64,000 nt of DNA from Prauserella shujinwangii. Lineage in GTDB: Bacteria; Actinomycetota; Actinomycetes; Mycobacteriales; Pseudonocardiaceae. Below the pieces are notes generated by a model. It searched no databases. It worked only from the letters and a program-made list of their open reading frames with translations, and was not told the DNA's origin. How positions within the stretch are numbered: the first letter of the stretch is position 1; every line of letters starts with the position of its first letter. The stretch covers positions 62,001-126,000 of the forward strand of contig NZ_PVNH01000011.1 in the NCBI RefSeq assembly GCF_003001955.1, in the 5' to 3' direction. Below, piece by piece: positions 1 to 64,000 of this stretch. Position numbers and translations under genes: made by a program.

Positions 1-866
1 GTCGCGAGCCGTTCGCCGAACGCGCGGAGAGCGCGCTGCTCGGCGCCGCCCGCCTCGCGGCCGTGCAGTTGCTGCGGGGCCGCAGCGGAGGGGACCGCTC
101 GCCGCAGCGGCTGGTGACCGGCCTGCTCGACGGCACCGCGAGCGCCGACCTGGTGGCCGGCCGCCTCGGGCTGGACCCGGCGACACCCGCGGTCGTGGTC
201 GCGTACGCCGTGCGGGAGGTGATCGCCGACCGCCCCGCCCACGAGCTGCACCGGGTCGAAGCCATCGACATGGTGTCGATGCACCTGGCTTCCTACCGGC
301 GCGGGGCGCTGGTCGGCGCCTCCGGCTCCCGGATCTACGGGGTGCTTCCCGGCGTCGCAGGCGATGCGGACACCCGCCAGCTCGGTGCCCTCGTCGCCGA
401 CATCGCCCTGATCCTGCGGCGGCGGACGGGTGTGCGGGTGCAGGCGGGCATCGGTTCGCCCGTGACCGGGCTGGCCGAAGTGGTCACGTCGCGCGCCGAG
501 GCGGATCGCGTGCTCGACGCGATGGGTTCCGACCGCGTGGCGGCCACGATCGCCGACCTGCGGGCCGAGGTGCTGCTCGGCGCGGTCGCCGCGCTGCTGC
601 GGGAGCAGCCCGGCCTGCGCGACCCGGCGGTGACCGCGTTGACCAGGCACGACGCCGAGCACGGCACCGACATCGGGCCGACGCTGCTCGCCTACCTGGA
701 CGCGCTGGGGGACGTGCGGGCGGCGGCGAACGCCCTGCACGTGCACCCGAATACGGTGCGCCACCGGGTGCGCAGGGCGGCCGCGGTGAGCGGGGTCGAC
801 CTCGCCGATCCGCGGTCCCGGCTCGCCTGCCACCTCCAGCTCCTGCTCACCCAGAGGCCGGGTTAG
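1..866 (+). CDS. PucR/CdaR-type transcriptional regulator, C-terminal part (5' end outside window)
   Basis: The reading frame is open from the first bases, so the gene begins upstream of the window; about 287 C-terminal residues are visible. The last 60 residues look like the helix-turn-helix that closes PucR/CdaR regulators: a 'LLAYLDALGDVRAAANAL' segment, then 'HVHPNTVRHRVRR', which fits the recognition helix. The middle part resembles the GGDEF-like domain of CdaR proteins ('GIGSPVTGLAEV.TSRAEADRVL'). Proteins of this family control purine, amino-acid or sugar-acid use, and the ligand cannot be told from this fragment. It ends about 90 bases before the BlaI-type gene, with no sign of co-transcription. 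Confidence 0.85.
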   Translation, partial: REPFAERAESALLGAARLAAVQLLRGRSGGDRSPQRLVTGLLDGTASADLVAGRLGLDPATPAVVVAYAVREVIADRPAHELHRVEAIDMVSMHLASYRRGALVGASGSRIYGVLPGVAGDADTRQLGALVADIALILRRRTGVRVQAGIGSPVTGLAEVVTSRAEADRVLDAMGSDRVAATIADLRAEVLLGAVAALLREQPGLRDPAVTALTRHDAEHGTDIGPTLLAYLDALGDVRAAANALHVHPNTVRHRVRRAAAVSGVDLADPRSRLACHLQLLLTQRPG

Positions 867-954
867 GGGCCCGCCCGAACGTTCCCTGTCCGCGTGGCCT
901 CCTACGGGCCGATTCGTGATTGAATCTCGGCTGACGAACGGCGAAAGGGTGGAC

Positions 955-1308
955 GTGGCGAGGCTCGGAGAACTGGAGCGCGCGGTCATGGACGTGCTCT
1001 GGGCGCGGAACGAGCCGCTCAGTGTCCGTGCCGTACACGCCGAGCTGGCTGATCGGGACCTGGCCTACACCACCGTGATGACGGTGCTCACGCGGCTGGC
1101 GGCCAAGAACGTCGTGCGGCGCGAGCGCGCGGGACGCGCGTGGCTGTACGCGCCGGCGGCCAGCCGCGAGGAGTACGTGGCGGAGCTGATGCTCGAAGCG
1201 CTCAAGCTCACCGGCGACCGGGGTTCCGCACTGGTCAGGTTCGCGCAGTCGGTCAGCAACGACGAGGCGGACGCGCTGCGTCAGGCTTTGGAGCGGGGCG
1301 AGACGTGA
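955..1308 (+). CDS. BlaI/MecI/CopY-family winged-helix repressor
   Basis: This is a 117-residue winged-helix protein that opens 'VARLGELERAVMDVLWA', the hallmark N-terminus of BlaI-type repressors, followed by 'LSVRAVHAEL' and 'AYTTVMTVLTRL' (the DNA-reading helix). GTG 955 is chosen because a GAAAGG ribosome site lies six bases upstream; GTG 916 and GTG 949 are in-frame alternatives. Its stop overlaps the start of the M56 peptidase gene (GTGA), the classic blaI-blaR arrangement. Family members are dimeric repressors released by proteolysis. Likely targets are the matching palindromes at 2196-2214 and 3340-3358. Confidence 0.9.
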   Translation: MARLGELERAVMDVLWARNEPLSVRAVHAELADRDLAYTTVMTVLTRLAAKNVVRRERAGRAWLYAPAASREEYVAELMLEALKLTGDRGSALVRFAQSVSNDEADALRQALERGET

Positions 1309-2192
1309 TCATCGTGGGGCACCAGCTCGCGGCCTTCGGGGTGGCCGCGATGGTGGCGCTCTGGCTCCTGCGGGGGCGCTGGACGCACGCGCACCCGCGG
1401 ACCGCGCTCGTCCTCTGGCAGCTTTCCGGACTGACGCTCGTGGTGTCCACCATCGGCGCGCTGCTCGCGTTCGGCCTCGCGCCGTACCGCCGGGGGCTGG
1501 TCCCCGCGCTGGTCGACCTGCCTGGCCGGTGGCAGGTGCTGGACGCCTGGCATCTCACGGCGGTGGCCGCGGGCCTCACGCTCGCCGGGTGGCTCGTGGT
1601 CAACCAGCTGCTCTCGCTGGTGAGCACCGCTCGCGCCCGCGCCCGGCACCGCCTGCTCCTCCAGCTTGTCGCGAGGCAGGGGACGGACGCGCTGGTGGTG
1701 GATCATCCGGTCGCGGTCGCCTACTGCCTGCCCGGCCGCACGCCCCGGATCGTGGTGAGCGCGGGCGCGCGCCGCCTGCTCACCGACGCCGAGCTGGACG
1801 CGGTGCTGGCCCACGAGCGGGCGCACGCGAGGGAGCGGCACCATCTCGTCGTGGCCCCGTTCCAGGCGCTGCGCGGGCTGCTCCCCGGCAACGCGCTGCT
1901 CGCCCGCGTCTGCGAGACCATCGAACTGCTCGTCGAGATGTGTGCCGACGACAAGGCGGCACGGCAGCACGGCAGGGAACCACTCGCGAGCGCGCTGGAA
2001 CGCTTCCACGCCAGCGGGTTCGGCGGCACCCCGGCCGGCGCGCTCGCGGTGGCGACCACCTCGGTGCAGGCTCGTATCCGGCGGCTGCGCGAGCCGGGGC
2101 GGCCCGGCTTCCCGCTCGGCCGGATGGTGGCGGGTTCGCTCGTCGTCTGCGCGCTCGCGACATCCACGGCGTTGTTCGCCGTGCCCCTCTGA
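1305..2192 (+). CDS. M56-family membrane metallopeptidase (BlaR1/MecR1-like, no sensor domain)
   Basis: This 295-residue protein has several hydrophobic segments (about residues 5-20, 35-55 and 75-100) followed by a zinc peptidase core with the HExxH-type motif 'AHERAHARERHH' and a downstream 'ELLVEMCADDKAA' that can supply the third ligand. A final hydrophobic segment ends the protein. There is no penicillin-binding sensor domain, as is usual for actinobacterial members. The GTG start at 1305 overlaps the BlaI stop codon, so the two genes are translationally coupled. By analogy with BlaR1 it would cleave or inactivate the repressor on an envelope signal; the signal is unknown. Confidence 0.88.
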   Translation: MIIVGHQLAAFGVAAMVALWLLRGRWTHAHPRTALVLWQLSGLTLVVSTIGALLAFGLAPYRRGLVPALVDLPGRWQVLDAWHLTAVAAGLTLAGWLVVNQLLSLVSTARARARHRLLLQLVARQGTDALVVDHPVAVAYCLPGRTPRIVVSAGARRLLTDAELDAVLAHERAHARERHHLVVAPFQALRGLLPGNALLARVCETIELLVEMCADDKAARQHGREPLASALERFHASGFGGTPAGALAVATTSVQARIRRLREPGRPGFPLGRMVAGSLVVCALATSTALFAVPL

Positions 2193-2195
2193 CTG

Positions 2196-2214
2196 TTACT
2201 ACGTGATGTAGTAA
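2196..2214. promoter_or_regulatory. BlaI-type operator ahead of the membrane gene at 2224
   Basis: TTACTACGTGATGTAGTAA is a perfect 7-bp inverted repeat with a 5-base spacer, of the TACTAC/GTAGTA type bound by BlaI/MecI repressors. It lies 9 bases upstream of ATG 2224, where no Shine-Dalgarno is visible. TAGTAA inside it could serve as a -10 hexamer for a nearly leaderless transcript. The same half-sites and spacer recur at 3340-3358. Confidence 0.7.
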
Positions 2215-2223
2215 ATTTCCGCC

Positions 2224-2574
2224 ATGGAAATCGTCTACGACGTACTGGTGGTCCTGCACCTGCTCGGCATGGCGGGCATCCTCAGCGGTGTCCTGATCCA
2301 CTACACGGCGAAGGCCGCCGCGGCGTTCGCGGCCATGCTGCACAGCGCGATCCTGCAGGTGATCACCGGGCTGGCGCTCACCGGCATCGCCTCGGCCGGC
2401 CTGGTGGACTCGGACGTGAACAACACCAAGATCGCGGTGAAGCTCGTGGTCGCCGTCGCCGTGCTGGTGCTCGCGCTCGTGCTCTACCGCAGGCGGGATC
2501 TCGCGGACCGGGGCCTCGTCGCCGCGGTCGGTGGGCTCACCGTGGTCAACGTGATCATCGCGGTGTTCTGGTAG
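2224..2574 (+). CDS. Small four-helix integral membrane protein, function unknown
   Basis: This 116-residue, very hydrophobic protein has about four membrane segments: near residues 5-25, 30-58, 66-86 and 95-115. The only charged stretch is the loop 'LYRRRDLADRG', likely cytoplasmic. I do not recognise a named family. It starts 9 bases after a BlaI-like operator and has no ribosome site, so it may be read from a leaderless transcript. Its 3' end overlaps that of the opposing gene by 20 bases. The shared operator links it to the repressor-peptidase pair upstream and to the two membrane genes at 2555-3323. Confidence 0.75.
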   Translation: MEIVYDVLVVLHLLGMAGILSGVLIHYTAKAAAAFAAMLHSAILQVITGLALTGIASAGLVDSDVNNTKIAVKLVVAVAVLVLALVLYRRRDLADRGLVAAVGGLTVVNVIIAVFW

Positions 2575-2974
2575 GCGCGGTGCGGCGCAGCCAGAGCAGT
2601 CCCACCACGGGAAGCACGAGCGGGATGAAGAGGTAGCCGCGTCCGAAGTCGGACCACACCGTCTCGTCGGGGAACGCCGCGGCGTCCGCGATGCTCAGCA
2701 CCCCGACCGTCAGCACGCCGGCCAGCTCCACCGAGCAGGCGGCGAGCGCCACCCGCCACCAGGTCACGCCGGAGCGGGCCAGCGCGATGGTCGCGAGCAC
2801 GTAGACGACCGCGGCGAACGCCGACAGCGCGTAGGGCAGCGGCGCCTCGTCGAACCTGGTGGCGATCTGGACGCCCGCGCGGGAGGTCGCGGCGACCGCG
2901 AAGATCGCGTAGACGGCCACGAGCACGCGGCCGGGCCCGCTGGCCGTGGCGGGAACGTCAGGCACCGGCTCCAC
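2555..2974 (-). CDS. Integral membrane protein, function unknown
   Basis: The product is 139 residues with a short proline/alanine-rich N-terminus and about four membrane helices. Motifs include 'AVYAIFAVAATSRAGVQ', 'FDEAPLPYALSAFAAVVYVLAT' and 'SDFGRGYLFIPLVLPVVGL'. I cannot assign a function. The GTG start at 2974 lies inside the end of the preceding gene (17-base overlap), so the pair forms a two-gene operon on the minus strand. Transcription probably starts at the BlaI-operator promoter near 3350. Confidence 0.75.
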   Translation of the reverse strand: MEPVPDVPATASGPGRVLVAVYAIFAVAATSRAGVQIATRFDEAPLPYALSAFAAVVYVLATIALARSGVTWWRVALAACSVELAGVLTVGVLSIADAAAFPDETVWSDFGRGYLFIPLVLPVVGLLWLRRTAPTRTPR

Positions 2975-3323
2975 CCCAGACCTCGTACAGGCGCAGCACC
3001 AGCACGGAGACGGTGACGCACGCGACGCCGAGCACCGCGGTCGCCGACCGGCTGCGCTCGGCCAGCGCCCACACGGTACCGAGCGGCAGTACCACGAGTG
3101 AGCCCGCCAGGTACCCGATGAAGGTCGGCATGCTGCCCGGCCGCTCCCCCGCGATGAGGAGCACGGCCGCGAGCACCGCCTGCGCGATCAGCAGGACCTC
3201 CACCGCGGCCAGCCCGGCCAGCAGGGCCCGCTGCGGGGGCCGGTTCCGGGCGACGAGCACGAAGCTCCACACCGCGACGGCGAGCGCGGACAGCGCCACC
3301 GCGACGGCGAACTCAGAGATCAC
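2958..3323 (-). CDS. Integral membrane protein, function unknown
   Basis: This 121-residue protein has about four hydrophobic segments ('AVAVALSALAVAVWSFVLVA', then a helix in the middle, and 'VLGVACVTVSVLVLRLY' near the end). The GTG start at 3323 is preceded by a strong GGGAGGAA ribosome site. It is the first gene of a two-gene unit with 2555-2974. Sixteen bases upstream of the start lies a BlaI-like operator that also covers a TATGCT -10 box, so repression by the BlaI protein encoded at 955-1308 is likely. Confidence 0.75.
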   Translation of the reverse strand: MISEFAVAVALSALAVAVWSFVLVARNRPPQRALLAGLAAVEVLLIAQAVLAAVLLIAGERPGSMPTFIGYLAGSLVVLPLGTVWALAERSRSATAVLGVACVTVSVLVLRLYEVWGGAGA

Positions 3324-3339
3324 GGTTCCTCCCGTCGGC

Positions 3340-3358
3340 CTACTACCTCGTGTAGCAT
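3340..3358. promoter_or_regulatory. Second BlaI-type operator, overlapping the -10 box of the 3323 operon
   Basis: CTACTAC and GTAGCAT arms are separated by 5 bases, the same half-site and spacer as the operator at 2196-2214 with two mismatches in the outer bases. Read on the minus strand, TATGCT lies inside it at -10 distance from the start region of the 3323 gene. Confidence 0.6.
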
Positions 3359-3360
3359 AG

Positions 3361-3744
3361 TGGCCTCACTCGACAGCTCACGTGCGGCCCGCTGGTCCTT
3401 TGTGGATCGGGATCGGGTGCTACCTGCTCCGTCCCATGGGGACAACTCGAATTGGCCCCTCTTTCGAGCAGTTTCTGTGACCCTCTGCTCACCCGTGGCG
3501 ACCAGCGAATTCGTTTTCCGGCCACCCGTGTTACACCGGCAACCGGGTGAAGCGAGGCCCGAGCGGGTTACGCAACGCTTGGATACCGGTTGGTAACCGT
3601 AATAGTCACGTCCCTGTTCAGCGGAGTCGAACCCCCTTGATGGCGGATTGGCCATGGCGGGTCCCGTGTGGGGGAATATTCCCGGGAGTCGTGGAAAGCA
3701 GCCGACCGGCGAGCTCTGTTCCGCTGGTCAGGAAAGGGATTTCG
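3361..3744 (+). promoter_or_regulatory. 384-bp control region of the lanthipeptide operon
   Basis: No convincing gene is present; short open frames here have poor third-position GC. The stretch is more AT-rich than its surroundings. It contains a perfect 12-bp palindrome GGGAATATTCCC at 3672-3683 and a weaker CGGTT-ggt-AACCG repeat at 3587-3599, either of which could be an operator. GGAAAGGGA at 3731-3739 is the ribosome site for the synthetase gene. No adjacent LuxR-type (RamR/AmfR-like) activator gene is seen. Confidence 0.5.
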
Positions 3745-6354
3745 ATGGACCTCCGGTACGAGGCATATTGCTTCGCCGATCCGCTTTTCTTCGACGAGCA
3801 GAGGGAAACGCGCACCCCGGAAGAGGACTTCTCCACGCTCCTCCCGCTGCCCGGGACCGGTTGGGTCCAGAAGGATCTCGGAGTGTGGCGGATGCTCGCG
3901 CCGGACGCGGTGGCGCTGCCGGGTCAGGGCTGGAAGATCCATGTGTCCTCTGGTCTGGACAACGCTGAGCGAATCCTTTCGCGAGTATACGAGTACTGCG
4001 TTCACAATGCGGTCGCGTTCAAGCACCTGCGGACGAAGTCAATCTTGCTCGCGCGCAATTCGAAATACGCGTCCCGCGCGGCAAGTGGAAAATTGATCAC
4101 GATATACCCCGCCGACGACGACCGATTTGCTTCGATACTCGAAGAGCTTTCCGGGAAACTCGATGGAGAGCCCGGTCCGTACATTCTCAGCGATCTTCGT
4201 TACGGTTCTGGCCCCCTTTACGCACGGTATGGAGCATTCGTCGAGCAGTGGATGGAGCACGGCGGTTCCCGGGTGCTCGCCGTCACGAAACCGGACGGCA
4301 CCAAGGCGCCCGACCGGAGGGAGCCCACGTTCTCGGTGCCGGAGTGGGTCACGCTTCCCGCGTGCCTCGAGCCACACCTGGCCGCCCGCCGGAGCGGTGA
4401 TCCGGCCCAGTTTCCCTACCGGGTGCGCGGCTCACTGCACTTCTCCAACGGCGGAGGGGTGTACCGCGCGGAGCGGCTCTCCGACGGTAAGGAGCTCGTG
4501 CTCAAGGAGGCCAGGCCGCACGCGGGACTCGACCGGGGCGGGGTCGACGCCGTCGAGCGGCTGCGCCGGGAGCACCGGGTGCTCACCCGCCTCGCCGGGA
4601 TCGACGGGGTGCCCGAGGTGTACGACCTGTTCGTGGTCTGGGAGCACCACTTCCTCGCCATGCAGGACGTGCCAGGGGTGCCGCTGGGCTCCTGGCTCGC
4701 CCGGAACTACCCGCTGACCAGGCGCGATGTGGGCGATGACCACGTCGCCGCGTACACCGAGCGGGCGCTCGCGCTGCTCGGCTCCGTCGAGCGGCTGCTG
4801 GCCGAGATCCACGAGCGCGGCATCGTCTTCGGCGACCTGCACCCGCTCAACATCATCGTCGAATCGGACGACGGTGCAGGCGGCGAGAACGGCGGCGACA
4901 CCGTGCGCCTGATCGACTTCGAGCTCGCGTTCGACGTGACCGAGCCGGGCAGGCCCGCCCTCGGCGCGCCGGGCTTCCGCGCCCCCGCCGACCGGAAGGG
5001 CTTCGCCATCGACGAGCACGCCCTCGCCGCCCTCAAGCTCTGGCTATTCCTGCCGCTCAACGCCCTGCTCGAACTCGCGCCCGCGCGCCTGCCCGGGCTG
5101 GTCGAGTTCATCGAGCGCAGGTTCCCGCTGCCGTCCGGCTTCGGCGACGGCATCGTGCGCACACTCGCGCCCGCGGCGCCGGTCACACCCGCGCCGAACG
5201 AACTGGACGCGGCGGAGCCCGACTGGGGCGCCGTGCGCAAGGCCATCGCCGAGGCCATCCTCGCGAGCGCCACGCCCGAGCGGACCGACCGGCTCTTTCC
5301 CGGGGACATCGAGCAGTTCCGCGTCGGCGGGGCCGGCTTCGCCTACGGTGCGGCCGGGGTGCTGCACGCGCTGCACGTCGGCGGCGCGGGCCGCTACCCG
5401 GAGCACGAGCGCTGGCTGCTGGACTCCGTGCGGCGCGACCCGCCCGCCAGGCCCGGCCTCCTCGACGGCGCGCACGGCATCGCGCACGTACTGGAGAACT
5501 TCGGTTACCGCGACGAGGCGAGCGAACTCGTGTCCGGCGCGGCGAACCTCGTGGAGCAGACCGGCGACCATGGTTTCGAGAGCGGGCTGGCCGGTATCGG
5601 GCTGAACCTGCTGCACCTCGCGGAATCGCGGGGTGACGCCGGGTTCCGCGCCGAGGCGGAACGGATCGGCGACCGCCTCGCCACCACGCTGGAGTCGGCG
5701 GACGGCCCCGCCGACCACGCGCGTGCCGGGCTCACCCACGGCTGGTCCGGACCCGCCCTGCTGTTCGTGCGGCTGTTCGAGCGCACGGGCGACCGCGGCT
5801 GGCTGGCACTCGCCTGCCGGGCGCTGGAGCGGGACCTCGCCGAATGCGTGCCGGCCGACGACGGGTCGCTGCAGGTCCGTGACGCGGGCACCCGCACGCT
5901 GCCCTACGTGGGAGTGGGCAGCGCGGGTGTCGCGCTGGTGGCGGGTGAACTGGCCGAAGTGGACCCGGATTCCGCTGTGGCGCACCGGATTCCCGACCTG
6001 TTGCAGGCATGCCGCGGCGAGTTCGTCGTCCACCCCGGACTGTTGCTCGGCCGGTGCGGCCTGCTGGTCACGCTCGCGGCCGCGCATCGGCGGCGACCGG
6101 ACGCCGATGTCGCCTCGGTGGTGGACATGCACCTGTCCCGGCTGCGGCTGCACGCGGTTCCGTTCGGTCCCGGCGGCCTCGCCTTCCCCGGCAACCAGTT
6201 GTTGCGGCTCTCGATGGACGTGGCCACCGGTGGTGCCGGTGTGCTGCTCGCGCTCGCGGCCGTGCAGGACGGTCACGGCGAAGCGCTGCCGTTCCTCGGC
6301 GGACCGCGGCGCCCCCAAGGACTTCCGGCCGATCCCCGACCGGAAGGCAAGTGA
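3745..6354 (+). CDS. Class III lanthipeptide synthetase (LanKC; RamC/AmfT type)
   Basis: The enzyme of 869 residues should phosphorylate Ser/Thr of the precursor, eliminate phosphate and cyclise Cys onto the dehydro residues in the cytoplasm. The N-terminal ~220 residues ('LRYEAYCFADPLFFDE...') correspond to the lyase domain. A Ser/Thr kinase domain follows: 'ELVLKEARP' (lysine near residue 255), 'FGDLHPLNIIV' (catalytic loop near 365) and 'LIDFELAFD'. The final ~330 residues form a LanC-like barrel with 'GLLDGAHGIAHVL', 'GFESGLAGIGLNLL' and 'GLTHGWSGPALL'. The Cys-Cys-His zinc ligands of class I, II and IV cyclases are not seen ('GRCGLL' replaces the CHG motif), which defines class III. ATG 3745 is chosen for its ribosome site. 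The N-terminal coding part is lower in GC than the rest. Confidence 0.93.
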   Translation: MDLRYEAYCFADPLFFDEQRETRTPEEDFSTLLPLPGTGWVQKDLGVWRMLAPDAVALPGQGWKIHVSSGLDNAERILSRVYEYCVHNAVAFKHLRTKSILLARNSKYASRAASGKLITIYPADDDRFASILEELSGKLDGEPGPYILSDLRYGSGPLYARYGAFVEQWMEHGGSRVLAVTKPDGTKAPDRREPTFSVPEWVTLPACLEPHLAARRSGDPAQFPYRVRGSLHFSNGGGVYRAERLSDGKELVLKEARPHAGLDRGGVDAVERLRREHRVLTRLAGIDGVPEVYDLFVVWEHHFLAMQDVPGVPLGSWLARNYPLTRRDVGDDHVAAYTERALALLGSVERLLAEIHERGIVFGDLHPLNIIVESDDGAGGENGGDTVRLIDFELAFDVTEPGRPALGAPGFRAPADRKGFAIDEHALAALKLWLFLPLNALLELAPARLPGLVEFIERRFPLPSGFGDGIVRTLAPAAPVTPAPNELDAAEPDWGAVRKAIAEAILASATPERTDRLFPGDIEQFRVGGAGFAYGAAGVLHALHVGGAGRYPEHERWLLDSVRRDPPARPGLLDGAHGIAHVLENFGYRDEASELVSGAANLVEQTGDHGFESGLAGIGLNLLHLAESRGDAGFRAEAERIGDRLATTLESADGPADHARAGLTHGWSGPALLFVRLFERTGDRGWLALACRALERDLAECVPADDGSLQVRDAGTRTLPYVGVGSAGVALVAGELAEVDPDSAVAHRIPDLLQACRGEFVVHPGLLLGRCGLLVTLAAAHRRRPDADVASVVDMHLSRLRLHAVPFGPGGLAFPGNQLLRLSMDVATGGAGVLLALAAVQDGHGEALPFLGGPRRPQGLPADPRPEGK

Positions 6355-6375
6355 GGAACGAGGAAAGGAAGCACG

Positions 6376-6516
6376 ATGGATCTGGTTCTCGACCTGCAGG
6401 CGATGGAGAACGCCGAGGCTCCCGAGTACGGCGGCGGCAGCAGCGGTGGCGCCAGCAACCTCAGCCTGATCGCCTCCTGCGCCAACAGCACCGTCAGCCT
6501 GCTCACCTGCCACTGA
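6376..6516 (+). CDS. SapB/AmfS-like class III lanthipeptide precursor
   Basis: This 46-residue peptide follows the synthetase by 21 bases, with a strong GAGGAAAGGAAG ribosome site. The leader begins 'MDLVLDLQAMEN' and contains the LxLQ-type recognition motif of class III leaders. A Gly/Ser-rich linker leads to the core 'SNLSLIASC-AN-STVSLLTCH'. The second block is exactly SxxSxxxC, as in SapB and AmfS, giving a labionin or lanthionine ring. The first block is SxxSxxxxC, one residue longer than the usual spacing, with an extra Ser before the Cys. By analogy the product could be a surface-active morphogenetic peptide aiding aerial growth; no activity can be read from sequence. Confidence 0.9.
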   Translation: MDLVLDLQAMENAEAPEYGGGSSGGASNLSLIASCANSTVSLLTCH

Positions 6517-6528
6517 CGGCAGGCGCGG

Positions 6529-6567
6529 GTGCGGGAGCGGCGCAGGAGAGGTGCGCCGCTCCCGCAC
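6529..6567 (+). terminator. Strong hairpin between precursor and exporter genes (attenuator or partial terminator)
   Basis: A perfect 15-bp GC-rich stem (6529-6543 with 6553-6567) encloses a 9-base loop and starts 12 bases after the precursor stop. There is no T-run. Such a structure would protect the short precursor message and lower read-through into the transporter genes, giving more precursor than exporter. Confidence 0.75.
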
Positions 6568-6683
6568 CACCCCATTCTGCCCGACCGAGCCAGGTGGAGT
6601 CGTGCGTGAAAAGCCTTCGAGCGCAGCGGCACGCGGTGCCTCCGCGGGAACCGAAGGCCGGGCGAAGGGTGGGCCCGAACACC

Positions 6684-8369
6684 GTGAACGCACCCGACCG
6701 GCTCCTGCTCGACACCGTCCGGCACAGCGGCTACCGCGTCGTGCTGCTGATGCTCGCCGCCGCCGTCGCCGCGGCCGCCGGCCTGCTCCTGCCGGACGCG
6801 CTCGCCGGCGCGGTCGACGCCACGGTCTCCGGGGAGCGCAGCTGGCCGCAGGTCCTCTGGCTGCTTGCGGTGGGCGGGGCCGAGATCGCCGCCGACGTGG
6901 CGGCGGCCATGCTCACCGCGCGGGTCACCGCGGCCGACACCGCCTGGCTGCGGCGCCGCCTGACCCGGCACCTGGCCCGGCTCGGCACCGCGTCGCCCTA
7001 CCCCGACGGCGACGCGGTGAGCAGGCTGACCACCGACTGCACCGGAGCGGGCACGGTCGCGTCGACCCTCGTCCAGCTCGGTTCCGCCGTCGTGGTGTCC
7101 ACCGGCGCGGTCACGCTGCTGGCCGTCCTCGACTGGCGGCTCGCCGTCGTGTTCTTGGTCAGCGTCCCGCTCGCGCTCCGGCTCGCCCGCTCCCACCTGC
7201 GGCTCACCGCCGACGACCTCACCGCCTACCAACGGGTGTCCGGCGAACTGTCCGCGCGGCTGCTCGACGCGGTCTCCGGACTGCGCACCATCGCGGCCGC
7301 CGGGCTCGGCGAGCGTGAGTCCGCCCGGGTGCTGCGGCCGCTGCCCCAGCTCAGCGCGGCGGGTGCGGGGATGTGGCATACCCAGGCCCGCATGGTGTGG
7401 AAGGCGGGGCTGCTCCTGCCCGCCGTCGAGCTGGCCGTCCTCGGGGCGGCGGGCTTCGGTGTGCTCGCGGGCAGGCTCAGCGTCGGCGACGTGCTCGCCG
7501 CGCTCGGTTACGTGGCGCTCGGCATGAGCCTGGTCGGGCAGGTGCCGCAGCTGACCAACCTGTCCCGCGCCCGGTCGTGCGCGGGCAGGCTCGTGGAGGT
7601 GCTGGACACCGCTCCGCCGGAGGAGGGCACGTTCCGGCTTCCCGCCGGGCCGGGCACCGTCGAACTGCGCGGGGTGCGTGTCGGCGAGGTGCTCCGGGAC
7701 GTGGACCTGACCGTGCCGGGCGGCAGCACGGTGGCGGTCGTCGGCCGCTCCGGCTCCGGCAAGTCCGCGCTCACCGCCGTGCTCGGCGGCCTGCGCCGTC
7801 CGGACAGCGGGGAGGTGCTGCTCGACGGCGTGCCCGTCGAGCGGACGCGCACCGAGGAGCTGCGGACCGCCGTCGGGTACGCCTTCGAGCGGCCGGTCCT
7901 GCTCGGCGCGACGGTCGCCGACGCCGTCGCCTACGGCAGCTGGGCCGGTTCGGCCGCCGTCGAACGCGCGTGCCGCACCGCGCAGGTGCACGATCTCGTC
8001 GTCCGCCTGCCCGAGGGGTACGCGAACCCGCTCGGGCACACACCGCTGTCGGGCGGGGAGGCGCAGCGCGTCGGCCTGGCCCGCGCGGTCGTGCGGAATC
8101 CCCGGCTGCTGGTGCTCGACGACGCCACGGCGAGCCTCGACACGGTCACCGAGGCCAGGGTCGAACGCGCGATCGGGGAGGCGCTGCCCGGCCGCACCCG
8201 GGTGGTGGTCACCCACCGTGCGGGCACCGCGAGCCGGGCCGACCGGGTGATCTGGCTGGCCGACGGCCGGGTGCGCGGCGTCGCGCCGCACGACGTGCTG
8301 TGGGCCGAGCCGGACTACCGGGCGGTGTTCACGGAGAGCGCCGAGGGCACGGAGGGCACCGACCCGTGA
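6684..8369 (+). CDS. ABC exporter, fused membrane and ATPase domains (first of pair; RamA/RamB type)
   Basis: The half-transporter of 561 residues has six membrane segments in the first ~300 residues and then an ATPase with Walker A 'GRSGSGKSALTAVLG', signature 'LSGGEAQRVGLARA' and Walker B 'LLVLDDATASLD'. An H-loop follows in 'VVVTHRAG'. It probably pairs with the next gene as a heterodimer that exports the lanthipeptide. GTG 6684 is taken because 'DRLLLDTVRHSGYR' is the usual N-terminus of these exporters. GTG 6606, with a better spaced GGTGGAG site, would add 26 residues of poor codon usage. Its stop overlaps the next start (GTGA). Confidence 0.88.
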   Translation: MNAPDRLLLDTVRHSGYRVVLLMLAAAVAAAAGLLLPDALAGAVDATVSGERSWPQVLWLLAVGGAEIAADVAAAMLTARVTAADTAWLRRRLTRHLARLGTASPYPDGDAVSRLTTDCTGAGTVASTLVQLGSAVVVSTGAVTLLAVLDWRLAVVFLVSVPLALRLARSHLRLTADDLTAYQRVSGELSARLLDAVSGLRTIAAAGLGERESARVLRPLPQLSAAGAGMWHTQARMVWKAGLLLPAVELAVLGAAGFGVLAGRLSVGDVLAALGYVALGMSLVGQVPQLTNLSRARSCAGRLVEVLDTAPPEEGTFRLPAGPGTVELRGVRVGEVLRDVDLTVPGGSTVAVVGRSGSGKSALTAVLGGLRRPDSGEVLLDGVPVERTRTEELRTAVGYAFERPVLLGATVADAVAYGSWAGSAAVERACRTAQVHDLVVRLPEGYANPLGHTPLSGGEAQRVGLARAVVRNPRLLVLDDATASLDTVTEARVERAIGEALPGRTRVVVTHRAGTASRADRVIWLADGRVRGVAPHDVLWAEPDYRAVFTESAEGTEGTDP

Positions 8370-10102
8370 GGCTCTACTGGACGACGCTCGCCGCGCAGTG
8401 GCGCGGCGCCCTGGTACTGGCCGGCTGCTCCGTGCTGGAGAGCGTTCCCGCGTTCCTGTCCGGCAGGCTCGTCGAACGATCGGTCAACGCGGGGTTCGCG
8501 GCGGGCAGGCCGTGGCCGGGGGTCGCGTGGCTGCTCGTGTTCGCCGCCGTCTCGGTGCTCGGCGCGTTCGGATCGCGGCTGGTGTGGCAGCGGCTGGGCG
8601 AGATCATCGAACCACTGCGCGACGCGCTCGTCCGCGCCATCGTCCGGGGGGTCCTCGGCGGCAGCGCACCGCAGCGCAGCCGCCCCGACGCCAGCGGCGT
8701 CGCCCGGATCACCCAGCACGTCGAGGTGGTGCGGGACGCCACGGCCGGGCTCCTGGTGCAGGCGCGCGGCATGGTGGTGACCACGGTGGCGGCGCTGGCC
8801 GGGTTGTTCTCCGTCGCCGTGGAGCTGGCGTGGCTGGTGGCCATTCCGGTCCTGCTCTCGCTGGCGGTGTTCGCCTGCCTGTTGCCGACCCTGGCGAGCA
8901 GGCAGCGGGCCCTCACCCTCGCCGACGAGCACACCGCCGAGGCGGCGGGCACGGTGCTCACCGGCATGCGGGACGTGGTGGCGTGCGGTGCGGAGGCCGC
9001 GGCGGTCGCCTCGGTGTTCGGCGAGATCGGGAAGCAGGAGACCGCGGCCGTGCGGATGGGCACCGCCACCGCCGCCAGGACACTGGTGATCGCCGTCGGC
9101 GGCTTCGTCCCGCTGCTGCTAGTGCTCGCGCTCGCACCGGGCATGGTGGCGTCCGGTCAGTTGACGGCCGGTGCGGCGCTCGGTGCGGTGGTCTACCTCT
9201 CCGCCACGCTGCGGCCCGCGCTGCAGGGGCTGGCCGCCACGACGAGCACCGTGGTGCTCCGCCTGCTGGTGGCACTGCGCAGGCTGAGCGAGTCCTGCCC
9301 GGTTCCGGAGGCGGAGGACGGGACGGCGGAGCCCCGCGACGGCACGGTGGGCGTGCGCGGGGTGACCTTCGGCTGGGGCGAGCACGCGGAGCCGATCGTG
9401 CGTGACCTCGACCTGGAGCTGGAGCCGGGCGACCACCTGGCGATCGTGGGGCCGAGCGGCATCGGCAAGTCGACGTTCGCCGGCCTGCTCACCGGGATGC
9501 TCCGGCCGCAGCGGGGGCAGGTGCTGCTCGGCGGCGAACCGGTCACCGAGATCCGTCCCGCCCTGCGGCACCGGCTCGTCGCGTTCACCCCGCAGGAGTC
9601 CTACGTCTTCGCCGGAACCGTGCGGGAGAACCTGGCGCTGCTCGCACCGTCCGCCACCGACGCGCGGCTCCTCGCCGCGGCCGAGCGGGTGGGCGCGGCC
9701 GCGCTGGTCGACCGGCTCGGCGGGCTCTACGGCGAGCTGGGGCACGCGGCCGAGGGCCTTTCGGCGGGTGAGGCGCAGCTGCTGTCGCTCGCCCGGCTCT
9801 ACGCGAGCCCGGCGGAGGTGATCGTGCTCGACGAGGCCAGCTCACACCTCGACCCCGCGGCGGAGGCACGGGCGGAGTGGGCCTTCGCCGAGCGTGGCGG
9901 GGTGCTCGTGGTGATCGCCCACCGGCTCAGCTCGGCGGTGCGGGCCAACCGGGTACTCGTCATGGACGGCCGGGAGACGCTGCTCGGCAGCCACGACGAG
10001 CTGCTGTCCTCCGCGCCCGCGTACGCTGAGCTGATGCGGGCGTGGACCGTCCCGGTCAGTCCGCGCGCAGCGCTGCCAGCGACTCGCGCAGCCGCCCGGT
10101 GA
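8366..10102 (+). CDS. ABC exporter, fused membrane and ATPase domains (second of pair)
   Basis: This half-transporter of 578 residues starts with GTG overlapping the stop of its partner. An N-terminal six-helix region precedes an ATPase with Walker A 'GPSGIGKSTFAGLL'. The signature motif is the variant 'LSAGEAQLLSLARL' (A in place of the second conserved G), and the Walker B is 'VIVLDEASSHLDP'. The two partners have different signature sequences, as in asymmetric heterodimers. It is the last gene of the lanthipeptide operon and runs 47 bases into the end of the convergent thioesterase gene, with no terminator visible between them. No leader peptidase or dedicated regulator gene follows, so leader removal must be done by another protease. 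Confidence 0.88.
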   Translation: MRLYWTTLAAQWRGALVLAGCSVLESVPAFLSGRLVERSVNAGFAAGRPWPGVAWLLVFAAVSVLGAFGSRLVWQRLGEIIEPLRDALVRAIVRGVLGGSAPQRSRPDASGVARITQHVEVVRDATAGLLVQARGMVVTTVAALAGLFSVAVELAWLVAIPVLLSLAVFACLLPTLASRQRALTLADEHTAEAAGTVLTGMRDVVACGAEAAAVASVFGEIGKQETAAVRMGTATAARTLVIAVGGFVPLLLVLALAPGMVASGQLTAGAALGAVVYLSATLRPALQGLAATTSTVVLRLLVALRRLSESCPVPEAEDGTAEPRDGTVGVRGVTFGWGEHAEPIVRDLDLELEPGDHLAIVGPSGIGKSTFAGLLTGMLRPQRGQVLLGGEPVTEIRPALRHRLVAFTPQESYVFAGTVRENLALLAPSATDARLLAAAERVGAAALVDRLGGLYGELGHAAEGLSAGEAQLLSLARLYASPAEVIVLDEASSHLDPAAEARAEWAFAERGGVLVVIAHRLSSAVRANRVLVMDGRETLLGSHDELLSSAPAYAELMRAWTVPVSPRAALPATRAAAR

Positions 10103-10487
10103 CCTCCACCGGACGCCGCGTCTTCCGGTCGACGAAGACGTGCACGAAGTGTCCCTCCGCGATCAGTTCGGAGCGGTCCTCCCGGTGGATGCCGATCTCG
10201 TAGCGCACGCTCGACCGGCCGAGGTGGCCGACCCGCAGGCCCACGGCGAGACGCTCGGGGAACGCCACCGAGGCGTGGTAGTTGCAGTGCGACTCGACGC
10301 AGAGACCGATGACCTCGCCCTCGTGGATGTCCAGGCCGCCGTGCTCGATCAGCCAGCCGTTGATGACGGTGTCCATCAGGGCGTAGTGCACGACGTTGTT
10401 GACGTGTCCGTAGAGGTCGTTGTCCTTCCACCTGGTGGGGACCAGTTCCCAGTGCGCGTAGCTCACCGGGACGAATGTAGTGGTCAC
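10056..10487 (-). CDS. Hot-dog fold acyl-CoA thioesterase (4HBT family)
   Basis: This 143-residue protein has the 4-hydroxybenzoyl-CoA thioesterase pattern: 'PTRWKDNDLYGHVNNV' holds the catalytic Asp-containing loop, followed by 'YALMDTVINGWLIE' and 'VRYEIGIHREDRSELIAEG'. The family hydrolyses acyl-CoA thioesters in the cytoplasm; the acyl group cannot be predicted. GTG 10487 matches the usual family start; open frame continues upstream to 10601 but with poorer codon character. Its end overlaps the convergent exporter gene by 47 bases, and it is divergent from the desaturase. Confidence 0.85.
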   Translation of the reverse strand: MTTTFVPVSYAHWELVPTRWKDNDLYGHVNNVVHYALMDTVINGWLIEHGGLDIHEGEVIGLCVESHCNYHASVAFPERLAVGLRVGHLGRSSVRYEIGIHREDRSELIAEGHFVHVFVDRKTRRPVEVTGRLRESLAALRAD

Positions 10488-10750
10488 GTCCGGCGCATGG
10501 CGCCCCGGCGTGGCATCGGGTACGGTCGGAGATGTAGGTGATCGCGCGGCACGGCCGCCCAGGTGAGATCGGAGTGACCCCCGGCGGGGCCCGAGTGGCA
10601 CGCTCGATGAACATTCTTGTTTAGGCCGGTGGGGTCCGGCCGAATCGGTTGAAAAGAGATTCCACTTTCTTTCGTTCGGTGTCTCCCGTCGTCGAATCGG
10701 CGGGCGGATTGTTGCGCCGTGTCACGAAGTAGAGAGAGCACGAGGTGTCT

Positions 10751-11692
10751 ATGTCCGCAACCCAGACTCCGGCCAAACCGAGGCGTCCGAAACCGGTTAT
10801 CTCAGGACGAACCTCACTATCCGAGCACGTCACGGTCAAGATTTTCGTTCTCGCGCCGCTGGTCGCGATGGCCGTCGCTGTTCCGTTCGCCTGGGGCTGG
10901 GGGCTGAGCTGGCTGGACATCGGTCTCGGTGCGTTGTTCTTCGTGCTGAGCGGGCTCGGCGTGACGATCGGTTATCACCGGCTGTTCACCCACGGATCCT
11001 TCAAGGCGAAACGGCCACTGCGGATCGCGCTGGCGATCGCGGGCAACTTCGCCGCGCAGGGACCCGTCACCACCTGGGTCGCCGACCACCGGCGGCACCA
11101 CGCGTTCTCCGACCGGGCGGGCGACCCGCACTCGCCGTGGCTGTTCGGCACCGGTCCGAGGGCCCTCGCCAAGGGGTTCTGGCACGCCCACATGGGCTGG
11201 CTGTTCGACCGGGAGATCACCAACGCCGAGCGGTTCGCGCCCGATCTGTTGAACGACCGCGACATCCGCACCGTCGACCGCCTGTTCCCGGTCTGGGTGG
11301 CGGCGAGCTTCCTGCTGCCGGGCATCCTGGGCGGACTCATCACCTGGTCGGTCTGGGGCGGGGTGACCGCGCTCTTCTGGGCCGGGTTCGTCCGGGTCGG
11401 ACTGTTGCACCACGTCACGTGGTCGGTGAACTCGATCTGTCACATGATCGGTGAGCGGCCGTTCACCAGCCGGGACAAGGCGGCCAACTTCTGGCCGCTG
11501 GCGATCCTGTCGTTCGGTGAGTCGTGGCACAACCTGCACCACGCCGACCCGACCTGCGCCCGGCACGGGGTGCTGCGCGGGCAGATCGACATCTCCGCAC
11601 GGCTGATCTGGCTGTTCGAGAAGCTCGGCTGGGCGACCAACGTCCGCTGGCCTACCCCGGCCAGGCTGGACCGCATCACGGTCGCCCACTGA
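10751..11692 (+). CDS. Membrane acyl-CoA (delta-9 type) fatty-acid desaturase
   Basis: The protein of 313 residues has the three histidine boxes that hold the di-iron centre: 'HRLFTH', 'HRRHH' and 'HNLHH'. Hydrophobic segments sit between them at about residues 35-75 and 180-225. This is the stearoyl-CoA desaturase type that puts a cis double bond into saturated acyl chains using oxygen and an electron donor. ATG 10751 is preceded by GAGG; GTG 10745 is an alternative two codons earlier. A 57-residue ORF and a cold-shock gene follow downstream, consistent with adaptation of membrane fluidity to temperature. Confidence 0.9.
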   Translation: MSATQTPAKPRRPKPVISGRTSLSEHVTVKIFVLAPLVAMAVAVPFAWGWGLSWLDIGLGALFFVLSGLGVTIGYHRLFTHGSFKAKRPLRIALAIAGNFAAQGPVTTWVADHRRHHAFSDRAGDPHSPWLFGTGPRALAKGFWHAHMGWLFDREITNAERFAPDLLNDRDIRTVDRLFPVWVAASFLLPGILGGLITWSVWGGVTALFWAGFVRVGLLHHVTWSVNSICHMIGERPFTSRDKAANFWPLAILSFGESWHNLHHADPTCARHGVLRGQIDISARLIWLFEKLGWATNVRWPTPARLDRITVAH

Positions 11693-11735
11693 GCAGCACT
11701 GAATACTTGAGTACCAAGGAAATCGGGGAAACTTC

Positions 11736-11909
11736 ATGACAAACGAGACATCGCGGCCCGAGGCCGCCAATCCGTCCGGTGTGGTACCGGTGCGGTTCAG
11801 CGCGGCCGACCGGGACTCCGCGAGCACGCCCGTCGTGTCCGAGACCGTGGGGCAGGACGTCGAGCGCTCGCCGTTCCGTGTCGCGGTGCAGGCCCGACGG
11901 GCCGGCTAG
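11736..11909 (+). CDS. Small hypothetical protein (57 residues)
   Basis: This short frame begins at ATG 11736 after a GGGGAA ribosome site five bases away, 43 bases downstream of the desaturase stop. It reads 'MTNETSRPEAANPSGVVPVR...' and ends 'FRVAVQARRAG'. It is hydrophilic, has no signal peptide or membrane segment and only G/C-rich codons. A strong terminator hairpin follows its stop by nine bases, which supports it as the last gene of the desaturase transcript. I do not recognise a family. Confidence 0.5.
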   Translation: MTNETSRPEAANPSGVVPVRFSAADRDSASTPVVSETVGQDVERSPFRVAVQARRAG

Positions 11910-11918
11910 CACATGGGA

Positions 11919-11967
11919 AAGCACACGTTCGGCGGTATCGGGTTGGATTCCCGCCGGGCGTGTGCTT
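11919..11967 (+). terminator. Terminator hairpin after the desaturase unit
   Basis: AAGCACACG at 11919-11927 pairs perfectly with CGTGTGCTT at 11959-11967, and the interior holds a further CGGCGG/CCGCCG pairing. No T-run follows. It separates the desaturase unit from the cold-shock gene. Confidence 0.7.
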
Positions 11968-12038
11968 GACTAGGTGATGGCTCCGTTGGGCGTCGCCGAT
12001 CGGAGCCCGTATTTATTTTTGTGATACAGGAGAATTTT

Positions 12039-12242
12039 ATGACGCAGGGCACTGTCAAGTGGTTCAACTCCGAGAAGGGGTTCGGCTTCATCACGCCCGA
12101 CAATGGTGGTGGCGACGTTTTCGTGCACTACTCGGAGATCCAGGGCTCCGGCTTCCGGAGCCTGGAGGAGAACGCCCGCGTTGAGTTCGAGATCGGCCAG
12201 GGCCAGAAGGGCCCGCAGGCCACCTCGGTCAGCGTTATCTGA
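12039..12242 (+). CDS. Cold-shock protein, CspA family
   Basis: This 67-residue single cold-shock domain has the RNA-binding motifs RNP1 'KGFGFI' and RNP2 'VFVHYSEI'. It acts as an RNA/DNA chaperone in the cytoplasm. ATG 12039 follows an ACAGGAGA ribosome site at five bases, and the 5' leader is unusually AT-rich ('atttatttttgtg'), typical of cold-induced leaders. It differs from the second copy at 26239 mainly in the loop 'TPDNGGGDV' versus 'AQDGGEGDV' and at the C-terminus. Confidence 0.95.
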
Positions 12243-12269
12243 GTTGCGCTGACCCCAGCGCTTTCAGGG

Positions 12270-12310
12270 AAGGCCGCCTTCACCGCGCCCGTCGCGGAGG
12301 AGGCGGCCTT
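12270..12310 (+). terminator. Terminator hairpin after the cold-shock gene
   Basis: AAGGCCGCCT (12270-12279) pairs with AGGCGGCCTT (12301-12310), and inside it CCGCG pairs with CGCGG. It starts 28 bases after the cold-shock stop codon. Confidence 0.7.
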
Positions 12311-12331
12311 CGCCATGTGTGCCCCTGGCGT

Positions 12332-12348
12332 TGCAACCTCCTGCAACC
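12332..12348. promoter_or_regulatory. Candidate activator site upstream of the aco operon (tandem TGCAACC)
   Basis: TGCAACC occurs twice, at 12332-12338 and 12342-12348, exactly ten bases apart, so both copies face the same side of the helix. The pair lies about 80 bases before the acoX start and could bind the GAF-domain regulator encoded at the end of the cluster. Confidence 0.35.
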
Positions 12349-12428
12349 CTTTCGCCCGACGACCCGCGCGGGGTCCCCTGGGATCGTGCCGCCGGAAGTG
12401 ACTCCGGCCACGTCCAGGGAGGTGCGTA

Positions 12429-13514
12429 GTGGGTGAGCCCGCGGTGACGGTCGGGGCCGTGGCGAACCCCGCCTCCGGACGGGACATCCGCCGCCTCGTC
12501 GCGCAGGCCTCCGTGTTCCCCACGGCCGAGAAGGCCAACATGGTGCAGCGCCTGCTCGCCGCGTTCGGCACGGTCGGCGTGGACCGGGCCCTGCTGTCCA
12601 CCGACCTCGGCGGCATCTCCGCCGCCGTGCTGCGGGCCCTGCACCGGCGGCGCGGCCGCGACGGCGCCTGGCCGCAGGTCGACTTCTGCGCCGACGACGA
12701 GATCACCGGCACCGCCCAGGACACCGTCAACGCCGTGCGCCGGATGGTCGCGGCCGAAGCCCGGCTCATCGTCTGCCTCGGCGGTGACGGCACCGCGCGC
12801 GTGGCCGCCCAGGCGTGCGGCGACGTGCCCCTGCTCGCCCTGTCGACCGGCACCAACAACGCGTTCCCGCAGCTTCGCGAGGCCACCGTCGCCGGCCTCG
12901 CGGGCGGGCTCGTCGCCACCGCAGCGGTGTCTCCCGCGATCGGCACCCGGCGCGCGAGCGTGCTCGAGGTGAGTGCGGGCACCCGCACCGAGCTCGCCCT
13001 CGTCGACGTGTGCGCGTCCACCGAGCGGCACGTCGGCTCCCGGGCGCTGTGGCATCCCGGCACGCTGACCGAGCTGTTCTGCACGTTCGCCGAACCGGAC
13101 GGGATCGGGTTGTCCAGCGTCGCGGGCCAGCTCTGCCCCAGCCCCCGCTCGACCCCCGACGGCGTCGCGCTCACCCTCGCCCCGCCCGACGAGGCGACGT
13201 GGGTGGTCCACGCACCGATCGCCCCCGGCCTCGTCGCGCCCGTCGGAGTCCGCTCGTGGCGGCCGCTGGTGCCCGGCGAGCGAGTGTCCCTCGGCGCGCG
13301 CGGCGGGGTGATCGCCGTGGACGGCGAGCGGGAACTGGAGTTGCGTGACGAGACCGCGACCGTGCTGCTGCGGGCGGACGGCCCGCGCTGCGTCGACGTG
13401 CGGGCCGTGCTGGCCGAGGCCGCACGCACGGGCCTGCTCAGGGTTCGGAATCCGGAAGGGAGCGTCAACGATGACGGACACCTTGTCCACGGCGGTCAGC
13501 CACGAGCTCGATGA
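12429..13514 (+). CDS. acoX: AcoX-like protein (ATP-NAD kinase fold) of the acetoin cluster
   Basis: The product, 361 residues, carries the NAD-kinase/diacylglycerol-kinase type motif 'LIVCLGGDGTARVAAQA' near residue 120, followed by 'PLLALSTGTNNAFP'. Such AcoX proteins accompany acetoin dehydrogenase operons; their reaction is not established. The GTG start at 12429 has an AGGGAGG ribosome site. The last 44 bases overlap the start of acoA, so the genes are tightly coupled. Placement as the first gene of acoX-acoA-acoB-acoC supports the name. Confidence 0.8.
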   Translation: MGEPAVTVGAVANPASGRDIRRLVAQASVFPTAEKANMVQRLLAAFGTVGVDRALLSTDLGGISAAVLRALHRRRGRDGAWPQVDFCADDEITGTAQDTVNAVRRMVAAEARLIVCLGGDGTARVAAQACGDVPLLALSTGTNNAFPQLREATVAGLAGGLVATAAVSPAIGTRRASVLEVSAGTRTELALVDVCASTERHVGSRALWHPGTLTELFCTFAEPDGIGLSSVAGQLCPSPRSTPDGVALTLAPPDEATWVVHAPIAPGLVAPVGVRSWRPLVPGERVSLGARGGVIAVDGERELELRDETATVLLRADGPRCVDVRAVLAEAARTGLLRVRNPEGSVNDDGHLVHGGQPRAR

Positions 13515-14466
13515 GAACGCGTTGCTCGAGGCGTACCGCACGATGCGCACGATCCGCGCGTTCGAGGAACGGCTGCACGACGAGTTCGCGACCGGGGAGA
13601 TCCCCGGCTTCGTGCACCTCTACGCCGGGGAGGAGGCCTCGGCCACCGGCGTGTGCGCGCACCTCGACGGGCGGGACTCGATCGCCAGCACCCACCGCGG
13701 GCACGGTCATTGCATCGCCAAGGGCGTCGACGTCAAGGCGATGATGGCCGAGATCTACGGCAAGAAGACCGGCTCGTGCCACGGCAAGGGCGGCTCGATG
13801 CACATCGCCGACCTGTCCAAGGGCATGCTCGGCGCGAACGGCATCGTCGGCGGCGGCCCACCGCTGATCTGCGGTACCGCGCTCGCCGCCAAGCAGCGCG
13901 GCACGGGCGGCGTCGGCGTCGCGTTCTTCGGCGACGGCGCCAGCAACCAGGGCACGACGCTCGAGTCGCTCAACCTGGCCTCGGTGTGGAACCTGCCCGC
14001 GATCTTCGTCGCCGAGAACAACGGCTACGCGGAGGCGACGTCCAGCTCGTGGTCGGTGGCGGCGGACAACATCGCCGACCGCGCGGCCGGTTTCGGCATG
14101 CCCGGCGTGATCGTGGACGGCTTCGACTTCTTCGCCGTGCACGAGGCCGCGGGCGAGGCCGTCCAGCGGGCCCGCGAGGGCGGCGGGCCGACGCTCATCG
14201 AGGTCAAGTTCACCCGCTACTTCGGCCACTTCGAGGGCGACCAGCAGACCTACCGGGCGAAGGAGGTGGCCGAGGCGAGGGCGAAGCTCGACTGCCTCAA
14301 GCGGTTCCGCGCCAGGGTCACCGAGACCGGGCAGGTGGACGCGGCCCGGCTCGACGCGATCGACACCCAGGTCGCCGACCTGATCGATGCCGCGGTGGAG
14401 GAGGCCAAGGCTGCGCCGAAGCCGACCGCCGCCGACCTCGAGACCGACGTCTACGTGAGCTACTGA
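13471..14466 (+). CDS. acoA: Acetoin dehydrogenase-type E1 component, alpha subunit (TPP-dependent)
   Basis: Of 331 residues, this is the alpha chain of a thiamine-diphosphate 2-oxo-acid/acetoin dehydrogenase. The TPP-Mg motif runs from 'FFGDGASNQG' to 'FVAENNGYAE'. The segments 'HRGHGHCIAKG' and 'GKGGSMHIAD' are characteristic of AcoA and pyruvate-dehydrogenase E1 alpha chains. With the beta chain it would cleave acetoin into acetaldehyde and an acetyl group passed to lipoyl-AcoC. ATG 13471 follows GGAAGGGAG. It precedes acoB by 14 bases. A related 2-oxo-acid or other diketone substrate cannot be excluded. Confidence 0.88.
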   Translation: MTDTLSTAVSHELDENALLEAYRTMRTIRAFEERLHDEFATGEIPGFVHLYAGEEASATGVCAHLDGRDSIASTHRGHGHCIAKGVDVKAMMAEIYGKKTGSCHGKGGSMHIADLSKGMLGANGIVGGGPPLICGTALAAKQRGTGGVGVAFFGDGASNQGTTLESLNLASVWNLPAIFVAENNGYAEATSSSWSVAADNIADRAAGFGMPGVIVDGFDFFAVHEAAGEAVQRAREGGGPTLIEVKFTRYFGHFEGDQQTYRAKEVAEARAKLDCLKRFRARVTETGQVDAARLDAIDTQVADLIDAAVEEAKAAPKPTAADLETDVYVSY

Positions 14467-14480
14467 GAAGGGGCACGATC

Positions 14481-15494
14481 ATGGCACGCACGATCAGCTA
14501 CCGCGAGGCGCTCAACGAGGCGCTCGCACAGGAGATGGAGCGGGACGAGTCCGTCATCGTGCTGGGTGAGGACAACGCGGGCGGCGCGGGCAGTCCCGGC
14601 GAGGACGACGCGTGGGGCGGCGTACTCGGCGTCACCAAGGGCCTCTACCACCGGTTCCCCGGCCGGGTACTGGACACGCCGATCTCCGAGTCGGCGTTCG
14701 TCGGTGCCGCCATCGGCGCGGCGACCCGGGGCCTGCGGCCGGTGGCCGAGCTGATGTTCATCGACTTCATGGGCGTGTGTTTCGACCAGATCTTCAACCA
14801 GGCGGCCAAGTTCCGGTACATGTTCGGCGGCAAGGCGGAGACTCCGGTCGTCATCCGCACGATGTACGGCGCGGGCCTGCGGGCGGCCGCGCAGCACTCG
14901 CAGGCGCTGTACCCGATCTTCACCCACATTCCCGGGCTGAAGGTGGTCGTGCCGTCCAGCCCGTACGAGGCGAAGGGACTGATGATCCAGTCCATCCGGG
15001 ACAGCGACCCGGTGATCTTCTGCGAGCACAAGGCCATGTACGACACGACCGGTGACGTGCCGGAGGACAGCTACACCATCCCGTTCGGCGAAGCCAACGT
15101 CGTGCGTGACGGCGACGACGTGACGGTGGTGGCGATCGGCCGCATGGTCTCGGTGGCCGAGGAGGCCGCACGCGAACTGTCCACGTCGGGCATCGAGGTG
15201 GAGATCATCGATCCGCGCACGACGAGCCCACTGGACGAGGAGACCATTCTGGAGAGCGTCGAGAACACCGGCAGGCTCGTGGTCGTCGACGAGGCGACCC
15301 CCCGCTGCAACCTGGCGACCGACATCTCCGCCCTCGTCGCGAAGGAGGCGTTCGGCTCGCTCCGCGCGCCCATCGAGATGGTCACCGCACCGCACACGCC
15401 GGTGCCGTTCTCCGACGCGCTCGAGGATCTCTACATCCCGGATGCGCAGCGCGTCGCCAATGCCGTCAAGAGCGTCGCCGGATGGACGAGGTGA
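14481..15494 (+). CDS. acoB: Acetoin dehydrogenase-type E1 component, beta subunit
   Basis: The 337 residues form the usual E1-beta architecture: 'SYREALNEALAQEMERD' at the start, the TPP-binding core 'GEDNAGGAGSPGEDDAWGG', and a transketolase C-terminal domain with 'IEIIDPRTTSPLDEETI'. The start ATG 14481 has GAGAAGGGG upstream. It partners acoA in a heterotetramer that feeds acetyl groups to the lipoyl domain encoded by the next gene. The spacing to acoC is only two bases. Confidence 0.88.
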   Translation: MARTISYREALNEALAQEMERDESVIVLGEDNAGGAGSPGEDDAWGGVLGVTKGLYHRFPGRVLDTPISESAFVGAAIGAATRGLRPVAELMFIDFMGVCFDQIFNQAAKFRYMFGGKAETPVVIRTMYGAGLRAAAQHSQALYPIFTHIPGLKVVVPSSPYEAKGLMIQSIRDSDPVIFCEHKAMYDTTGDVPEDSYTIPFGEANVVRDGDDVTVVAIGRMVSVAEEAARELSTSGIEVEIIDPRTTSPLDEETILESVENTGRLVVVDEATPRCNLATDISALVAKEAFGSLRAPIEMVTAPHTPVPFSDALEDLYIPDAQRVANAVKSVAGWTR

Positions 15495-15496
15495 GC

Positions 15497-16609
15497 ATGA
15501 ACGACGCCATCAGGAAAGTGGTCATGCCCAAGTGGGGCCTCTCGATGACCAGCGGCAAGATCACCGAGTGGATCGTCGCCGAGGGCGAGGAGGTCTCCGA
15601 CGGCGACGATCTCGCCGAGATCGACACCGACAAGATCGCGGGCACGCTGGAGTCCGCCGACGCGGGCGTCCTGCGCCGGGTCGTCGCCGACGTGAACGAG
15701 GACGTTCCCGTCGGCGCGACCATCGCGCTCATCGCACCGGCCGACGTGCCGGACTCCGAGATCGAGGAGGCCGCGCGGCTCGCCCGCGAGGAGCTGGAGT
15801 CCGGCGCGGTCGAGGAGGCGGCGGGCCCGGTGACCGGCACCGTCACCGTCGACGGCCGCTCCCTCGCCTACGCCACGCTCGGGGACGGCGCCGAGGTGGT
15901 GGTGCTCGTCCACGGCTACGGCGGCGACAAGAACTCCTGGCTGTTCGTGCAGGAGCCGCTGGCGGACGGCCGCACTGTGCACGCCCTCGACCTGCCGGGG
16001 CACGGTGAGTCGGCGAAGGACGTCGGTGACGGCTCGCTGGACACGCTGGCCGGTGCGGTGCTCGGCTTCCTCGAACAGCGGGGCATCGAACGAGCCCACC
16101 TCGTCGGGCACTCGCTCGGCGGCGCGGTGGTGACGGCGGCGGCCGTGGCCGACCCGGCCCGGGTCGCCTCGCTCACGCTCGTCGCGCCGGCCGGGGTCGG
16201 GCCGGACGTCAACGCGGAGTACCTGCGCGGCTTCGCGGAGGCCACGTCGCGGCGCGAGCTCAAACCGCACCTCGGCGCCCTGTTCGCCGACCCCGCGCAG
16301 GTCACTCGCCAGCTCGCGGACGACCTGATGAAGTACAAGCGGCTCGACGGCGTGGACAAGGCGCTGCGCACCCTGCTCGGCACACTGCTCGACGGGGACG
16401 CGCCCGCGCTGGACGTGGTGCCGCTGCTGGCGAAGGCGGAGCTGCCGGTGACCGTGGTGTGGGGCAGCGACGACGCGGTGCTGCCGGTGTCCAACGCGCG
16501 GTCGTTGCCGGACCCGGACGCGGTGCACGTCGTCGAGGGCGCGGGCCACATGGTGCACATGGAGAAACCGAACGCCCTGGTCGCCGTCGTGAGTGAGAAA
16601 CGTCGTTAG
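15497..16609 (+). CDS. acoC: AcoC-type E2: lipoyl domain fused to alpha/beta hydrolase
   Basis: This 370-residue protein has an N-terminal lipoyl domain (residues ~5-80, with the lipoyl-lysine in 'EIDTDKIAGTLE') and a C-terminal alpha/beta hydrolase of about 260 residues. The nucleophile elbow is 'GHSLGG', the acid is likely in 'VVWGSDDAVLP', and the histidine is in 'GAGHMVHMEKP'. This fusion is the known build of acetoin dehydrogenase E2 enzymes. No classical E2 HxxxDG acyltransferase core is present. ATG 15497 is preferred over ATG 15482 because GAGGTGAGC stands before it. The stop codon lies inside a palindromic repeat (16586-16650). No E3 gene is nearby. Confidence 0.85.
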   Translation: MNDAIRKVVMPKWGLSMTSGKITEWIVAEGEEVSDGDDLAEIDTDKIAGTLESADAGVLRRVVADVNEDVPVGATIALIAPADVPDSEIEEAARLAREELESGAVEEAAGPVTGTVTVDGRSLAYATLGDGAEVVVLVHGYGGDKNSWLFVQEPLADGRTVHALDLPGHGESAKDVGDGSLDTLAGAVLGFLEQRGIERAHLVGHSLGGAVVTAAAVADPARVASLTLVAPAGVGPDVNAEYLRGFAEATSRRELKPHLGALFADPAQVTRQLADDLMKYKRLDGVDKALRTLLGTLLDGDAPALDVVPLLAKAELPVTVVWGSDDAVLPVSNARSLPDPDAVHVVEGAGHMVHMEKPNALVAVVSEKRR

Positions 16610-16650
16610 AACCACGGTTGCCGCTCACGAGCCGAAGGGAAGGGTTCCAC
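16586..16650. repeat. Palindromic intergenic repeat, copy A
   Basis: This element matches 43014-43079 over nearly its whole length, from 'GTCGTGAGTG' through 'GTTAGAAC' to 'CTCACGA' and on to 'AAGG.TTCCAC'. The arms are inverted. Here it supplies the stop codon of acoC. See the separate finding for the third, partial copy at 37027-37062. Confidence 0.75.
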
Positions 16651-16658
16651 CACGGCGC

Positions 16659-17963
16659 ATGGCTTGCGACACTGGCAGGGTGCGCCAGGAGCACCTCGAG
16701 GCAGCGTTGCCCGCGGGGGAGGACCCCCGCAGGTACGCGCGCGTCCTGGCGCGGATGCACGAGGCGGCGGTCAGCGGCGAGGCGCCGCCCGAGGCGCCGC
16801 GTCCCGTCATCGGCGCCTCGTGGCAGCGGATGCGCAGGCTCGGCCTCGATCCGGACCGCGGTCAGGAGCCGGCGCCGCTCGCCGTCGCGGAGCTGGAGGC
16901 CCGGCGGCGCGCGAGCGGGCTCGCCGACGCGCTGCCGATCCTGCGGGACGGCCTGATCAGCGTCGCCGAGGAGGCCGCGCACATCATGGTCGTCGTCGAC
17001 CACGACGGCAGGGTCCTGTGGCGGGACGGCAGCACGGCCGTCCGCCGCAGGGCCGACGGGCTCGGTTTCACCGAGGGCGTGTCCTGGAACGAGGACCGCG
17101 TCGGCACCAACGCCATCGGCACCGCGCTCGTCGCCCGCCGCCCGCTGCAGGTGTACTCCGCCGAACACTACGTCCGCACCCACCACGCGTGGACGTGCGC
17201 CGCCGCGCCGATGCACGATCCGAGGGACGGCAGGCTGCTCGGGGTCGTCGACCTCTCCGGACCCGCGGCGACGGTGCACGCCACCACGCTGGCCCTCGTC
17301 GTGACCGTCGCCCGGCTCGCCGAGGCGCAGCTGCGCAACGCGCACCTCGCCGAGCTGGAACGGCTGCGGGCCGCGACCGTGCCGACGCTGTCGAAGGTGC
17401 CCGGCAGGGCGCTCGTCGCGGACCGGCACGGCTGGGTCGCCGCCGTCTCCGGCCTGACCCCGGTCGACCGCATCTCGCTGCCGAACAGCTGCCGTCCGGG
17501 TGAGGTGTGGCTGCCCGCGTTCGGCACCTGCCGGCTGGAGCCGGTGCCCGGCGGCTGGCTCGTGCGGCTCGCCGGGGAGGACGCGGAGCGGACGAGGCCG
17601 ACCCGGGTGACCCTGGACGTGCGGTCCCCGCGCGGCTGCGTGCTCACCGTCACCGGGTCGAGTGGCACCTGGTCGCATCCGCTGAGCCCCCGGCACGCCG
17701 AGATGCTCTACGTGCTCGCCGCCCACCGGGAGGGCCGCTCGGCGGCGCAGCTCGCCCTCGACCTCTTCGGCGACCCGGCGCGGACCGTCACGGTGCGCGC
17801 CGAGATGTCCCGCCTGCGCAGGCAGCTCGGATCCATCCTGGAACGCAGGCCGTACCGCTTCGCCGACGACCTCGACGTGGTACTGGAGCGGCCGGCCGAA
17901 CCCGAGCGGATCCTGCCGCATTCCGTCGCTCCCGCGATCCGTGCGGGCGGACACCAGCGCTGA
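16659..17963 (+). CDS. GAF-domain transcriptional regulator of the AcoR type, lacking the AAA+ domain
   Basis: This 434-residue protein begins with an AcoR-like region ('PRPVIGASWQRMRRLGLDPD') and a GAF sensor domain ('VEEAAHIMVVVDHDGR'-like, with 'WNEDRVGTNAIGTALV' at about residues 145-160). It has no AAA+ sigma-54 activator domain. Instead the C-terminus carries a winged-helix segment ('LSPRHAEMLYVLAAHREG...TVTVRAEMSRLRRQLG'). Position immediately after acoABC makes control of that operon by a small metabolite the likely role. ATG 16659 is chosen; GTG 16680 is possible. The gene starts just after repeat copy A. Confidence 0.8.
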   Translation: MACDTGRVRQEHLEAALPAGEDPRRYARVLARMHEAAVSGEAPPEAPRPVIGASWQRMRRLGLDPDRGQEPAPLAVAELEARRRASGLADALPILRDGLISVAEEAAHIMVVVDHDGRVLWRDGSTAVRRRADGLGFTEGVSWNEDRVGTNAIGTALVARRPLQVYSAEHYVRTHHAWTCAAAPMHDPRDGRLLGVVDLSGPAATVHATTLALVVTVARLAEAQLRNAHLAELERLRAATVPTLSKVPGRALVADRHGWVAAVSGLTPVDRISLPNSCRPGEVWLPAFGTCRLEPVPGGWLVRLAGEDAERTRPTRVTLDVRSPRGCVLTVTGSSGTWSHPLSPRHAEMLYVLAAHREGRSAAQLALDLFGDPARTVTVRAEMSRLRRQLGSILERRPYRFADDLDVVLERPAEPERILPHSVAPAIRAGGHQR

Positions 17964-17978
17964 AGGGTCACAGCCCCG

Positions 17979-18001
17979 CCACGATGTCGCTCCCATCGTG
18001 G
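17979..18001 (+). terminator. Terminator hairpin after the AcoR-like regulator gene
   Basis: CCACGATG at 17979-17986 pairs with CATCGTGG at 17994-18001 across a 7-base loop, 15 bases after the stop codon. No T-run follows. Confidence 0.6.
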
Positions 18002-18070
18002 AGCCGGTGGTGGCCGTCGCTCGTCCTCGACTACTTTCATGCGGGTGCCGAAACTGGGTGGAGGAATGCG

Positions 18071-19471
18071 ATGACGAGCGCCGTGACCCGGCGCGGTCCG
18101 GATGCGCCGGGCACGGAACCGCCGGAAGAGCAACGGGGGACGCGCTCCGGTCTGGCCTGGCTGCTCGATCTGCCCGCGCACGCCGTCCGCGGGGTCACCC
18201 GTTCGGCGGCCACGACGCCCGGCAGGCTGTCCCTGATCGCGGCCGGTCTCGTGACCCTGTCCCTGCTCACCGGCCTGGTGGGGGCGCTGTCCGTGCAAGA
18301 CCGCGGCAACACCATCGACGGGCTGATCGAGCACCGGGAGCCGCTCGCGGCCGCCGCGCAGCAGGTGTACCGGTCGCTGTCCGACGCGGACGCGACCGCG
18401 GCGAGCGCCTTCCTGTCCACCGGAGCCGAACCGCGACAGCTGCGCGAGCGCTACCAGTTCGACATCGCGAAGGCCGGAGCCGCGCTCGCGAAGGCGGCTT
18501 CCGACGCGGGCGGCGTGCCGAAGGCCGCCGCGCAGGTGGACATCCTCAGCAGGCAGCTGCCCGTCTACACGGGACTCGTCGAGACGGCGCGCGCCAACAA
18601 CCGGCAGGGTTTCCCCGTGGGCGCCGCGTACCTGCGCGAGGCGTCGGAGCTCATGCGCAGTACGATCCTCCCCGCCGCGCACGAGCTCTACGAGATCGAC
18701 ACCGAGCGGCTGGTCGACGAGCAGGACGACGCGGCCGGGTTCCCGTGGCTGACCGCGCTGCTCGTGTTCGCGCTGCTCGGCGCCCTCATCGCCACCCAGG
18801 TCTACCTGAGGCGCAGGACCAACCGCGTGTTCAACGTCGGGCTCGTGGTCGCCACCGTGGCGGTCGGGGTCGCGATCGTGTGGAGCGCGGTCGGCATGAC
18901 CGTGCAGAGCGTCCTGGTCAGCAGCGGCAGCAGCGGGGGCACCGAGCAGGTCGACGTGGTGGTGCGGGCGCGGATCGCGGCGCTGCAGGCCCGGGCGGAC
19001 GAGACGCTCACCCTCGTGGCCAGGGGCGGCGGCAGCGAGTACGAGAAGGAGTTCTCGGCGCTGACCGCGCAGCTCGCGGGTGAGGACGGTACGGGCGGCC
19101 TGCTGGCGGAGGCGGCCGACCGGGCGCAGGGCGGTCCGGCGGCCGAGCACATCGACGCCGCCAGGGAGGACACCGCCGCATGGCTCCGCGCACACGAGCA
19201 GGTGCGCAGGCTCGAGGGCGCGGGTGACTACGAGCAGGCCGTGCGGCTCGCCATCGACGGGGGGAACGAGCAGAGCGCCGCGCACGCGTTCGCCCGGCTG
19301 GACGAGAACCTGGCGGCCGCGATCGACGCGGGCAGGCAGAACTTCCTCGACGACACGACGAACGGCGCTCGTGCGCTGACCCTGCTGGCACCCGGCTTCG
19401 CGGTGCTCGCGGTGATCGCCGCGCTGGGGACGACACTGGGAATCTGGGAACGCTTGCGGGAGTACCGCTGA
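18071..19471 (+). CDS. glnX: GlnX-like membrane protein of the PknG operon
   Basis: This 466-residue protein has about four membrane segments: one near residues 55-80, two close together near 215-260, and one near 440-460. Two long alpha-helical extracytoplasmic regions lie between them, rich in 'RARADETL'-like and 'LRERYQFDIAKAGAAL' coiled stretches, resembling four-helix-bundle sensor modules. In mycobacteria and corynebacteria the gene beside glnH and pknG encodes GlnX, which passes the amino-acid signal from the binding lipoprotein to the kinase. GGAGGAA precedes ATG 18071. Its stop overlaps the glnH start (TGATG). Confidence 0.85.
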   Translation: MTSAVTRRGPDAPGTEPPEEQRGTRSGLAWLLDLPAHAVRGVTRSAATTPGRLSLIAAGLVTLSLLTGLVGALSVQDRGNTIDGLIEHREPLAAAAQQVYRSLSDADATAASAFLSTGAEPRQLRERYQFDIAKAGAALAKAASDAGGVPKAAAQVDILSRQLPVYTGLVETARANNRQGFPVGAAYLREASELMRSTILPAAHELYEIDTERLVDEQDDAAGFPWLTALLVFALLGALIATQVYLRRRTNRVFNVGLVVATVAVGVAIVWSAVGMTVQSVLVSSGSSGGTEQVDVVVRARIAALQARADETLTLVARGGGSEYEKEFSALTAQLAGEDGTGGLLAEAADRAQGGPAAEHIDAAREDTAAWLRAHEQVRRLEGAGDYEQAVRLAIDGGNEQSAAHAFARLDENLAAAIDAGRQNFLDDTTNGARALTLLAPGFAVLAVIAALGTTLGIWERLREYR

Positions 19472-20427
19472 TGAGGGTCAAGAAACTGGCAGTGCTGGCG
19501 GCCGTTGCGGCGTTGCTCGGCGCGGGCTGTGGGTCACCGGGTGCGCCCGTCGACCCCGCCCCGGTCAGCTCGGTACGGCAACCGATGCCCGCGAACGCCA
19601 CGGTGGAGACCACTGTGGAGGGCGGCGGGTCCACCGAGAACGGCTGCGATCCGGCGGCGAGCCTCCCGCCGAAGGGGGACATCCCCGACGGTTCCACAAT
19701 GGACGAGATCAGGGATCGCGGTCACCTGCGGGTCGGTGTCGACCAGAACACCTTCCTCTTCGGCTTCCGGAACCCGACAACGGGCCAGCTGGAGGGCTTC
19801 GACATCGACATCGCCAGGTCGATCGCCGAGGCGCTGCTGGGTGACCCGGACGCGATCCGGTTCCGGGCGATCAGTTCGGCGCAGCGCATCCCGGTGCTCC
19901 AGAACGGCGAGGTGGACATCGTCGTGCGCACCTTCTCGATCACCTGCGACCGGCTGAAGGAGATCAACTTCTCGACCGTGTACTACGTCGCAGGGCAGCG
20001 GGTGCTGGTGCACCAGAACTCCGACGTCGAGAGCATCGACGACCTCGGCGGCAAGCGCGTCTGCGCCACCAAGTCGTCCACGTCGCTGAAGAACATCGCG
20101 AAGGTCGACTCGAAACCGGTCCCGGTCTCGGTCGACGACTGGTCGGACTGCCTCGTGCTGCTGCAGCAGGGCCAGGTCGAGGCGGTGTCCACGGACGACA
20201 CGATCCTCGCGGGCATGGCCGAGCAGGACCCGACGACGAAGATCGTGGGCGACCGGTTCACTGACGAGCTCTACGGCATCGGGATCCCGAAGGAGGACGA
20301 GGACATGGTGCGGTACGTCAACGCCGTCCTCGAGTCCGTGCGGGGTGGTCCGTGGCGGCAGAGCTATGACCGGTGGCTGCGGGATCGCCTCGGTGCCGCC
20401 AACCCGCCGCAACCCCAGTACCGGTAG
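19471..20427 (+). CDS. glnH: GlnH-type amino-acid-binding lipoprotein
   Basis: The 318-residue precursor has a lipoprotein signal 'VLAAVAALLGAGC' with the lipidated Cys near residue 20. It continues with a type-3 periplasmic binding fold ('GHLRVGVDQNTFLFGFR', 'GFDIDIARSIAEALLGD', 'INFSTVYYVAGQRVLV'). Family members bind Asp, Glu or Gln outside the membrane. Lying between glnX and pknG, it is the sensor input of the amino-acid-to-PknG pathway rather than part of a transporter: no permease or ATPase gene accompanies it. It overlaps glnX by one base. Confidence 0.9.
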   Translation: MRVKKLAVLAAVAALLGAGCGSPGAPVDPAPVSSVRQPMPANATVETTVEGGGSTENGCDPAASLPPKGDIPDGSTMDEIRDRGHLRVGVDQNTFLFGFRNPTTGQLEGFDIDIARSIAEALLGDPDAIRFRAISSAQRIPVLQNGEVDIVVRTFSITCDRLKEINFSTVYYVAGQRVLVHQNSDVESIDDLGGKRVCATKSSTSLKNIAKVDSKPVPVSVDDWSDCLVLLQQGQVEAVSTDDTILAGMAEQDPTTKIVGDRFTDELYGIGIPKEDEDMVRYVNAVLESVRGGPWRQSYDRWLRDRLGAANPPQPQYR

Positions 20428-20436
20428 GAGACAGCA

Positions 20437-22806
20437 GTGTCGGAAGAGCCGTACCGTCCCCGGCATGCCGCGCCCGGCGACCAGGGCGAGCCGCCACCCA
20501 CCAGCGTGCTGGCCGCCCCCGCACCGGAGACGCAGAGCATCACACCGCCCGGGCCGCGTCCCGAGCCCAGCGGGCCGGGACCGCTGCCCGACCCGGGGAC
20601 GGAGAGCGTGCTCCCGCAGAGCACGAGCGGCCGCAGCGTGCCGGGCACCGGGCCCGGCACCGGACCGGGCACGGGTTCCGGCGCCTTTCCCGGCACGTCC
20701 CGCCGGACCTCGTCGCGGACCTCGCGCCGGGGCAGGCTCGGCGCCGGGCTGGTCGACGTCCCTTCCGTGCCGTACCGGGACCCGGCTTCGGCGGTGCTCA
20801 CCGACCCGGTCGTCTCCGAGGAGAAGCGGTTCTGCGGCAACTGCGGCGCGAAGGTCGGCCGTGGCAGGGACGGCGAGCCCGGTGCCCCGACCGGTGTGTG
20901 CGACAAGTGCGGCACGGCGTACTCGTTCGTGCCCAAGCTGCGGCCGCGGGAACTGGTCGGCGGGCAGTACGAGGTGCTCGGCGCGCTGGCCTACGGCGGG
21001 CTCGGCTGGATCTACCTCGCGCAGGACCACAACGTCAACGGCCGCTGGGTGGTCCTGAAGGGACTGATCGACACCGGCGACGCGACCGCGCTCGCCGCGG
21101 CGGTGAACGAGACGCGCTTCCTGGCGCAGGTCGAGCACCCGAACATCGTCAAGATCTACAACTTCGTGCAGCACCCCGACCCGGACACCGGCAACTCCGT
21201 CGGCTACATCGTCATGGAGTACGTGGGCGGGCAGTCGTTGCGGCAGCTCGCGCTGGCTCACCACCGCGAGACCGGCCGCGCCGAGCCGCTGCCGATCGGC
21301 CAGGTCATCGCGTACGGGCTGGAGATCCTGCCCGCGCTCGGCTACCTGCACAGCCAGGGCCTGCTGTACTGCGACCTCAAGCCGGACAACGTCATCCAGA
21401 CGCACGAGCAGCTGAAGCTCATCGACCTCGGCGCCGTGCGCCGCATGGACGACTACTCCAGCCCGCTGTTCTTCACCACCGGCTACAGCGCGCCGGAACT
21501 GCCGACGCAGGGCGCCTCGGTGGCGTCCGACCTGTTCACCGTCGGTCGCACGCTCGCCGTGCTCAGCTTCGAGTTCACCGGCTACACCACGAAGTACAAG
21601 ACGACCCTGCCCAGCCGGGACGAGGTGCCGCTGTTCAGGCTGTTCGGCTCCTACTACCGGTTCCTCCGGCGCGCGACGCACACCGACCCGGAGCGGCGGT
21701 TCGTCTCCGCGGAGGACATGGCCGACCAGCTCACCGGCGTGCTGCGCGAGATCATGGCGCTCGGTACCGGCGAGCCGAGGCCGGGTGCCTCGACCGTGTT
21801 CGGCCCGGAGACCAGGACGTTCGGCGTCGACATGGTGGTGCCGGAGGTCGGCCGGAACGTGCCGCTGCCCGACCCCCGCGAGGTCGTGACGGGACTGCCG
21901 ATCCCGCAGGTGTACACCGACGACGCGGGCGCGGGGGTGCTGGCCACCACGGCGTCGGCCGACCCGAAGACGGCGATCGAGGCGCTCGCGGGCGCGCCGA
22001 GGGAGTCGATCGAGGTCCGGCTGCGGATCGTGCGGGCGCGGATCGAGCTGGGCGAGCTTTCCGAGGCCAGCAGGCAGCTGCAGGCGGCGCAGTACCTGGC
22101 GATCAAGGCGGGCTTCCCGCACGACTGGCGCATCGACTGGTATCGCGGTCTGATCGAGCTGGCGGGCGGCCGGGCCCGTGTGGCGCATGCGGCGTTCGAC
22201 GCGGTGTACGACGAGCTGCCCGGCGAGATCGCGCCGAAGCTCGCCATGGCCGTGAGCTCGGAGATGGTCGGCGACTACTTCGCGGCCGCCCGGCTGTACG
22301 AGCTGGTGTGGCGCACCGACCGGTCCTACGTCAGCGCGGCGTTCGGGCTGGCCAGGGTGTACCTCGCGCAGGGCGCCCGCGCGGGCGCGGTGGAGGTGCT
22401 GGAGTCGGTGCCGCCGTCGTCGACCCATCACGTGGCGGCCCAGGTCGCCGCCATCAAGATCAAGACTCGGGTGACCGGCGGCGGGCACGTCGAGGTCCGC
22501 GAACACGACTTCGTGGACGCGGCGGGCAGGCTGGAGCGGCTGGCCCTGGACGCGGAACGCCGGGCCCGGCTCACGGCCGAGGTGCTGGAGGCGGCGTTCG
22601 AGTGGGTCTGCGCGAGCGAGGCACGCAGGCAGGGGCAGGGCCTCACCCCGGGCACGAAGGTGCTCGGCTGGGAGCTCAGGGAGCGGGAGCTGCGGTTCGG
22701 GCTGGAACGCTGTTACCGGGCGCTCGCCCGGCTGGCAGGCAGCGCCGAGGAACGGATCGCACTGGTGGACAAGGCCAACGCCGTCCGCCCGCGCACCCTG
22801 ACCTGA
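20437..22806 (+). CDS. pknG: Serine/threonine protein kinase PknG
   Basis: This 789-residue soluble kinase keeps the full PknG layout. A disordered N-terminus of about 110 residues has a repetitive Gly-Thr-Gly-Pro tract. A rubredoxin-like metal site follows ('CGNCGAKVG' and 'CDKCGTAYSF', residues ~130-165), then a kinase domain with 'WVVLKGL' and 'LLYCDLKPDNVI'. The C-terminal ~330 residues form TPR-type helices. In actinobacteria PknG phosphorylates GarA/OdhI and so sets 2-oxoglutarate flux according to amino-acid supply. GTG 20437 follows TAGGAG. The operon order glnX-glnH-pknG is complete here. Confidence 0.95.
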   Translation: MSEEPYRPRHAAPGDQGEPPPTSVLAAPAPETQSITPPGPRPEPSGPGPLPDPGTESVLPQSTSGRSVPGTGPGTGPGTGSGAFPGTSRRTSSRTSRRGRLGAGLVDVPSVPYRDPASAVLTDPVVSEEKRFCGNCGAKVGRGRDGEPGAPTGVCDKCGTAYSFVPKLRPRELVGGQYEVLGALAYGGLGWIYLAQDHNVNGRWVVLKGLIDTGDATALAAAVNETRFLAQVEHPNIVKIYNFVQHPDPDTGNSVGYIVMEYVGGQSLRQLALAHHRETGRAEPLPIGQVIAYGLEILPALGYLHSQGLLYCDLKPDNVIQTHEQLKLIDLGAVRRMDDYSSPLFFTTGYSAPELPTQGASVASDLFTVGRTLAVLSFEFTGYTTKYKTTLPSRDEVPLFRLFGSYYRFLRRATHTDPERRFVSAEDMADQLTGVLREIMALGTGEPRPGASTVFGPETRTFGVDMVVPEVGRNVPLPDPREVVTGLPIPQVYTDDAGAGVLATTASADPKTAIEALAGAPRESIEVRLRIVRARIELGELSEASRQLQAAQYLAIKAGFPHDWRIDWYRGLIELAGGRARVAHAAFDAVYDELPGEIAPKLAMAVSSEMVGDYFAAARLYELVWRTDRSYVSAAFGLARVYLAQGARAGAVEVLESVPPSSTHHVAAQVAAIKIKTRVTGGGHVEVREHDFVDAAGRLERLALDAERRARLTAEVLEAAFEWVCASEARRQGQGLTPGTKVLGWELRERELRFGLERCYRALARLAGSAEERIALVDKANAVRPRTLT

Positions 22807-22818
22807 CGTCGGACGCGG

Positions 22819-23982
22819 CTAGGCCCGCTGCCCGCTGACGAGCTCGACCACCGTGATGTCCGGCGGCGCGCCGACGCGCACGGGCGGGCCCCAGAAGCCG
22901 GCCCCGCGCGTGACGTACATCGTGGTGCCCTCGACGTCGTAGCGCCCGGCGACGGCACCCTGCTGCAGGCTCACGATCAGCTCGAACGGTGTCAGCTGGC
23001 CACCGTGCGTGTGCCCGGCGAGCAGCAGGTCGACGTCGTGGCGCACCGCGTTGTGCAGGTCCGCGGGCTGGTGCGCGAGCAGCACGACCGCCCGGTCCGG
23101 ATCACGGCCGGCGAGGGCTTTCCCGACGTCGCCACCGTCGTGGTAGAGGTACGCCGTGGCGTCGTTGATGCCCGCGAGGTCGAACACGCCGCCGTTGTGC
23201 GTGATCTCCACGTGCTGGTTGCGCAGCGCCCGGATACCAAGTGTCGGCAGGTGCATCAGCCACTGCTCGTACCCGGAGTAGTACTCGTGGTTGCCGGTGA
23301 CGAAGTAGGTGCCGTGCGTGCTGCGCAGATCGGCCAGCGGCGCCACGGCCTCCGCCAGGTGCTCGACGTCGCCGTCCACGAGGTCACCGACGATGGCCAC
23401 GGCGTCCGGCCGCTCCGCGTTGATCATGTCGACGATCCGCTGGATGAACGCACGCCCGCTGATCGGGCCCAGATGGACGTCGCTGATGAGGGCGATCCGG
23501 AAACCGGAGGCACGCGGGTCGAGCCTGCGCAGCGTGATGGGCACCCGGGTGATCGAGGGGGGCCCCAGGGCCACCGAGGTCCCGTAGCCGACGAGACCCG
23601 CAGCCACGGCCCCGGCCACCGCCGCCGATCCCCTCGCCAGCAGCACCCGCCTGCTCACCCCCTGGCGCTCCCCGGTCTCCGGTTCCCGCCGGGCCCAGCG
23701 GCGCAGCGCCAGCCTCGGCACCTCCAGCACCAGCAGCGTGAGCAGCACGTAGAAACCCAACGCGAGCCACAGGTAGCCGGGCCAGGCGATCCACCGGGCG
23801 ATGTCGGGGTCGACGGAGGTGCCGAACACGAGGGCGCCCACGACCAGCAGGAACAGCACGACCAGCGCCGCCGTGCCGATCCGGCGGGACCGGGTGCGCG
23901 GGGCCGTCGTGTCGGCGACGAGCCGTTTCCACAGGTACAGGTTGAGAAGGGCGACGACGCCGAACGCCACGACGAAGAACAT
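22819..23982 (-). CDS. Membrane-anchored calcineurin-like metallophosphoesterase
   Basis: The N-terminal ~140 residues of this 387-residue protein hold about four hydrophobic segments, the last near residues 118-135. A metallophosphoesterase domain follows with the metal-binding motifs 'ISDVHLG', 'VGDLVDGD', 'TGNHEYYSG' and 'LAGHTHGGQ'. This is the YkuE/YaeI type, often described as lipid or nucleotide phosphoesterases; the substrate is unknown. Its ATG overlaps the stop of the upstream thioesterase gene (ATGA), so the two are co-translated. It is convergent with pknG, 12 bases apart. Confidence 0.87.
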   Translation of the reverse strand: MFFVVAFGVVALLNLYLWKRLVADTTAPRTRSRRIGTAALVVLFLLVVGALVFGTSVDPDIARWIAWPGYLWLALGFYVLLTLLVLEVPRLALRRWARREPETGERQGVSRRVLLARGSAAVAGAVAAGLVGYGTSVALGPPSITRVPITLRRLDPRASGFRIALISDVHLGPISGRAFIQRIVDMINAERPDAVAIVGDLVDGDVEHLAEAVAPLADLRSTHGTYFVTGNHEYYSGYEQWLMHLPTLGIRALRNQHVEITHNGGVFDLAGINDATAYLYHDGGDVGKALAGRDPDRAVVLLAHQPADLHNAVRHDVDLLLAGHTHGGQLTPFELIVSLQQGAVAGRYDVEGTTMYVTRGAGFWGPPVRVGAPPDITVVELVSGQRA

Positions 23983-24563
23983 CAGGGGTTGATGTCCCAG
24001 TCCTTCTCGGGCCGGGCCTTGCGGGCCGCCCGGAACTTCTCCAGCGCGTTCACGTCACCGTGCGTGGTGAAGTGCGTGAAGTCGACGCTCACGAACAACC
24101 CGCGGGCACGCACGGCCACCGGACCGTCGTCGGCGTCCAGCCTGCCCTCGGCGCTCGCGTAGATCTTGCGGCCGGCGACTCCGTCGAGCTTCGCGGCGAT
24201 GTGCAGCGTCGAGCCGACCGGCACCGGCCGCCGGAAGTCGGTCTCCAGCTTGCCCGTGACCGCCGGCCTGCGCAGCAGGTTGCCGACGGTGGAGCCGAGC
24301 GCCTCGTCGAACGCACACGCCAGCAGCCCGCCGTGGGCGAGACCGGGAGCGCCCTGGTGTGCCTCGGTGACGGTGAACGTCGAGTGCACCACCATGCCGT
24401 CACCGACGGCGGAGCGGATGTGCAGTCCCGCGTCCACCTCGTCGCCGCAGCCGAAGCACTGCTCGTAGTGCTGCGGCAGCTTGCTGCCTGGACCGGGTGC
24501 GTCCGGATGCGGTTCCACCGGTTCGGTACCGGCCGGAGGCCAGCTTTGCCCAGTTTGCGTCAC
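23982..24563 (-). CDS. PaaI-type hot-dog thioesterase
   Basis: A 193-residue protein with 'HYEQCFGCGDEVDAGLHIRS' followed by the hot-dog core 'QGAPGLAHGGLLACAFDEALG', which is typical of THEM4/PaaI thioesterases. It is expected to cleave an acyl-CoA in the cytoplasm; the two Cys in 'CFGCG' recur in this subfamily. The C-terminus adds 'FTHFTTHGDVNALEKF', seen in actinobacterial members. It forms a two-gene operon with the metallophosphoesterase through an ATGA overlap. Confidence 0.85.
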   Translation of the reverse strand: MTQTGQSWPPAGTEPVEPHPDAPGPGSKLPQHYEQCFGCGDEVDAGLHIRSAVGDGMVVHSTFTVTEAHQGAPGLAHGGLLACAFDEALGSTVGNLLRRPAVTGKLETDFRRPVPVGSTLHIAAKLDGVAGRKIYASAEGRLDADDGPVAVRARGLFVSVDFTHFTTHGDVNALEKFRAARKARPEKDWDINP

Positions 24564-24591
24564 CCGGACACGCTAACCCGTCGCGAACGGG

Positions 24592-25785
24592 TCATTCGGC
24601 CAGGGCCGACATGGCGGTCCACTCCTGCCAGGAGTAGGTCCAGTCGTGGTAGTCGCCGTCCTTCGGGCCGAGCTGCTGGCTGCTGCCCTCGACCTCGAAG
24701 GGGTCGCCCATCAGCGCCATGTCGAAGTACTCCTTCGCGTTGCTGGGCGACAGGTTGATGCAGCCGTGGGAGACGTTGCGTTCGCCCTGGTCGGCCACCG
24801 ACCAGGGCGCGGCGTGGGTGAACTCGCCGTTGTTGGAGATCCGCACGGCCCACTTCACCTCGAAGTCCTCGTAGCCGTAGCCGGGGTTGTTCATGAAGTA
24901 CGTCTCGTGCTTGGACATCACGACGTGCGTGCCGCTGCGGGTGACCCGGCCCGGGTCGGACTCGAGACCGAAGCTCGCCGGGTAGTCGGCGATCTTCTCG
25001 CCGCCGCGGTAGACGGCCATCCGGTGGGTCTGCGTGTTGGCCTTCACGACCTGTGCCCTGCCGATCGAGAACCTGACCGTGAGGTCCTGCTCGCCGTACG
25101 CGCCGTCGGCGAGTTCGATGCCGTAAAGGGGGGCCTTCATGGTCACCTTCGTGCCGGGCGCCCAGTACTCCTTGGGCCGCCAGTGCACCGAGTGGTCGTT
25201 CTCCAGCCACGCCCACGAGCCTTGCGTCTCGGGCGTCGTCTCGATCTGCAGTGCCTTCTCGACGGCGGCCTTGTTGGTGACCTTGTCGTCGAACGTGATG
25301 CTGATCGGCATGGCGATGCCGTAGGTGCGGTCGTCGCCGACGTTCAGGCGCGCGCCGATGATCCGGTCCGGCTGCACGGTGCTGAAGGATCCCTCGATGG
25401 GCACCTGCTCGCCGTTGCCGCCGACGGCGTGACCGGACCAGGTGTAGGTCTTGCCGTAGCCCAGCGGTTCGGTGACCGTCCAGCTCGTGCCGTCGTCGGT
25501 GAGCTTGCCCGCGACCTTCTCGCCGCTCTCGTTCTTCAGCGCCACCGACTTGATCGTTCCGTCGGCCACCGTCACCCGCACCGGATCGCGCGGCGCGATC
25601 CCCTGCGCACCGTTCGCGGGCTCCGCTGTCACCTTGGCGGCGGGCTGCTGCTCCTCGGTCTCCGCCTGCCCCTGGCCGCCGGCGCCGCCGCCGCTGTCGC
25701 CGGTGCACGCGGTCAGCCCCAGCAGGATGGCCAGGACGAGCGCCGCGAGCCCGAACGGCCGCGATGCGCTGTGTGGTTGCCTCAC
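24592..25785 (-). CDS. L,D-transpeptidase lipoprotein (Ldt, Ig-like domains plus YkuD catalytic domain)
   Basis: Of 397 residues, this is a lipoprotein with signal 'LAALVLAILLGLTAC' and lipobox Cys near residue 26. Two bacterial Ig-like domains occupy about residues 50-250 ('PANGAQGIAPRDPVRVTV', 'RTYGIAMPISITF'). A YkuD catalytic domain follows with 'GTHVVMSKHETYFMNNP' and the active site 'HAAPWS...NVSHGCINLS' (Cys nucleophile). It makes 3-3 crosslinks in peptidoglycan outside the membrane, as LdtMt2-type enzymes do. GTG 25785 with AAGGGGAG upstream is the clear start. Confidence 0.93.
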   Translation of the reverse strand: MRQPHSASRPFGLAALVLAILLGLTACTGDSGGGAGGQGQAETEEQQPAAKVTAEPANGAQGIAPRDPVRVTVADGTIKSVALKNESGEKVAGKLTDDGTSWTVTEPLGYGKTYTWSGHAVGGNGEQVPIEGSFSTVQPDRIIGARLNVGDDRTYGIAMPISITFDDKVTNKAAVEKALQIETTPETQGSWAWLENDHSVHWRPKEYWAPGTKVTMKAPLYGIELADGAYGEQDLTVRFSIGRAQVVKANTQTHRMAVYRGGEKIADYPASFGLESDPGRVTRSGTHVVMSKHETYFMNNPGYGYEDFEVKWAVRISNNGEFTHAAPWSVADQGERNVSHGCINLSPSNAKEYFDMALMGDPFEVEGSSQQLGPKDGDYHDWTYSWQEWTAMSALAE

Positions 25786-26238
25786 TCGCTTACTCCCCTT
25801 GTGTCCCCGTGTACCCACTGACGCCGCACGGGAGCCGCCCGTTGCACGAGGAAGAAGGTGACTGCCGTCACATGTGGTGTTGTCGGGCAGTGGACGGGGT
25901 GTCCGCCGAAACGTCCCGTACACCAGTACTTGTCCGCTCGGTACCCATCGTCACTCCTGGCAAACGTCATCGCTCCGGTCGCGTGTTCCGCTACGGGTTC
26001 CGCCTCGAATTCCCCCCGGTCGGAGCAATACCCGGCCAAGCCGTGCCACCGGGCTCCGGATGCCGGTACGATCTCGATCAGGCCGTCGTTTTGCGTGTTC
26101 GTGGCTTCACACTCGCGGAACTTCTGACGCGAGCCTTGAGCCGTGTGCGCTCTGTCGCTCGTCTCGTTGGAACCGCCCGGGACGGCCTCGGTGTCGCTGA
26201 CGCGGCATCGATGCGGATCTGTAACGAGGAGTTAGACG
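25786..26238. promoter_or_regulatory. 453-bp divergent promoter region between ldt and the second cold-shock gene
   Basis: I see no credible gene. Open frames across it have random third positions and the base composition is lower in GC than the flanks. It must hold the ldt promoter on the minus strand and the cold-shock promoter plus a probably long 5' leader on the plus strand. GAGGAG at about 26226-26231 is the ribosome site of the latter. Confidence 0.5.
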
Positions 26239-26442
26239 GTGGCGCAAGGCACTGTGAAATGGTTCAACGCCGAGAAGGGCTTCGGCTTCATCGCCCAGGA
26301 CGGCGGCGAGGGCGACGTGTTCGTGCACTACTCGGAGATCCAGGGCACCGGTTTCAAGACCCTGGAGGAGAACCAGCGCGTGGAGTTCGAGGTCGGTCAG
26401 GGGCAGAAGGGCCCGCAGGCGCAGAAGGTTCGCGCCATCTGA
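26239..26442 (+). CDS. Cold-shock protein, CspA family (second copy)
   Basis: This 67-residue cold-shock domain starts at GTG and reads '[20 protein letters not shown]', with RNP1 'KGFGFI' and RNP2 'VFVHYSEI' intact. It ends '[11 protein letters not shown]'. It is very close to the protein at 12039 but monocistronic, with a long intergenic region before it and a hairpin terminator after it. It is probably the constitutive or differently induced paralogue. Confidence 0.95.
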
Positions 26443-26467
26443 CGACCGAGCGCTTCGCTCGACGAAA

Positions 26468-26498
26468 CGAGCCCCGGCGGTGCTTCCGCCGGCGCTCG
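26468..26498 (+). terminator. Terminator hairpin after the second cold-shock gene
   Basis: CCGGCGG (26474-26480) pairs with CCGCCGG (26486-26492) around TGCTT, and the stem is extended outwards by CGAGC (26468-26472) with GCTCG (26494-26498). It probably serves both convergent genes. Confidence 0.6.
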
Positions 26499-26515
26499 CT
26501 CGTGTCCGGGGTCCG

Positions 26516-26944
26516 TCAGCGGAGGCTGCCGCGGATCGGCTGCTCCCACCGCTGGTGGTCGAAGTAGTGCTCGTCGGTCTGGGGTTCGGGGTAGGTGCCG
26601 GGCGCCGCCGACAGTGCCCGCGACTCCCACGAGAGGCGCTCGAGCACCCACTCCTGGGCCAGCGCCTGGGGCGATGTTCCGCGCTCGGCGGCGAGCTCCT
26701 TGAGCTGTTCGCTGGCCATCAGCGTCATGCGCAGCTGGTACACCTGGGCGCTGCCGAAGCGCTTGCCGGAGCCGGTGCTCTCCCGGTCGTCGGTGTCGGG
26801 GGCGAGTGCGGCGAGGTAGCTCGTGAGTTCGTGGTCGTCGACGACCTCGGTCTCACCACGGGAACCGGTGTCGCGGTGGCGACCGTGGCTCACGGGCTTG
26901 AGGTTGTTGCGGCTACCGAGCCGTCCGAATGAGGGAAGTGGCAC
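26516..26944 (-). CDS. Conserved actinobacterial hypothetical protein
   Basis: This 142-residue soluble protein starts 'VPLPSFGRLGSRNNLKPVSH'. A charged, probably disordered middle is followed by a helical block 'YQLRMTLMASEQLKELAAE' and 'SPQALAQEWVLERLSWESR', which resembles a short ribbon-helix-helix or antitoxin-like fold without clear proof. GTG 26944 is chosen. No ribosome site precedes it, and a TATCGT box lies at -10 distance, suggesting a leaderless message. Function unknown. Confidence 0.7.
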   Translation of the reverse strand: MPLPSFGRLGSRNNLKPVSHGRHRDTGSRGETEVVDDHELTSYLAALAPDTDDRESTGSGKRFGSAQVYQLRMTLMASEQLKELAAERGTSPQALAQEWVLERLSWESRALSAAPGTYPEPQTDEHYFDHQRWEQPIRGSLR

Positions 26945-27426
26945 GCGCCCACGATAACGGTTGAGTCTCGACGGCAACGTTGCTGTGACAGTCGCCACAC
27001 GGCGTGTCGCGAAATTTCCCCTGACGCTGGGCTGTTCGGGGGATCACGACACGGACGTCCGCAGGAGGCGAGCACGCAGCGTCAGGGGGCCTTCACGGGG
27101 GCCGGGCGGAAAGGTGCGGACATGGAGAGGCCCCCGCGCCAGGGGGAGGAACGCGGGGGCCGGAGGGGATCTCCACAGGCGCTGACCGGGGGTGTGTCAG
27201 CACGTTGATTGTTACACGAGTTCCCCGGATGCCGCGAGGGTTGAATCCGAAAAAGCCTCCTGACCTGTCACTTTGCCGTTGCCGGGCGTTCACCTTCGCC
27301 GTCCCGCCCGGATGGCGGCTCAAGTCGACGGAGCGTGCCTGGAGTTTCACTCTCCGGGGGGCTGTGGGCCGCTTCGCGCGCTCGCTAGCCTCGCGGCCAC
27401 AGATGTCCAGGACCGTGGGAGGAGCC
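26945..27426. other. 482-bp intergenic region with two inverted repeats
   Basis: No gene was found. The region holds a 12-bp perfect inverted repeat with arms at 27018-27029 and 27077-27088 (CCCCTGACGCTG and its complement, 47 bases apart) and the GC-rich hairpin at 27129-27161. The remainder includes the promoter for the small gene at 27427. Some short transcript ending at the hairpin is possible but unproven. Confidence 0.5.
27129..27161. terminator. GC-rich hairpin of unknown parent transcript
   Basis: GGCCCCCGCG (27129-27138) pairs perfectly with CGCGGGGGCC (27152-27161). No gene ends just before it on either strand, so it may close an unannotated small RNA or act as an attenuator. Confidence 0.55.
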
Positions 27427-27678
27427 ATGAGCGGATCACTCGAAGTTCGACAGTTCCTCCTGCGCTACGACGGAGAAGCGCAGGGTGGCTCCGGCCTCGG
27501 TGGGGTGCCGGCGCAGCGCGCCGGGCACGGCGAGGCGCCGCGGATCTCGGACGACCAGGTGCGCAGGGCCCGGCTGGCCGTCGCACGCGGGGCGACCGAC
27601 GTCGATGACTGCGCGGAGCTGCTCGACATGCTCGGGCTGAAGCCGGACCAGGACGGTCAGCCGCCCGTCCAGCGCTGA
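27427..27678 (+). CDS. Small hypothetical protein (83 residues)
   Basis: The gene starts at ATG 27427 after a strong GGGAGGAG ribosome site. It encodes 'MSGSLEVRQFLLRYDGEAQG', then a helical segment 'ISDDQVRRARLAVARGATD' and 'DCAELLDMLGLKPDQDGQ'. It is soluble, with no signal or membrane segment, and of unknown function. A perfect hairpin follows the stop by seven bases, so it is probably monocistronic. Confidence 0.7.
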   Translation: MSGSLEVRQFLLRYDGEAQGGSGLGGVPAQRAGHGEAPRISDDQVRRARLAVARGATDVDDCAELLDMLGLKPDQDGQPPVQR

Positions 27679-27685
27679 CGATTGG

Positions 27686-27726
27686 GCTGCCCAGATGCGC
27701 ACCCCCTGGTCGCGCACCTGGGCAGC
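27686..27726 (+). terminator. Terminator hairpin after the 83-residue ORF
   Basis: GCTGCCCAG (27686-27694) pairs with CTGGGCAGC (27718-27726), with additional TGCGC/GCGCA pairing inside. Confidence 0.65.
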
Positions 27727-27750
27727 ACGGCTCAAAGGTACTGGTCCAGA

Positions 27751-27802
27751 CCGTTGCTGGGCAATCTCCGGTAGTGCGGACCACCCTTGCTGCGCAATCT
27801 CT
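27751..27802. promoter_or_regulatory. Tandem TTGC-N3-GCAA operator-like boxes
   Basis: Two near-identical ~18-base direct repeats (CC.TTGCTG.GCAATCTC) start at 27751 and 27784. Each contains a palindrome TTGC-N3-GCAA (27754-27764 and 27787-27797). Their centres are 33 bases apart, about three helical turns, and they lie 60-100 bases upstream of the GTG at 27857. Confidence 0.45.
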
Positions 27803-27856
27803 TTCGCTTTCGTGAATCTGGCGACAAGGTTTCCGTAACGCTGTTATCTTCGCGCG

Positions 27857-28651
27857 GTGTCGAGACGAAGCGACGAGGAGGCGGCGGGGACGCCGATCGA
27901 GGCCGCCCGGGTGAGCAGGCCGTTCGTGCAGCGCTGGGGCGGTGCGTTCATGCTCTCGGCGCAGCTCGCGGAGGTGGAACGGGGAGCCGGGCTCCGTTCG
28001 CGGGCGCTGTACTTCCGGGGCAGGGCGGGCGTGCTCGGCGAGGTGCCGCCCGCCGTGGTGGCGGATCTGTTCGGAATCTTTCCTGGCTGGTTGCTCGACG
28101 CGGTGCTGCCCGCGGCGGCGGAGGCGGTCGGGGCGGCCGAGGCGGTGACGGCGTACCAGGAAGCGGCGTCGCGCTGGGCGAGGGCGACGCTCGCCGGGCT
28201 GGCGGAGCCCGAGCGGCTGGCCGGGCTGTTGCGCAGGCTCGTGGAGGCGGCCGAGCCGAGTGGGCTGGCACTGTTCGGCGGCTGGCGCCGGGTGGCGTGG
28301 CCGGAGGGCGGCGCCGAGCGGGTGGTGCACGGGCTGAACGTGCTCCGGGAGTATCGCGGAGGCGTGCACTTCGCGGCTCTGCGTGCCGTGGGCCTGACCG
28401 TCCCCGAGGCGGTCGTGGCCGACCCCGAGGGCGGGCGCGGGCGGCTGCTGCGGACGGCGTGGCGGCCCGAAGCGGCGGAGGAGTTGATAGCCCGCGCCGA
28501 GGCCAAGCCGGGCCTGCGGGAGCGCTGGCACCGGGCGCAGCGGATGACCGACGAGCGGATGGGCGAGCTGATCGAGGACGGGCTGGCGGAGCCGGAGTGG
28601 GCGGAGTTGACCGGCCGCCTGCGCGCGCTCGACGCGACGGCGCGGAGCTGA
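27857..28651 (+). CDS. SCO6745/SalK-like family protein
   Basis: A 264-residue soluble, helix-rich protein. Its pattern 'VSRPFVQRWGGAFMLSAQLAEVERGAGL', 'ALYFRGRAGVLGEVPPAVVADLFGIFPG' and a C-terminal 'ERWHRAQRMTDERMGELIEDGL' matches the family annotated in streptomycetes as SCO6745 or SalK-like, whose biochemical role is not settled. GTG 27857 has no ribosome site. A TATCTT box ends seven bases before it and GACAAG lies 16 bases further up, so it looks leaderless. Tandem operator-like boxes stand upstream. Confidence 0.7.
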   Translation: MSRRSDEEAAGTPIEAARVSRPFVQRWGGAFMLSAQLAEVERGAGLRSRALYFRGRAGVLGEVPPAVVADLFGIFPGWLLDAVLPAAAEAVGAAEAVTAYQEAASRWARATLAGLAEPERLAGLLRRLVEAAEPSGLALFGGWRRVAWPEGGAERVVHGLNVLREYRGGVHFAALRAVGLTVPEAVVADPEGGRGRLLRTAWRPEAAEELIARAEAKPGLRERWHRAQRMTDERMGELIEDGLAEPEWAELTGRLRALDATARS

Positions 28652-28701
28652 TCGGTGTTTGCGCAGGTGGCCGGGTCGCCGGAGAGTTAGGGGTACCCGC
28701 T

Positions 28702-28731
28702 TTGAAAGGGGTTGGGAGGGTGCCCTATGCT
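28702..28731 (+). promoter_or_regulatory. tRNA-cluster promoter
   Basis: TTGAAA (28702-28707) and TATGCT (28726-28731) are separated by 18 bases, a good housekeeping-sigma promoter about 60 bases before the first tRNA. Confidence 0.75.
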
Positions 28732-28792
28732 AGTAATCGCTCCCAGGGGGACCTGGGGAAGTGCGGTCGGTCGGTTCGCCGAAATCGACTGG

Positions 28793-28865
28793 GCTCCCAT
28801 CGTCCAGCGGCCTAGGACTCCGCCCTTTCAAGGCGGCAACGCGGGTTCGAATCCCGTTGGGAGTA
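28793..28865 (+). tRNA. tRNA-Glu (anticodon TTC)
   Basis: The full cloverleaf is visible: acceptor GCTCCCA with TGGGAGT, D stem GTCC/GGAC, anticodon stem CCGCC/GGCGG around loop CTTTCAA, and T arm GCGGG-TTCGAAT-CCCGT. Discriminator A is at 28865; CCA is not encoded. It is the first gene of a Glu-Asp-Phe cluster. Confidence 0.97.
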
Positions 28866-28887
28866 CGCAGTACAGACAAGTACACAT

Positions 28888-28964
28888 GGCCCTGTGGCGC
28901 AGTTGGTTAGCGCGCCGCCCTGTCACGGCGGAGGTCGCGGGTTCAAGTCCCGTCAGGGTCGCCA
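28888..28964 (+). tRNA. tRNA-Asp (anticodon GTC)
   Basis: Acceptor GGCCCTG pairs with CAGGGTC. The anticodon stem CCGCC/GGCGG encloses the loop CTGTCAC, anticodon GTC. The T loop is TTCAAGT. Discriminator G is followed by an encoded CCA at 28962-28964, unlike its two neighbours. Confidence 0.97.
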
Positions 28965-28992
28965 GAGCGTTCGGTTCCGTGCCGGCGTTTCC

Positions 28993-29066
28993 GGCCAGGT
29001 AGCTCAGTTGGTACGAGCGTCCGCCTGAAAAGCGGAAGGTCGCCGGTTCGACCCCGGCCCTGGCCA
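28993..29066 (+). tRNA. tRNA-Phe (anticodon GAA)
   Basis: Acceptor GGCCAGG pairs with CCTGGCC, the anticodon stem TCCGC/GCGGA encloses CTGAAAA (anticodon GAA), and the T arm is GCCGG-TTCGACC-CCGGC. All 74 positions fit a standard cloverleaf; CCA is not encoded. Confidence 0.97.
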
Positions 29067-29086
29067 CACCGTTGACCTGCAGAAAA

Positions 29087-29113
29087 GGCCCCCGTCTGAA
29101 GTTGGCGGGGGCC
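29087..29113 (+). terminator. Terminator of the tRNA cluster
   Basis: GGCCCCCG (29087-29094) pairs with CGGGGGCC (29106-29113), 20 bases after tRNA-Phe. It is preceded by AAAA but followed by only a short T pair. Confidence 0.75.
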
Positions 29114-29148
29114 ATTCCGCGTTTCAGGGTCCAGCCAGGGGCTCAGTT

Positions 29149-29291
29149 GGGGGTTCGGAAGTACCTGCCCCGAACCCCCGCTGTCCCCCAAGGCCACCTT
29201 GGTTGCGCCCACCCGTCTCCCACCGCCACCCAGAAGGAGACGCTCCGCGTCGCTGTGCTCGACTCCAGCAACCAAGTGGCCTTGGGGGACA
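29149..29291. repeat. Pair of inverted repeats downstream of the tRNA cluster
   Basis: First, GGGGGTTCGG (29149-29158) pairs with CCGAACCCCC (29170-29179). Immediately after, a 25-base arm at 29182-29206 (TGTCCCCCAAGGCCAC...) pairs with a 24-base arm at 29268-29291 with only one bulged base, enclosing 61 bases. No gene lies inside. It could be a remnant of a small non-autonomous element. Confidence 0.75.
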
Positions 29292-29394
29292 AAGTGAGCG
29301 CGAGGGGAGATTCCGCGGGGTGGTGTCGATCGGGGCGGGTGGCGTTCGTGTACGGGGTGAGCGAACCTGTTGCCCAGCGAACGAGGAGGCCACC

Positions 29395-29748
29395 ATGGCG
29401 CAGTACCTGCTCACCATCTACCAGCCCGACGGTGACCCGCCGCCGCCCGAGATCCTGGACCCGATCATGCGCGACGTCGAGGCCGTCAATGCCGAGATGC
29501 GCGAGGCGGGCGCCTGGGTGTTCTCCGGCGGCCTGCTCCCGCCGAGCTCGGCCACCGTCGTGCAGGTGAAGGAGAGCGAGGCCCTCGTCACCGACGGTCC
29601 CTACCTGGAGGGCAAGGAGCACGTCGGCGGCTTCACGGTGATCGAGGCGCCGGATCTCGACGCCGCGCTGGAGTGGGGGCACAAGCTGGCCAGGGCGATC
29701 ACGCTGCCCATCGAGGTCCGGCCGATGGCGTTCGGTTTCTGCGGTTGA
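29395..29748 (+). CDS. YCII-related domain protein
   Basis: The 117-residue protein matches the YCII/DGPF family: 'MAQYLLTIYQPDGDPPPPEI', then 'WVFSGGLLPPSSATVV', the family landmark 'VTDGPYLEGKEHVGGFTVIEA', and 'AIEVRPM'-like ending ('LPIEVRPMAFGF'). Such proteins often sit beside an ECF sigma factor, but none is present here. The family has a ferredoxin-like fold; its reaction is unknown. GAGGAGG precedes ATG 29395. Confidence 0.85.
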   Translation: MAQYLLTIYQPDGDPPPPEILDPIMRDVEAVNAEMREAGAWVFSGGLLPPSSATVVQVKESEALVTDGPYLEGKEHVGGFTVIEAPDLDAALEWGHKLARAITLPIEVRPMAFGFCG

Positions 29749-29828
29749 GGTCCGATCGTCCCATTGCCCTCGGTGCCGCCGGCAGGTAGACAGGGCTGCC
29801 CCGGCGGCACCACAGGGAGGACCGATCG

Positions 29829-29930
29829 ATGCGTTTCCCGCTCATCCGCAGAGCCGACGAGGACATCGAGGGGCCGCAGCGCACGGCGAAGGGCGCGCGG
29901 GTGGGCCTGCGCGCCGGGCGCGCCGGGTAG
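29829..29930 (+). CDS. Possible 33-residue ORF ahead of the mycothiol-dependent enzyme
   Basis: ATG 29829 has a good AGGGAGG site and encodes a very basic peptide beginning 'MRFPLIRRADEDIEG' and ending 'GLRAGRAG', stopping eight bases before the next start. It may be a translated leader that couples ribosomes to the downstream gene, or chance. No family recognised. Confidence 0.3.
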   Translation: MRFPLIRRADEDIEGPQRTAKGARVGLRAGRAG

Positions 29931-29938
29931 GGACCGCG

Positions 29939-30640
29939 GTGGATGTCGAGACGCTGCTCGGCTGGGTCCGCGAGGGGCAGGAGCGCCTCGAGCGCACCGT
30001 CGCCGACCTGCCCGAGCATGCCGTCGCCGCCCCCTCGGCGCTGCCCGGCTGGACCCGCGGACACGTCCTCACCCACGTGGCCCGCAACGCCGACGCGCTG
30101 GTGAACCTGCTGACGTGGGCGCGCACCGGGGTGCGGACCCCGATGTACTCCTCGCCGGACCAGCGCAACGCCGACATCGAGGCCGGTGCCCGGCGGGCGC
30201 TCGCCGAGCAGCGGGCCGATCTGGAAACGTCCGCGCGGCGCTTCGCCGAGGCGGCCGGGTCGATGACGACCGACGACTGGGCGGCCACGGTCACCAACGC
30301 ACAGGGCGTGGACATTCCCGCCGCGCAGATCCCGTGGTTGCGGGTGCGCGAGGTGTGGATCCACCACGTGGACCTGGATGCCGGTGTCGGGATGGACGTG
30401 CTGCCGGCGGAACTGGCCTGGGCACTGGTGCGTGAGGTCGCGGGCTGGATGTCGGCGAGGATCGACGGCGGCGTCGACCTCGTCGCCGAGGGGCACGGCC
30501 GCGTGCCGCTCGGCTCCGGCACCCGGGAGGGGGAGATCGCCGGAACACCACAGTTCCTGGCCGCCTGGCTCACCGGACGCGGGAACGCGGACCGGCTCCG
30601 GCCCACCGTTCCGGTTCCGGAGCTGCCGCGCTGGCTCTGA
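29939..30640 (+). CDS. Maleylpyruvate-isomerase-family mycothiol-dependent enzyme
   Basis: A 233-residue DinB-like fold protein. 'LPGWTRGHVLTHVARNADAL' carries the first metal-binding histidine and 'REVWIHHVDLDAGVG' the second. A C-terminal SCP-2-like part follows ('GTPQFLAAWLTGRG'). These enzymes use mycothiol as thiol cofactor; some isomerise maleylpyruvate, many have unknown substrates. The GTG start at 29939 follows closely on a possible leader ORF. No aromatic-degradation genes are nearby, so the true substrate is open. Confidence 0.85.
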   Translation: MDVETLLGWVREGQERLERTVADLPEHAVAAPSALPGWTRGHVLTHVARNADALVNLLTWARTGVRTPMYSSPDQRNADIEAGARRALAEQRADLETSARRFAEAAGSMTTDDWAATVTNAQGVDIPAAQIPWLRVREVWIHHVDLDAGVGMDVLPAELAWALVREVAGWMSARIDGGVDLVAEGHGRVPLGSGTREGEIAGTPQFLAAWLTGRGNADRLRPTVPVPELPRWL

Positions 30641-30651
30641 CCCCCGATCGA

Positions 30652-30694
30652 GTTATCCACAGGTGGACGCCTTGTGGGCAAACCTGTGGATAAC
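30652..30694. terminator. Bidirectional terminator made of two inverted DnaA-box sequences
   Basis: GTTATCCACAGGT (30652-30664) and its exact complement (30682-30694) flank a 17-base loop. Each arm contains TTATCCACA, the consensus DnaA box. The structure lies between two convergent genes. Confidence 0.65.
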
Positions 30695-30706
30695 TTCGGG
30701 GTCCGC

Positions 30707-31480
30707 TCACCCGCCGGTCGCGGACAGCCACAGCCGCACCGCGAGGCCGAGGCCGGCGAGCGCGATCGCGATGCGCAACGGCCGCTCGGGCAACCGCCGC
30801 ACGATTCGCGGCCCGGTCCAGCTGCCCACGAGGCAGCCGAGGCCCAGCAGGCCCGCCGCGGCCCAGTCGACCGGCGCCAGGAACGCGTACGCCACGGCCG
30901 CGGTCACGTTGGCCGCGCCCGTGACGATGTTCTTCACGGCGTTGGTCACCGGCAGCGGTTCCGTGACCGACACGGAGAGCACCGCCAGCATCAGCACTCC
31001 GGCCGCGGCGCCGAAGTACCCGCCGTACAACCCGATCAGCACCACGGCGACGGCGAGCCCGGCGGTCAGGCGCGGCGCGCCGCCGCGGGCGCTCGCCCGC
31101 TCGTCGGCCAGCCTGCGCACCGGTTCCCGGACCAGCAGCAGCACCGAGCCGAGCGCGATGAGCCACGGCACGATCAGCTCGAACGTCCGTGCCGATGTGG
31201 TGAGCAGCAGATAGGCCCCGATCGACCCGCCCACGGCGGCGAGGACCATCAGCCTGGCCAGCCGCAGCAACTGGCCGCGCAGCTCGCGCCGGGAACCGAC
31301 GGCCGCGCCCACCGTGGTGGAGAACAGCGCCACCGTGTTGGTCACGTTCGCCGCGATCGGCGGCAGCCCGGCGGCGAGCAGGGCCGGGTAGCTGAACAGT
31401 GACGCCAGCCCGGCGACCGAGCCGGCCAGGCCCGCGCCGACGCCCGCGAGCACGAGCAACGCGATCGAGTCGAGGGCCAA
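30707..31480 (-). CDS. TauE/SafE-type membrane permease
   Basis: A 257-residue protein with about eight membrane segments and the TauE/SafE pattern: N-terminal 'AGVGAGLAGSVAGLASLFSYPALLAAGLPP' and a second-half repeat 'LIGLYGGYFGAAAGVLMLAVLSV'. The family exports sulfite, sulfoacetate or related anions. The start is TTG 31480, one base after the IclR regulator stop, so the two are co-transcribed. The substrate is probably the effector of that regulator, but neither is identified. Confidence 0.85.
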   Translation of the reverse strand: MALDSIALLVLAGVGAGLAGSVAGLASLFSYPALLAAGLPPIAANVTNTVALFSTTVGAAVGSRRELRGQLLRLARLMVLAAVGGSIGAYLLLTTSARTFELIVPWLIALGSVLLLVREPVRRLADERASARGGAPRLTAGLAVAVVLIGLYGGYFGAAAGVLMLAVLSVSVTEPLPVTNAVKNIVTGAANVTAAVAYAFLAPVDWAAAGLLGLGCLVGSWTGPRIVRRLPERPLRIAIALAGLGLAVRLWLSATGG

Positions 31481-31481
31481 C

Positions 31482-32288
31482 CTAGATCCCGGTCGGCAGG
31501 TCCGCTCCGGACAGGTCGACCGGGGCCATCTGCTCGATCGCCAGCCGCGTGCGGCGCATCGCGTCGAGGATCTCCCCGGTGCGCCGCTCGTCGAGGCTGT
31601 GCACGGGGATCGAGCAGCTGATCGCGTCGATGGCCGGACTCGCGTACCGCAGCACGAATCCGAAACAGCGCACCCCGGCGGAGTTCTCCTCGTCGTCGAT
31701 CGCGTACCCCCGCTCGCGCGTGCGGCGCAGGTCAGCCAGCAGCACGTCGTGGTCGACGATCGTCTTGGGGGTGAGCGGGGTCAGCTCCTGTGGGACGTGT
31801 GGTCCGATTCCGGACTCGAGCCGTTCGGCCAGCAGCGACTTGCCCATCGCGGTGCTGAACGCGGGCAGCCGCCTGCCCACCCGGCTGAACGGGCGCACGT
31901 ACCTGGTCGACTCCTTGGTGGCCAGATAGACGATGTCCCCGCGATCCAGGCGTCCGAAGTGGATGGTCTCGTTCAGCTCGGCGCTGAGATCGGCGATGTG
32001 GGGCTGCGCGATGCGCAGGTAAGGATCCGTGTCCAAATAGGTCGTTCCCGCCAGCAGGGCTCTGATCCCGATGCTGTACTGCGTCCCCGTGGCGTCGGCC
32101 CGCACCCAGCCACGCTCGACGAGCGTGCGGATGAGCGCGTACACACTGCTGCGCGGGGCGTCGAGCGCGTCGCTCAGCTCACGCAGGCGGGCGGGCCGGT
32201 TCTGCCGCGAGGCGAGCAGCTCCAGCAGATCGACGGTCCGGGCGGCGGACTTGACCCCGCGCACGCCCCGCTCGGGCTCGCCATCCAC
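31482..32288 (-). CDS. IclR-family transcriptional regulator
   Basis: This 268-residue regulator has an N-terminal winged helix ('SAARTVDLLELLASRQNRPARLRELSDALDAPRSSVYALIRTL' read in pieces, residues ~12-60) and an IclR effector domain with 'GRLDRGDIVYLATKES', 'AFSTAMGKSLLAE' and 'YAIDDEENSAGVRCFG'. GTG 32288 with GAGGAGGAG upstream is the better start; frame stays open to 32345. It is co-transcribed with the TauE-like gene. The inverted repeat at 32350-32371 is a candidate autoregulatory operator. Confidence 0.87.
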   Translation of the reverse strand: MDGEPERGVRGVKSAARTVDLLELLASRQNRPARLRELSDALDAPRSSVYALIRTLVERGWVRADATGTQYSIGIRALLAGTTYLDTDPYLRIAQPHIADLSAELNETIHFGRLDRGDIVYLATKESTRYVRPFSRVGRRLPAFSTAMGKSLLAERLESGIGPHVPQELTPLTPKTIVDHDVLLADLRRTRERGYAIDDEENSAGVRCFGFVLRYASPAIDAISCSIPVHSLDERRTGEILDAMRRTRLAIEQMAPVDLSGADLPTGI

Positions 32289-32349
32289 GTCGTCCGCTCC
32301 TCCTCGTCGATGCCGCCGGTGTTCTCTCGAGGAGGTTACCAGCATGACA

Positions 32350-32371
32350 CTTGTCTACATATGAAGACAAG
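32350..32371. promoter_or_regulatory. Candidate IclR operator between the iclR-like and recQ genes
   Basis: CTTGTCT (32350-32356) and AGACAAG (32365-32371) form a perfect 7-bp inverted repeat around the AT-rich spacer ACATATGA, in the short divergent promoter region. Confidence 0.5.
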
Positions 32372-32413
32372 GTGAGAGGGTTTCCGTCGCCGCCCGCGGG
32401 GAACACCGCGCGG

Positions 32414-34078
32414 GTGCCAGAGCATCCTCCCCGGCCGGGCCCACCGCGCGACGTGCGCGACCGCCTCCGCCGTACCGCCGAGGAAACCTTCGGCTGGTCG
32501 GACCTCTCTCCCGAACAGCTCGCGGCGATGGAGCACCTGCTCGACGGACGGGACACGCTCGTCGTCATGCCGACCGGTGCCGGCAAGTCCGCCATCTACC
32601 AGGTGCCCGCGTTGCTGCTGCCGGGCCCGACGGTCGTCGTGTCCCCGCTCATCGCCCTGCAGCACGACCAGGCCGCGCAGATCGGGGACAGCGAGGCGCC
32701 CGACGCCGTCGCCGTGAACTCGGCGCAGCGGCGCACCGACAGCGAGCGGTCCTGGGCGGCGGTGGGCTCGGGCGACGCCGAGTACCTCTTCCTCGCCCCG
32801 GAGCAGCTGGCCAAGGACGAGGTCGTCGCCGAGCTGCGGCAGGTGGGCCCGACGCTGTTCGTCGTGGACGAGGCCCACTGCATCTCGGTGTGGGGCCACG
32901 ACTTCCGGCCCGACTACCTGCGGCTCGGGCACGTCGTCGAGCAGCTCGGTCACCCGAGGGTGCTCGCGCTCACCGCGACCGCGAGCCAGCCGGTGCGGGA
33001 TGACATCGTCGACCGGCTCGGCATGCGGGACCCGGCGCGAGTCGTGGCCGGGTTCGACCGGCCCGAGCTGTACCTGGAGGTGCGCCGGTTCGCCGACGAC
33101 GACAGCAAGCGCGCCGCGGTGGTGGACTGGACCGTCGCCGCCGACAAGCCGGGGCTCGTCTACGCGGCCAGCCGCAGGGACACCGAACGCTACGCCGCGG
33201 AACTCGCCGCGCGGGGCATCCGCGCCGCGGCCTTCCACGCCGGGATCGACCGCGCGGAGAAGGCACGCGTGCACGAGCGCTTTCTCGCCGACGAGCTGGA
33301 CGTCGTGGTGGCGACCTCCGCCTTCGGGATGGGTATCGACAAGCCCAACGTCCGGTTCGTCGCGCACGCCTCGGCGCCGGAGTCGCTCGACTCCTACTAC
33401 CAGCAGATCGGGCGCGCCGGGCGCGACGAACGGCGGGCCGACGCGGTGCTGTTCTACCGGCCGCAGGACCTCGGCCTGCAACGCTTCCTCACCGCACGGC
33501 GCTTCGACGCCGACAGCGTGCGTGAGGTGGCCGAGGCGGTGCGCGACCACGAGGGGCCGGCGAGCCCGCAGGACGTGGACCGGGAGGTCGGGCACAGTCA
33601 CCGGAGGACGATGCGCAGCCTCGACCTGCTGTACGACGCCGATGTCCTCCGGCCCACCGCCGAGGGCCGGTTCGACCTCGGCCGCGAAGACCCGGGCACC
33701 GAGGAGGCCGTGGACCGGGTGGCGGGGGAGTTCGAGCGCCGCGAGCGTCTCGGCCGCTCCCGTATCGAGATCATGCGGCACTACGCCGAGACGCGTTCGT
33801 GCCGCCGCCGCTACCTGCTCGGCTACTTCGGTGAACCACTCGAACGGCCGTGCGGGTTCTGCGACACGTGCGCCGCGGGCACCGCGCAGGAACACACGAC
33901 CTCGGCCGCCACCGACGCCGAGTTCCCCGCCGACACCCGCGTGCGGCACCGCGAGTGGGGCAGCGGCACGGTGGTCTACCACGAGGACGACCGGCTCACG
34001 GTCCTCTTCGACGACCTCGGCTACCGCACGCTGTCCATGCCCGCCGTTCGCCGGGGCCGCCTGCTCACCAGGGAGTGA
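32414..34078 (+). CDS. recQ: RecQ-family ATP-dependent DNA helicase
   Basis: Of about 554 residues, this has helicase motif I 'MPTGAGKSAIYQVPA', the DEAH box 'VVDEAHCISVWGHDFRPDY', motif VI 'QQIGRAGRD', and the RecQ zinc site 'CRRRYLLGYFGE...CGFCDTCAAG'. The C-terminus ends in a small beta domain ('RVRHREWGSGTVVYHEDDR'). It unwinds forked and branched DNA 3'-to-5' during repair. Start uncertain: GTG 32414 is used; GTG 32372 and TTG 32351 are in-frame alternatives without clear ribosome sites. The short, HRDC-less form is common in actinobacteria. Confidence 0.88.
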   Translation: MPEHPPRPGPPRDVRDRLRRTAEETFGWSDLSPEQLAAMEHLLDGRDTLVVMPTGAGKSAIYQVPALLLPGPTVVVSPLIALQHDQAAQIGDSEAPDAVAVNSAQRRTDSERSWAAVGSGDAEYLFLAPEQLAKDEVVAELRQVGPTLFVVDEAHCISVWGHDFRPDYLRLGHVVEQLGHPRVLALTATASQPVRDDIVDRLGMRDPARVVAGFDRPELYLEVRRFADDDSKRAAVVDWTVAADKPGLVYAASRRDTERYAAELAARGIRAAAFHAGIDRAEKARVHERFLADELDVVVATSAFGMGIDKPNVRFVAHASAPESLDSYYQQIGRAGRDERRADAVLFYRPQDLGLQRFLTARRFDADSVREVAEAVRDHEGPASPQDVDREVGHSHRRTMRSLDLLYDADVLRPTAEGRFDLGREDPGTEEAVDRVAGEFERRERLGRSRIEIMRHYAETRSCRRRYLLGYFGEPLERPCGFCDTCAAGTAQEHTTSAATDAEFPADTRVRHREWGSGTVVYHEDDRLTVLFDDLGYRTLSMPAVRRGRLLTRE

Positions 34079-34271
34079 GGGTTCACCGCTCGCCACCCGT
34101 GCCGGTGCGGTCCTCCAGCATCGTCCGGCCATCAGGTCTCCCCCGGCTGCGCCAAGGGCATTCACGTCGAGTACCACCCGGTCGATCGACGGAACCGGTT
34201 TGGCACGGGTGTCCGGCGGCTACTCCTGCGTCCCGGACGCAATTGCCCGTTCCCGAGTGAAGGGGGCCGCC

Positions 34272-34721
34272 GTGACCGAAGCACGCGCGAGTCGAACCAG
34301 GACCAGACCGGTACAGCGCGTCGCCGCGCTGGTCGGCGCGGTGTTCCTGGTGGTCGGCGTACTGGGGTTCATCCCCGGCGTCACCACCAACTACGACCAG
34401 CTCGAATGGGCGGGCCCGGACGCGGACGCGATGCTGTTCGGCGTCTTCGCCGTATCCATCCTGCACAACCTGGTGCACCTTGCCTTCGGGGTGCTGGGCC
34501 TGGCCGCGGCCATGTCCGCCGCGATGTCCAGGATCTTCCTGCTGGTCGGCGGCTTGGTGTACCTGATCCTGACCGCGTACGGCGTGTGGGTGGACCTGTC
34601 CAGCGACGCGAACTTCATTCCCGTCAACACGCCCGACAACTGGCTGCACCTCGGTCTCGGTGTCGGCATGATCGCCGCGGCGCTGGTGGCCACGGCGATC
34701 GAGCGCAGGCGGATCGGCTGA
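34272..34721 (+). CDS. DUF4383-type four-helix membrane protein
   Basis: A 149-residue protein starting at GTG 34272 with AAGGGGG upstream. Four membrane segments alternate with 'GFIPGVTTNYDQLEWAG', 'FAVSILHNLVHLAFGVLGL' and 'NTPDNWLHLGLGVGMIAAA', the pattern of DUF4383 proteins. The conserved 'HNLVHL' and 'DNWLHL' histidines are intact. No function is known. It stands alone between recQ and the decayed carbamoyltransferase gene. Confidence 0.8.
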   Translation: MTEARASRTRTRPVQRVAALVGAVFLVVGVLGFIPGVTTNYDQLEWAGPDADAMLFGVFAVSILHNLVHLAFGVLGLAAAMSAAMSRIFLLVGGLVYLILTAYGVWVDLSSDANFIPVNTPDNWLHLGLGVGMIAAALVATAIERRRIG

Positions 34722-34724
34722 CGG

Positions 34725-35940
34725 TCAGCGACGCCCGTACCAGGTGTCGCCGACGACGATGTCGGCGACACCCCGGGCCTCGCAGTACGCCAGCAGATCG
34801 GACATGCGGTTAAGAAAGCCGTTGCCCTTGTGGTTCAGCGAGGTGTTGCACAGGATGCCGGTGCCGCACCGCTCGGTGCCGTCCACCTGCGCCCGCTGCT
34901 TGATCTCGTTGAGCCGGTCCCGGGTGGCGGCCTGGAACGGCTCCGCGAGCAACGAGCGCGCGAGCGGTCCACCGCGCCGGGCCGGGTTCGGCGTCGTGCC
35001 GGAACTCGAGTCCGCTGTAGACATCCCAGTCGATGTGCGGGTCTCCCTCGATGATGCACGGCGGCACGAACACCGACGAGAAGCCGTCCCGCCGCCACCG
35101 TTCGCTCCAGTCGCAGTTGAGTCCGCAGCCACCGGAGATCCGCAGCGGCACACCCTCGGGCAGCTCGTCCCGAGCCGCCCGCGCGAACACCTGGTACAGC
35201 CGGTCGGTGAGCAGTGCGGCGGCGTGTTTGGCCACTTCGGACTCCACTCCCGCGTTGTACCCGGGGGAGTCGCGGAACCGCTCCTTCGGTGCCGGGTACA
35301 GCGAGTCCAGGGTGAGGATCCGCTCCACGGTGTCCGCGAGCAGCGGGTCGGCCGCCTTCGCGTCGCCGTACGCGGCCAGCGCCATGAGCTTGCCGCTCAC
35401 GCCCAGATCGGGCACGGCGCCCGAGTCGGGGAAGGTGGGGTCGGCCAGTGCGTAGCGGAACGCGTACCTGGCGCCGGGCGCCGACAGCACCGGAATCTCC
35501 CGGCACACCCGGTACCGCTCGTCCACCAGGTAGAAGGCCCCGGTGACGCCCTCCCACACCAGGACGGCCTGCTGCCCGGGGCGTTCCAGCCGGGGAACCC
35601 TGCCCAGCGCCATCATGATGTGCGACCGGACGTGCGAGGACGAGAGGTACTCCGCCTGCCTGCCGAACCACGTCGTCCACCCGCGGCTCGGTGCGTGCGT
35701 GCCGTGGTACCCGGCCGCGATCGGTTGCCGTCCCGCCTGCCAGCCGCCGGGCGCCAGCACATCGGGCGGGGCGTCGATGGCCTCCGCCACGTCCCGGAGT
35801 GTGCTCGGGGTGAAGGCGGCGTGGCGCGGGAACGAATCCTTCTCCAACTCGATCGACAGGGCCAGTCGCCTGTTCTCGATGACGGCCATACCACCGTCGT
35901 GGCCCGGCTTCAGGTCGGCTACCAGCTCACATCCCTGTGC
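34725..35940 (-). pseudogene. Decayed carbamoyltransferase (NodU/CmcH/TobZ family)
   Basis: The N-terminal Kae1-like part is recognisable ('LKPGHDGGMAVIENRRLALSIELEKDS', in pieces; 'SSSHVRSHIMMALG'; 'GVTGAFYLVDERY') and runs in one frame to 'HIDWDVYSGLEF'. Near 34990 the frame changes, and what follows ('RSLLAEPFQAATRDRLNEI', 'GILCNTSLNHKGNGFLNRMSDL') is the C-terminal domain. The segment that should precede RSLLAEPF, with the conserved GPRALGN motif, is missing. So are the blocks after 'EIKQR' (normally RExxRPIAP) and after 'VDGTERC'. About 400 codons remain where the family has more than 500. No ATG/GTG start is seen before 'VADLKPGHDGG'. An inactive remnant, divergent from the esterase at 36089. 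Confidence 0.8.
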
Positions 35941-36088
35941 TCGTCTTCGGCAGGACCGCCCCTGCTGGTACCCCCGGCGCGCTGCGGCAAACGGTGCCCT
36001 GATGGGGCGGTACCTGTTTTGGCTGCGGCCCATTCGGGGACTTCCTTGGCGACCAGCTCGACGCGGACGAGGACCCGAGGAGGCTCGT

Positions 36089-37021
36089 GTGATCACCATC
36101 GCGGGGATGAGCCCGCAGGCGGCGATCCTGCTCGCCCGCCTGCGCCTCGCCCGTCGCAAACGCGTTTACGCCGACCTCGGCACGTTTCACGAGAGCATCA
36201 GGGAGAACCAGCGGAGCGACCCGGCACGGCCCCCGGCGTGGGTGCACGACCAGGTGTCCGTGCGCTGCACCGAGGTCCGGGGCAGGCCGTGTTACACGCT
36301 CGAACCGTTCCGCCCGGCACGTGGCAAGCACGTCCTGTACTTCCACGGCGGCGCCTACGTCCACCAGATCCTGAGCGACCACTGGGCGTTCTTCGTCCGG
36401 CTGATCGAGCGGACCGGGTGCACGGTGACGGCGGTGATCTATCCACTGGCGCCCCAGCACACCTGCGCGGACACGGTGCCCATGGTGGCGGCCGCCTACG
36501 ACGAGATCCTCGGCCAGGTCGATCCCGCCGACCAGGTCCTCATGGGGGACTCGGCGGGCGGCGCGCTGACCCTGGTCATCGCCGAATCCCTGGAGGAGGC
36601 GGGCAGGCCACAACCCAAGGAGGTCGTGCTGCTCTCCCCGTGGCTGGACGTGACGATGACCGACCCCCGGCAGCCGGAGCTGGACCGCAAGGACCCCTAC
36701 CTGGCCGTCAACGGGCTGCGTGCGGCGGGCCGGATGTACGCCGACAACCGGAACCCGCGCGATCCGCGGGTCAGTCCGCTGTTCGGGCCGCTGTCCGCCC
36801 TCGACCGCGTCAGCGTGTTCGTCGGCACGAGGGACGTCCTGCTCGCCGATGCCAGGAACCTGCGCGACGAGGCCGAGCGGCGCGGTGTCGAGATCGCCTA
36901 CCACGAGTACGAGCAGATGATCCACGCCTGGCCGCTCATGTCGATCCCCGAGGGCAGGGACGCGCTGGAGCGCATCGCGAGCCTCGTCGAGCGCGCTCCC
37001 GTGCCTGGTCACCCCTCGTGA
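36089..37021 (+). CDS. Alpha/beta hydrolase, hormone-sensitive-lipase (HSL) type esterase
   Basis: A 310-residue enzyme with the HSL oxyanion motif 'LYFHGGAYV', nucleophile 'MGDSAGGALTL', acid in 'FVGTRDVLLAD' and histidine in 'YEQMIHAWPLM'. It should hydrolyse short acyl or aryl esters; the substrate is unknown. GTG 36089 follows GAGGAGG. It is divergent from the carbamoyltransferase remnant and convergent with the lacI-type gene, separated by a CAACGTGGTG palindrome. Confidence 0.87.
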   Translation: MITIAGMSPQAAILLARLRLARRKRVYADLGTFHESIRENQRSDPARPPAWVHDQVSVRCTEVRGRPCYTLEPFRPARGKHVLYFHGGAYVHQILSDHWAFFVRLIERTGCTVTAVIYPLAPQHTCADTVPMVAAAYDEILGQVDPADQVLMGDSAGGALTLVIAESLEEAGRPQPKEVVLLSPWLDVTMTDPRQPELDRKDPYLAVNGLRAAGRMYADNRNPRDPRVSPLFGPLSALDRVSVFVGTRDVLLADARNLRDEAERRGVEIAYHEYEQMIHAWPLMSIPEGRDALERIASLVERAPVPGHPS

Positions 37022-37026
37022 CCGCG

Positions 37027-37062
37027 CAACGTGGTGAGCACCACGTTGCTCACTCACGAGTC
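37027..37062. repeat. Partial copy C of the palindromic repeat, also a terminator
   Basis: CAACGTGGTG (37027-37036) pairs with CACCACGTTG (37039-37048) and runs into CTCACTCACGAG, matching the right half of the repeats at 16586 and 43014. The left CGTGAGTG arm is absent. It includes the stop codon of the lacI-type gene. Confidence 0.55.
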
Positions 37063-38060
37063 GTGGAGTCCCGGATCACGAGCTCCGGTTTGAACATCAC
37101 CTGCTGGTGGGCGTGGGTCTCCGGGTGGTCGCACTCCTCCACCAGCAGCTGGGCGGCCGCACGGCCGATCTGCTGCGTCGGCTGGCGGATCGAGGTCAGC
37201 GGAACGGCGGCGTCGGCGGCGAACTCGATGTCGTCGTAGCCGACGATCGCGAGGTCGTCCGGGACGCGGCGGCCCGTGTTCAGCGCCGCCCGCAGCACGC
37301 CGAGGGCCATCAGGTCGTTCGCGCAGAACACCGCGGTGGTGGCCCGGTCGTCGGCGAACCGGGCGCGGGCGGCGTCGTGCGCGGTGCGCGCGTTCATCGC
37401 CCGTTCCTCCACGACGTCGATCACCTCGCCGGGGTCGAGGCCGGCGGCGGCGACGGCCTGGCGCAGGCCGGTGAGCCGGTCGGCGCACTGCCGCAGGCCG
37501 AGCGGCCCGGTCAGGTACAGGATCCGCTCGTGCCCGAGGCCCAGCAGGTGCGCTCCGGCCAGCTCGCCGCCGACGACGTCGTCCACCGCCACCGAGCAGC
37601 AGTTGACGCGCGGATCGTGGCGGTCCACCAGAACGGTGGGCGTACCCCGCCTGCGCAGCGCGTCGAGCCGCTCCGAGCCGACCTCGATCGGCGTGATCAG
37701 CACGCCCCGCACCCGCTGCTCCTCCAGCACCTGCAGGTAGCGGTTCTCCCTGGACGGCTGGTCGTCGGAGTTGCACAGTACGACCGCGTAGCCGAGCTCG
37801 TCCGCGACGTCCTCGGCGCCGCGGGCGACGTCGTGGAAGAACGGGTTGGCCATGTCGAGCACGATCAGCCCGATGGAGCGGCTCGTGCCCGCCCGCAGCT
37901 GCGCCGCGGAGGAGTTGCGCACGAAACCGAGTGCGGAGATCGCGGCCTGCACCGCGGCCCGGGTGCTGTCGGCGACGCGTTCGGGGTGGTTGAGGACGTT
38001 GGACACGGTGCCGACCGAGACGCCGGCGCGTTCGGCGACGTCCTTGATGCTCGGAGACAT
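37050..38060 (-). CDS. LacI-family repressor of the rhamnose regulon
   Basis: This 336-residue regulator begins 'MSPSIKDVAERAGVSVGTVS', a textbook LacI helix-turn-helix with hinge 'SSAAQLRAGTSRSIGLIV', followed by a periplasmic-binding-protein fold. ATG 38060 is the start. It is divergent from the nine-gene rhamnose operon, and the intergenic region has a perfect LacI palindrome plus two variants, one 20 bases before its own start. It most likely represses the operon and itself until a rhamnose-derived ligand binds. Confidence 0.88.
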   Translation of the reverse strand: MSPSIKDVAERAGVSVGTVSNVLNHPERVADSTRAAVQAAISALGFVRNSSAAQLRAGTSRSIGLIVLDMANPFFHDVARGAEDVADELGYAVVLCNSDDQPSRENRYLQVLEEQRVRGVLITPIEVGSERLDALRRRGTPTVLVDRHDPRVNCCSVAVDDVVGGELAGAHLLGLGHERILYLTGPLGLRQCADRLTGLRQAVAAAGLDPGEVIDVVEERAMNARTAHDAARARFADDRATTAVFCANDLMALGVLRAALNTGRRVPDDLAIVGYDDIEFAADAAVPLTSIRQPTQQIGRAAAQLLVEECDHPETHAHQQVMFKPELVIRDSTTRE

Positions 38061-38079
38061 TGCCTTCGATCCTCGCTCT

Positions 38080-38091
38080 TGAAACGTGTCA
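38080..38091. promoter_or_regulatory. LacI-type operator (autoregulation)
   Basis: TGAAACGTGTCA differs by one base from the perfect palindrome at 38237 and lies 20 bases upstream of the lacI-type start codon. Confidence 0.6.
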
Positions 38092-38194
38092 GCGCACAAC
38101 CCGTGTGACACCCCGTGTCGTCGGGTGCACGCTAGCACGGGCGGCGCGGGACCTGGTACGCCGGATCGTTACCAACGGCCCGTCACTGGAGGTC

Positions 38195-38223
38195 TTGACG
38201 GGTGGGATCGCCTCCCCTACGTT
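38195..38223 (+). promoter_or_regulatory. Rhamnose operon promoter
   Basis: TTGACG (38195-38200) and TACGTT (38218-38223) are 17 bases apart. The predicted start of transcription near 38230 is followed within ten bases by the main operator. Confidence 0.6.
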
Positions 38224-38236
38224 GAGCGCCACTGTG

Positions 38237-38262
38237 TGAAACGTTTCATGCCGACACGTTTC
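38237..38262. promoter_or_regulatory. Main LacI-type operator of the rhamnose operon, with an adjacent partial site
   Basis: TGAAACGTTTCA (38237-38248) is a perfect 12-bp palindrome with the central CG typical of LacI operators. GACACGTTTCC (38252-38262) repeats the right half-site just downstream. Binding here would block the promoter at 38195-38223. Confidence 0.75.
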
Positions 38263-38287
38263 CTGGTCTCCAACGAGGGAGGGCATC

Positions 38288-39823
38288 GTGGAAGCAACGG
38301 AGCATCCCTCCGTGCCGCTTCTTGAGCTGCGGGACGTCACCAAGTCGTTCCAGGCGGTGCGGGCACTGCGCGGCGTTTCGCTCGCGCTGCGTGCCGGAGA
38401 GGTGCACGCGCTCGCCGGGGAGAACGGTGCGGGCAAGTCGACGGTCGTCCGGATCATCGGTGGCGAGCACCAGCCCGACAGCGGCGAGGTCCTCCTCGAC
38501 GGCGAGCCGGTGCGGTTCTCCGCTCCCCGGGACGCCCAGCAGCGGGGCGTCGCCGTCATCCACCAGGAGCCGATCCAGTTCCCCGACCTGAGCGTCGCCG
38601 AGAACGTCTTCATGGGCAGGCAGCCGCTGCGGCAGGGTCGCCGGATCGACCGGCGCGCCATGCACCGCGGTGCCGCCGAGGTGTTCGAGCGGCTGGGGGT
38701 GCCGCTCGACCCGGCCCGGCAGACCCGCGGCCTGTCCATCGCCGACCAGCAGATCATCGAGATCGCCAAGGCGCTCGTCGCCGACGCGCGGATCATCGTG
38801 ATGGACGAGCCGACCGCCGCGCTGTCCGCCGTCGAGGCCGAACGGCTGTTCCGTGTCGCGCGCGGACTCGCCGAACGCGGCGCGGCGCTACTGTTCATCT
38901 CGCACCGGCTGGACGAGATGTACGCCCTGTGCGACCGCGTGACCGTGCTGCGCGACGGCGCCTTCGTCACCAGTTCCCGGATGAGCGAGATCACCAACGA
39001 CGAGCTCGTGCGCTGCATGGTCGGCCGCTCGGTCGAGCAGCTGTTCCCCACCAGGGAACACGAGGCGGGTGCCGACGTGCTCGTCGTCGAGGGGTTGACG
39101 AGGGCGGGCCACTTCAACGACATCTCCTTCTCCGTCCGTGCGGGCGAGATCGTCGGCCTCGCGGGACTCGTCGGTTCGGGCAGGTCCGAGGTCGCACGCG
39201 CGGTCTTCGGGGTGGACGGGCGGGACGCGGGCACGGTCACCGTGAACGGCAGGCCACTGCGCGCCGGGGACCCGAAGGCGGCCATCGCCGCGGGTGTCGC
39301 GCTCGTCCCCGAGGACCGCCGGGAGCAGGGCCTGGTCCTGGAACTGCCGATCGAACGCAACACGAGCCTGGCCCGGCTGCGCCAGGTGTCGCCTGCCGGC
39401 ATCACGCGGCAGTCGAGGGAACGCGCGCTCGCCGCCGCGTGGGGTGAACGCCTCGGTCTGAAGTACGGGCGACTCGCCGACCCCGCCGCGACGCTCTCCG
39501 GCGGCAACCAGCAGAAGGTCGTCCTCGGCAAGTGGCTGGCCACCGAACCGTCCGTGCTGATCGTCGACGAACCGACCAGGGGCATCGACATCGGCGCGAA
39601 GGTCGAGGTGCACGCGCTGCTCTCCGAACTGGCTGCCGAGGGGATGGCGGTGCTGCTCATCTCCTCCGAACTGCCCGAGGTGCTCGGCATGGCCGACCGC
39701 GTCCTGGTCATGCACGAGGGCAGGCTCACCGCCGAACTGTCCAAAGAGGAAGCGAACGAGGAGACCGTCATGTACGCGGCAACCGGGAACGGCCGCGCGG
39801 GCGAGGAAGGCAGCGCGGCATGA
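38288..39823 (+). CDS. rhaT: Sugar ABC importer ATPase (duplicated nucleotide-binding domains), rhamnose type
   Basis: A 511-residue protein with two ATPase halves in tandem. The first has Walker A 'GENGAGKSTVVRIIGG', signature region 'LSIADQQIIEIAKAL' and Walker B 'IIVMDEPTAALS'. The second has a degenerate Walker A ('GLVGSGRSEVARAVFG') but an intact 'LSGGNQQKVVLGKWLA'. This is the CUT2 importer layout (RbsA/RhaT). It energises uptake through the two permeases that follow. GTG 38288 follows GAGGGAGG. Its stop overlaps the next start (ATGA). Assignment to rhamnose comes from the operon. Confidence 0.88.
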   Translation: MEATEHPSVPLLELRDVTKSFQAVRALRGVSLALRAGEVHALAGENGAGKSTVVRIIGGEHQPDSGEVLLDGEPVRFSAPRDAQQRGVAVIHQEPIQFPDLSVAENVFMGRQPLRQGRRIDRRAMHRGAAEVFERLGVPLDPARQTRGLSIADQQIIEIAKALVADARIIVMDEPTAALSAVEAERLFRVARGLAERGAALLFISHRLDEMYALCDRVTVLRDGAFVTSSRMSEITNDELVRCMVGRSVEQLFPTREHEAGADVLVVEGLTRAGHFNDISFSVRAGEIVGLAGLVGSGRSEVARAVFGVDGRDAGTVTVNGRPLRAGDPKAAIAAGVALVPEDRREQGLVLELPIERNTSLARLRQVSPAGITRQSRERALAAAWGERLGLKYGRLADPAATLSGGNQQKVVLGKWLATEPSVLIVDEPTRGIDIGAKVEVHALLSELAAEGMAVLLISSELPEVLGMADRVLVMHEGRLTAELSKEEANEETVMYAATGNGRAGEEGSAA

Positions 39824-40821
39824 ACCGCGTGCACTCGCTGCTGTCCGGCAGGGAGATGAGCATCGTCGGGGCGCTCGTCGCGGTCGTCGCCGTGACGGCG
39901 TTCGTGAACCCGTCGTTCGTCAGCCCGCAGGGCCTGCACGACATGTTCCTCAACGCCTCGATCATCGCGTTGCTCGCGATCGGCCAGACGCTGCTGGTCA
40001 TCACCCGCAACATCGACCTGTCGGTCGGTTCGGTGATGGGGCTCACGGCGTACCTGTCCGGGCAGATGTTCATCGCCGACTCCGGCACCCCGGTGATCGT
40101 CGTGATGCTGGCAGGGATGGCGCTCGGCGCCGCGTGCGGTGCGTTCAACGGCGCGCTGGTCGCCATCGCGAAGGTGCCCGCCCTCGTGGTCACCCTCGGC
40201 ACGCTCTATGTCTTCCGCGGAATCGACTACGGCTGGGCGAGCGCCACCGGCGTGCACCAGATCAACGCCGACCAGATGTCGCCCGAGTTCCTCAGCTTCG
40301 GCAGCGGCTCCGTCCTCGGCATCCCGCACCTGACGCTCATCGCCCTGGTCGCGCTCGGGATCGCCGGGTACGCGCTGCACAACTGGCGCTCCGGCCGGGA
40401 GCTGTACGCGATCGGCTCCAACCCGCAGGCGGCACGGCTGGCCGGTATCCCGGCGGGCAGGCGGGTGTTCACCTCGTTCGTGATCTCGGGCGCGCTGGTC
40501 GGCCTCGCCGGGGTACTGCACGCGTCCTACTTCGGCACGATCAACGCCTCCGTCGGCACCGGCAAGGAACTCGCCGTCGTGGCCGCGGTCGTGGTCGGCG
40601 GCGTCGCGATCTTCGGCGGCAGCGGGACGGTGCTCGGGGCCGCGCTCGGTGCGCTGCTGCTCACGACGATCACCGGTGCGCTGCCCATCCTCGGCGTCCC
40701 CGCGTTCTGGCAGCGCGCCGTGGACGGCGCCGCGCTGCTGCTCGCCATCTCGCTCGACCGGGCCGTGATGCTCCGGGTCGCCGAACGCCTGCGGAAGGAA
40801 AGGAGCCTGCGCCGTGTCTGA
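39820..40821 (+). CDS. rhaP: CUT2 ABC permease, rhamnose importer
   Basis: This 333-residue permease has 8-10 membrane segments and the conserved loop 'TRNIDLSVGSVMGLTAYL', with the CUT2 signature 'AIGSNPQAARLAGIPAGRR' at about residue 200. It forms one half of the channel with the product of the next gene. The ATG overlaps the ATPase stop codon and the 3' end overlaps the next gene by eight bases, so all importer subunits are coupled. Confidence 0.88.
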   Translation: MNRVHSLLSGREMSIVGALVAVVAVTAFVNPSFVSPQGLHDMFLNASIIALLAIGQTLLVITRNIDLSVGSVMGLTAYLSGQMFIADSGTPVIVVMLAGMALGAACGAFNGALVAIAKVPALVVTLGTLYVFRGIDYGWASATGVHQINADQMSPEFLSFGSGSVLGIPHLTLIALVALGIAGYALHNWRSGRELYAIGSNPQAARLAGIPAGRRVFTSFVISGALVGLAGVLHASYFGTINASVGTGKELAVVAAVVVGGVAIFGGSGTVLGAALGALLLTTITGALPILGVPAFWQRAVDGAALLLAISLDRAVMLRVAERLRKERSLRRV

Positions 40822-41917
40822 CCAGAAGCTGGCGACGGTGCCCCGCCGGAGGTTCGGCGTCGGCGCGGTCCTGCGGTGGGAGACGATCCTGCTCGCCCTG
40901 TGCGTGCTGGTGTTCGTGTTCGGATCGGCGAGCACACCCGGTTTCGCCGAGGCCGACAACATCAGCTTCCTGCTGCTCGACTACACCGAGGTGGCGCTGC
41001 TCGCGATGGCGCTGCTGCCGATCATCCTCACCGGGCACATCGACCTCTCGGTCGCCTCGATCCTCGGCTTCTGCTCCGCGCTGACCGGAGCGCTCTGGAA
41101 CGCCGGGGTCTCATTCGAGACGATCGTGCCCGTCGTGCTGCTGGCCGGCGCGCTGCTCGGCTCGGTGAACGCCGGGCTGATCGTGAAGTTCGGGCTGCCC
41201 GCGCTCGCGGTCACCATCGGCACGCTCGGCCTGTACCGGGGACTCGCGTACGTGGTGCTCGGCGACGGCGCGGTCACCGGCTTCCCCGCGAACTACCGGC
41301 CGCTCGCGACCGACACCGTGCCCGGCACGTTCCTGCCGTATCCGACGCTGCTCGTGCTCGTCGTGTGCGTACTCGCCGCGGTGGTGGTGCACTACACGCC
41401 GATCGGCCGCTCGCTGTACGCGGTCGGGCTCGGGGAGCAGACGGCGCGGTTCTCCGGAATCCGCGTGGAACGGCTACGGTTCACCCTCTACATCGTCTCT
41501 GGCGTGCTGTGCGCGGTCGCGTCGCTCGTCTACACCCTCCGCTACAACAGCGCCAGGGCGGACAACGGCTACGGCATGGAGCTGATCGCCGTGGCCGCCG
41601 TGCTGCTCGGCGGTGTCTCGATCTTCGGCGGGCGGGGCACGGTCATCGGCGTTTCGAGCGCGCTCCTGCTGATGGCAGGTCTGCGGAACGTGCTGTTCCT
41701 CAACGACGTCACCAACGAGATCCAGAACGTGATCAACGGCCTGCTGCTCATCATCTCCGTGCTCGTGCCGGTGATCGCGACCCTGCTGCGGCGCAGGCGC
41801 CCACCGGCACCGGCCGCCGCGGCGGACCCGGCACCCCCTGAGCCGGAACCGGTTTCCGTACCAGACCCCGATCCCGTGGGTGTGTCCCACGGACCCAACG
41901 AGGAGGACCAACGATGA
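40814..41917 (+). CDS. rhaQ: CUT2 ABC permease, rhamnose importer (second subunit)
   Basis: The 367-residue permease has 'LTGHIDLSVASILGFCSALTG' and the CUT2 loop 'AVGLGEQTARFSGIRVERLR'. A C-terminal tail of about 35 residues is rich in Pro, Glu and Asp ('PAPPEPEPVSVPDPDPVG') and is probably cytoplasmic; it is longer than usual. GTG 40814 starts inside the preceding gene, and the stop overlaps the binding-protein gene (ATGA). Confidence 0.88.
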   Translation: MSDQKLATVPRRRFGVGAVLRWETILLALCVLVFVFGSASTPGFAEADNISFLLLDYTEVALLAMALLPIILTGHIDLSVASILGFCSALTGALWNAGVSFETIVPVVLLAGALLGSVNAGLIVKFGLPALAVTIGTLGLYRGLAYVVLGDGAVTGFPANYRPLATDTVPGTFLPYPTLLVLVVCVLAAVVVHYTPIGRSLYAVGLGEQTARFSGIRVERLRFTLYIVSGVLCAVASLVYTLRYNSARADNGYGMELIAVAAVLLGGVSIFGGRGTVIGVSSALLLMAGLRNVLFLNDVTNEIQNVINGLLLIISVLVPVIATLLRRRRPPAPAAAADPAPPEPEPVSVPDPDPVGVSHGPNEEDQR

Positions 41918-43002
41918 TCCGCTCCCGAACCAGAAGGGCTCGCGCCGCGCTGGCGGTGACCGGAGCCGGGCTCGCGTTCGCGCTGGTCGCGGCCTGCGGT
42001 GGCACGACGAAGGACTCGGCGCCGCAGGCCGACGCAGGCGGCTCGGGCACGGAGAAGGTCGCCGACCCCAACGCCCCCATCAAGGAGGGCCTGAAGATCG
42101 CCTTCCTGCCGAAGGAGATCGACAACCCGTACGAGAACCTCGTCGACCAGGGCGGCATCGCCGCCGTCGAGGAGCTCGGCGGCACGGGCAAGGAGGTCGG
42201 CCCCTCCGACGCGTCCGCCTCGTCGCAGGTGTCGTACATCAACACGCTGGTGCAGCAGAACCAGGACGCCATCGTGATCGCGGCCAACGACCCGAACGCG
42301 GTCGCGCCCGCGCTCAAGGAGGCGATGGCCAAGGGCATCGCGGTGGTGAGCTACGACTCCGATGCGGCGACCGACGCGCGCCAGGTGTTCGTCAACCAGG
42401 CCAACTCGGAGGACATCGGCCGCACGCAGATCAAGATGATCGCCGAGCAGATCGGCGGCAAGGGCAAGATCGCGATCCTCTCCGCGACGCCGAACGCCAC
42501 GAACCAGAACACCTGGATCGAGTACATGAAGGACGAGCTGAAGAAGCCGGAGTACTCCGGCATCGAGCTCGTGAAGGTCGCCTACGGCAACGACGACGAC
42601 CAGCAGTCCTTCCAGGAGACGCAGGCGCTGTTGAAGTCCATTCCGGACCTCAAGGGCATCGTCTCGCCCACGACGGTGGGCATCTCCGCCGCGGCCCGCT
42701 ACATCTCGTCGTCGCCGTACAAGGGCAAGGTTGCGCTGACCGGGCTCGGCACGCCGAACCAGATGCGGCAGTTCATTAAGGACGGCACGGTCACCGAGTT
42801 CGCACTGTGGGACCCGGAGCAGCTGGGCTACCTGGCCGGCTACGCGGCCGCCGCGCTGGCTTCCGGGCAGATCACCGGCAAGGAGGGCGAGGTCCTCAAG
42901 GCCGGCGAGCTGGGTGAGCGCACGATCGGCAAGAACGGGGAGATCATCCTCGGTCCGCCGACGACGTTCAACGCCGACAACATCGACGACTACGACTTCT
43001 GA
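41914..43002 (+). CDS. rhaS: Rhamnose ABC importer substrate-binding lipoprotein
   Basis: A 362-residue precursor with a twin-arginine-rich start ('MIRSRTRRARAALAVTG') and lipobox 'FALVAACGG', Cys near residue 29. The mature part is a type-1 periplasmic binding fold: 'LKIAFLPKEIDNPYENLVDQGG', 'QDAIVIAANDPNAVAPALKEA' and 'GKIAILSATPNATNQNTWIEY', characteristic of RhaS proteins that bind L-rhamnose outside the membrane. It is followed by repeat copy B before the mutarotase gene. Confidence 0.9.
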   Translation: MIRSRTRRARAALAVTGAGLAFALVAACGGTTKDSAPQADAGGSGTEKVADPNAPIKEGLKIAFLPKEIDNPYENLVDQGGIAAVEELGGTGKEVGPSDASASSQVSYINTLVQQNQDAIVIAANDPNAVAPALKEAMAKGIAVVSYDSDAATDARQVFVNQANSEDIGRTQIKMIAEQIGGKGKIAILSATPNATNQNTWIEYMKDELKKPEYSGIELVKVAYGNDDDQQSFQETQALLKSIPDLKGIVSPTTVGISAAARYISSSPYKGKVALTGLGTPNQMRQFIKDGTVTEFALWDPEQLGYLAGYAAAALASGQITGKEGEVLKAGELGERTIGKNGEIILGPPTTFNADNIDDYDF

Positions 43003-43013
43003 CGGCGCACGGG

Positions 43014-43079
43014 GTCGTGAGTGGGGAACGTGGTTAGAACAACGATTTTCACTCACGACCCCACGGGGGAAGGTTCCAC
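43014..43079. repeat. Palindromic intergenic repeat, copy B
   Basis: GGGGTCGTGAGTG (43011-43023) and its perfect complement CACTCACGACCCC (43050-43062) flank the core GAACGTGGTTAGAACAACG. The copy at 16586-16650 matches it over the full length including a trailing 'GGAAGG.TTCCAC'. In this copy the trailing part provides the ribosome site (GGGGGAAGG) of the mutarotase gene. Confidence 0.8.
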
Positions 43080-43080
43080 G

Positions 43081-43398
43081 ATGCGACGGGTTTGTTTCCT
43101 CCTCAGGGTCAGGCGGGACCGGATGGAGGAGTACCGGCGACGGCACGCCGAGGTCTGGCCCGAGATGCTGGCCGCGCTGCGGGAGACCGGCTGGCACAAC
43201 TACTCGCTGTTCCTCGCGCCGGACGGGCTCCTCGTCGGCTACTTCGAGACCGAGGACCTCGACGCCGCGCTCGCCGGGATGGCGTCCAGGGACGTGAACG
43301 CCCGTTGGCAGGCCGAGATGGCGCCGTTCTTCGAGAGCCTCGACGGCACGCCCGACGAGGGGATCGCCCCGCTCACCGAGGTCTTCCACCTCGACTGA
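43081..43398 (+). CDS. rhaM: L-rhamnose mutarotase
   Basis: This 105-residue protein shows the RhaM pattern '[27 protein letters not shown]' read in pieces: the catalytic His is in '[10 protein letters not shown]', followed by '[20 protein letters not shown]' and 'MAPFFE'. It interconverts alpha and beta anomers of L-rhamnose so that the isomerase gets its preferred form. ATG 43081 follows GGGGGAAGG supplied by repeat B. It lies between the importer genes and rhaI. Confidence 0.93.
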
Positions 43399-43423
43399 CG
43401 CCCACAGACCAGGGAGAGACTCC

Positions 43424-44590
43424 ATGCCCGACATGCCAGCCATCAAGGCCGCGCTGCGCGCCCAGCACATCGAGACACCCTCGTGGGCGTTCGGCAACTC
43501 CGGTACCCGCTTCAAGGTCTTCGCGCAGGAGGGCATCCCGCGCGATGCCTACGAGAAGATCGACGACGCCGCCACCGTGCACCGGTTCACCGGCGTCGCG
43601 CCGAGCGTCGCGGTGCACATCCCGTGGGACAAGGTCTCCGACTACGGCGACCTCGCGCGGCACGCGGAAGCGGCCGGGGTGCGCGTCGGTGCGGTGAACC
43701 CCAACGTGTTCCAGGACGACGACTACCGGCTCGGCAGCCTGTGCAACCCGGACCCCGCCGTGCGCCGCAAGGCCGTCGACCACCTGCTCGAGTGCGTGGA
43801 CATCATGGACGTCACGGGATCGCGGGACCTCTCGGTGTGGCTCGCCGACGGGCTCAACTACCCGGGCCAGGACTCCATCGCCGACCGCCAGGCGCGCCTC
43901 GAGGAGTCGCTCGCCACCGTGTACGAGCGGCTCGGCGAGCACCAGCGCATGCTGCTGGAGTACAAGTTCTTCGAGCCCGCGTTCTACGCCACCGACGTGC
44001 CCGACTGGGGCACCAGCTACGCGCACTGCCTCGAGCTCGGGCCGAGGGCGCAGGTGCTGGTGGACACCGGGCACCACGCGCCGGGCACCAACATCGAGTT
44101 CATCGTCGCGCTCCTGCTGCGCAAGAACCGGCTCGGCGGGTTCCACTTCAACTCCCGCTTCTACGCCGACGACGACCTCATGGTCGGCGCGGCCGACCCG
44201 TACCAGCTGTTCCGGATCATGGTGGAGATCGTGCTCGGCGGCGGGCTGTCCGCCGAGGCCGGAGTGGCGTTCATGCTCGACCAGTGCCACAACATCGAGC
44301 CGAAGATCCCCGCGCTGATCCGGTCGGTGATGAACGTGCAGGAGGCCACCGCGAAGGCTCTCCTGGTCGACGCGGAAGCACTGCGCGAGGCCCAGCTCGC
44401 CGGGGACGTGCTCGGGGCGAACGCCATCCTCGTGGACGCCTTCTCCACCGACGTGCGCCCGCTGCTCGGCGAGGTGCGGGAGGAGATGGGCATCGACCCC
44501 GATCCGATCGCCGCCTACCAGCGCAGCGGCCACGCCGAGAAGATCCGGGCCGAGCGGGTCGGCGGCACCGCGGCGGGCTGGGGGGTGTGA
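43424..44590 (+). CDS. rhaI: L-rhamnose isomerase
   Basis: A TIM-barrel isomerase of 388 residues, converting L-rhamnose to L-rhamnulose with divalent metal. Visible landmarks are '[16 protein letters not shown]', '[20 protein letters not shown]' (metal-binding Glu), '[17 protein letters not shown]' (metal-binding Asp and His) and '[15 protein letters not shown]'. This is the Pseudomonas/Bacillus-type RhaI, distinct from E. coli RhaA. AGGGAGAG precedes ATG 43424, and the stop leaves two bases before the next ATG. Confidence 0.93.
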
Positions 44591-44592
44591 TC

Positions 44593-46008
44593 ATGCGGCG
44601 CGCACTGCTCGCCACCACACTGCTGCTGGCCACCCTGCTGGCGCCGGTCACGGCCGCCGCCGCGCCCAAGCCCGCGGCGCCCGGGGTCACCCTCCTCTCG
44701 GACACGCTGCTCGACCCCTCGGCGCTGTACTTCGTGTCCTACGACGGGCTGGTGAACAACGACTCGTTCCAGCAGGACGCCATCCTCACCTATGCCGGCT
44801 ACCAGTACGCCACCTGGTACACCGGCAGCCGCGACGCCGTCGTGGCGCGAAGGGCGCTGCACGGCAGGAGTGCGTGGGAGACCGTCGTCCTGCCGCACAA
44901 GCTCACCGTCGACGACTCGCACAACGTCATCTCGCTCGGCATCTCGCCGCAGGACGGCAGGCTGCACGTGGCGATGGACACGCACAACTCGCGCCTCTTC
45001 TACGTCAAGTCCGTCGCCGGGCTCGCGTCCCGGCCCGCCGCGCACCGGTGGTCCCCGGACATGTTCGGCTCCGTGCGGCGCACGCTCGACGGTGTCGAGC
45101 TCGGCAACATGACGTACCCGCGGTTCGTCGTCACGCCCGAGGGCAGGCTGCAGTTCAGCTACCGCACCGGCGGCTCGGGCAACGGCGTGAACGAACTGGC
45201 CGAGTACGACGGCGGCACGTGGCGCAAGCTCGGCCCGTGGAGCTCCGCGACGGGCTCCTACACCGGCCCGAACGGCGTGGTGTCCAACACCCGGAACATG
45301 TACCTGCACGGGCTGACCTACGACGACAACGGTCGCCTGCACGCCGCGTTCACGTGGCGCGAGGGCAACTGGGACGTGCTCTGCCACCCGGGTGGGCTCA
45401 CCAACCACGACACCGGCTATGTCTACAGCGATGACCGGGGCCGCACCTGGCGCAACGGGGCCGGGCGGGTCGTCGGCGTCACCGGCGCCGACCGGGTCGG
45501 CATCGACGACCCCGGCCTGGTCGCCGACCCGCTGGACCCCAACCACGGCCTGATGAACCAGGAGAGTCAGGCGGTCGACTCGCACGGCACGCCGCACGTG
45601 GTGATCAGCTACGTGCCCGGCAGGTTCACGCAGTGCGTGTCCGACTACTCCGCCCAGCGCGCGCGGTACGGCCGCACGTTCCACCTGGTGCGGGCCGCCG
45701 ACGGCAGCTGGACCAAGCGCGAGGTGCCGGTCCCGCCGAACCACACCCAGCGCACCAAGATCGTGTTCGACAGCGCCGACAACGCCTACCTGGTCATGCC
45801 GAAGGGGCGCATCGTGGCCGCGAGCGCGGCCAGCGGGTGGACCGACTGGACCCTCGTGTTCGACCGGCCCTCGATGAACGCCTTCGGCGAGGTCAACGTG
45901 GACACCTCGCGGGTGGCGTCCGATGGCGTGCTCTCCGTGCAGTACCAGCAGACCTCGAGCGGCACCACGCCGTCGCCGATCCGTGTCGCCGACTTCCGAC
46001 TCGGCTGA
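44593..46008 (+). CDS. Secreted BNR-4 beta-propeller, probable rhamnose-releasing lyase or glycosidase
   Basis: The 471-residue precursor has a Sec signal ('RALLATTLLLATLLAPVTAAAA'-like, cut near residue 22). It then has a seven-bladed-propeller pattern: 'YATWYTGSRDAVVARR', the catalytic-site-like 'DDSHNVISLGISPQDGRLHVAMDTHNSRLFY' (in pieces) and 'NMYLHGLTYDDNGRLHAAFTWRE'. The DSHN...DxHxxxLxY signature is shared with ulvan lyases (PL24/PL25) and GH145 rhamnosidases. Encoded in the middle of the rhamnose operon, it most likely frees rhamnose or rhamnose-uronate units from plant or algal polymers. Lyase versus hydrolase cannot be decided from the sequence. Confidence 0.78.
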   Translation: MRRALLATTLLLATLLAPVTAAAAPKPAAPGVTLLSDTLLDPSALYFVSYDGLVNNDSFQQDAILTYAGYQYATWYTGSRDAVVARRALHGRSAWETVVLPHKLTVDDSHNVISLGISPQDGRLHVAMDTHNSRLFYVKSVAGLASRPAAHRWSPDMFGSVRRTLDGVELGNMTYPRFVVTPEGRLQFSYRTGGSGNGVNELAEYDGGTWRKLGPWSSATGSYTGPNGVVSNTRNMYLHGLTYDDNGRLHAAFTWREGNWDVLCHPGGLTNHDTGYVYSDDRGRTWRNGAGRVVGVTGADRVGIDDPGLVADPLDPNHGLMNQESQAVDSHGTPHVVISYVPGRFTQCVSDYSAQRARYGRTFHLVRAADGSWTKREVPVPPNHTQRTKIVFDSADNAYLVMPKGRIVAASAASGWTDWTLVFDRPSMNAFGEVNVDTSRVASDGVLSVQYQQTSSGTTPSPIRVADFRLG

Positions 46009-46018
46009 TAGGAGCATC

Positions 46019-48064
46019 GTGAGTACCGAAACCCATCCGGCCGTCGCCGACCTGCTCGCCCGCTCGCACGAGCTCGGCGCCGACCGCCGCAACACCAACT
46101 ACGCGGGCGGCAACGCGTCCGCGAAGGGCACGGCCACCGACCCCGCTACCGGCGGGGACGTGGAGCTGCTGTGGGTGAAGGGTTCCGGCGGCGACCTCGG
46201 CACCCTCACCGAGGCCGGGCTGGCCGTGCTGCGTCTTGACCGGATGCGCGCGCTCGTCGACGTCTACCCCGGCGAGGAGCGCGAGGACGAGATGGTGGCG
46301 GCGTTCGACTACTGCCTGCACGGCAGGGGCGGTGCCGCGCCGAGCATCGACACGGCCATGCACGGCCTCGTCGGCGCACCGCACGTCGACCACCTGCACC
46401 CCGACTCGGGCATCGCCATCGCCACCGCCGCCGACGGCGAGGAGCTGACCCGCAAGGTGTTCGGCGACCGCGTGGTGTGGGTGCCGTGGCGGCGGCCCGG
46501 TTTCCAGCTGGGGCTCGACATCGCGGCGGTGCGGGAGGCCAACCCGCAGGCGATCGGCTGCATCCTCGGCGGGCACGGCATCACGGCGTGGGGCGCGACC
46601 AGCGAGGAGTGCAAGCGCAACTCATTGGAGATCATCCGCACGGCGGAGGCCTACCTCGCCGAGCACGGGGAGCAGGAGCCCTTCGGCGAGGCCCTGCCCG
46701 GCTACGAGCCACTGTCCGAACCGGACCGGCGGGCCCGCGCGGCCGCGTTGTTCCCCGTGCTGCGCGGGCTCGCCTCCACCGACTCCCCGCAGGTGGGGCA
46801 CTTCACCGACGCGCCGGAGGTGCTGGAGTTCCTTTCCAGGGAGAAACACCCCGCGCTGGCGGCACTCGGCACGTCCTGCCCGGACCACTTCCTGCGCACC
46901 AAGGTCGCCCCGCTCGTGGTGGACCTGCCTGCCACCGCGCCGCTGGAGCAGGTGGTCGCCAGGGTCAAGGAGCTGCACCACGGCTACCGCGAGGAGTACG
47001 CCGCCTACTACCGCAGGCACGCCACGCCCGACTCGCCGCCGATGCGGGGCGCCGACCCCGCGATCGTCCTGGTGCCCGGCGTCGGCATGTTCAGCTTCGG
47101 CCGGGACAAGCAGACCGCGCGGGTCGCGGGCGAGTTCTACGTCAACGCGATCAACGTGATGCGGGGCGCCGAGTCGGTGTCCACCTACGCCCCGATCCCG
47201 GAGTCCGAGAAGTTCCGGATCGAGTACTGGGAGCTGGAGGAGGCGAAGCTGCGGCGCATGCCGAAGCCCAAACCCCTCGCGACCCGGATCGCGCTGGTCA
47301 CCGGTGGCGGCTCCGGGATCGGCAGGGCCATCGCGCTGCGGCTGGCCGCCGAGGGCGCGTGCGTCGCGGTGGCCGACCGGGACGCCGAGGCCGCGGCACA
47401 GGTCGCGGCCGAGATCGGCGGCGCCGACCGGGCGGTGGCGGTCGCGGCGGACGTCACCGACGAGGCGGGGGTCGCCCGCGCGGTCGCCGACTGCGCGCTG
47501 GCCTTCGGCGGGATCGACCTCGTGGTGAACAACGCCGGGCTGTCCATCTCGAAGCCGCTGCTGGAGACCACCACCGCCGACTGGGACCTGCAGCACGACG
47601 TGATGGCGAAGGGTTCGTTCCTCGTCTCGCGCGAGGCGGCGCGGGCGATGATCGAGCAGGGCATGGGCGGCGACATCGTCTACATCGCGAGCAAGAACGG
47701 CGTGTTCGCCGGGCCCAACAACATCGCCTACGGGGCGACGAAGGCCGACCAGGCGCACCAGGTGCGGCTGCTCGCCGCCGAGCTCGGCGAGCACGGCATC
47801 AGGGTCAACGGCGTGAACCCGGACGGGGTGGTCCGCGGCTCGGGCATCTTCGCCTCCGGCTGGGGCGCCCAGCGGGCCGCCGTGTACGGAGTGCCGGAGG
47901 AGGAGCTGGGCGCGTTCTACGCCCAGCGCACCCTGCTCAAGCGGGAGGTGCTGCCCGAGCACGTCGCCAACGCGGTGTTCGTGCTGACCGGCGGGGAACT
48001 GTCGCACACGACGGGCCTGCACGTCCCGGTGGACGCCGGCGTAGCGGCGGCCTTCCTGCGCTGA
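46019..48064 (+). CDS. rhaE: Bifunctional rhamnulose-1-phosphate aldolase / L-lactaldehyde dehydrogenase
   Basis: A 681-residue fusion. The N-terminal ~420 residues are a class II aldolase/adducin domain with metal ligands in 'PHVDHLHPDSGIAIA' and 'ILGGHGITAWG'. The C-terminal ~250 residues are a short-chain dehydrogenase with 'VTGGGSGIGRAIALRLA', 'VVNNAGLS' and the active-site 'YIASKNG...AYGATKADQ' (Tyr-x3-Lys). It splits rhamnulose-1-phosphate into DHAP and L-lactaldehyde and oxidises the latter to L-lactate. GTG 46019 follows ATAGGAG. The lactate product explains the lutABC genes downstream. Confidence 0.9.
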   Translation: MSTETHPAVADLLARSHELGADRRNTNYAGGNASAKGTATDPATGGDVELLWVKGSGGDLGTLTEAGLAVLRLDRMRALVDVYPGEEREDEMVAAFDYCLHGRGGAAPSIDTAMHGLVGAPHVDHLHPDSGIAIATAADGEELTRKVFGDRVVWVPWRRPGFQLGLDIAAVREANPQAIGCILGGHGITAWGATSEECKRNSLEIIRTAEAYLAEHGEQEPFGEALPGYEPLSEPDRRARAAALFPVLRGLASTDSPQVGHFTDAPEVLEFLSREKHPALAALGTSCPDHFLRTKVAPLVVDLPATAPLEQVVARVKELHHGYREEYAAYYRRHATPDSPPMRGADPAIVLVPGVGMFSFGRDKQTARVAGEFYVNAINVMRGAESVSTYAPIPESEKFRIEYWELEEAKLRRMPKPKPLATRIALVTGGGSGIGRAIALRLAAEGACVAVADRDAEAAAQVAAEIGGADRAVAVAADVTDEAGVARAVADCALAFGGIDLVVNNAGLSISKPLLETTTADWDLQHDVMAKGSFLVSREAARAMIEQGMGGDIVYIASKNGVFAGPNNIAYGATKADQAHQVRLLAAELGEHGIRVNGVNPDGVVRGSGIFASGWGAQRAAVYGVPEEELGAFYAQRTLLKREVLPEHVANAVFVLTGGELSHTTGLHVPVDAGVAAAFLR

Positions 48065-48102
48065 CCCGGCTGAGTTCACCATCAGCGGACGAGGAGGTGG
48101 AG

Positions 48103-49515
48103 ATGGAGAGGGAACCCGCGTTCGTCGCGGTCGACCTCGGTGCGAGCAGCGGGCGGGTGATGCTCGGCCGCGTCCGGAACGGCGCCGTGGATCTCACCGA
48201 GCTGCGCCGCTTCACCACCGGTCCGAGGGAGCGGCCCGGTGGTGGCCTGCGCTGGGACGTCGAGGAGATGTACGGCGAGGTGCTCGCCGGGTTGCGGGAG
48301 GCCGCGCCCTCGGCCCCGGTCTCGGTCGGCATCGACTCGTGGGCGGTGGACTACGGCCTGATCGGTCCGGACGGCAAGCTGGACGGCGACGTGCGGTGCT
48401 ACCGCGACTCCCGCACCGACGGCATGGCCGGGCGGCTGCGGGAGCGTGTCGACGACGAGACGCTGTACGCCGTCACCGGGCTGCAGTACCTGCCGTTCAA
48501 CACGATCTACCAGCTGCTGGCCGAACCTCCCGGTCGACTTGTCGACAGGACGCTGCTGCTGTTGCCGGACCTGCTCGGCTACTGGCTGACCGGTGAACTG
48601 GGCGCCGAGGTGACCAACGCGTCCACCACGGCCCTGCTCGACGTGACCACGCGGCAGTGGTCGGCCGAGCTGATCGAGCGGGCAGGCCTGCCCGCGGGGC
48701 TGCTGCCCCCGCTGCGGCAGCCCGGCGACCGGATCGGCACCGGCCCGGACGGCGTCCCGGTGCTCGCGGTGGCCTCGCACGACACCGCCTCGGCGGTGGC
48801 CGCGGTGCCCGCGAGCGGCGAGAACTTCGGCTACGTCTCGTGTGGCACGTGGTCGCTCGCCGGGCTGGAGCTGCCCGGGCCGGTGCTCAGCCCGGCCGCG
48901 CGGGCCGCCAACTTCACCAACGAGGCGGGTGTCGACGGCACGGTCCGCTTCCTGCGCAACACCATGGGGCTGTGGCTGCTCAGCGAGTCGCTGCGGGTGT
49001 GGCGGGAACGCGGCCTCGCGATTACCCTCGGCGAGGTGTTGGACGCGGCCGCGAGAGAACCCCAGTTCGTGTCCATTGTGGATCCGGACGATCAGGCGTT
49101 TCTGCCGCCGGGTGACATGCCGGAGCGGATCGCGCGCGCGTGCCGCGAGTCGGGTCAGCCCGCGCCGGAGCGGCCCGCCGCCGTCGTGCGAACCATCCTG
49201 GAGTCGCTGGCGCTGGCGCACGCGGCGTCGCTGCGCACCGCGGCCCGGCTGGCCGACCGGGAGATCGACGTCGTGCACGTCGTGGGCGGCGGTGCCCGCA
49301 ACGCGCTGCTCTGCCAGCTCACCGCCGACGCGTGCGGCGTGCCCGTGCTGGCCGGCCCGGTGGAGGCCAGCGCGCTCGGCAACGTGTACGTGCAGGCGAG
49401 GGCGGCCGGGGTGCTCGCGGCGGAGCGGCCGGTGAGCGAGCCGTTCGCCCGCTACGCACCGCGCGGCGACCGCGCGGCCTGGCGCGCCGCGGCCGAGCGG
49501 GTGGGCCTGGCATGA
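48103..49515 (+). CDS. rhaB: Rhamnulokinase (FGGY family)
   Basis: A 470-residue sugar kinase that phosphorylates L-rhamnulose on O1. The N-terminal phosphate loop reads 'FVAVDLGASSGRVMLGRV', a substrate loop 'IDSWAVDYGLI', and the C-terminal nucleotide site 'VHVVGGGARNALLCQLTAD'. 'LQYLPFNTIYQLLAE' is characteristic of rhamnulokinases. GAGGAGGTGGAG precedes ATG 48103. Its stop overlaps lutA (ATGA), so lactate oxidation is translated with the rhamnose pathway. Confidence 0.93.
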   Translation: MEREPAFVAVDLGASSGRVMLGRVRNGAVDLTELRRFTTGPRERPGGGLRWDVEEMYGEVLAGLREAAPSAPVSVGIDSWAVDYGLIGPDGKLDGDVRCYRDSRTDGMAGRLRERVDDETLYAVTGLQYLPFNTIYQLLAEPPGRLVDRTLLLLPDLLGYWLTGELGAEVTNASTTALLDVTTRQWSAELIERAGLPAGLLPPLRQPGDRIGTGPDGVPVLAVASHDTASAVAAVPASGENFGYVSCGTWSLAGLELPGPVLSPAARAANFTNEAGVDGTVRFLRNTMGLWLLSESLRVWRERGLAITLGEVLDAAAREPQFVSIVDPDDQAFLPPGDMPERIARACRESGQPAPERPAAVVRTILESLALAHAASLRTAARLADREIDVVHVVGGGARNALLCQLTADACGVPVLAGPVEASALGNVYVQARAAGVLAAERPVSEPFARYAPRGDRAAWRAAAERVGLA

Positions 49516-50246
49516 CCGGGCCCCGCGTGGCCCTGTTCGCCACCTGCATCACCGACACCGTGTATCCGGAGACGGCGAAGGCCGTGCTGCGCCTGCTGGA
49601 GCGGCTGGGCTGCGAGGTCGACTTCCCGCTCGCCCAGACCTGCTGCGGGCAGATGCACTTCAACACCGGCTACCACGACCACGCGCGGCCGCTCGCCCAG
49701 GCCTACGCCGAGGTGTTCGCGGGCTACGACTACGTGGTGGCTCCTTCGGGCTCCTGCGCGGGCATGGTGCGGGAGATCCACCCCGGGCTGGCCGGAACCG
49801 GCCCGGCCGTCGAGCGGACGTACGAGCTCAGCGAGTTCCTGGTCGACGTGCTCGGCGTGACCGACGTCGGGGCGTACTTCCCGCACCGGGTCACCTACCA
49901 CCCGACGTGCCACTCGCTGCGCATGCTCGGCGTCGGCGACCGCCCGCTGGCGCTGCTGCGGGCCGTCCGCGGGCTGGAGCTGGTCGAGCTGCCGCAGGCC
50001 GAGCAGTGCTGCGGGTTCGGCGGCACGTTCGCGCTGAAGAACGCCGAGACGTCCACCGCCATGCTCGCGGACAAGATGCGCTGCGTGCAGGACACCGGCG
50101 CGCAGGTCCTCACCGCGGGGGACAACTCGTGCCTCATGCACATCGGCGGCGGGCTGTCCCGGCTGCGCACCGGTGTGCGGACGGTGCACCTGGCGGAAGT
50201 GCTCGCGAGTACGGAGGAGGAGCCGTGGGCGGCCGCAACCCGGTGA
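49512..50246 (+). CDS. lutA: L-lactate utilisation protein LutA (Fe-S, CCG domains)
   Basis: Of 244 residues, this has two cysteine-rich CCG blocks: 'LAQTCCGQMHFNTGYHD' (about residue 45) and 'AEQCCGFGGTFALKN' (about residue 165), each with partner Cys in 'SGSCAGMV' and 'DNSCLMHIGG'. LutA acts with LutB and LutC in the iron-sulfur L-lactate dehydrogenase complex. ATG 49512 overlaps the rhaB stop. The gene overlaps lutB by 22 bases. Confidence 0.92.
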   Translation: MTGPRVALFATCITDTVYPETAKAVLRLLERLGCEVDFPLAQTCCGQMHFNTGYHDHARPLAQAYAEVFAGYDYVVAPSGSCAGMVREIHPGLAGTGPAVERTYELSEFLVDVLGVTDVGAYFPHRVTYHPTCHSLRMLGVGDRPLALLRAVRGLELVELPQAEQCCGFGGTFALKNAETSTAMLADKMRCVQDTGAQVLTAGDNSCLMHIGGGLSRLRTGVRTVHLAEVLASTEEEPWAAATR

Positions 50247-51652
50247 CCTGGCTGGGCACCCCGTCGTTCCCGAAGGCGGCGCACGACGCGCTCGGGGACA
50301 CGCAGCTGCGCCGCAACCTGCGCAAGGCCACCACGACGATCCGGGGCAAGCGCGCGAGCGCGGTCGCCGAGCTCGCCGACTGGGAACGGCTGCGGGCCGC
50401 GGGTGCGGCCATCAAGGACGACGTGCTCGCCAACCTCGACACCTACCTGGTGCGGCTGGAGGAGGCGGTGACGGCGCGCGGCGGCGTGGTGCACTGGGCC
50501 CGCGACGCCGAGGAGGCCAACCGGATCGTGCTCGACCTCGTGCGGGCCGAGGGCGCCGACGAGGTCGTGAAGGTCAAGTCGATGGCCACCGCCGAGATCG
50601 GCCTCAACGAGGCGCTGGAGGCCGGTGGCGTGCGCGCCGTCGAGACCGACCTCGCCGAGCTCATCGTGCAGCTCGGCGACGACCGGCCCTCGCACATCCT
50701 CGTGCCCGCCATCCACCGCAACCGTGCGGAGATCAGGGACGTCTTCCGGCGGCGGATGGCCGAACCGCCCGCCTCCGACGAGCCGGGGGACCTCGCCGAG
50801 GCGGCCCGGCGTCACCTGCGACGGAAGTTCCTCGCCACCAAGGTCGCCATCTCCGGGGCGAACTTCGCGGTGGCCGACACCGGCTCGGTCGTCGTCGTGG
50901 AGTCCGAGGGCAACGGCCGGATGTGCCTCACCCTGCCGGAGACCCTGATCACCGTGATGGGCCTGGAGAAGATCGTGCCCAGCTGGCCGGACCTGGAGGT
51001 GTTCCTCCAGCTGCTGCCCCGGTCGTCCACGGCGGAGCGGATGAACCCGTACACGTCGGTGTGGTCCGGCGTCACCCCCGGCGACGGGCCGCGGCGGTTC
51101 CACCTGGTGCTGCTGGACAACGGGCGCACCGCGACGCTGGCCGACCGGGTGGGCAGGCAGGCGCTGCGCTGCATCCGGTGCTCGGCGTGCCTCAACGTGT
51201 GCCCGGTGTACGAGCGGACGGGCGGGCAGGCCTACGGCTCGGTGTACCCGGGCCCGATCGGCGCGATCCTGGCACCGCAGCTCGTGGACGACCCGCACGA
51301 TGAGCAGGCGGCGTCGCTGCCGTACGCCTCCTCGCTGTGCGGTGCGTGTTACGAGGTGTGCCCGGTGCGGATCAACATTCCCGAGGTGCTCACGCATCTG
51401 CGCGGCAAGGTCGTCGAGGCGAAGGGGAAGCGGACGCCGGAGGCGGTGGCGATGGCCGCCGCGGCGTGGATGTTCGCCGACGCCCGGCGGTACGAGGTGG
51501 CGCAGAAGGCGGGATCGCTGAGCCGGTTCCTCGCGCGGGACGGGCGGATCTCGCACCTGCCGTGGCCGGGTTCGAAGTGGACGTCGTCCCGGGACGTCCC
51601 CGCGGTGCCGAAGGAGTCTTTCCGGGCCTGGTGGAGGCGCAACCGTGGATGA
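50225..51652 (+). CDS. lutB: L-lactate utilisation protein LutB (Fe-S oxidoreductase)
   Basis: A 475-residue protein: an N-terminal LUD domain ('VKVKSMATAEIGLNEALEAGG', 'VAISGANFAVADTGSVVVVE') and then two [4Fe-4S] motifs, 'CIRCSACLNVCPVYE' and 'CGACYEVCPVRINIPE', near residues 315-385. It transfers electrons from lactate oxidation. GTG 50225 follows GGAGGAGG and lies within lutA; the end overlaps lutC by eight bases. Confidence 0.92.
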   Translation: MGGRNPVTWLGTPSFPKAAHDALGDTQLRRNLRKATTTIRGKRASAVAELADWERLRAAGAAIKDDVLANLDTYLVRLEEAVTARGGVVHWARDAEEANRIVLDLVRAEGADEVVKVKSMATAEIGLNEALEAGGVRAVETDLAELIVQLGDDRPSHILVPAIHRNRAEIRDVFRRRMAEPPASDEPGDLAEAARRHLRRKFLATKVAISGANFAVADTGSVVVVESEGNGRMCLTLPETLITVMGLEKIVPSWPDLEVFLQLLPRSSTAERMNPYTSVWSGVTPGDGPRRFHLVLLDNGRTATLADRVGRQALRCIRCSACLNVCPVYERTGGQAYGSVYPGPIGAILAPQLVDDPHDEQAASLPYASSLCGACYEVCPVRINIPEVLTHLRGKVVEAKGKRTPEAVAMAAAAWMFADARRYEVAQKAGSLSRFLARDGRISHLPWPGSKWTSSRDVPAVPKESFRAWWRRNRG

Positions 51653-52259
51653 CGCGCGCGGCGAGATCCTGGCCCGGGTGCGGGCCGCGCTGGCGGACCG
51701 GCCGGCACCGGCCGCGGTGGTCCGCGACTACGAGCGGTCCCGTTCGGTTCCCGACCCGGTCGGCCTGCTGGTGGAGCGGGTGGCCGACTACAAGGCGATC
51801 GTGCACCGCGTGGCGGAGGCCGAGGTGCCGGAGCGGATCGCGGAGCGGCTGGCCGCACGCGGAGTCACGACGATGGCCGTCCCCGCCGACGTGCCCGGGC
51901 CGTGGCGCGCGCCCGGGGTGACGTGGCTGCCCGACGAGCCACCGCTCGCGCTGGCCGAACTGGACGGGGTCGGCGGCGTGCTCACCGGATGCGCCGCCGC
52001 GATCGCCGAGACCGGCACGATCGTGCTCGACGCGGGCGCCGCGCAGGGCCGCCGGATGCTGAGCCTCGTGCCGGACTACCACCTGTGCGTGGTGCGGGCG
52101 GACCAGGTGGCGGTCAGCGTGCCCGAGGCGCTGGCCCGGCTGGAACCGGTGCGTCCGCTGACGTTCATCAGCGGGCCCTCGGCCACCAGCGACATCGAGC
52201 TGGACCGTGTCGAGGGTGTGCACGGCCCGCGCACCCTCGAAGTCCTCGTGAGCGAATAG
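51645..52259 (+). CDS. lutC: L-lactate utilisation protein LutC (LUD domain)
   Basis: The 204-residue LUD-domain protein has 'GVLTGCAAAIAETGTIVLDAG' and 'LSLVPDYHLCVVRADQVAVSVPEAL', and ends 'LTFISGPSATSDIELDRVEGVHGP', which is the LutC signature. It completes the LutABC complex that turns L-lactate into pyruvate. GTG 51645 overlaps lutB. It is the last gene of the operon; hypF follows after a short gap and belongs to a different function. Confidence 0.92.
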   Translation: MDDARGEILARVRAALADRPAPAAVVRDYERSRSVPDPVGLLVERVADYKAIVHRVAEAEVPERIAERLAARGVTTMAVPADVPGPWRAPGVTWLPDEPPLALAELDGVGGVLTGCAAAIAETGTIVLDAGAAQGRRMLSLVPDYHLCVVRADQVAVSVPEALARLEPVRPLTFISGPSATSDIELDRVEGVHGPRTLEVLVSE

Positions 52260-52341
52260 GCGCGGGTCTCGGCCAGGGAGGGTGTCGGTCACGACCTCCG
52301 CTCGACTGGCTCCCGGACGTGACCGGTTCCACACTGGGCTG

Positions 52342-54609
52342 GTGGGTCAGCGTGTGCGGAGGGAGGCGCGGGTCGAGGGCGTCGTGCAGGGGGTCGGCTT
52401 CCGGCCGTTCGTGCACACCCTCGCGCGCAGGCTGGGCCTGGCCGGGCACGTCGGCAACGACGCGGACGGGGTGTTCCTCGCCGTCGAGGGCTCGTCCGAG
52501 GGCGTGGCACGGTTCCTCGACGCCCTGAAGGCCGAGGCGCCGCCGCTCGCGGTGATCGACCGGATCGAGGTCACCGAGGTGCCGCCGCTCGGCGCGGCCC
52601 GGTTCGACATCCTGCCCAGCCCGCCGGGCGGCGTCGCGAACACACTCGTCTCCGCCGACAGCGCCACATGCGCCGACTGCCTGCGCGAGCTGGCCGACCC
52701 CGGCGACCGGCGCTACCGCTACCCGTTCGTCAACTGCACCAACTGCGGTCCCCGGTTCACGATCGTCCGGGGCGTGCCCTACGACCGGCCGCGCACCACG
52801 ATGGCGGGCTTCGCCCTGTGCCGCGACTGCGCCCGCGAGTACGCCGACCCCGCCGACCGCCGGTTCCACGCGCAGCCGGTGTGCTGCCCCGCGTGCGGGC
52901 CCCGGCTGCGGCTCGGCACCGCGGAGGGCGACGACGCGCTGCGTGTTGCGGTGCGGCTGCTCGGGGAGGGCAGGGTGCTCGCGGTCAAGGGGCTCGGCGG
53001 CTACCACCTCGCCGTGGCCGCGGCGAGCGAGCCCGCGGCGGCGGCACTGCGCTCGCGCAAGCACCGCGAGGACAAGCCGTTCGCGATCATGGTGCCCGAT
53101 CTCGCGGTGGCCGGGGACCTGTGCGAGGTGGATCCGGTGGCGGAGCGGTTGCTGACCGGGCGCAGGCGGCCCATCGTGTTGCTGCCGCGCAGGCGGGCCG
53201 CTCCGGTCGCGCCGTCCGTGGCACCCGGCAACCGCATGCTCGGCGTGTTGCTGCCCTACACGCCGCTGCACCATCTGCTGCTCACCGATTTCGCCGCACC
53301 GATCGTGCTGACCAGCGCCAACGTCTCCGACGAGCCGATCGTCTTCCGCGACGACGAGGCCCGCGACCGGCTGTCCGGGATCGCCGACGCGTTCCTCACC
53401 CACGACCGCCCCATCCACGTCCGCACCGACGACTCCGTCGCCCGCACGTTCCGCGGCCGGGCGCAGCTGCAGCGCCGTTCCCGGGGATACGCGCCCGAGC
53501 CCGTCGTGGTCGGCCAGGACTTCCGCCGGCACGTGCTGGCGTGTGGGGCCGAGCTGAAGAACACCTTCTGCCTCGCCAAGGGGCGGCACGCGTTCCTCTC
53601 GCACCACATCGGCGACCTGGAGAACTACGAGACGCTGCGCTCGTTCACCGAGGGCATCGAGCACTTCGGCAGGCTCTTCGACATCGCGCCGGAGATCGTG
53701 GCGCACGACCTGCATCCCGAGTACCTGTCCACGAAGTACGCGCTCGACCTCGCGGAGTCCGGCACCGTCGAGCCGGTGGGCGTGCAACACCACCACGCGC
53801 ACATCGCCGCGTGCCTCGCGGACAACGCCGAGAGCGGGCCGGTGCTCGGGGTCGCCTTCGACGGCACCGGCTACGGCACCGACCACACCATCTGGGGCGG
53901 CGAGTTCCTGCTCGCCGACCTCGCCGGGTTCCGCAGGGTCGGCCATCTCGAACCGGTCCGCATGCCGGGCGGCACCGCCGCCGTCCGGCAGCCGTGGCGC
54001 ATGGCGGCCGCCTACCTCGGCGCCACGGACGACACCGGCGACCTCGACGTCGTGCGGCGGCACGCCCGGGAGTGGCCCGCCGTGGTGTCGATGGCCGCCT
54101 CCGGGGTCAACGCCCCGCTCACCTCCAGCGCGGGCAGGCTGTTCGACGCCGTCGCCGCACTGCTCGGCGTGCGCGACACGACCAACTACGAGGGGCAGGC
54201 CGCGATCGAGCTGGAGCAGCTGGCCGATCCGGCCGTGCGGGGTGGCTACCCGGCCGGGATCTCGGCCGCCGACCCGGTCACCGTGTCCGGGGCCGACCTC
54301 GTCAAGTCCGTTGTGGACGACCTGCGCGCGGGCCGGGCCGTCGACGTCGTCGCGGCCCGGTTCCACAATGGCGTGGCGGAGGCGATCCGCGGCGTGTGCG
54401 CGCGGCTGCGGGAGGCGACCGGCGTCGGCACGGTCGCGCTGTCCGGTGGCGTGTTCCAGAACGTGCTGCTGCTGGACCGGACCGTCGACCTCCTCGAGGG
54501 TCGCGGGTTCCGGGTGCTCACGCACTCGCGCGTGCCGACCAACGACGGCGGCGTCAGCCTCGGTCAGGCCGTCGTCGCGGCGAACACCACCGGCCCCGTC
54601 CGGCAGTGA
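52342..54609 (+). CDS. hypF: HypF-type carbamoyltransferase (stand-alone)
   Basis: About 755 residues with the complete HypF order: acylphosphatase domain ('EGVVQGVGFRPFVH'), two zinc fingers ('CADCLRELADP...CTNCGPRFTI' and 'CRDCAREYADP...CCPACGPRL'), a YrdC-like domain ('VLAVKGLGGYHLAVAA', 'HREDKPFAIMV') and a Kae1-like domain ('QHHHAHIAACLADN', 'AFDGTGYGTDHTIWGGEF', 'ALSGGVFQNVLLLDRTV'). HypF makes the thiocarbamate on HypE that becomes the cyanide ligands of [NiFe] hydrogenase. GTG 52342 is chosen by family alignment; GTG 52282 is an alternative. No other hyp or hydrogenase gene is in the window. Confidence 0.88.
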   Translation: MGQRVRREARVEGVVQGVGFRPFVHTLARRLGLAGHVGNDADGVFLAVEGSSEGVARFLDALKAEAPPLAVIDRIEVTEVPPLGAARFDILPSPPGGVANTLVSADSATCADCLRELADPGDRRYRYPFVNCTNCGPRFTIVRGVPYDRPRTTMAGFALCRDCAREYADPADRRFHAQPVCCPACGPRLRLGTAEGDDALRVAVRLLGEGRVLAVKGLGGYHLAVAAASEPAAAALRSRKHREDKPFAIMVPDLAVAGDLCEVDPVAERLLTGRRRPIVLLPRRRAAPVAPSVAPGNRMLGVLLPYTPLHHLLLTDFAAPIVLTSANVSDEPIVFRDDEARDRLSGIADAFLTHDRPIHVRTDDSVARTFRGRAQLQRRSRGYAPEPVVVGQDFRRHVLACGAELKNTFCLAKGRHAFLSHHIGDLENYETLRSFTEGIEHFGRLFDIAPEIVAHDLHPEYLSTKYALDLAESGTVEPVGVQHHHAHIAACLADNAESGPVLGVAFDGTGYGTDHTIWGGEFLLADLAGFRRVGHLEPVRMPGGTAAVRQPWRMAAAYLGATDDTGDLDVVRRHAREWPAVVSMAASGVNAPLTSSAGRLFDAVAALLGVRDTTNYEGQAAIELEQLADPAVRGGYPAGISAADPVTVSGADLVKSVVDDLRAGRAVDVVAARFHNGVAEAIRGVCARLREATGVGTVALSGGVFQNVLLLDRTVDLLEGRGFRVLTHSRVPTNDGGVSLGQAVVAANTTGPVRQ

Positions 54610-54626
54610 AGGTGGCCTTCACTGCC
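54602..54626. terminator. Palindrome covering both stop codons of hypF and the EAL gene
   Basis: GGCAGTGAAGG (54602-54612) pairs with CCTTCACTGCC (54616-54626). The convergent stop codons at 54607-54609 and 54619-54621 both lie inside it, so it can end transcription from either side. Confidence 0.7.
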
Positions 54627-57396
54627 CGTCGCGGAACAGGTTCGCCGCCGGAACCGGCTTGCCGAAGTGATAGCCCTGCGCCTGGTCGCACTCGAGCTTG
54701 CGCAGGATGCGCGCGTGCCGTTCGTTCTCCGCGCCCTCCGCGATCACGGTGAGGCCGACCGCGTGCGCCATCGCGACGATGCTGGCGATGATCGCCTCGG
54801 CGTCCTTCGCCCGCTCCTCCGGCTCGCCGAGGCCGAACACGAACGAGCGGTCCACCTTGAGCGTGTCGAGCGGCAGCCGCCGCAGCTGCGCGAGCGACGA
54901 GTAGCCGGTGCCGAAGTCGTCGATGGCCAGCCGCACACCGAGGCCCCGCAGCGCCGACAGTACCTCGGCCGCCGTCTGCGGCTCCCGCATCAGCGCGCTC
55001 TCGGTGATCTCCAGGCACAGCGCGTCCGGGGGCAGTCCGGCGGCGCGCAGCGCGTCGTGCACGGCGGGCACCAGCGCCGCGTCGTCGAGCTGCCGGGCCG
55101 AGAGGTTGACGGCGAGCCGGAGGTCCGTGCCGTGCCGGGCCCGCAGCTCGGCGACCTCCTGGGTCGCCGTCCGCAGCATGTGGTCGCCGATGATGTTGAT
55201 GAGGTCGCTCTCCTCCGCGAGCGGGATGAACTCGGCGGGCGGGACGACGCCGTGCACGGGGTGGGTCCAGCGCAGCAGCGCCTCCACCGAGACCGGCCGG
55301 TCGGTGCCGACGTCGACGATCGGCTGGTAGGCCAGCCACAGCTGGCCGTCCGGCACCGCGGCCCGCAGGTCCTGCTCCAGCCGGAGCTGCCGCTGCACCC
55401 GTTCCCGCAGCTCGACGTCGAAGAACTCGTAGCGGCCCCGGCCCCGGGTCTTCGCCTGGTACATGGCCACGTCGGCGTCCCGGATCAGGTCCTCGGCGCT
55501 GCGCCGGTCCCCGGGCCGCGCGGTGACCACGCCGATGCTCGCGTCGATGCGCAGGTGCCTGCCGTCGACGGAGATCGGCTCGGTCAGCGCCTCCCGCAGG
55601 TGGTGGATCAGCGCGTGGATCTCGGCGGGCTCACCCGCGCCCAGGGTGATGACGGCGAACTCGTCCCCACCCAGCCTGCCGACCACCTCGGTGCTGCGCA
55701 CGGAGTGGCGCAGGCGGCGGGCGGCGATGCGGAGCACCTTGTCCCCGACACTGTGCCCGAGCGAGTCGTTGATGACCTTGAACTTGTCGAGGTCGATGAA
55801 CAGCACGCAGGCGGTGTCCACCCGGCCCGGGGTCCGCAGGGCGGCGGTGAGCCGTTCGAGCACCAGCGTGCGGTTGGCGAGCCCGGTCAGCGGGTCGTGG
55901 GTGGCGTCGTGGGCCAGCTGCTCGCCGATGGCCCTGCGCTCGGTGATGTCGGTGAACGACGTGACGACCGCGGACGGCTCGCGTGCCTCGGGGTCGAGCG
56001 GCCGGCAGCTCATCGACAGCCAGACACTCCGCCCGTCCGGCCGCTCCGCGCGCAGCACCCGGCCGTTGTTCGGCTGCCCGGTGCGGAGAGTCCGCGCCGA
56101 GGGGTAGTCCTCCTTGGGCACCCGGGCGCCTGACTCGTCGTAGAGCGGGAACCGGGTCGGTGAGCGGCCGACCATCTGCTCGGCCGGCAGGCCGAGGATG
56201 CGGGTCGCGGCGGGGTTCGCGGACTCGACCCTGCCGTCCCTGCCGACCACCACGACGCCTTCGTCGAGTGCGGTGACCACGGTGCTGAACCGCTGCTCGG
56301 CCTCCCTGCGCGCGGTCTCGTCGGCGCACACCAGCACGTAGCCCGCGTTCATCTCCGCCGCCGAGACGCGGATCGCCAGTGGCGTCCCGTCCGCCCTCCG
56401 GTGGGTGGCCTGGACCACTCCGCCCGCATCGACGATGCCGCCCGGGTCGAGAGGCGCGCCGACGAGCCCGGCGACGTCCCGGCCGAGCGCGTCCGCCGCC
56501 GCGTGGCCGTACACGGATTCCGCGGCCGGGTTCCAGCTCGTGACCACCCCGTCGGCCGTGGTGGCGATGATGGCGTCGCTGACGTGCGAGACCAGCGCGG
56601 CCTGGTAGTGCAGGGCGGCCTCGGCCGCCTTCTGTGCCGTGACGTCGCGCATGATGACCTGGAAGGCGGGGCGGCCCTCCCAGGTCGTGCGGACCGAGAC
56701 CGACTCGACCACCATCGTGTCGCCGTCCGCGCGTTTCAGCAGCACCTCGGTGGGTTCCGAGGTGGACCCCGGCCCGGTCAGTGACTCGATGCGGCGCAGC
56801 ATGTCCGGCACGGAGTAGGGGTCGACGAAGTCGGTGATCGGCCTGCCGAGCATGGCCTCGGCGGTTCCGGAGGCGGAGAACCGCACGGCGGCCGGGTTCG
56901 CGTAGACGATCCTGCCGGCCTCGTGGACACAGATGGCGTCCGGGCTGAGCTCGACGAGCAGCCGGTACCGGTCGGCCAGATCGGCGAGCGCCTGCCGGTC
57001 GGCGTGCCGCTCACTCACGTCCGCGGCGATCCCCAGCAGACCACCGGCGCCGGACGCGCCGGTGACGCCGAAACTCCGGGCGCGGAACCGAATCCATCGC
57101 GTATCGCCTTCGGGTGTCTCGTGCCGCTGTTCGAGATCGAAATCCTCCCACACCGGTGCGGATCTCGCTGCCAGCGCCATGGGTTCGATCAAGTCCAGCA
57201 GAACTTCGGTGATGCTCCGTTCAGCGTAATCGGATAGTCCGAAAATGTCCGCCAGTCCCGGCGTCCAGGTAACGGAGCCGTCGGTGAAATCGACAGACCA
57301 CAGGACGGCCGAGTCCACCGACAGGGCCAGGTCCACCGCGAGCCCCTGGCGCAGGTCGCGGCCGAGCAGCAGCCCGCTGTAGTCGTGCGCCTCCAT
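54619..57396 (-). CDS. PAS-GGDEF-EAL cyclic-di-GMP signalling protein
   Basis: A soluble protein of 925 residues. Several PAS-type sensor repeats fill the first ~490 residues ('LWSVDFTDGSVTWTPGL', 'LVELSPDAICVHEAGRIVYAN', 'LVSHVSDAIIATTADGVVTSW', 'VVVGRDGRVESANPAATRI'). A GGDEF domain follows with the motif intact (near residue 577), then an EAL domain with 'EALLRW' (near 705) and 'DDFGTGYSSLAQLRRLP' (near 829). Both catalytic motifs are intact, so it could make or break c-di-GMP depending on the PAS input. ATG 57396 has GGACGGAG upstream. Confidence 0.92.
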   Translation of the reverse strand: MEAHDYSGLLLGRDLRQGLAVDLALSVDSAVLWSVDFTDGSVTWTPGLADIFGLSDYAERSITEVLLDLIEPMALAARSAPVWEDFDLEQRHETPEGDTRWIRFRARSFGVTGASGAGGLLGIAADVSERHADRQALADLADRYRLLVELSPDAICVHEAGRIVYANPAAVRFSASGTAEAMLGRPITDFVDPYSVPDMLRRIESLTGPGSTSEPTEVLLKRADGDTMVVESVSVRTTWEGRPAFQVIMRDVTAQKAAEAALHYQAALVSHVSDAIIATTADGVVTSWNPAAESVYGHAAADALGRDVAGLVGAPLDPGGIVDAGGVVQATHRRADGTPLAIRVSAAEMNAGYVLVCADETARREAEQRFSTVVTALDEGVVVVGRDGRVESANPAATRILGLPAEQMVGRSPTRFPLYDESGARVPKEDYPSARTLRTGQPNNGRVLRAERPDGRSVWLSMSCRPLDPEAREPSAVVTSFTDITERRAIGEQLAHDATHDPLTGLANRTLVLERLTAALRTPGRVDTACVLFIDLDKFKVINDSLGHSVGDKVLRIAARRLRHSVRSTEVVGRLGGDEFAVITLGAGEPAEIHALIHHLREALTEPISVDGRHLRIDASIGVVTARPGDRRSAEDLIRDADVAMYQAKTRGRGRYEFFDVELRERVQRQLRLEQDLRAAVPDGQLWLAYQPIVDVGTDRPVSVEALLRWTHPVHGVVPPAEFIPLAEESDLINIIGDHMLRTATQEVAELRARHGTDLRLAVNLSARQLDDAALVPAVHDALRAAGLPPDALCLEITESALMREPQTAAEVLSALRGLGVRLAIDDFGTGYSSLAQLRRLPLDTLKVDRSFVFGLGEPEERAKDAEAIIASIVAMAHAVGLTVIAEGAENERHARILRKLECDQAQGYHFGKPVPAANLFRDGQ

Positions 57397-57602
57397 GCTC
57401 CGTCCATTCGCGTGGTCGCCGGCGTGGATTTCGATTACAGCATGAGTTCGCCGTGAGGCGAACCGGCGAAAGTGCTCGCGTGCCGGCCCCCTGGGCATCC
57501 CGAGGAAGTCGATTAATCGTCACCACAGTAGGCGGTTGTTTCCTGGGCAGTGTCGCCCTGCCGCCTTGTCTCTCGAATCTGGCTGAAAGTGAGGACCAAC
57601 AC

Positions 57603-58760
57603 ATGCGGGCGCAGGGAATCGGAATATGCGGAATCGGAGCGGTCACCGGCTACGGCTGGGGCCGCGAACTACTGTGGGACGGCCTCGCCGCCGCGAAGCC
57701 CGCCGCCTCGCTCACCGGTGGCTACGGTCCGGACGGCAACGACACGGCCTGGGTGGCCGTCGTGCCGGACGATGGTGAGCCGGGCGACGGCCGGGGCCGG
57801 TTCGCGCGGGCGATGAGAGCCGCCGCGCGCGAGGCGATCGACGACGCGCGGTCCCGCGGCTGGGTCGCGGGTGAGCGCGTGGGTCTGCTGCACGCGGTCG
57901 TGCTCGGCGAGGTGGACCTGTGGCGGCAGTTCTACCTCGCCGACGGCGGCGATCTCCCGGTGCGGGATTACCTGGCGCTGATGCCGTCCACGCCGATGTC
58001 GCTGTTCATGAAGGAGAACGGGTTCCACGGGCCGGCGATGAACGTGTCGGCGATGTGCGCGTCGGGCAACGCGGGCGTGCTCACCGCCAAGGCGTGGCTC
58101 GACGCGGGCATCGTGGACGACGTGGTGCTCGTCGCCACCGACCTCTCGCTCACGCGGGAGAACGTCGAGCACTTCGTCCGGCTCGGGGTCTCGGTGGTGG
58201 ACACCGAGCCGCTGGAGGCATGCCGCCCGTTCCAGCAGGGCAGCCGCGGGTTCATCATGGGCGAGGCTTCCATCGGCATGGTGCTCTCCCGCCGGTCGCC
58301 GCGGCCCTACGCCGTGGCACTCGGTGGCGCGATGTCCCACGACGCCCACCACCCGACGTCGATCGATCCGTCGCTGCGGCAGGTCCGCCGGTGCTTCGGT
58401 GAGGCGCTCGCCAATGCGGGCGTGCGGGCCGAGGAGGTGTCGTACGTCAACGCGCACGGCCCCGGCACGCGGCAGTGCGACACGGCCGAGGCCACCGTGC
58501 TGGAGGAGATGTTCCCGGCGCGGACCGGAATCTACTCGGTCAAGCCGCTCACCGCGCACTGCCAGGCCGCCGCGGCCGCGGTGGAGATGGCGGTGGCCGC
58601 GATGGGCTACGACCGGGGCGTCGTCCACGCGCCGCCCGCCGTGGCGGAGGCGCACCCGCAACTGCTGCACGGGGAGTTCCCCCTGGACGGCGGGCTCACC
58701 GTGAAGTCGTCGCTGGGCATGGGCGGCCACAACTCCGTCGTCGTGCTCGGCCCGGCCTGA
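57603..58760 (+). CDS. Stand-alone beta-ketoacyl synthase-like enzyme
   Basis: A 385-residue thiolase-fold protein with the Cys-His-His triad of FabF-type condensing enzymes: Cys in 'NVSAMCASGNAGV' (near residue 160), His in 'NAHGPGTRQCDTAEA' (near 285) and His in 'VKPLTAHCQAAAAAVE' (near 320). Length is slightly below FabF. No acyl carrier protein, reductase or PKS module is near it, so its acyl chain and product are unknown. ATG 57603 has GTGAGGA upstream. It is divergent from the c-di-GMP gene, and a long palindrome closes the gene. Confidence 0.85.
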   Translation: MRAQGIGICGIGAVTGYGWGRELLWDGLAAAKPAASLTGGYGPDGNDTAWVAVVPDDGEPGDGRGRFARAMRAAAREAIDDARSRGWVAGERVGLLHAVVLGEVDLWRQFYLADGGDLPVRDYLALMPSTPMSLFMKENGFHGPAMNVSAMCASGNAGVLTAKAWLDAGIVDDVVLVATDLSLTRENVEHFVRLGVSVVDTEPLEACRPFQQGSRGFIMGEASIGMVLSRRSPRPYAVALGGAMSHDAHHPTSIDPSLRQVRRCFGEALANAGVRAEEVSYVNAHGPGTRQCDTAEATVLEEMFPARTGIYSVKPLTAHCQAAAAAVEMAVAAMGYDRGVVHAPPAVAEAHPQLLHGEFPLDGGLTVKSSLGMGGHNSVVVLGPA

Positions 58761-58776
58761 ACCGCGCACCCCCGGT

Positions 58777-58825
58777 CATGAGTGGCTCGTTACTGGCGAA
58801 TTCCGTCCGTAACGAGCCACTCATG
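58777..58825. terminator. 17-bp perfect palindrome between convergent genes
   Basis: CATGAGTGGCTCGTTAC (58777-58793) pairs with GTAACGAGCCACTCATG (58809-58825) around a 15-base loop. It lies between the ketosynthase stop and the TetR stop. Confidence 0.75.
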
Positions 58826-58836
58826 GCACTCTCCGG

Positions 58837-59559
58837 TCAGTGCAGCCCGACGAAGGCCATCAGCTCCTCGACCGAATGCGTGAAGAACGCGTCGGCCGGT
58901 TCGAACACGCCCACGAAATGGCCGGTCAGCTCCAGGCCGATCATGCCGGTGAGCTGGGTCCACGCGACGACCCCGCGCAGCAGGATGGGCAGCGGCAGGT
59001 CGGGTGCGAACGAGCGGCCCAGCGTCTCGGCCTGCGTGCGCAGCGCGGCGGGGACGGGCACCTGTGGCGTGGCGGGCTCGATGCCGCCCGTGCCCCACGC
59101 CGTGCGGAGCGTCTCGATGAGCACCCGGGGCGCGCGCTCCGCCGGTGCGATCGTCCGCTCGGGTGCCACGTAACCGGGCACCGGCGAGCCGTAGATCAGC
59201 GAGTACTCGTGCGGGTGCGCCCTCGCCCAGTCCCGCATGGCCCGGCAGGCGGCGCGCCACTGCTCGCACGCCACGGACTCGCGCGCCACCGCGACCTCGC
59301 CCGCCTCGCCGAGTGCGTCGTACGCGTCGACGATCAGCGCGGTGAGCAGCTCGTCGCGGCTGGGGAAGTAGCGGTACAGGGCCGAGGACACCATCCCGAG
59401 CTCCCGCGCGACGGCACGCAGCGAGAGGCCGTGCGCGCCGACCTCGGCGAGCTGTCTGCGGGCCTCCTCCTTGATCGCGGCCGTGAGCTCGGCCCTGGCG
59501 CGCTCGCGGGCGGTCCGGGGCGCGCGCCGCTGCCGGGAGGTCGGCGAGGTTTCGGTCAT
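58837..59559 (-). CDS. TetR-family repressor
   Basis: A 240-residue regulator. The N-terminal helix-turn-helix reads 'AHGLSLRAVARELGMVSSALYRYFPSRDELLTALI' in pieces. The C-terminal domain has 'YVAPERTIAPAERAPRVL' and 'LTGMIGLELTGHFVGVFEP', seen in many actinobacterial TetR proteins. ATG 59559 is the start. It is divergent from the deazaflavin nitroreductase, and the 127-bp gap carries three AGAGCA-N-TGCTCT-type boxes, so it most likely represses both genes until a small hydrophobic ligand binds. Confidence 0.88.
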   Translation of the reverse strand: MTETSPTSRQRRAPRTARERARAELTAAIKEEARRQLAEVGAHGLSLRAVARELGMVSSALYRYFPSRDELLTALIVDAYDALGEAGEVAVARESVACEQWRAACRAMRDWARAHPHEYSLIYGSPVPGYVAPERTIAPAERAPRVLIETLRTAWGTGGIEPATPQVPVPAALRTQAETLGRSFAPDLPLPILLRGVVAWTQLTGMIGLELTGHFVGVFEPADAFFTHSVEELMAFVGLH

Positions 59560-59580
59560 ACGAGCCAGGGTGACACAGCC

Positions 59581-59666
59581 GAGAGCAGTGCACAAATTCG
59601 AGAGCAGTGCTCTTGACAGTGAGCACCCTTCCGTGTTCACTGATCTTAAACGAGAGCACTGCTCTC
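59581..59666. promoter_or_regulatory. TetR operators flanking a promoter
   Basis: AGAGCAGTGCTCT (59601-59613) and GAGAGCACTGCTCTC (59652-59666) are perfect palindromes, and GAGAGCAGTGCAC (59581-59593) is a weaker third copy. TTGACA (59613-59618) and TTCACT (59636-59641) sit 17 bases apart between them, a promoter for the nitroreductase gene squeezed between two operators. Confidence 0.8.
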
Positions 59667-59686
59667 CCTAGAGATCAGGAGCCGAC

Positions 59687-60160
59687 ATGGCAGCCGAACA
59701 GCACCGCTACCTCCAGGCAGGCAAGGCCGCCAGCGGGTTCAACGCGATCGTGCGGGGACTCACGAAGCTGGGCGTGAGCGTCATGGGCACCCGGGTGCTC
59801 TACGTCCGGGGCCGCAAGACCGGCGAGTGGCGGGAGACGCCGGTGAACCTGCTGCCGTTCGAGGGCGAGCAGTACCTCGTCGCCCCGCGCGGGCACACGC
59901 AGTGGGTGCGCAACCTCCGGGTCGCGGGGGAGGGCAGGCTGCGCGTCGGCAGGCGGGTCCGGACGTTCACCGCGGTCGAACTGCCGGACGAGGAGAAGGC
60001 GCCGCTGCTGCGCGAGTACCTCCGGCGCTGGGCGTGGGAGGTCGGCGCGTTCTTCGAGAACCTCGACACGTCCTCCCCCGAGGAGGACCTGCGCCGCGCC
60101 GCGCCCGGGTTTCCGGTCTTCCGCATCACCTACGTCACCCAGGCGCCGAATGCCCGCTGA
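59687..60160 (+). CDS. Deazaflavin (F420)-dependent nitroreductase family protein
   Basis: The 157-residue split-barrel protein resembles Ddn: 'VLYVRGRKTGEWRETPVNLLPFEGEQYLVAPRGHTQWVRNLR' in pieces, with the F420-contact motif 'GHTQWVRNL'. It would use reduced F420 for ene- or nitro-reduction, often in detoxification or quinone protection. AGGAG precedes ATG 59687. Control by the divergent TetR protein through the operators at 59601 and 59652 suggests induction by a toxic or lipophilic substrate. Confidence 0.87.
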   Translation: MAAEQHRYLQAGKAASGFNAIVRGLTKLGVSVMGTRVLYVRGRKTGEWRETPVNLLPFEGEQYLVAPRGHTQWVRNLRVAGEGRLRVGRRVRTFTAVELPDEEKAPLLREYLRRWAWEVGAFFENLDTSSPEEDLRRAAPGFPVFRITYVTQAPNAR

Positions 60161-60178
60161 CCCCCCGAGCACCACCGG

Positions 60179-60229
60179 CAGTGAATGGCACAGTGCCCGC
60201 GTTCAGCGCAGGGAATGTGCCATTCACTG
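60179..60229. terminator. 14-bp perfect palindrome between nitroreductase and fdsD genes
   Basis: CAGTGAATGGCACA (60179-60192) pairs with TGTGCCATTCACTG (60216-60229). Convergent stop codons lie at 60160 and 60236. Confidence 0.7.
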
Positions 60230-60235
60230 TGTCGT

Positions 60236-60499
60236 TCACCGCCCGGCCGAGGTGGGGGCCTGGTCGCGGAGCAGGCGGGCCGCGGCGAGCGCCTTCGGGT
60301 CGAGCGCCGTGGACTCGGCGTCCATCCGCCGCAGCAGCTCGGCCTTCATCCGCGGATCCCAGAACTGGCGGATGTGCTTCGCGATCGCCTCGGCCGCCTC
60401 CTCGGGCGGCAGGTGCGGGAACTGCACCGCGATCTCGTTGGCGAGCCGGATCTGGGGTGAGATCGCCGTCGTGTGCTCACCGGTGTCCGACCTGGTCAT
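60236..60499 (-). CDS. fdsD: Formate dehydrogenase delta subunit (FdsD-like)
   Basis: An 87-residue protein with the FdsD pattern 'PQIRLANEIAVQFPHLPPEE', 'EAIAKHIRQFWDPRMKAELL'. FdsD is a small partner of NAD-dependent molybdenum formate dehydrogenases, needed for assembly or stability rather than catalysis. GAGGAGAG precedes ATG 60499. It follows fdsA on the same strand after about 160 bases filled with short palindromic repeats, so it is probably the last gene of the fds operon. Confidence 0.83.
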   Translation of the reverse strand: MTRSDTGEHTTAISPQIRLANEIAVQFPHLPPEEAAEAIAKHIRQFWDPRMKAELLRRMDAESTALDPKALAAARLLRDQAPTSAGR

Positions 60500-60541
60500 G
60501 CGGTCTCTCCTCGTCCTCGTTCGCGAGTCCCCCGCCGGGGA

Positions 60542-60650
60542 CCGCGAGTGCTGCGTCCAGGGCCGCGAGTTCCGCACCCGGGCCCACGAGTGGCCCGTTC
60601 CGGCCCGGTCCCGAACGCGGCACTCGCGGTTCCGAGTGCGGCACTCGCGG
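60542..60650. repeat. Cluster of GCGAGTG-type short repeats between fdsA and fdsD
   Basis: CCGCGAGTGC at 60542 is answered by its complement GCACTCGCGG near 60620 and again near 60641. The direct repeat GCGGCACTCGCGG occurs twice, 20 bases apart. Other variants (CCGCGAGT, CACGAGTGG) lie between. Confidence 0.55.
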
Positions 60651-60658
60651 GGTGGGGC

Positions 60659-63469
60659 TCAGTCCACCAGCGCGGGTTCCTCCTCGGACTCCTGTTCCGC
60701 CGCGCTGCCGGAGTGCCGCAGGCCCACCTGCACCGCCGTCACCTTGTACTCCGGGCAGTTGGTCGCCCAGTCGGAGTTCTCGGTGGTCACCACGTTGGCA
60801 CCGGTCACCGGGTGGTGGAACGTCGTGTAGACGACGCCGACCGGCATCCGGTCGGACAGCACGGCGCGCAGCGACGTCGTACCGACCCGGCTGGCGAGGG
60901 TGACCTCGTCGCCGTCGCCGATGCCGCGCACCTCGGCGTCGTGCGGGTGGATCTCCAGCACGTCCTCCTTGTGCCAGGCCACGTTCGCGGTGCGCCGGGT
61001 CTGCGCGCCCACGTTGTACTGGCTGAGGATCCGGCCGGTCGTGAGGATCAGCGGGTACTTCCGCGTGCTCCGTTCCCGCGTCGGCACGAACGGCGTCTGC
61101 ACGAACCTGCCCTTGCCCCGCACGAACGCGTCCACGTGCATGGTCGGCGTGCCCTCGGGCGCGGAGTCGTTGCACGGCCACTGCACGCTGCCCAGCTTGT
61201 CGAGCTTGTCGAACGACACCCCGGCGAACGTCGGCGTGGTCGCCGCGATCTCCGCCATGATCTCGCGCGGGTGCGGGTAGCTCATCGGGTAACCCATGGC
61301 GCGTGCGATCTCACACACGATCTGCCACTCGTGCATGCCCGTCTTCGGGGCCATCACCGGCCGCACCCGGTTGATCCGCCGCTCGGCGTTGGTGAACGTG
61401 CCGTCCTTCTCCAGGAAGGACGTGCCCGGCAGGAACACGTGGGCGAACTTCGCCGTCTCGTTCAGGAACAGGTCCTGCACCACGACGAGCTCCATCGCCT
61501 CCAGCGCGGCGGTGACGTGCTGCGTGTTCGGGTCGGACTGCGCGATGTCCTCGCCCTGGACGAACAGGCCCCGGAACGAGCCGTCGACGGCGGCGTCGAA
61601 CATGTTCGGGATCCGCAGACCCGGCTCGGGGACGATCGGCCGCTCCCACAGCGTCTCGAAGACCTCGCGCACCGCGTCGTCGGAGACGTGCCGGTAGCCC
61701 GGCAGCTCGTGCGGGAACGAGCCCATGTCGCACGAGCCCTGCACGTTGTTCTGGCCGCGCAACGGGTTCACCCCGACGCCCTCGCGGCCGATGTTGCCGG
61801 TGGCCATCGCGAGGTTGGCCATGCCCATCACCATCGTGGAGCCCTGGCTGTGCTCGGTGACGCCCAGCCCGTAGTAGATGGCGGCGTTGCCGCCGGTGGC
61901 GTACAGCCTGGCGGCCGCCCGCAGGTCGGCGGCGGGCACGCCGGTGATCTCCGCAACGGCCTCGGGGCTGTTCTCCGGCCGCGCGATGAACTCCGCCCAC
62001 GCGTCGAAGTCCTCGCACCTGCTGTCTACAAAGGACATGTCCACCAGGCCCTCGGTCACCACGACGTGCGCCATCGCGTTCACCACGGCGACGTTGGTTC
62101 CCGGGGCCAGCTGCAGATGGTGGTCTGCCTTGATGTGCGGTGAACGCACCAGGTCGATCCGGCGCGGGTCGACCACGATCAGCCTGGCGCCCTCCCGCAG
62201 CCTGCGCTTCATCCGGGAGGCGAACACGGGGTGCCCGTCGGTCGGGTTCGCGCCGATCACCATGATCACGTCCGACTGGGCCACCGACTTGAAGTCCTGC
62301 GTGCCCGCGGACGTGCCGAAGGTCTGCTTGAGCCCGTACCCGGTCGGGGAGTGACACACCCGCGCGCACGTGTCGACGTTGTTGTTGCCGAAAGCCGCGC
62401 GCACCATCTTCTGCACCACGTACACCTCCTCGTTGGTGCACCGCGAGGAGGTGATGCCGCCGATGGCGCCGACGCCGTGCCGCGCCTGGATGTCCTTCAT
62501 GCGCTCGGCGACGTGGTTGATCGCCGTCTCCCAGTCGACCTCCCGCCAGGGGTCGGTGATCCTCTCCCGAACCATCGGCTTGAGCTGCCGGTCCGGGTGC
62601 GTGGCATAGCCGAACGCGAAACGGCCCTTGACGCAGGAGTGGCCCTCGTTGGCGCCGCCGTCCTTGTAGGGCACCATGCGCACGAGCTCGTCGCCGCGCA
62701 ACTCAGCCTTGAACGAGCAGCCGACGCCACAGTACGCGCACGTGGTGAGCACCGTGCGGTTCGGCATGCCGAGGTCCACAACGGACTTCTCCTGCAGCGT
62801 CGCGGTCGGGCAAGCCTGCACGCACGCGCCGCACGACACGCACTCGGAGTCCATGAACAGATCGTTCGCGCTCGGCGAGACCTTGGACTCGAAGCCACGG
62901 CCGGAGATCGTCAGCGCGAACGTGCCCTGCACCTCGCCGCACGCCCGTACACAGCGGGAGCACACGATGCACTTCGACGGGTCGAAGTCGAAGTACGGGT
63001 TCGAGGTGTCCTTCTCCAGGTCGAGGTGGTTGTCGCCCTCGTAGCCGTAGCGCACCTGGCGCAGCCCGACCACGCCGGACATGTCCTGCAGCTCGCAGTC
63101 GCCGTTGGCCGAACACGTGAGGCAGTCGAGCGGGTGGTCGGAGATGTAGAGCTCCATCACGCCCTGCCGCAGCTTCTCCAGCCGCGGTGTCTGCGTGCGG
63201 ACCTTCATCCCCTCGGCGACCGGGGTGGTGCACGACGCGGGCGTGCCCTTGCGGCCGTCGATCTCGACCAGGCACAGCCGGCACGAGCCGAACGCGTCCA
63301 GACTGTCCGTGGCGCACAGCTTGGGTATCTCGGTCCCGCTCAACGCGGCCGCGCGCATGATCGAGGTGCCCTCGGGCACCTGTACCGGCATGCCGTCGAC
63401 CTCGACCGTGACGGTCGCCAGGCCCGGTTTGGCCGGCGTACCGAGGTCGGGTTCCTTCAACAGGCCCAT
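60659..63469 (-). CDS. fdsA: NAD-linked formate dehydrogenase, catalytic alpha subunit (molybdopterin, Fe-S)
   Basis: A 936-residue NuoG-like catalytic subunit. The N-terminal [2Fe-2S] domain has 'CATDSLDAFGSCRLCLVEIDG' in pieces, followed by a His-Cys3 cluster motif ('CLTCSANGDCELQDMSG'), two [4Fe-4S] motifs ('CIVCSRCVRACGEVQG' and 'CVSCGACVQACPTATL'), and a molybdopterin domain opening 'CAYCGVGCSFKAELRG'. The active-site ligand is Cys in 'VDTCARVCHSPTGYGLK', so no selenocysteine is needed. It oxidises formate to CO2 and passes electrons to the NADH-forming beta subunit encoded upstream. Confidence 0.92.
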   Translation of the reverse strand: MGLLKEPDLGTPAKPGLATVTVEVDGMPVQVPEGTSIMRAAALSGTEIPKLCATDSLDAFGSCRLCLVEIDGRKGTPASCTTPVAEGMKVRTQTPRLEKLRQGVMELYISDHPLDCLTCSANGDCELQDMSGVVGLRQVRYGYEGDNHLDLEKDTSNPYFDFDPSKCIVCSRCVRACGEVQGTFALTISGRGFESKVSPSANDLFMDSECVSCGACVQACPTATLQEKSVVDLGMPNRTVLTTCAYCGVGCSFKAELRGDELVRMVPYKDGGANEGHSCVKGRFAFGYATHPDRQLKPMVRERITDPWREVDWETAINHVAERMKDIQARHGVGAIGGITSSRCTNEEVYVVQKMVRAAFGNNNVDTCARVCHSPTGYGLKQTFGTSAGTQDFKSVAQSDVIMVIGANPTDGHPVFASRMKRRLREGARLIVVDPRRIDLVRSPHIKADHHLQLAPGTNVAVVNAMAHVVVTEGLVDMSFVDSRCEDFDAWAEFIARPENSPEAVAEITGVPAADLRAAARLYATGGNAAIYYGLGVTEHSQGSTMVMGMANLAMATGNIGREGVGVNPLRGQNNVQGSCDMGSFPHELPGYRHVSDDAVREVFETLWERPIVPEPGLRIPNMFDAAVDGSFRGLFVQGEDIAQSDPNTQHVTAALEAMELVVVQDLFLNETAKFAHVFLPGTSFLEKDGTFTNAERRINRVRPVMAPKTGMHEWQIVCEIARAMGYPMSYPHPREIMAEIAATTPTFAGVSFDKLDKLGSVQWPCNDSAPEGTPTMHVDAFVRGKGRFVQTPFVPTRERSTRKYPLILTTGRILSQYNVGAQTRRTANVAWHKEDVLEIHPHDAEVRGIGDGDEVTLASRVGTTSLRAVLSDRMPVGVVYTTFHHPVTGANVVTTENSDWATNCPEYKVTAVQVGLRHSGSAAEQESEEEPALVD

Positions 63470-63473
63470 CGTT

Positions 63474-64000
63474 CTACCTCGCCTCCCTGCGGTTGGCGGT
63501 GAAGTCGTCCGGGAAGTGGGCGAGCGCGCTGCGCACGGGGTTGGGCGTGAGCCCGCCCATCGCGCACAGCGAGCCGTCGGTCATCAGTTCACAAAGGTCG
63601 TTCAGCAGCGCGAGGTTTCCCTCCGTGTCCTGGCCCCCGGTGATCTTGTCGATCACCTCGACCCCGCGAACGGCGCCCACCCGGCAGGGGGTGCACTTGC
63701 CGCAGGACTCCTCGGCGCAGAACTCCATCGCGAAGCGGGCCATCGCGGCCATGTCCACGGTGTCGTCGAACACGACGATGCCGCCGTGGCCGAGCATCGC
63801 CTCGGCCGCGGCGAAGGCCTCGTAGTCGGTGGGCAGGTCGAGCTGTTCGGCCGGCACGTACGCGCCGAGCGGCCCGCCGACCTGGACGGCGCGTACCGGC
63901 CTGCCGGAGCGGGTTCCGCCGCCGTAGTCGTTGACCAGCGTGCCGAGCGGGATACCGAACGCGGTCTCGAACACGCCGCCGCGCGCGATGTTGCCCGCGA
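63474..64000 (-). CDS. fdsB: Formate dehydrogenase beta subunit (NuoF-like), C-terminal part, cut by window edge
   Basis: The open frame runs to the window end on the minus strand ('AGNIARGGVFETAFGIPLGTL'); about 175 C-terminal residues are visible. It has the SLBB region ('PVRAVQVGGPLGAYVP') and the NADH-dehydrogenase [4Fe-4S] motif 'EFCAEESCGKCTPCRVG'. This subunit carries FMN and reduces NAD with electrons from fdsA, whose ATG starts four bases after this gene's stop. Confidence 0.9.
   Translation of the reverse strand, partial: AGNIARGGVFETAFGIPLGTLVNDYGGGTRSGRPVRAVQVGGPLGAYVPAEQLDLPTDYEAFAAAEAMLGHGGIVVFDDTVDMAAMARFAMEFCAEESCGKCTPCRVGAVRGVEVIDKITGGQDTEGNLALLNDLCELMTDGSLCAMGGLTPNPVRSALAHFPDDFTANRREAR

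What the first reader, a model, noticed from the sequence alone, without database searches (positions are those of the whole stretch)
3745..10102. Complete class III lanthipeptide operon with an unannotated 46-codon SapB-like precursor
A LanKC synthetase is followed within 21 bases by a short ORF with an LxLQ-type leader and a core ending in a canonical SxxSxxxC block, then by two exporter half-transporters. The first core block is SxxSxxxxC, one residue longer than in SapB/AmfS, with an extra Ser beside Cys 35, so the N-terminal ring could differ in size. No RamR/AmfR-like activator or leader protease is present. This is the best candidate for a new product in the window.
Basis: partly seen in the sequence, partly recalled or inferred. 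Interest (0 to 1): 0.75.

Follow-up and report, generated by a model that had tools for sequence, protein, structure and literature searches.

The report
Erythreapeptin-type lanthipeptide operon with conserved hairpin
The operon is real but ordinary: it should make a close relative of the known peptide erythreapeptin, and the supposedly odd ring spacing is common in this bacterial family; the less expected part is a strongly conserved hairpin right after the peptide gene.

Summary
In detail: a class III lanthipeptide synthetase (3745-6354), 21 bases, a 46-codon precursor (6376-6516), then two ABC half-exporters (6606-8369, 8366-10102). The reading as a new product with an unusual ring is not supported. 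The core SNLSLIASCANSTVSLLTCH differs by one residue from a core found exactly in 13 of 131 family precursor places read out, one of them in a genome that I take, from its contig length and recall, to be Saccharopolyspora erythraea, the erythreapeptin producer. The SxxSx4C first block occurs in 85 of the 131 and lies inside the published motif SxxSx(2-5)C. Lack of a leader protease in the cluster is usual. So: a new member of a known kind. The same inner-stem pattern follows 91 of 131 family precursors, 11 of 17 pairs change on both sides, a covariance model finds one strong site in its own genome, and it reaches no Rfam cut-off. Best guess: an internal attenuator or mRNA 3'-end stabiliser that keeps precursor message above exporter message; inferred, not shown.

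The parts
3745..6354 (+). LanKC, class III lanthionine synthetase (lyase, kinase, cyclase domains), 869 aa
   Evidence: NF038151 1023 bits, RamC_N E 7.7e-76; aligns over residues 32-844 with solved class III synthetase 8sao; lyase Lys107/Lys116, kinase Asp364/Asn369 and DFE391-393 each conserved in 77-80 of 80 aligned LanKC, window included
6360..6371 (+). purine-rich ribosome-binding site of the precursor gene (read by eye)
   Evidence: sequence shows directly
6376..6516 (+). precursor peptide gene (LanA/RamS type), 46 aa
   Evidence: PF19402 E 1e-16, NF033212 E 1.8e-15; the only NF033212 match at E <= 0.001 in the genome
6454..6513 (+). conserved core SNLSLIASCANSTVSLLTCH (residues 27-46): block 1 SxxSx4C (6454-6480), block 2 SxxSx3C (6487-6510)
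   Evidence: core conserved across the family
6528..6568 (+). intercistronic hairpin, 17-bp perfect stem, 7-nt loop, no T run after it
   Evidence: fold z -3.76; longest perfect stem in the 64-kb window; covariation; 62.6 bits in the own genome, next independent site 22.9 bits
6606..8369 (+). ABC half-exporter 1 (GTG start proposed)
   Evidence: PF00664 + PF00005 (scanned from 6603); tblastn match in 69 of 80 loci
8366..10102 (+). ABC half-exporter 2 (GTG start overlapping the stop of exporter 1)
   Evidence: PF00664 + PF00005; tblastn match in 70 of 80 loci (in one of these, L098, it lies upstream of LanKC)

Best explanation
A chromosomal class III lanthipeptide operon of the erythreapeptin type. 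LanKC binds the MDLVLDLQ leader, phosphorylates and eliminates Ser residues of the core, and closes two labionin or lanthionine ring systems, S27/S30/C35 and S38/S41/C45. The product is exported by the two ABC half-transporters acting together, and the leader is trimmed stepwise by a peptidase encoded elsewhere in the genome. The product is most likely a hydrophobic extracellular peptide of SapB/AmfS kind, acting in aerial growth rather than as a strong antibiotic. The hairpin after the precursor gene most likely works as an internal attenuator or 3'-end stabiliser, so that precursor message exceeds exporter message. Shown here: gene content, family membership, conservation of core, gene order and hairpin. 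Inferred: ring chemistry, export, protease, biological role, hairpin function.
For: Family models over cut-off for LanKC and precursor. Catalytic residues conserved in 77-80 of 80 LanKC; the positions of the zinc ligands are Gly, Leu, Leu here, not Cys, Cys, His, as expected for the metal-independent class III cyclase of PMC10604976 (passages; alignment). Of 80 named relatives 79 were examined for a precursor and 74 gave one; exporters matched in 69 and 70 of 80; the short precursor itself matched by tblastn at 1e-8 in 27 of 80. Core one residue from the 13-copy core. Core position 11 is N, A, Q or H in L132, L176, L202 and L180, the same four letters that BGCFlow reports for eryS (PMC11162802, section 27). 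Four M1 and two S9_N matches elsewhere in the genome; AplP-like M1 proteases encoded outside the clusters are reported for this class (PMC10885120, passages). Hairpin.
Against: No expression or product data. That G013 is S. erythraea rests on its 8,212,805-base contig and my recall of that chromosome's length. The erythreapeptin core was in no text I could search (none; two unrelated papers). The residues that PMC10604976 proposes for Cys activation (Phe770, Asp771 of ThurKC) are Leu, Leu here by sequence alignment, with my own three-residue offset between chain and paper numbering; that paper warns that sequence alignment is unreliable there. For the hairpin, wobble cells do not favour RNA (23 G-U against 34 A-C), the window's own loop GGAGAGG occurs in 1 of 54 copies, and the bare 7-bp inner stem is not specific: pattern matches in 191 of 297 family genomes, two in the own genome, fewer than the reversed control pattern there (10).
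Confidence: 0.85

Rival explanations
1. One reading: a new product with an N-terminal ring of unusual size, because of the SxxSx4C block and the extra Ser beside Cys35.
For: The spacing and the extra Ser are really there.
Against: SxxSx4C is the first block of 85 of 131 family precursor places and 58 of 72 named ones with a readable block; Ser beside Cys is part of the 13-copy core and of 26 of 37 SNLSL-type cores; the published motif is SxxSx(2-5)C.
Confidence: 0.05
2. The hairpin is a DNA element: a palindromic operator for a regulator of the exporter genes rather than an RNA structure.
For: Inner stem hardly varies: 12 invariant columns of 45, although 8 of the 12 are forced by the pattern with which I picked the copies; G-U is not favoured over A-C (23 against 34); no T run follows.
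Against: The outer stem varies while pairing is kept: in the ten outer pairs, which the pattern does not force, 8 have changes on both sides, 88 of the 115 such cells; an operator would not need that. The loop is asymmetric and fairly conserved (GGCCAAG 21, GGCGAAG 18 of 54). Precursor genes outside the family have other hairpins at the same place (22 of 30).
Confidence: 0.25
3. The hairpin is only a generic actinobacterial terminator-like stem with no special role here.
For: Weak model hits in 17 of 393 other genomes of the class, all 17 without a readable precursor within about 1.5 kb, most of them GC-rich hairpins with the same GAGCGGC-like arm; precursor genes outside the family carry other stems at the same place; the bare inner-stem pattern is common.
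Against: The full model has one strong site in its own genome (150 of 13922 candidates scored), and the inner-stem pattern is at the same place in 91 of 131 family loci (94 of 131 by the model, counted).
Confidence: 0.3
4. The cluster is silent or decaying.
For: Two Amycolatopsis relatives (L079, L097) keep a LanKC with changed catalytic residues, and no precursor, exporters or hairpin were found there, so loss happens.
Against: Here every open frame is intact, the catalytic residues are kept, and between this core and that of Qaidamihabitans albus one codon differs silently and one by Ile/Leu.
Confidence: 0.07

Closest known systems
Erythreapeptin (class III, Saccharopolyspora erythraea)
   Same: Core SNLSLxASCANSTVSLLTCH, block spacing x4 then x3 (L132); same letters at core position 11 among relatives as reported for eryS
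   Different: Ile instead of Leu at core position 6; different leader tail.
SapB / RamS and AmfS (Streptomyces)
   Same: Same Pfam and NCBIfam families, two-block core; order synthetase, precursor, two transporters as in ramCSAB and amfTSAB (named in PMC13380574, passages; gene order partly recall)
   Different: First block x4 here; x3 in cores of the SRASLLLC kind, which I recall as SapB's; no LuxR-type activator beside the operon
ThurKC and other solved class III synthetases (8sao, 9ugq)
   Same: Three-domain LanKC with DFE motif and without zinc ligands (in 9ugq the DFE stretch reads differently)
   Different: Only distantly alike in sequence; Phe770/Asp771 positions of ThurKC are Leu/Leu here
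Internal terminators after substrate-binding-protein genes in clostridial ABC importer operons (PMC9045158, abstract and passages)
   Same: Stem-loop between a first, abundant small product's gene and transporter genes; some of the loops there (type IV) hardly have a U tract
   Different: Other phylum, importers not exporters; there termination was measured, here nothing was

Membership tests
Class III lanthipeptide biosynthesis (LanKC) | LanKC with lyase, kinase and zinc-free cyclase domains | tested here: met
   NF038151 1023 bits over cut-off 575, LanL 362 under 650; catalytic residues and missing zinc ligands by alignment
Class III lanthipeptide biosynthesis (LanKC) | precursor with LxLQ-type leader motif and SxxSx(2-5)C core | tested here: met
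   LVLDLQ; SxxSx4C and SxxSx3C
Class III lanthipeptide biosynthesis (LanKC) | labionin or lanthionine rings in the product | not testable with these tools
   needs mass spectrometry or NMR
SapB/AmfS family | match over curated cut-off of NF033212 and PF19402 | tested here: met
   56.8 bits over 25; 61.6 over 24.3
SapB/AmfS family | adjacent LuxR-type activator (RamR/AmfR), as in ram and amf | tested here: not met
   no GerE match in the window, nearest on the contig about 26.5 kb upstream; a feature of the streptomycete loci rather than of the peptide family
SapB/AmfS family | restores or promotes aerial growth | not testable with these tools
   needs a bioassay
Erythreapeptin type | core SNLSLLASCANSTVSLLTCH or near it | tested here: met
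   19 of 20 residues identical to the 13-copy core; naming of the reference genome from contig length and recall
Rfam families | hairpin reaches the gathering score of a known RNA family | tested here: not met
   window 6300-6700: highest score 24.4 bits against 52.5 needed, none of 23 listed matches reaches its gathering score; 0 gathering hits in 9 related loci
Rho-independent terminator | GC stem followed by a run of T | tested here: not met
   followed by ACCCCATTCT; not called by the terminator scan

The most novel reading that the evidence does not exclude
The hairpin is an undescribed cis-acting element dedicated to SapB/AmfS-family operons: a sequence-conserved, covarying stem after the precursor gene in Pseudonocardiaceae (with other hairpins at the same place in other Actinomycetes) that sets the ratio of lanthipeptide precursor to exporter by attenuation, processing or binding of a specific factor.
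Probability: 0.35. Interest if true: 0.45.

Novelty: new member of a known kind. Interest (0 to 1): 0.28.

Why it matters
For the peptide: it adds one more natural variant (Leu to Ile) of a core that is almost fixed across several genera, which suggests strong selection and a shared role outside Streptomyces. For the hairpin: if it tunes precursor against exporter, it is a transferable control element for lanthipeptide expression and a simple test of how one-promoter peptide operons keep precursor in excess.

Tried and rejected
Looked for the erythreapeptin core as text in papers: none for SNLSLLASC, two unrelated papers for SNLSLL. Rfam on the hairpin: only matches under the gathering score. 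Sigma-70 promoter scan: no site in 3300-10250; three terminator-like sites near 7134, against 1.8 expected, none at the hairpin. Literature on a hairpin after lanA: of the lists shown (20 of 60 papers; 12 of 519; 15 of 26; 0; 12 of 1,266), no title or abstract start concerned such an element in class III operons; the lists are capped and the library lacks most subscription papers, so this does not show that it is unpublished. In PMC8079986 (passages) SapB is only a table entry. I recall stem-loops after lanA in other lantibiotic operons (recall, no call).

Model R1 in the class (stricter filters): 18 of 394 genomes with a hit at E <= 0.01; among the 19 loci read only the own genome's lies beside a readable precursor. 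Bare inner-stem pattern: 191 of 297 family genomes, not specific by itself; the own genome's second site was not in the part of the list shown. Upstream membrane genes 2555-3323 and the thioesterase at 10056-10601 matched in 27 and 23 of 80 loci, but are kept in L079 and L097, where no precursor or exporters were found, so I left them out of the operon.

Rows dropped or limits before counts: L098 left out of the LanKC tree and precursor reading; L069 left out of the stem count (cut by contig end). The 131 family places are the 131 best-scoring places (31 loci given, 100 fetched), the window's own included; weaker and unlisted ones are missing, several genomes give two places, and in L175, L200 and L208 the profile match runs over a stop. 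Block spacing was read by script with Ser or Thr allowed and the shortest spacing taken. The 54 hairpin copies of alignment A1 were picked by an inner-stem pattern, which biases the seven inner pairs.

Full report
Observation. Searches confirm the coordinates in the finding: LanKC 3745-6354, 21 bases, precursor 6376-6516, then two half-transporters ending at 10102. The precursor is MDLVLDLQAMENAEAPEYGGGSSGGASNLSLIASCANSTVSLLTCH. Pfam and NCBIfam place synthetase and precursor over their curated cut-offs, and each is the only over-cut-off match of its NCBIfam model in the 6.1-Mb genome. The window lies in a genome grouped in one genus with G001, whose contig 1 has the same 639028 bases as the named record of Qaidamihabitans albus, family Pseudonocardiaceae.

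Is the spacing unusual? A search of 297 genomes of the family found precursor matches in 142. I read out the 131 best-scoring places, the window's own included. 85 of 131 have the blocks x4 then x3, as here; 17 have x3, x3; 15 have x3, x3, x3; 11 a single x3 block; 3 begin with x2. 37 of 131 have an SNLSL-type core; 13 are exactly SNLSLLASCANSTVSLLTCH, and the window's differs by Ile at core position 6. A named set gives the same picture: 80 loci by LanKC similarity, 79 examined, 74 with a precursor, 72 with a readable block, 58 of them x4, 6 x3 and 8 x2. On a FastTree tree of 80 LanKC the window sits with Q. albus and Prauserella muralis (support 99), inside a starred set of 37 rows, 29 of them x4. 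The literature states the motif as SxxSx(2-5)C (PMC11251773, passages).

Which known peptide? Its contig is 8,212,805 bases, which I recall as the S. erythraea NRRL 2338 chromosome. BGCFlow (PMC11162802, section 27 read) reports that core position 11 of eryS is N, A, or Q/H in different Saccharopolyspora phylogroups; counting from S27, relatives have N (L132), A (L176), H (L180, whose contig has the 2392754-base length of named S. spinosa L047) and Q (L202) there. The two lines agree, but the reference name is partly recall.

Machinery. Solved class III synthetases align with LanKC. Lyase lysines 107 and 116, kinase Asp364 and Asn369, and DFE 391-393 are each kept in 77 to 80 of 80 aligned sequences; 8 of the 11 departures are in L079 and L097. 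The three zinc-ligand positions are Gly, Leu, Leu, in keeping with the metal-independent cyclase of PMC10604976 (passages), though two residues that paper proposes for catalysis, Phe and Asp, are Leu and Leu here by sequence alignment. No M1 or S9_N peptidase is in the window; four M1 and two S9_N matches are elsewhere in the genome. That fits AplP-like proteases encoded outside the clusters (PMC10885120, passages) and the statement that actinobacterial class III clusters usually lack a protease (PMC7268733, passages). No GerE match lies in the window.

Role. SapB and AmfS act in aerial growth, and a 2026 paper reports that a variant of durhapeptin, of the same NCBI family, induced aerial hyphae in several Streptomyces but not in its own producer (PMC13380574, abstract and passages).

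The hairpin. Between the precursor stop and exporter 1, 6528-6568 forms a perfect 17-bp stem with a 7-nt loop; the stretch 6514-6606 folds at -55.8 kcal/mol, z -3.76, 0 of 200 shuffles as good. It is the longest of 11 perfect stems of 10 bp or more in the window. 69 of 73 named relatives, and the window, have a perfect stem of 10 bp or more within 90 nt of the precursor stop (the misses are L072, L106, L109, L111), and 70 of 75 stretches, window included, have the same inner-stem pattern. In 54 distinct copies 93.4% of cells pair, 11 of 17 pairs have changes on both sides, 115 cells against a shuffled mean of 41.0 (sd 4.9, 0 of 500), and sliding the partner lowers all measures; the weakest measure, further pair types, is 23 against 19.9 (25 of 500 shuffles as high). 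These copies were chosen by an inner-stem pattern, which biases the inner seven pairs; in the ten outer pairs 8 have changes on both sides, 88 of the 115 cells. A covariance model finds it at 62.6 bits in the own genome, with the next independent site at 22.9 bits (150 of 13922 first-look candidates scored). In the 131 family places, 91 have the inner-stem pattern within 150 nt of the stop: 79 of 85 of the x4,x3 type, 10 of 17 x3,x3, 2 of 2 x2,x3, and 0 of 27 others; the model finds 94 of 131 at E <= 0.01 (79 of 88, 15 of 43, counted from the lists). A perfect stem of 9 bp or more of any sequence is there in 114 of 131 (sum's table). Among the misses L005 and L027 have a changed but still paired version. 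Outside the family 22 of the 30 best-scoring precursor places have a perfect stem of 9 bp or more within 120 nt, of other sequence, against 1 of 30 in the following 120 nt. So a hairpin after the precursor gene is widespread in this peptide family, and its sequence differs between clades.

Against specificity: the bare inner stem with free centre (GAGCGGC, 13 free bases, GCCGCTC) is found in 191 of 297 family genomes and twice in the own genome, fewer times than the reversed control pattern in the own genome, which has 10. It is the full stem with its centre, at this place, that is conserved.

What the hairpin does. It lacks the T run of a standard intrinsic terminator. The order precursor, stem, transporter resembles clostridial importer operons in which stem-loops, some hardly with a U tract, terminate partly and affect the stability of the upstream message (PMC9045158, abstract and passages). 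I therefore favour partial termination or 3'-end protection. Against an RNA-only reading, A-C cells (34) outnumber G-U cells (23), so wobble does not pick a strand; 16 of the A-C cells are at one pair, all in Amycolatopsis records, and may be one event.

Verdict. A real and intact class III operon of a well-known type; its product is probably a one-residue variant of erythreapeptin. The hairpin is the only part that I did not find described in the searches made, and those do not cover most subscription journals.

Noticed in passing
window 6528-6568: Conserved covarying hairpin between precursor and exporter genes; no Rfam match at gathering score.
   Followed up: yes
L079:6001-8538 and L097:6001-8553 (Amycolatopsis): LanKC kept at the same chromosomal site but with changes at lyase Lys116 (Glu in both), kinase Asp364 (Glu, Gly) and the DFE motif, and no precursor, exporters or hairpin found: decayed or put to another use.
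   Followed up: partly
L110 (between 8601 and 8870) and L111 (between 8598 and 8871) (Kutzneria): Cys-rich precursor-like ORF MENVLALQGI[EK]SAPGCCGDPCD[HN]GCGHGCDHIW[VI]SVILGGGVCL after a LanKC; no SxxSxnC block, so ring chemistry is unclear.
   Followed up: no
L101, frame starting at 8505 (Kibdelosporangium philippinense): Possible leader-like MNLILSLQGLEVETSDD with an unusual Ser/Tyr-rich tail after a LanKC.
   Followed up: no
L053, L059, L065, L067, L069, L096 (Amycolatopsis): A clade of six with His-rich leader ends and a short x2 first block, nested within x4 relatives on the LanKC tree.
   Followed up: partly
window 2555-2974 and 2958-3323, minus strand: Two small genes without Pfam match, apparently membrane proteins, found near LanKC in 27 of 80 related loci.
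   Followed up: partly
L072, 90 nt after 8700 (Prauserella muralis): Close relative with nearly the same core but a different sequence, also strongly folding (-58.5 kcal/mol), after the precursor gene.
   Followed up: no
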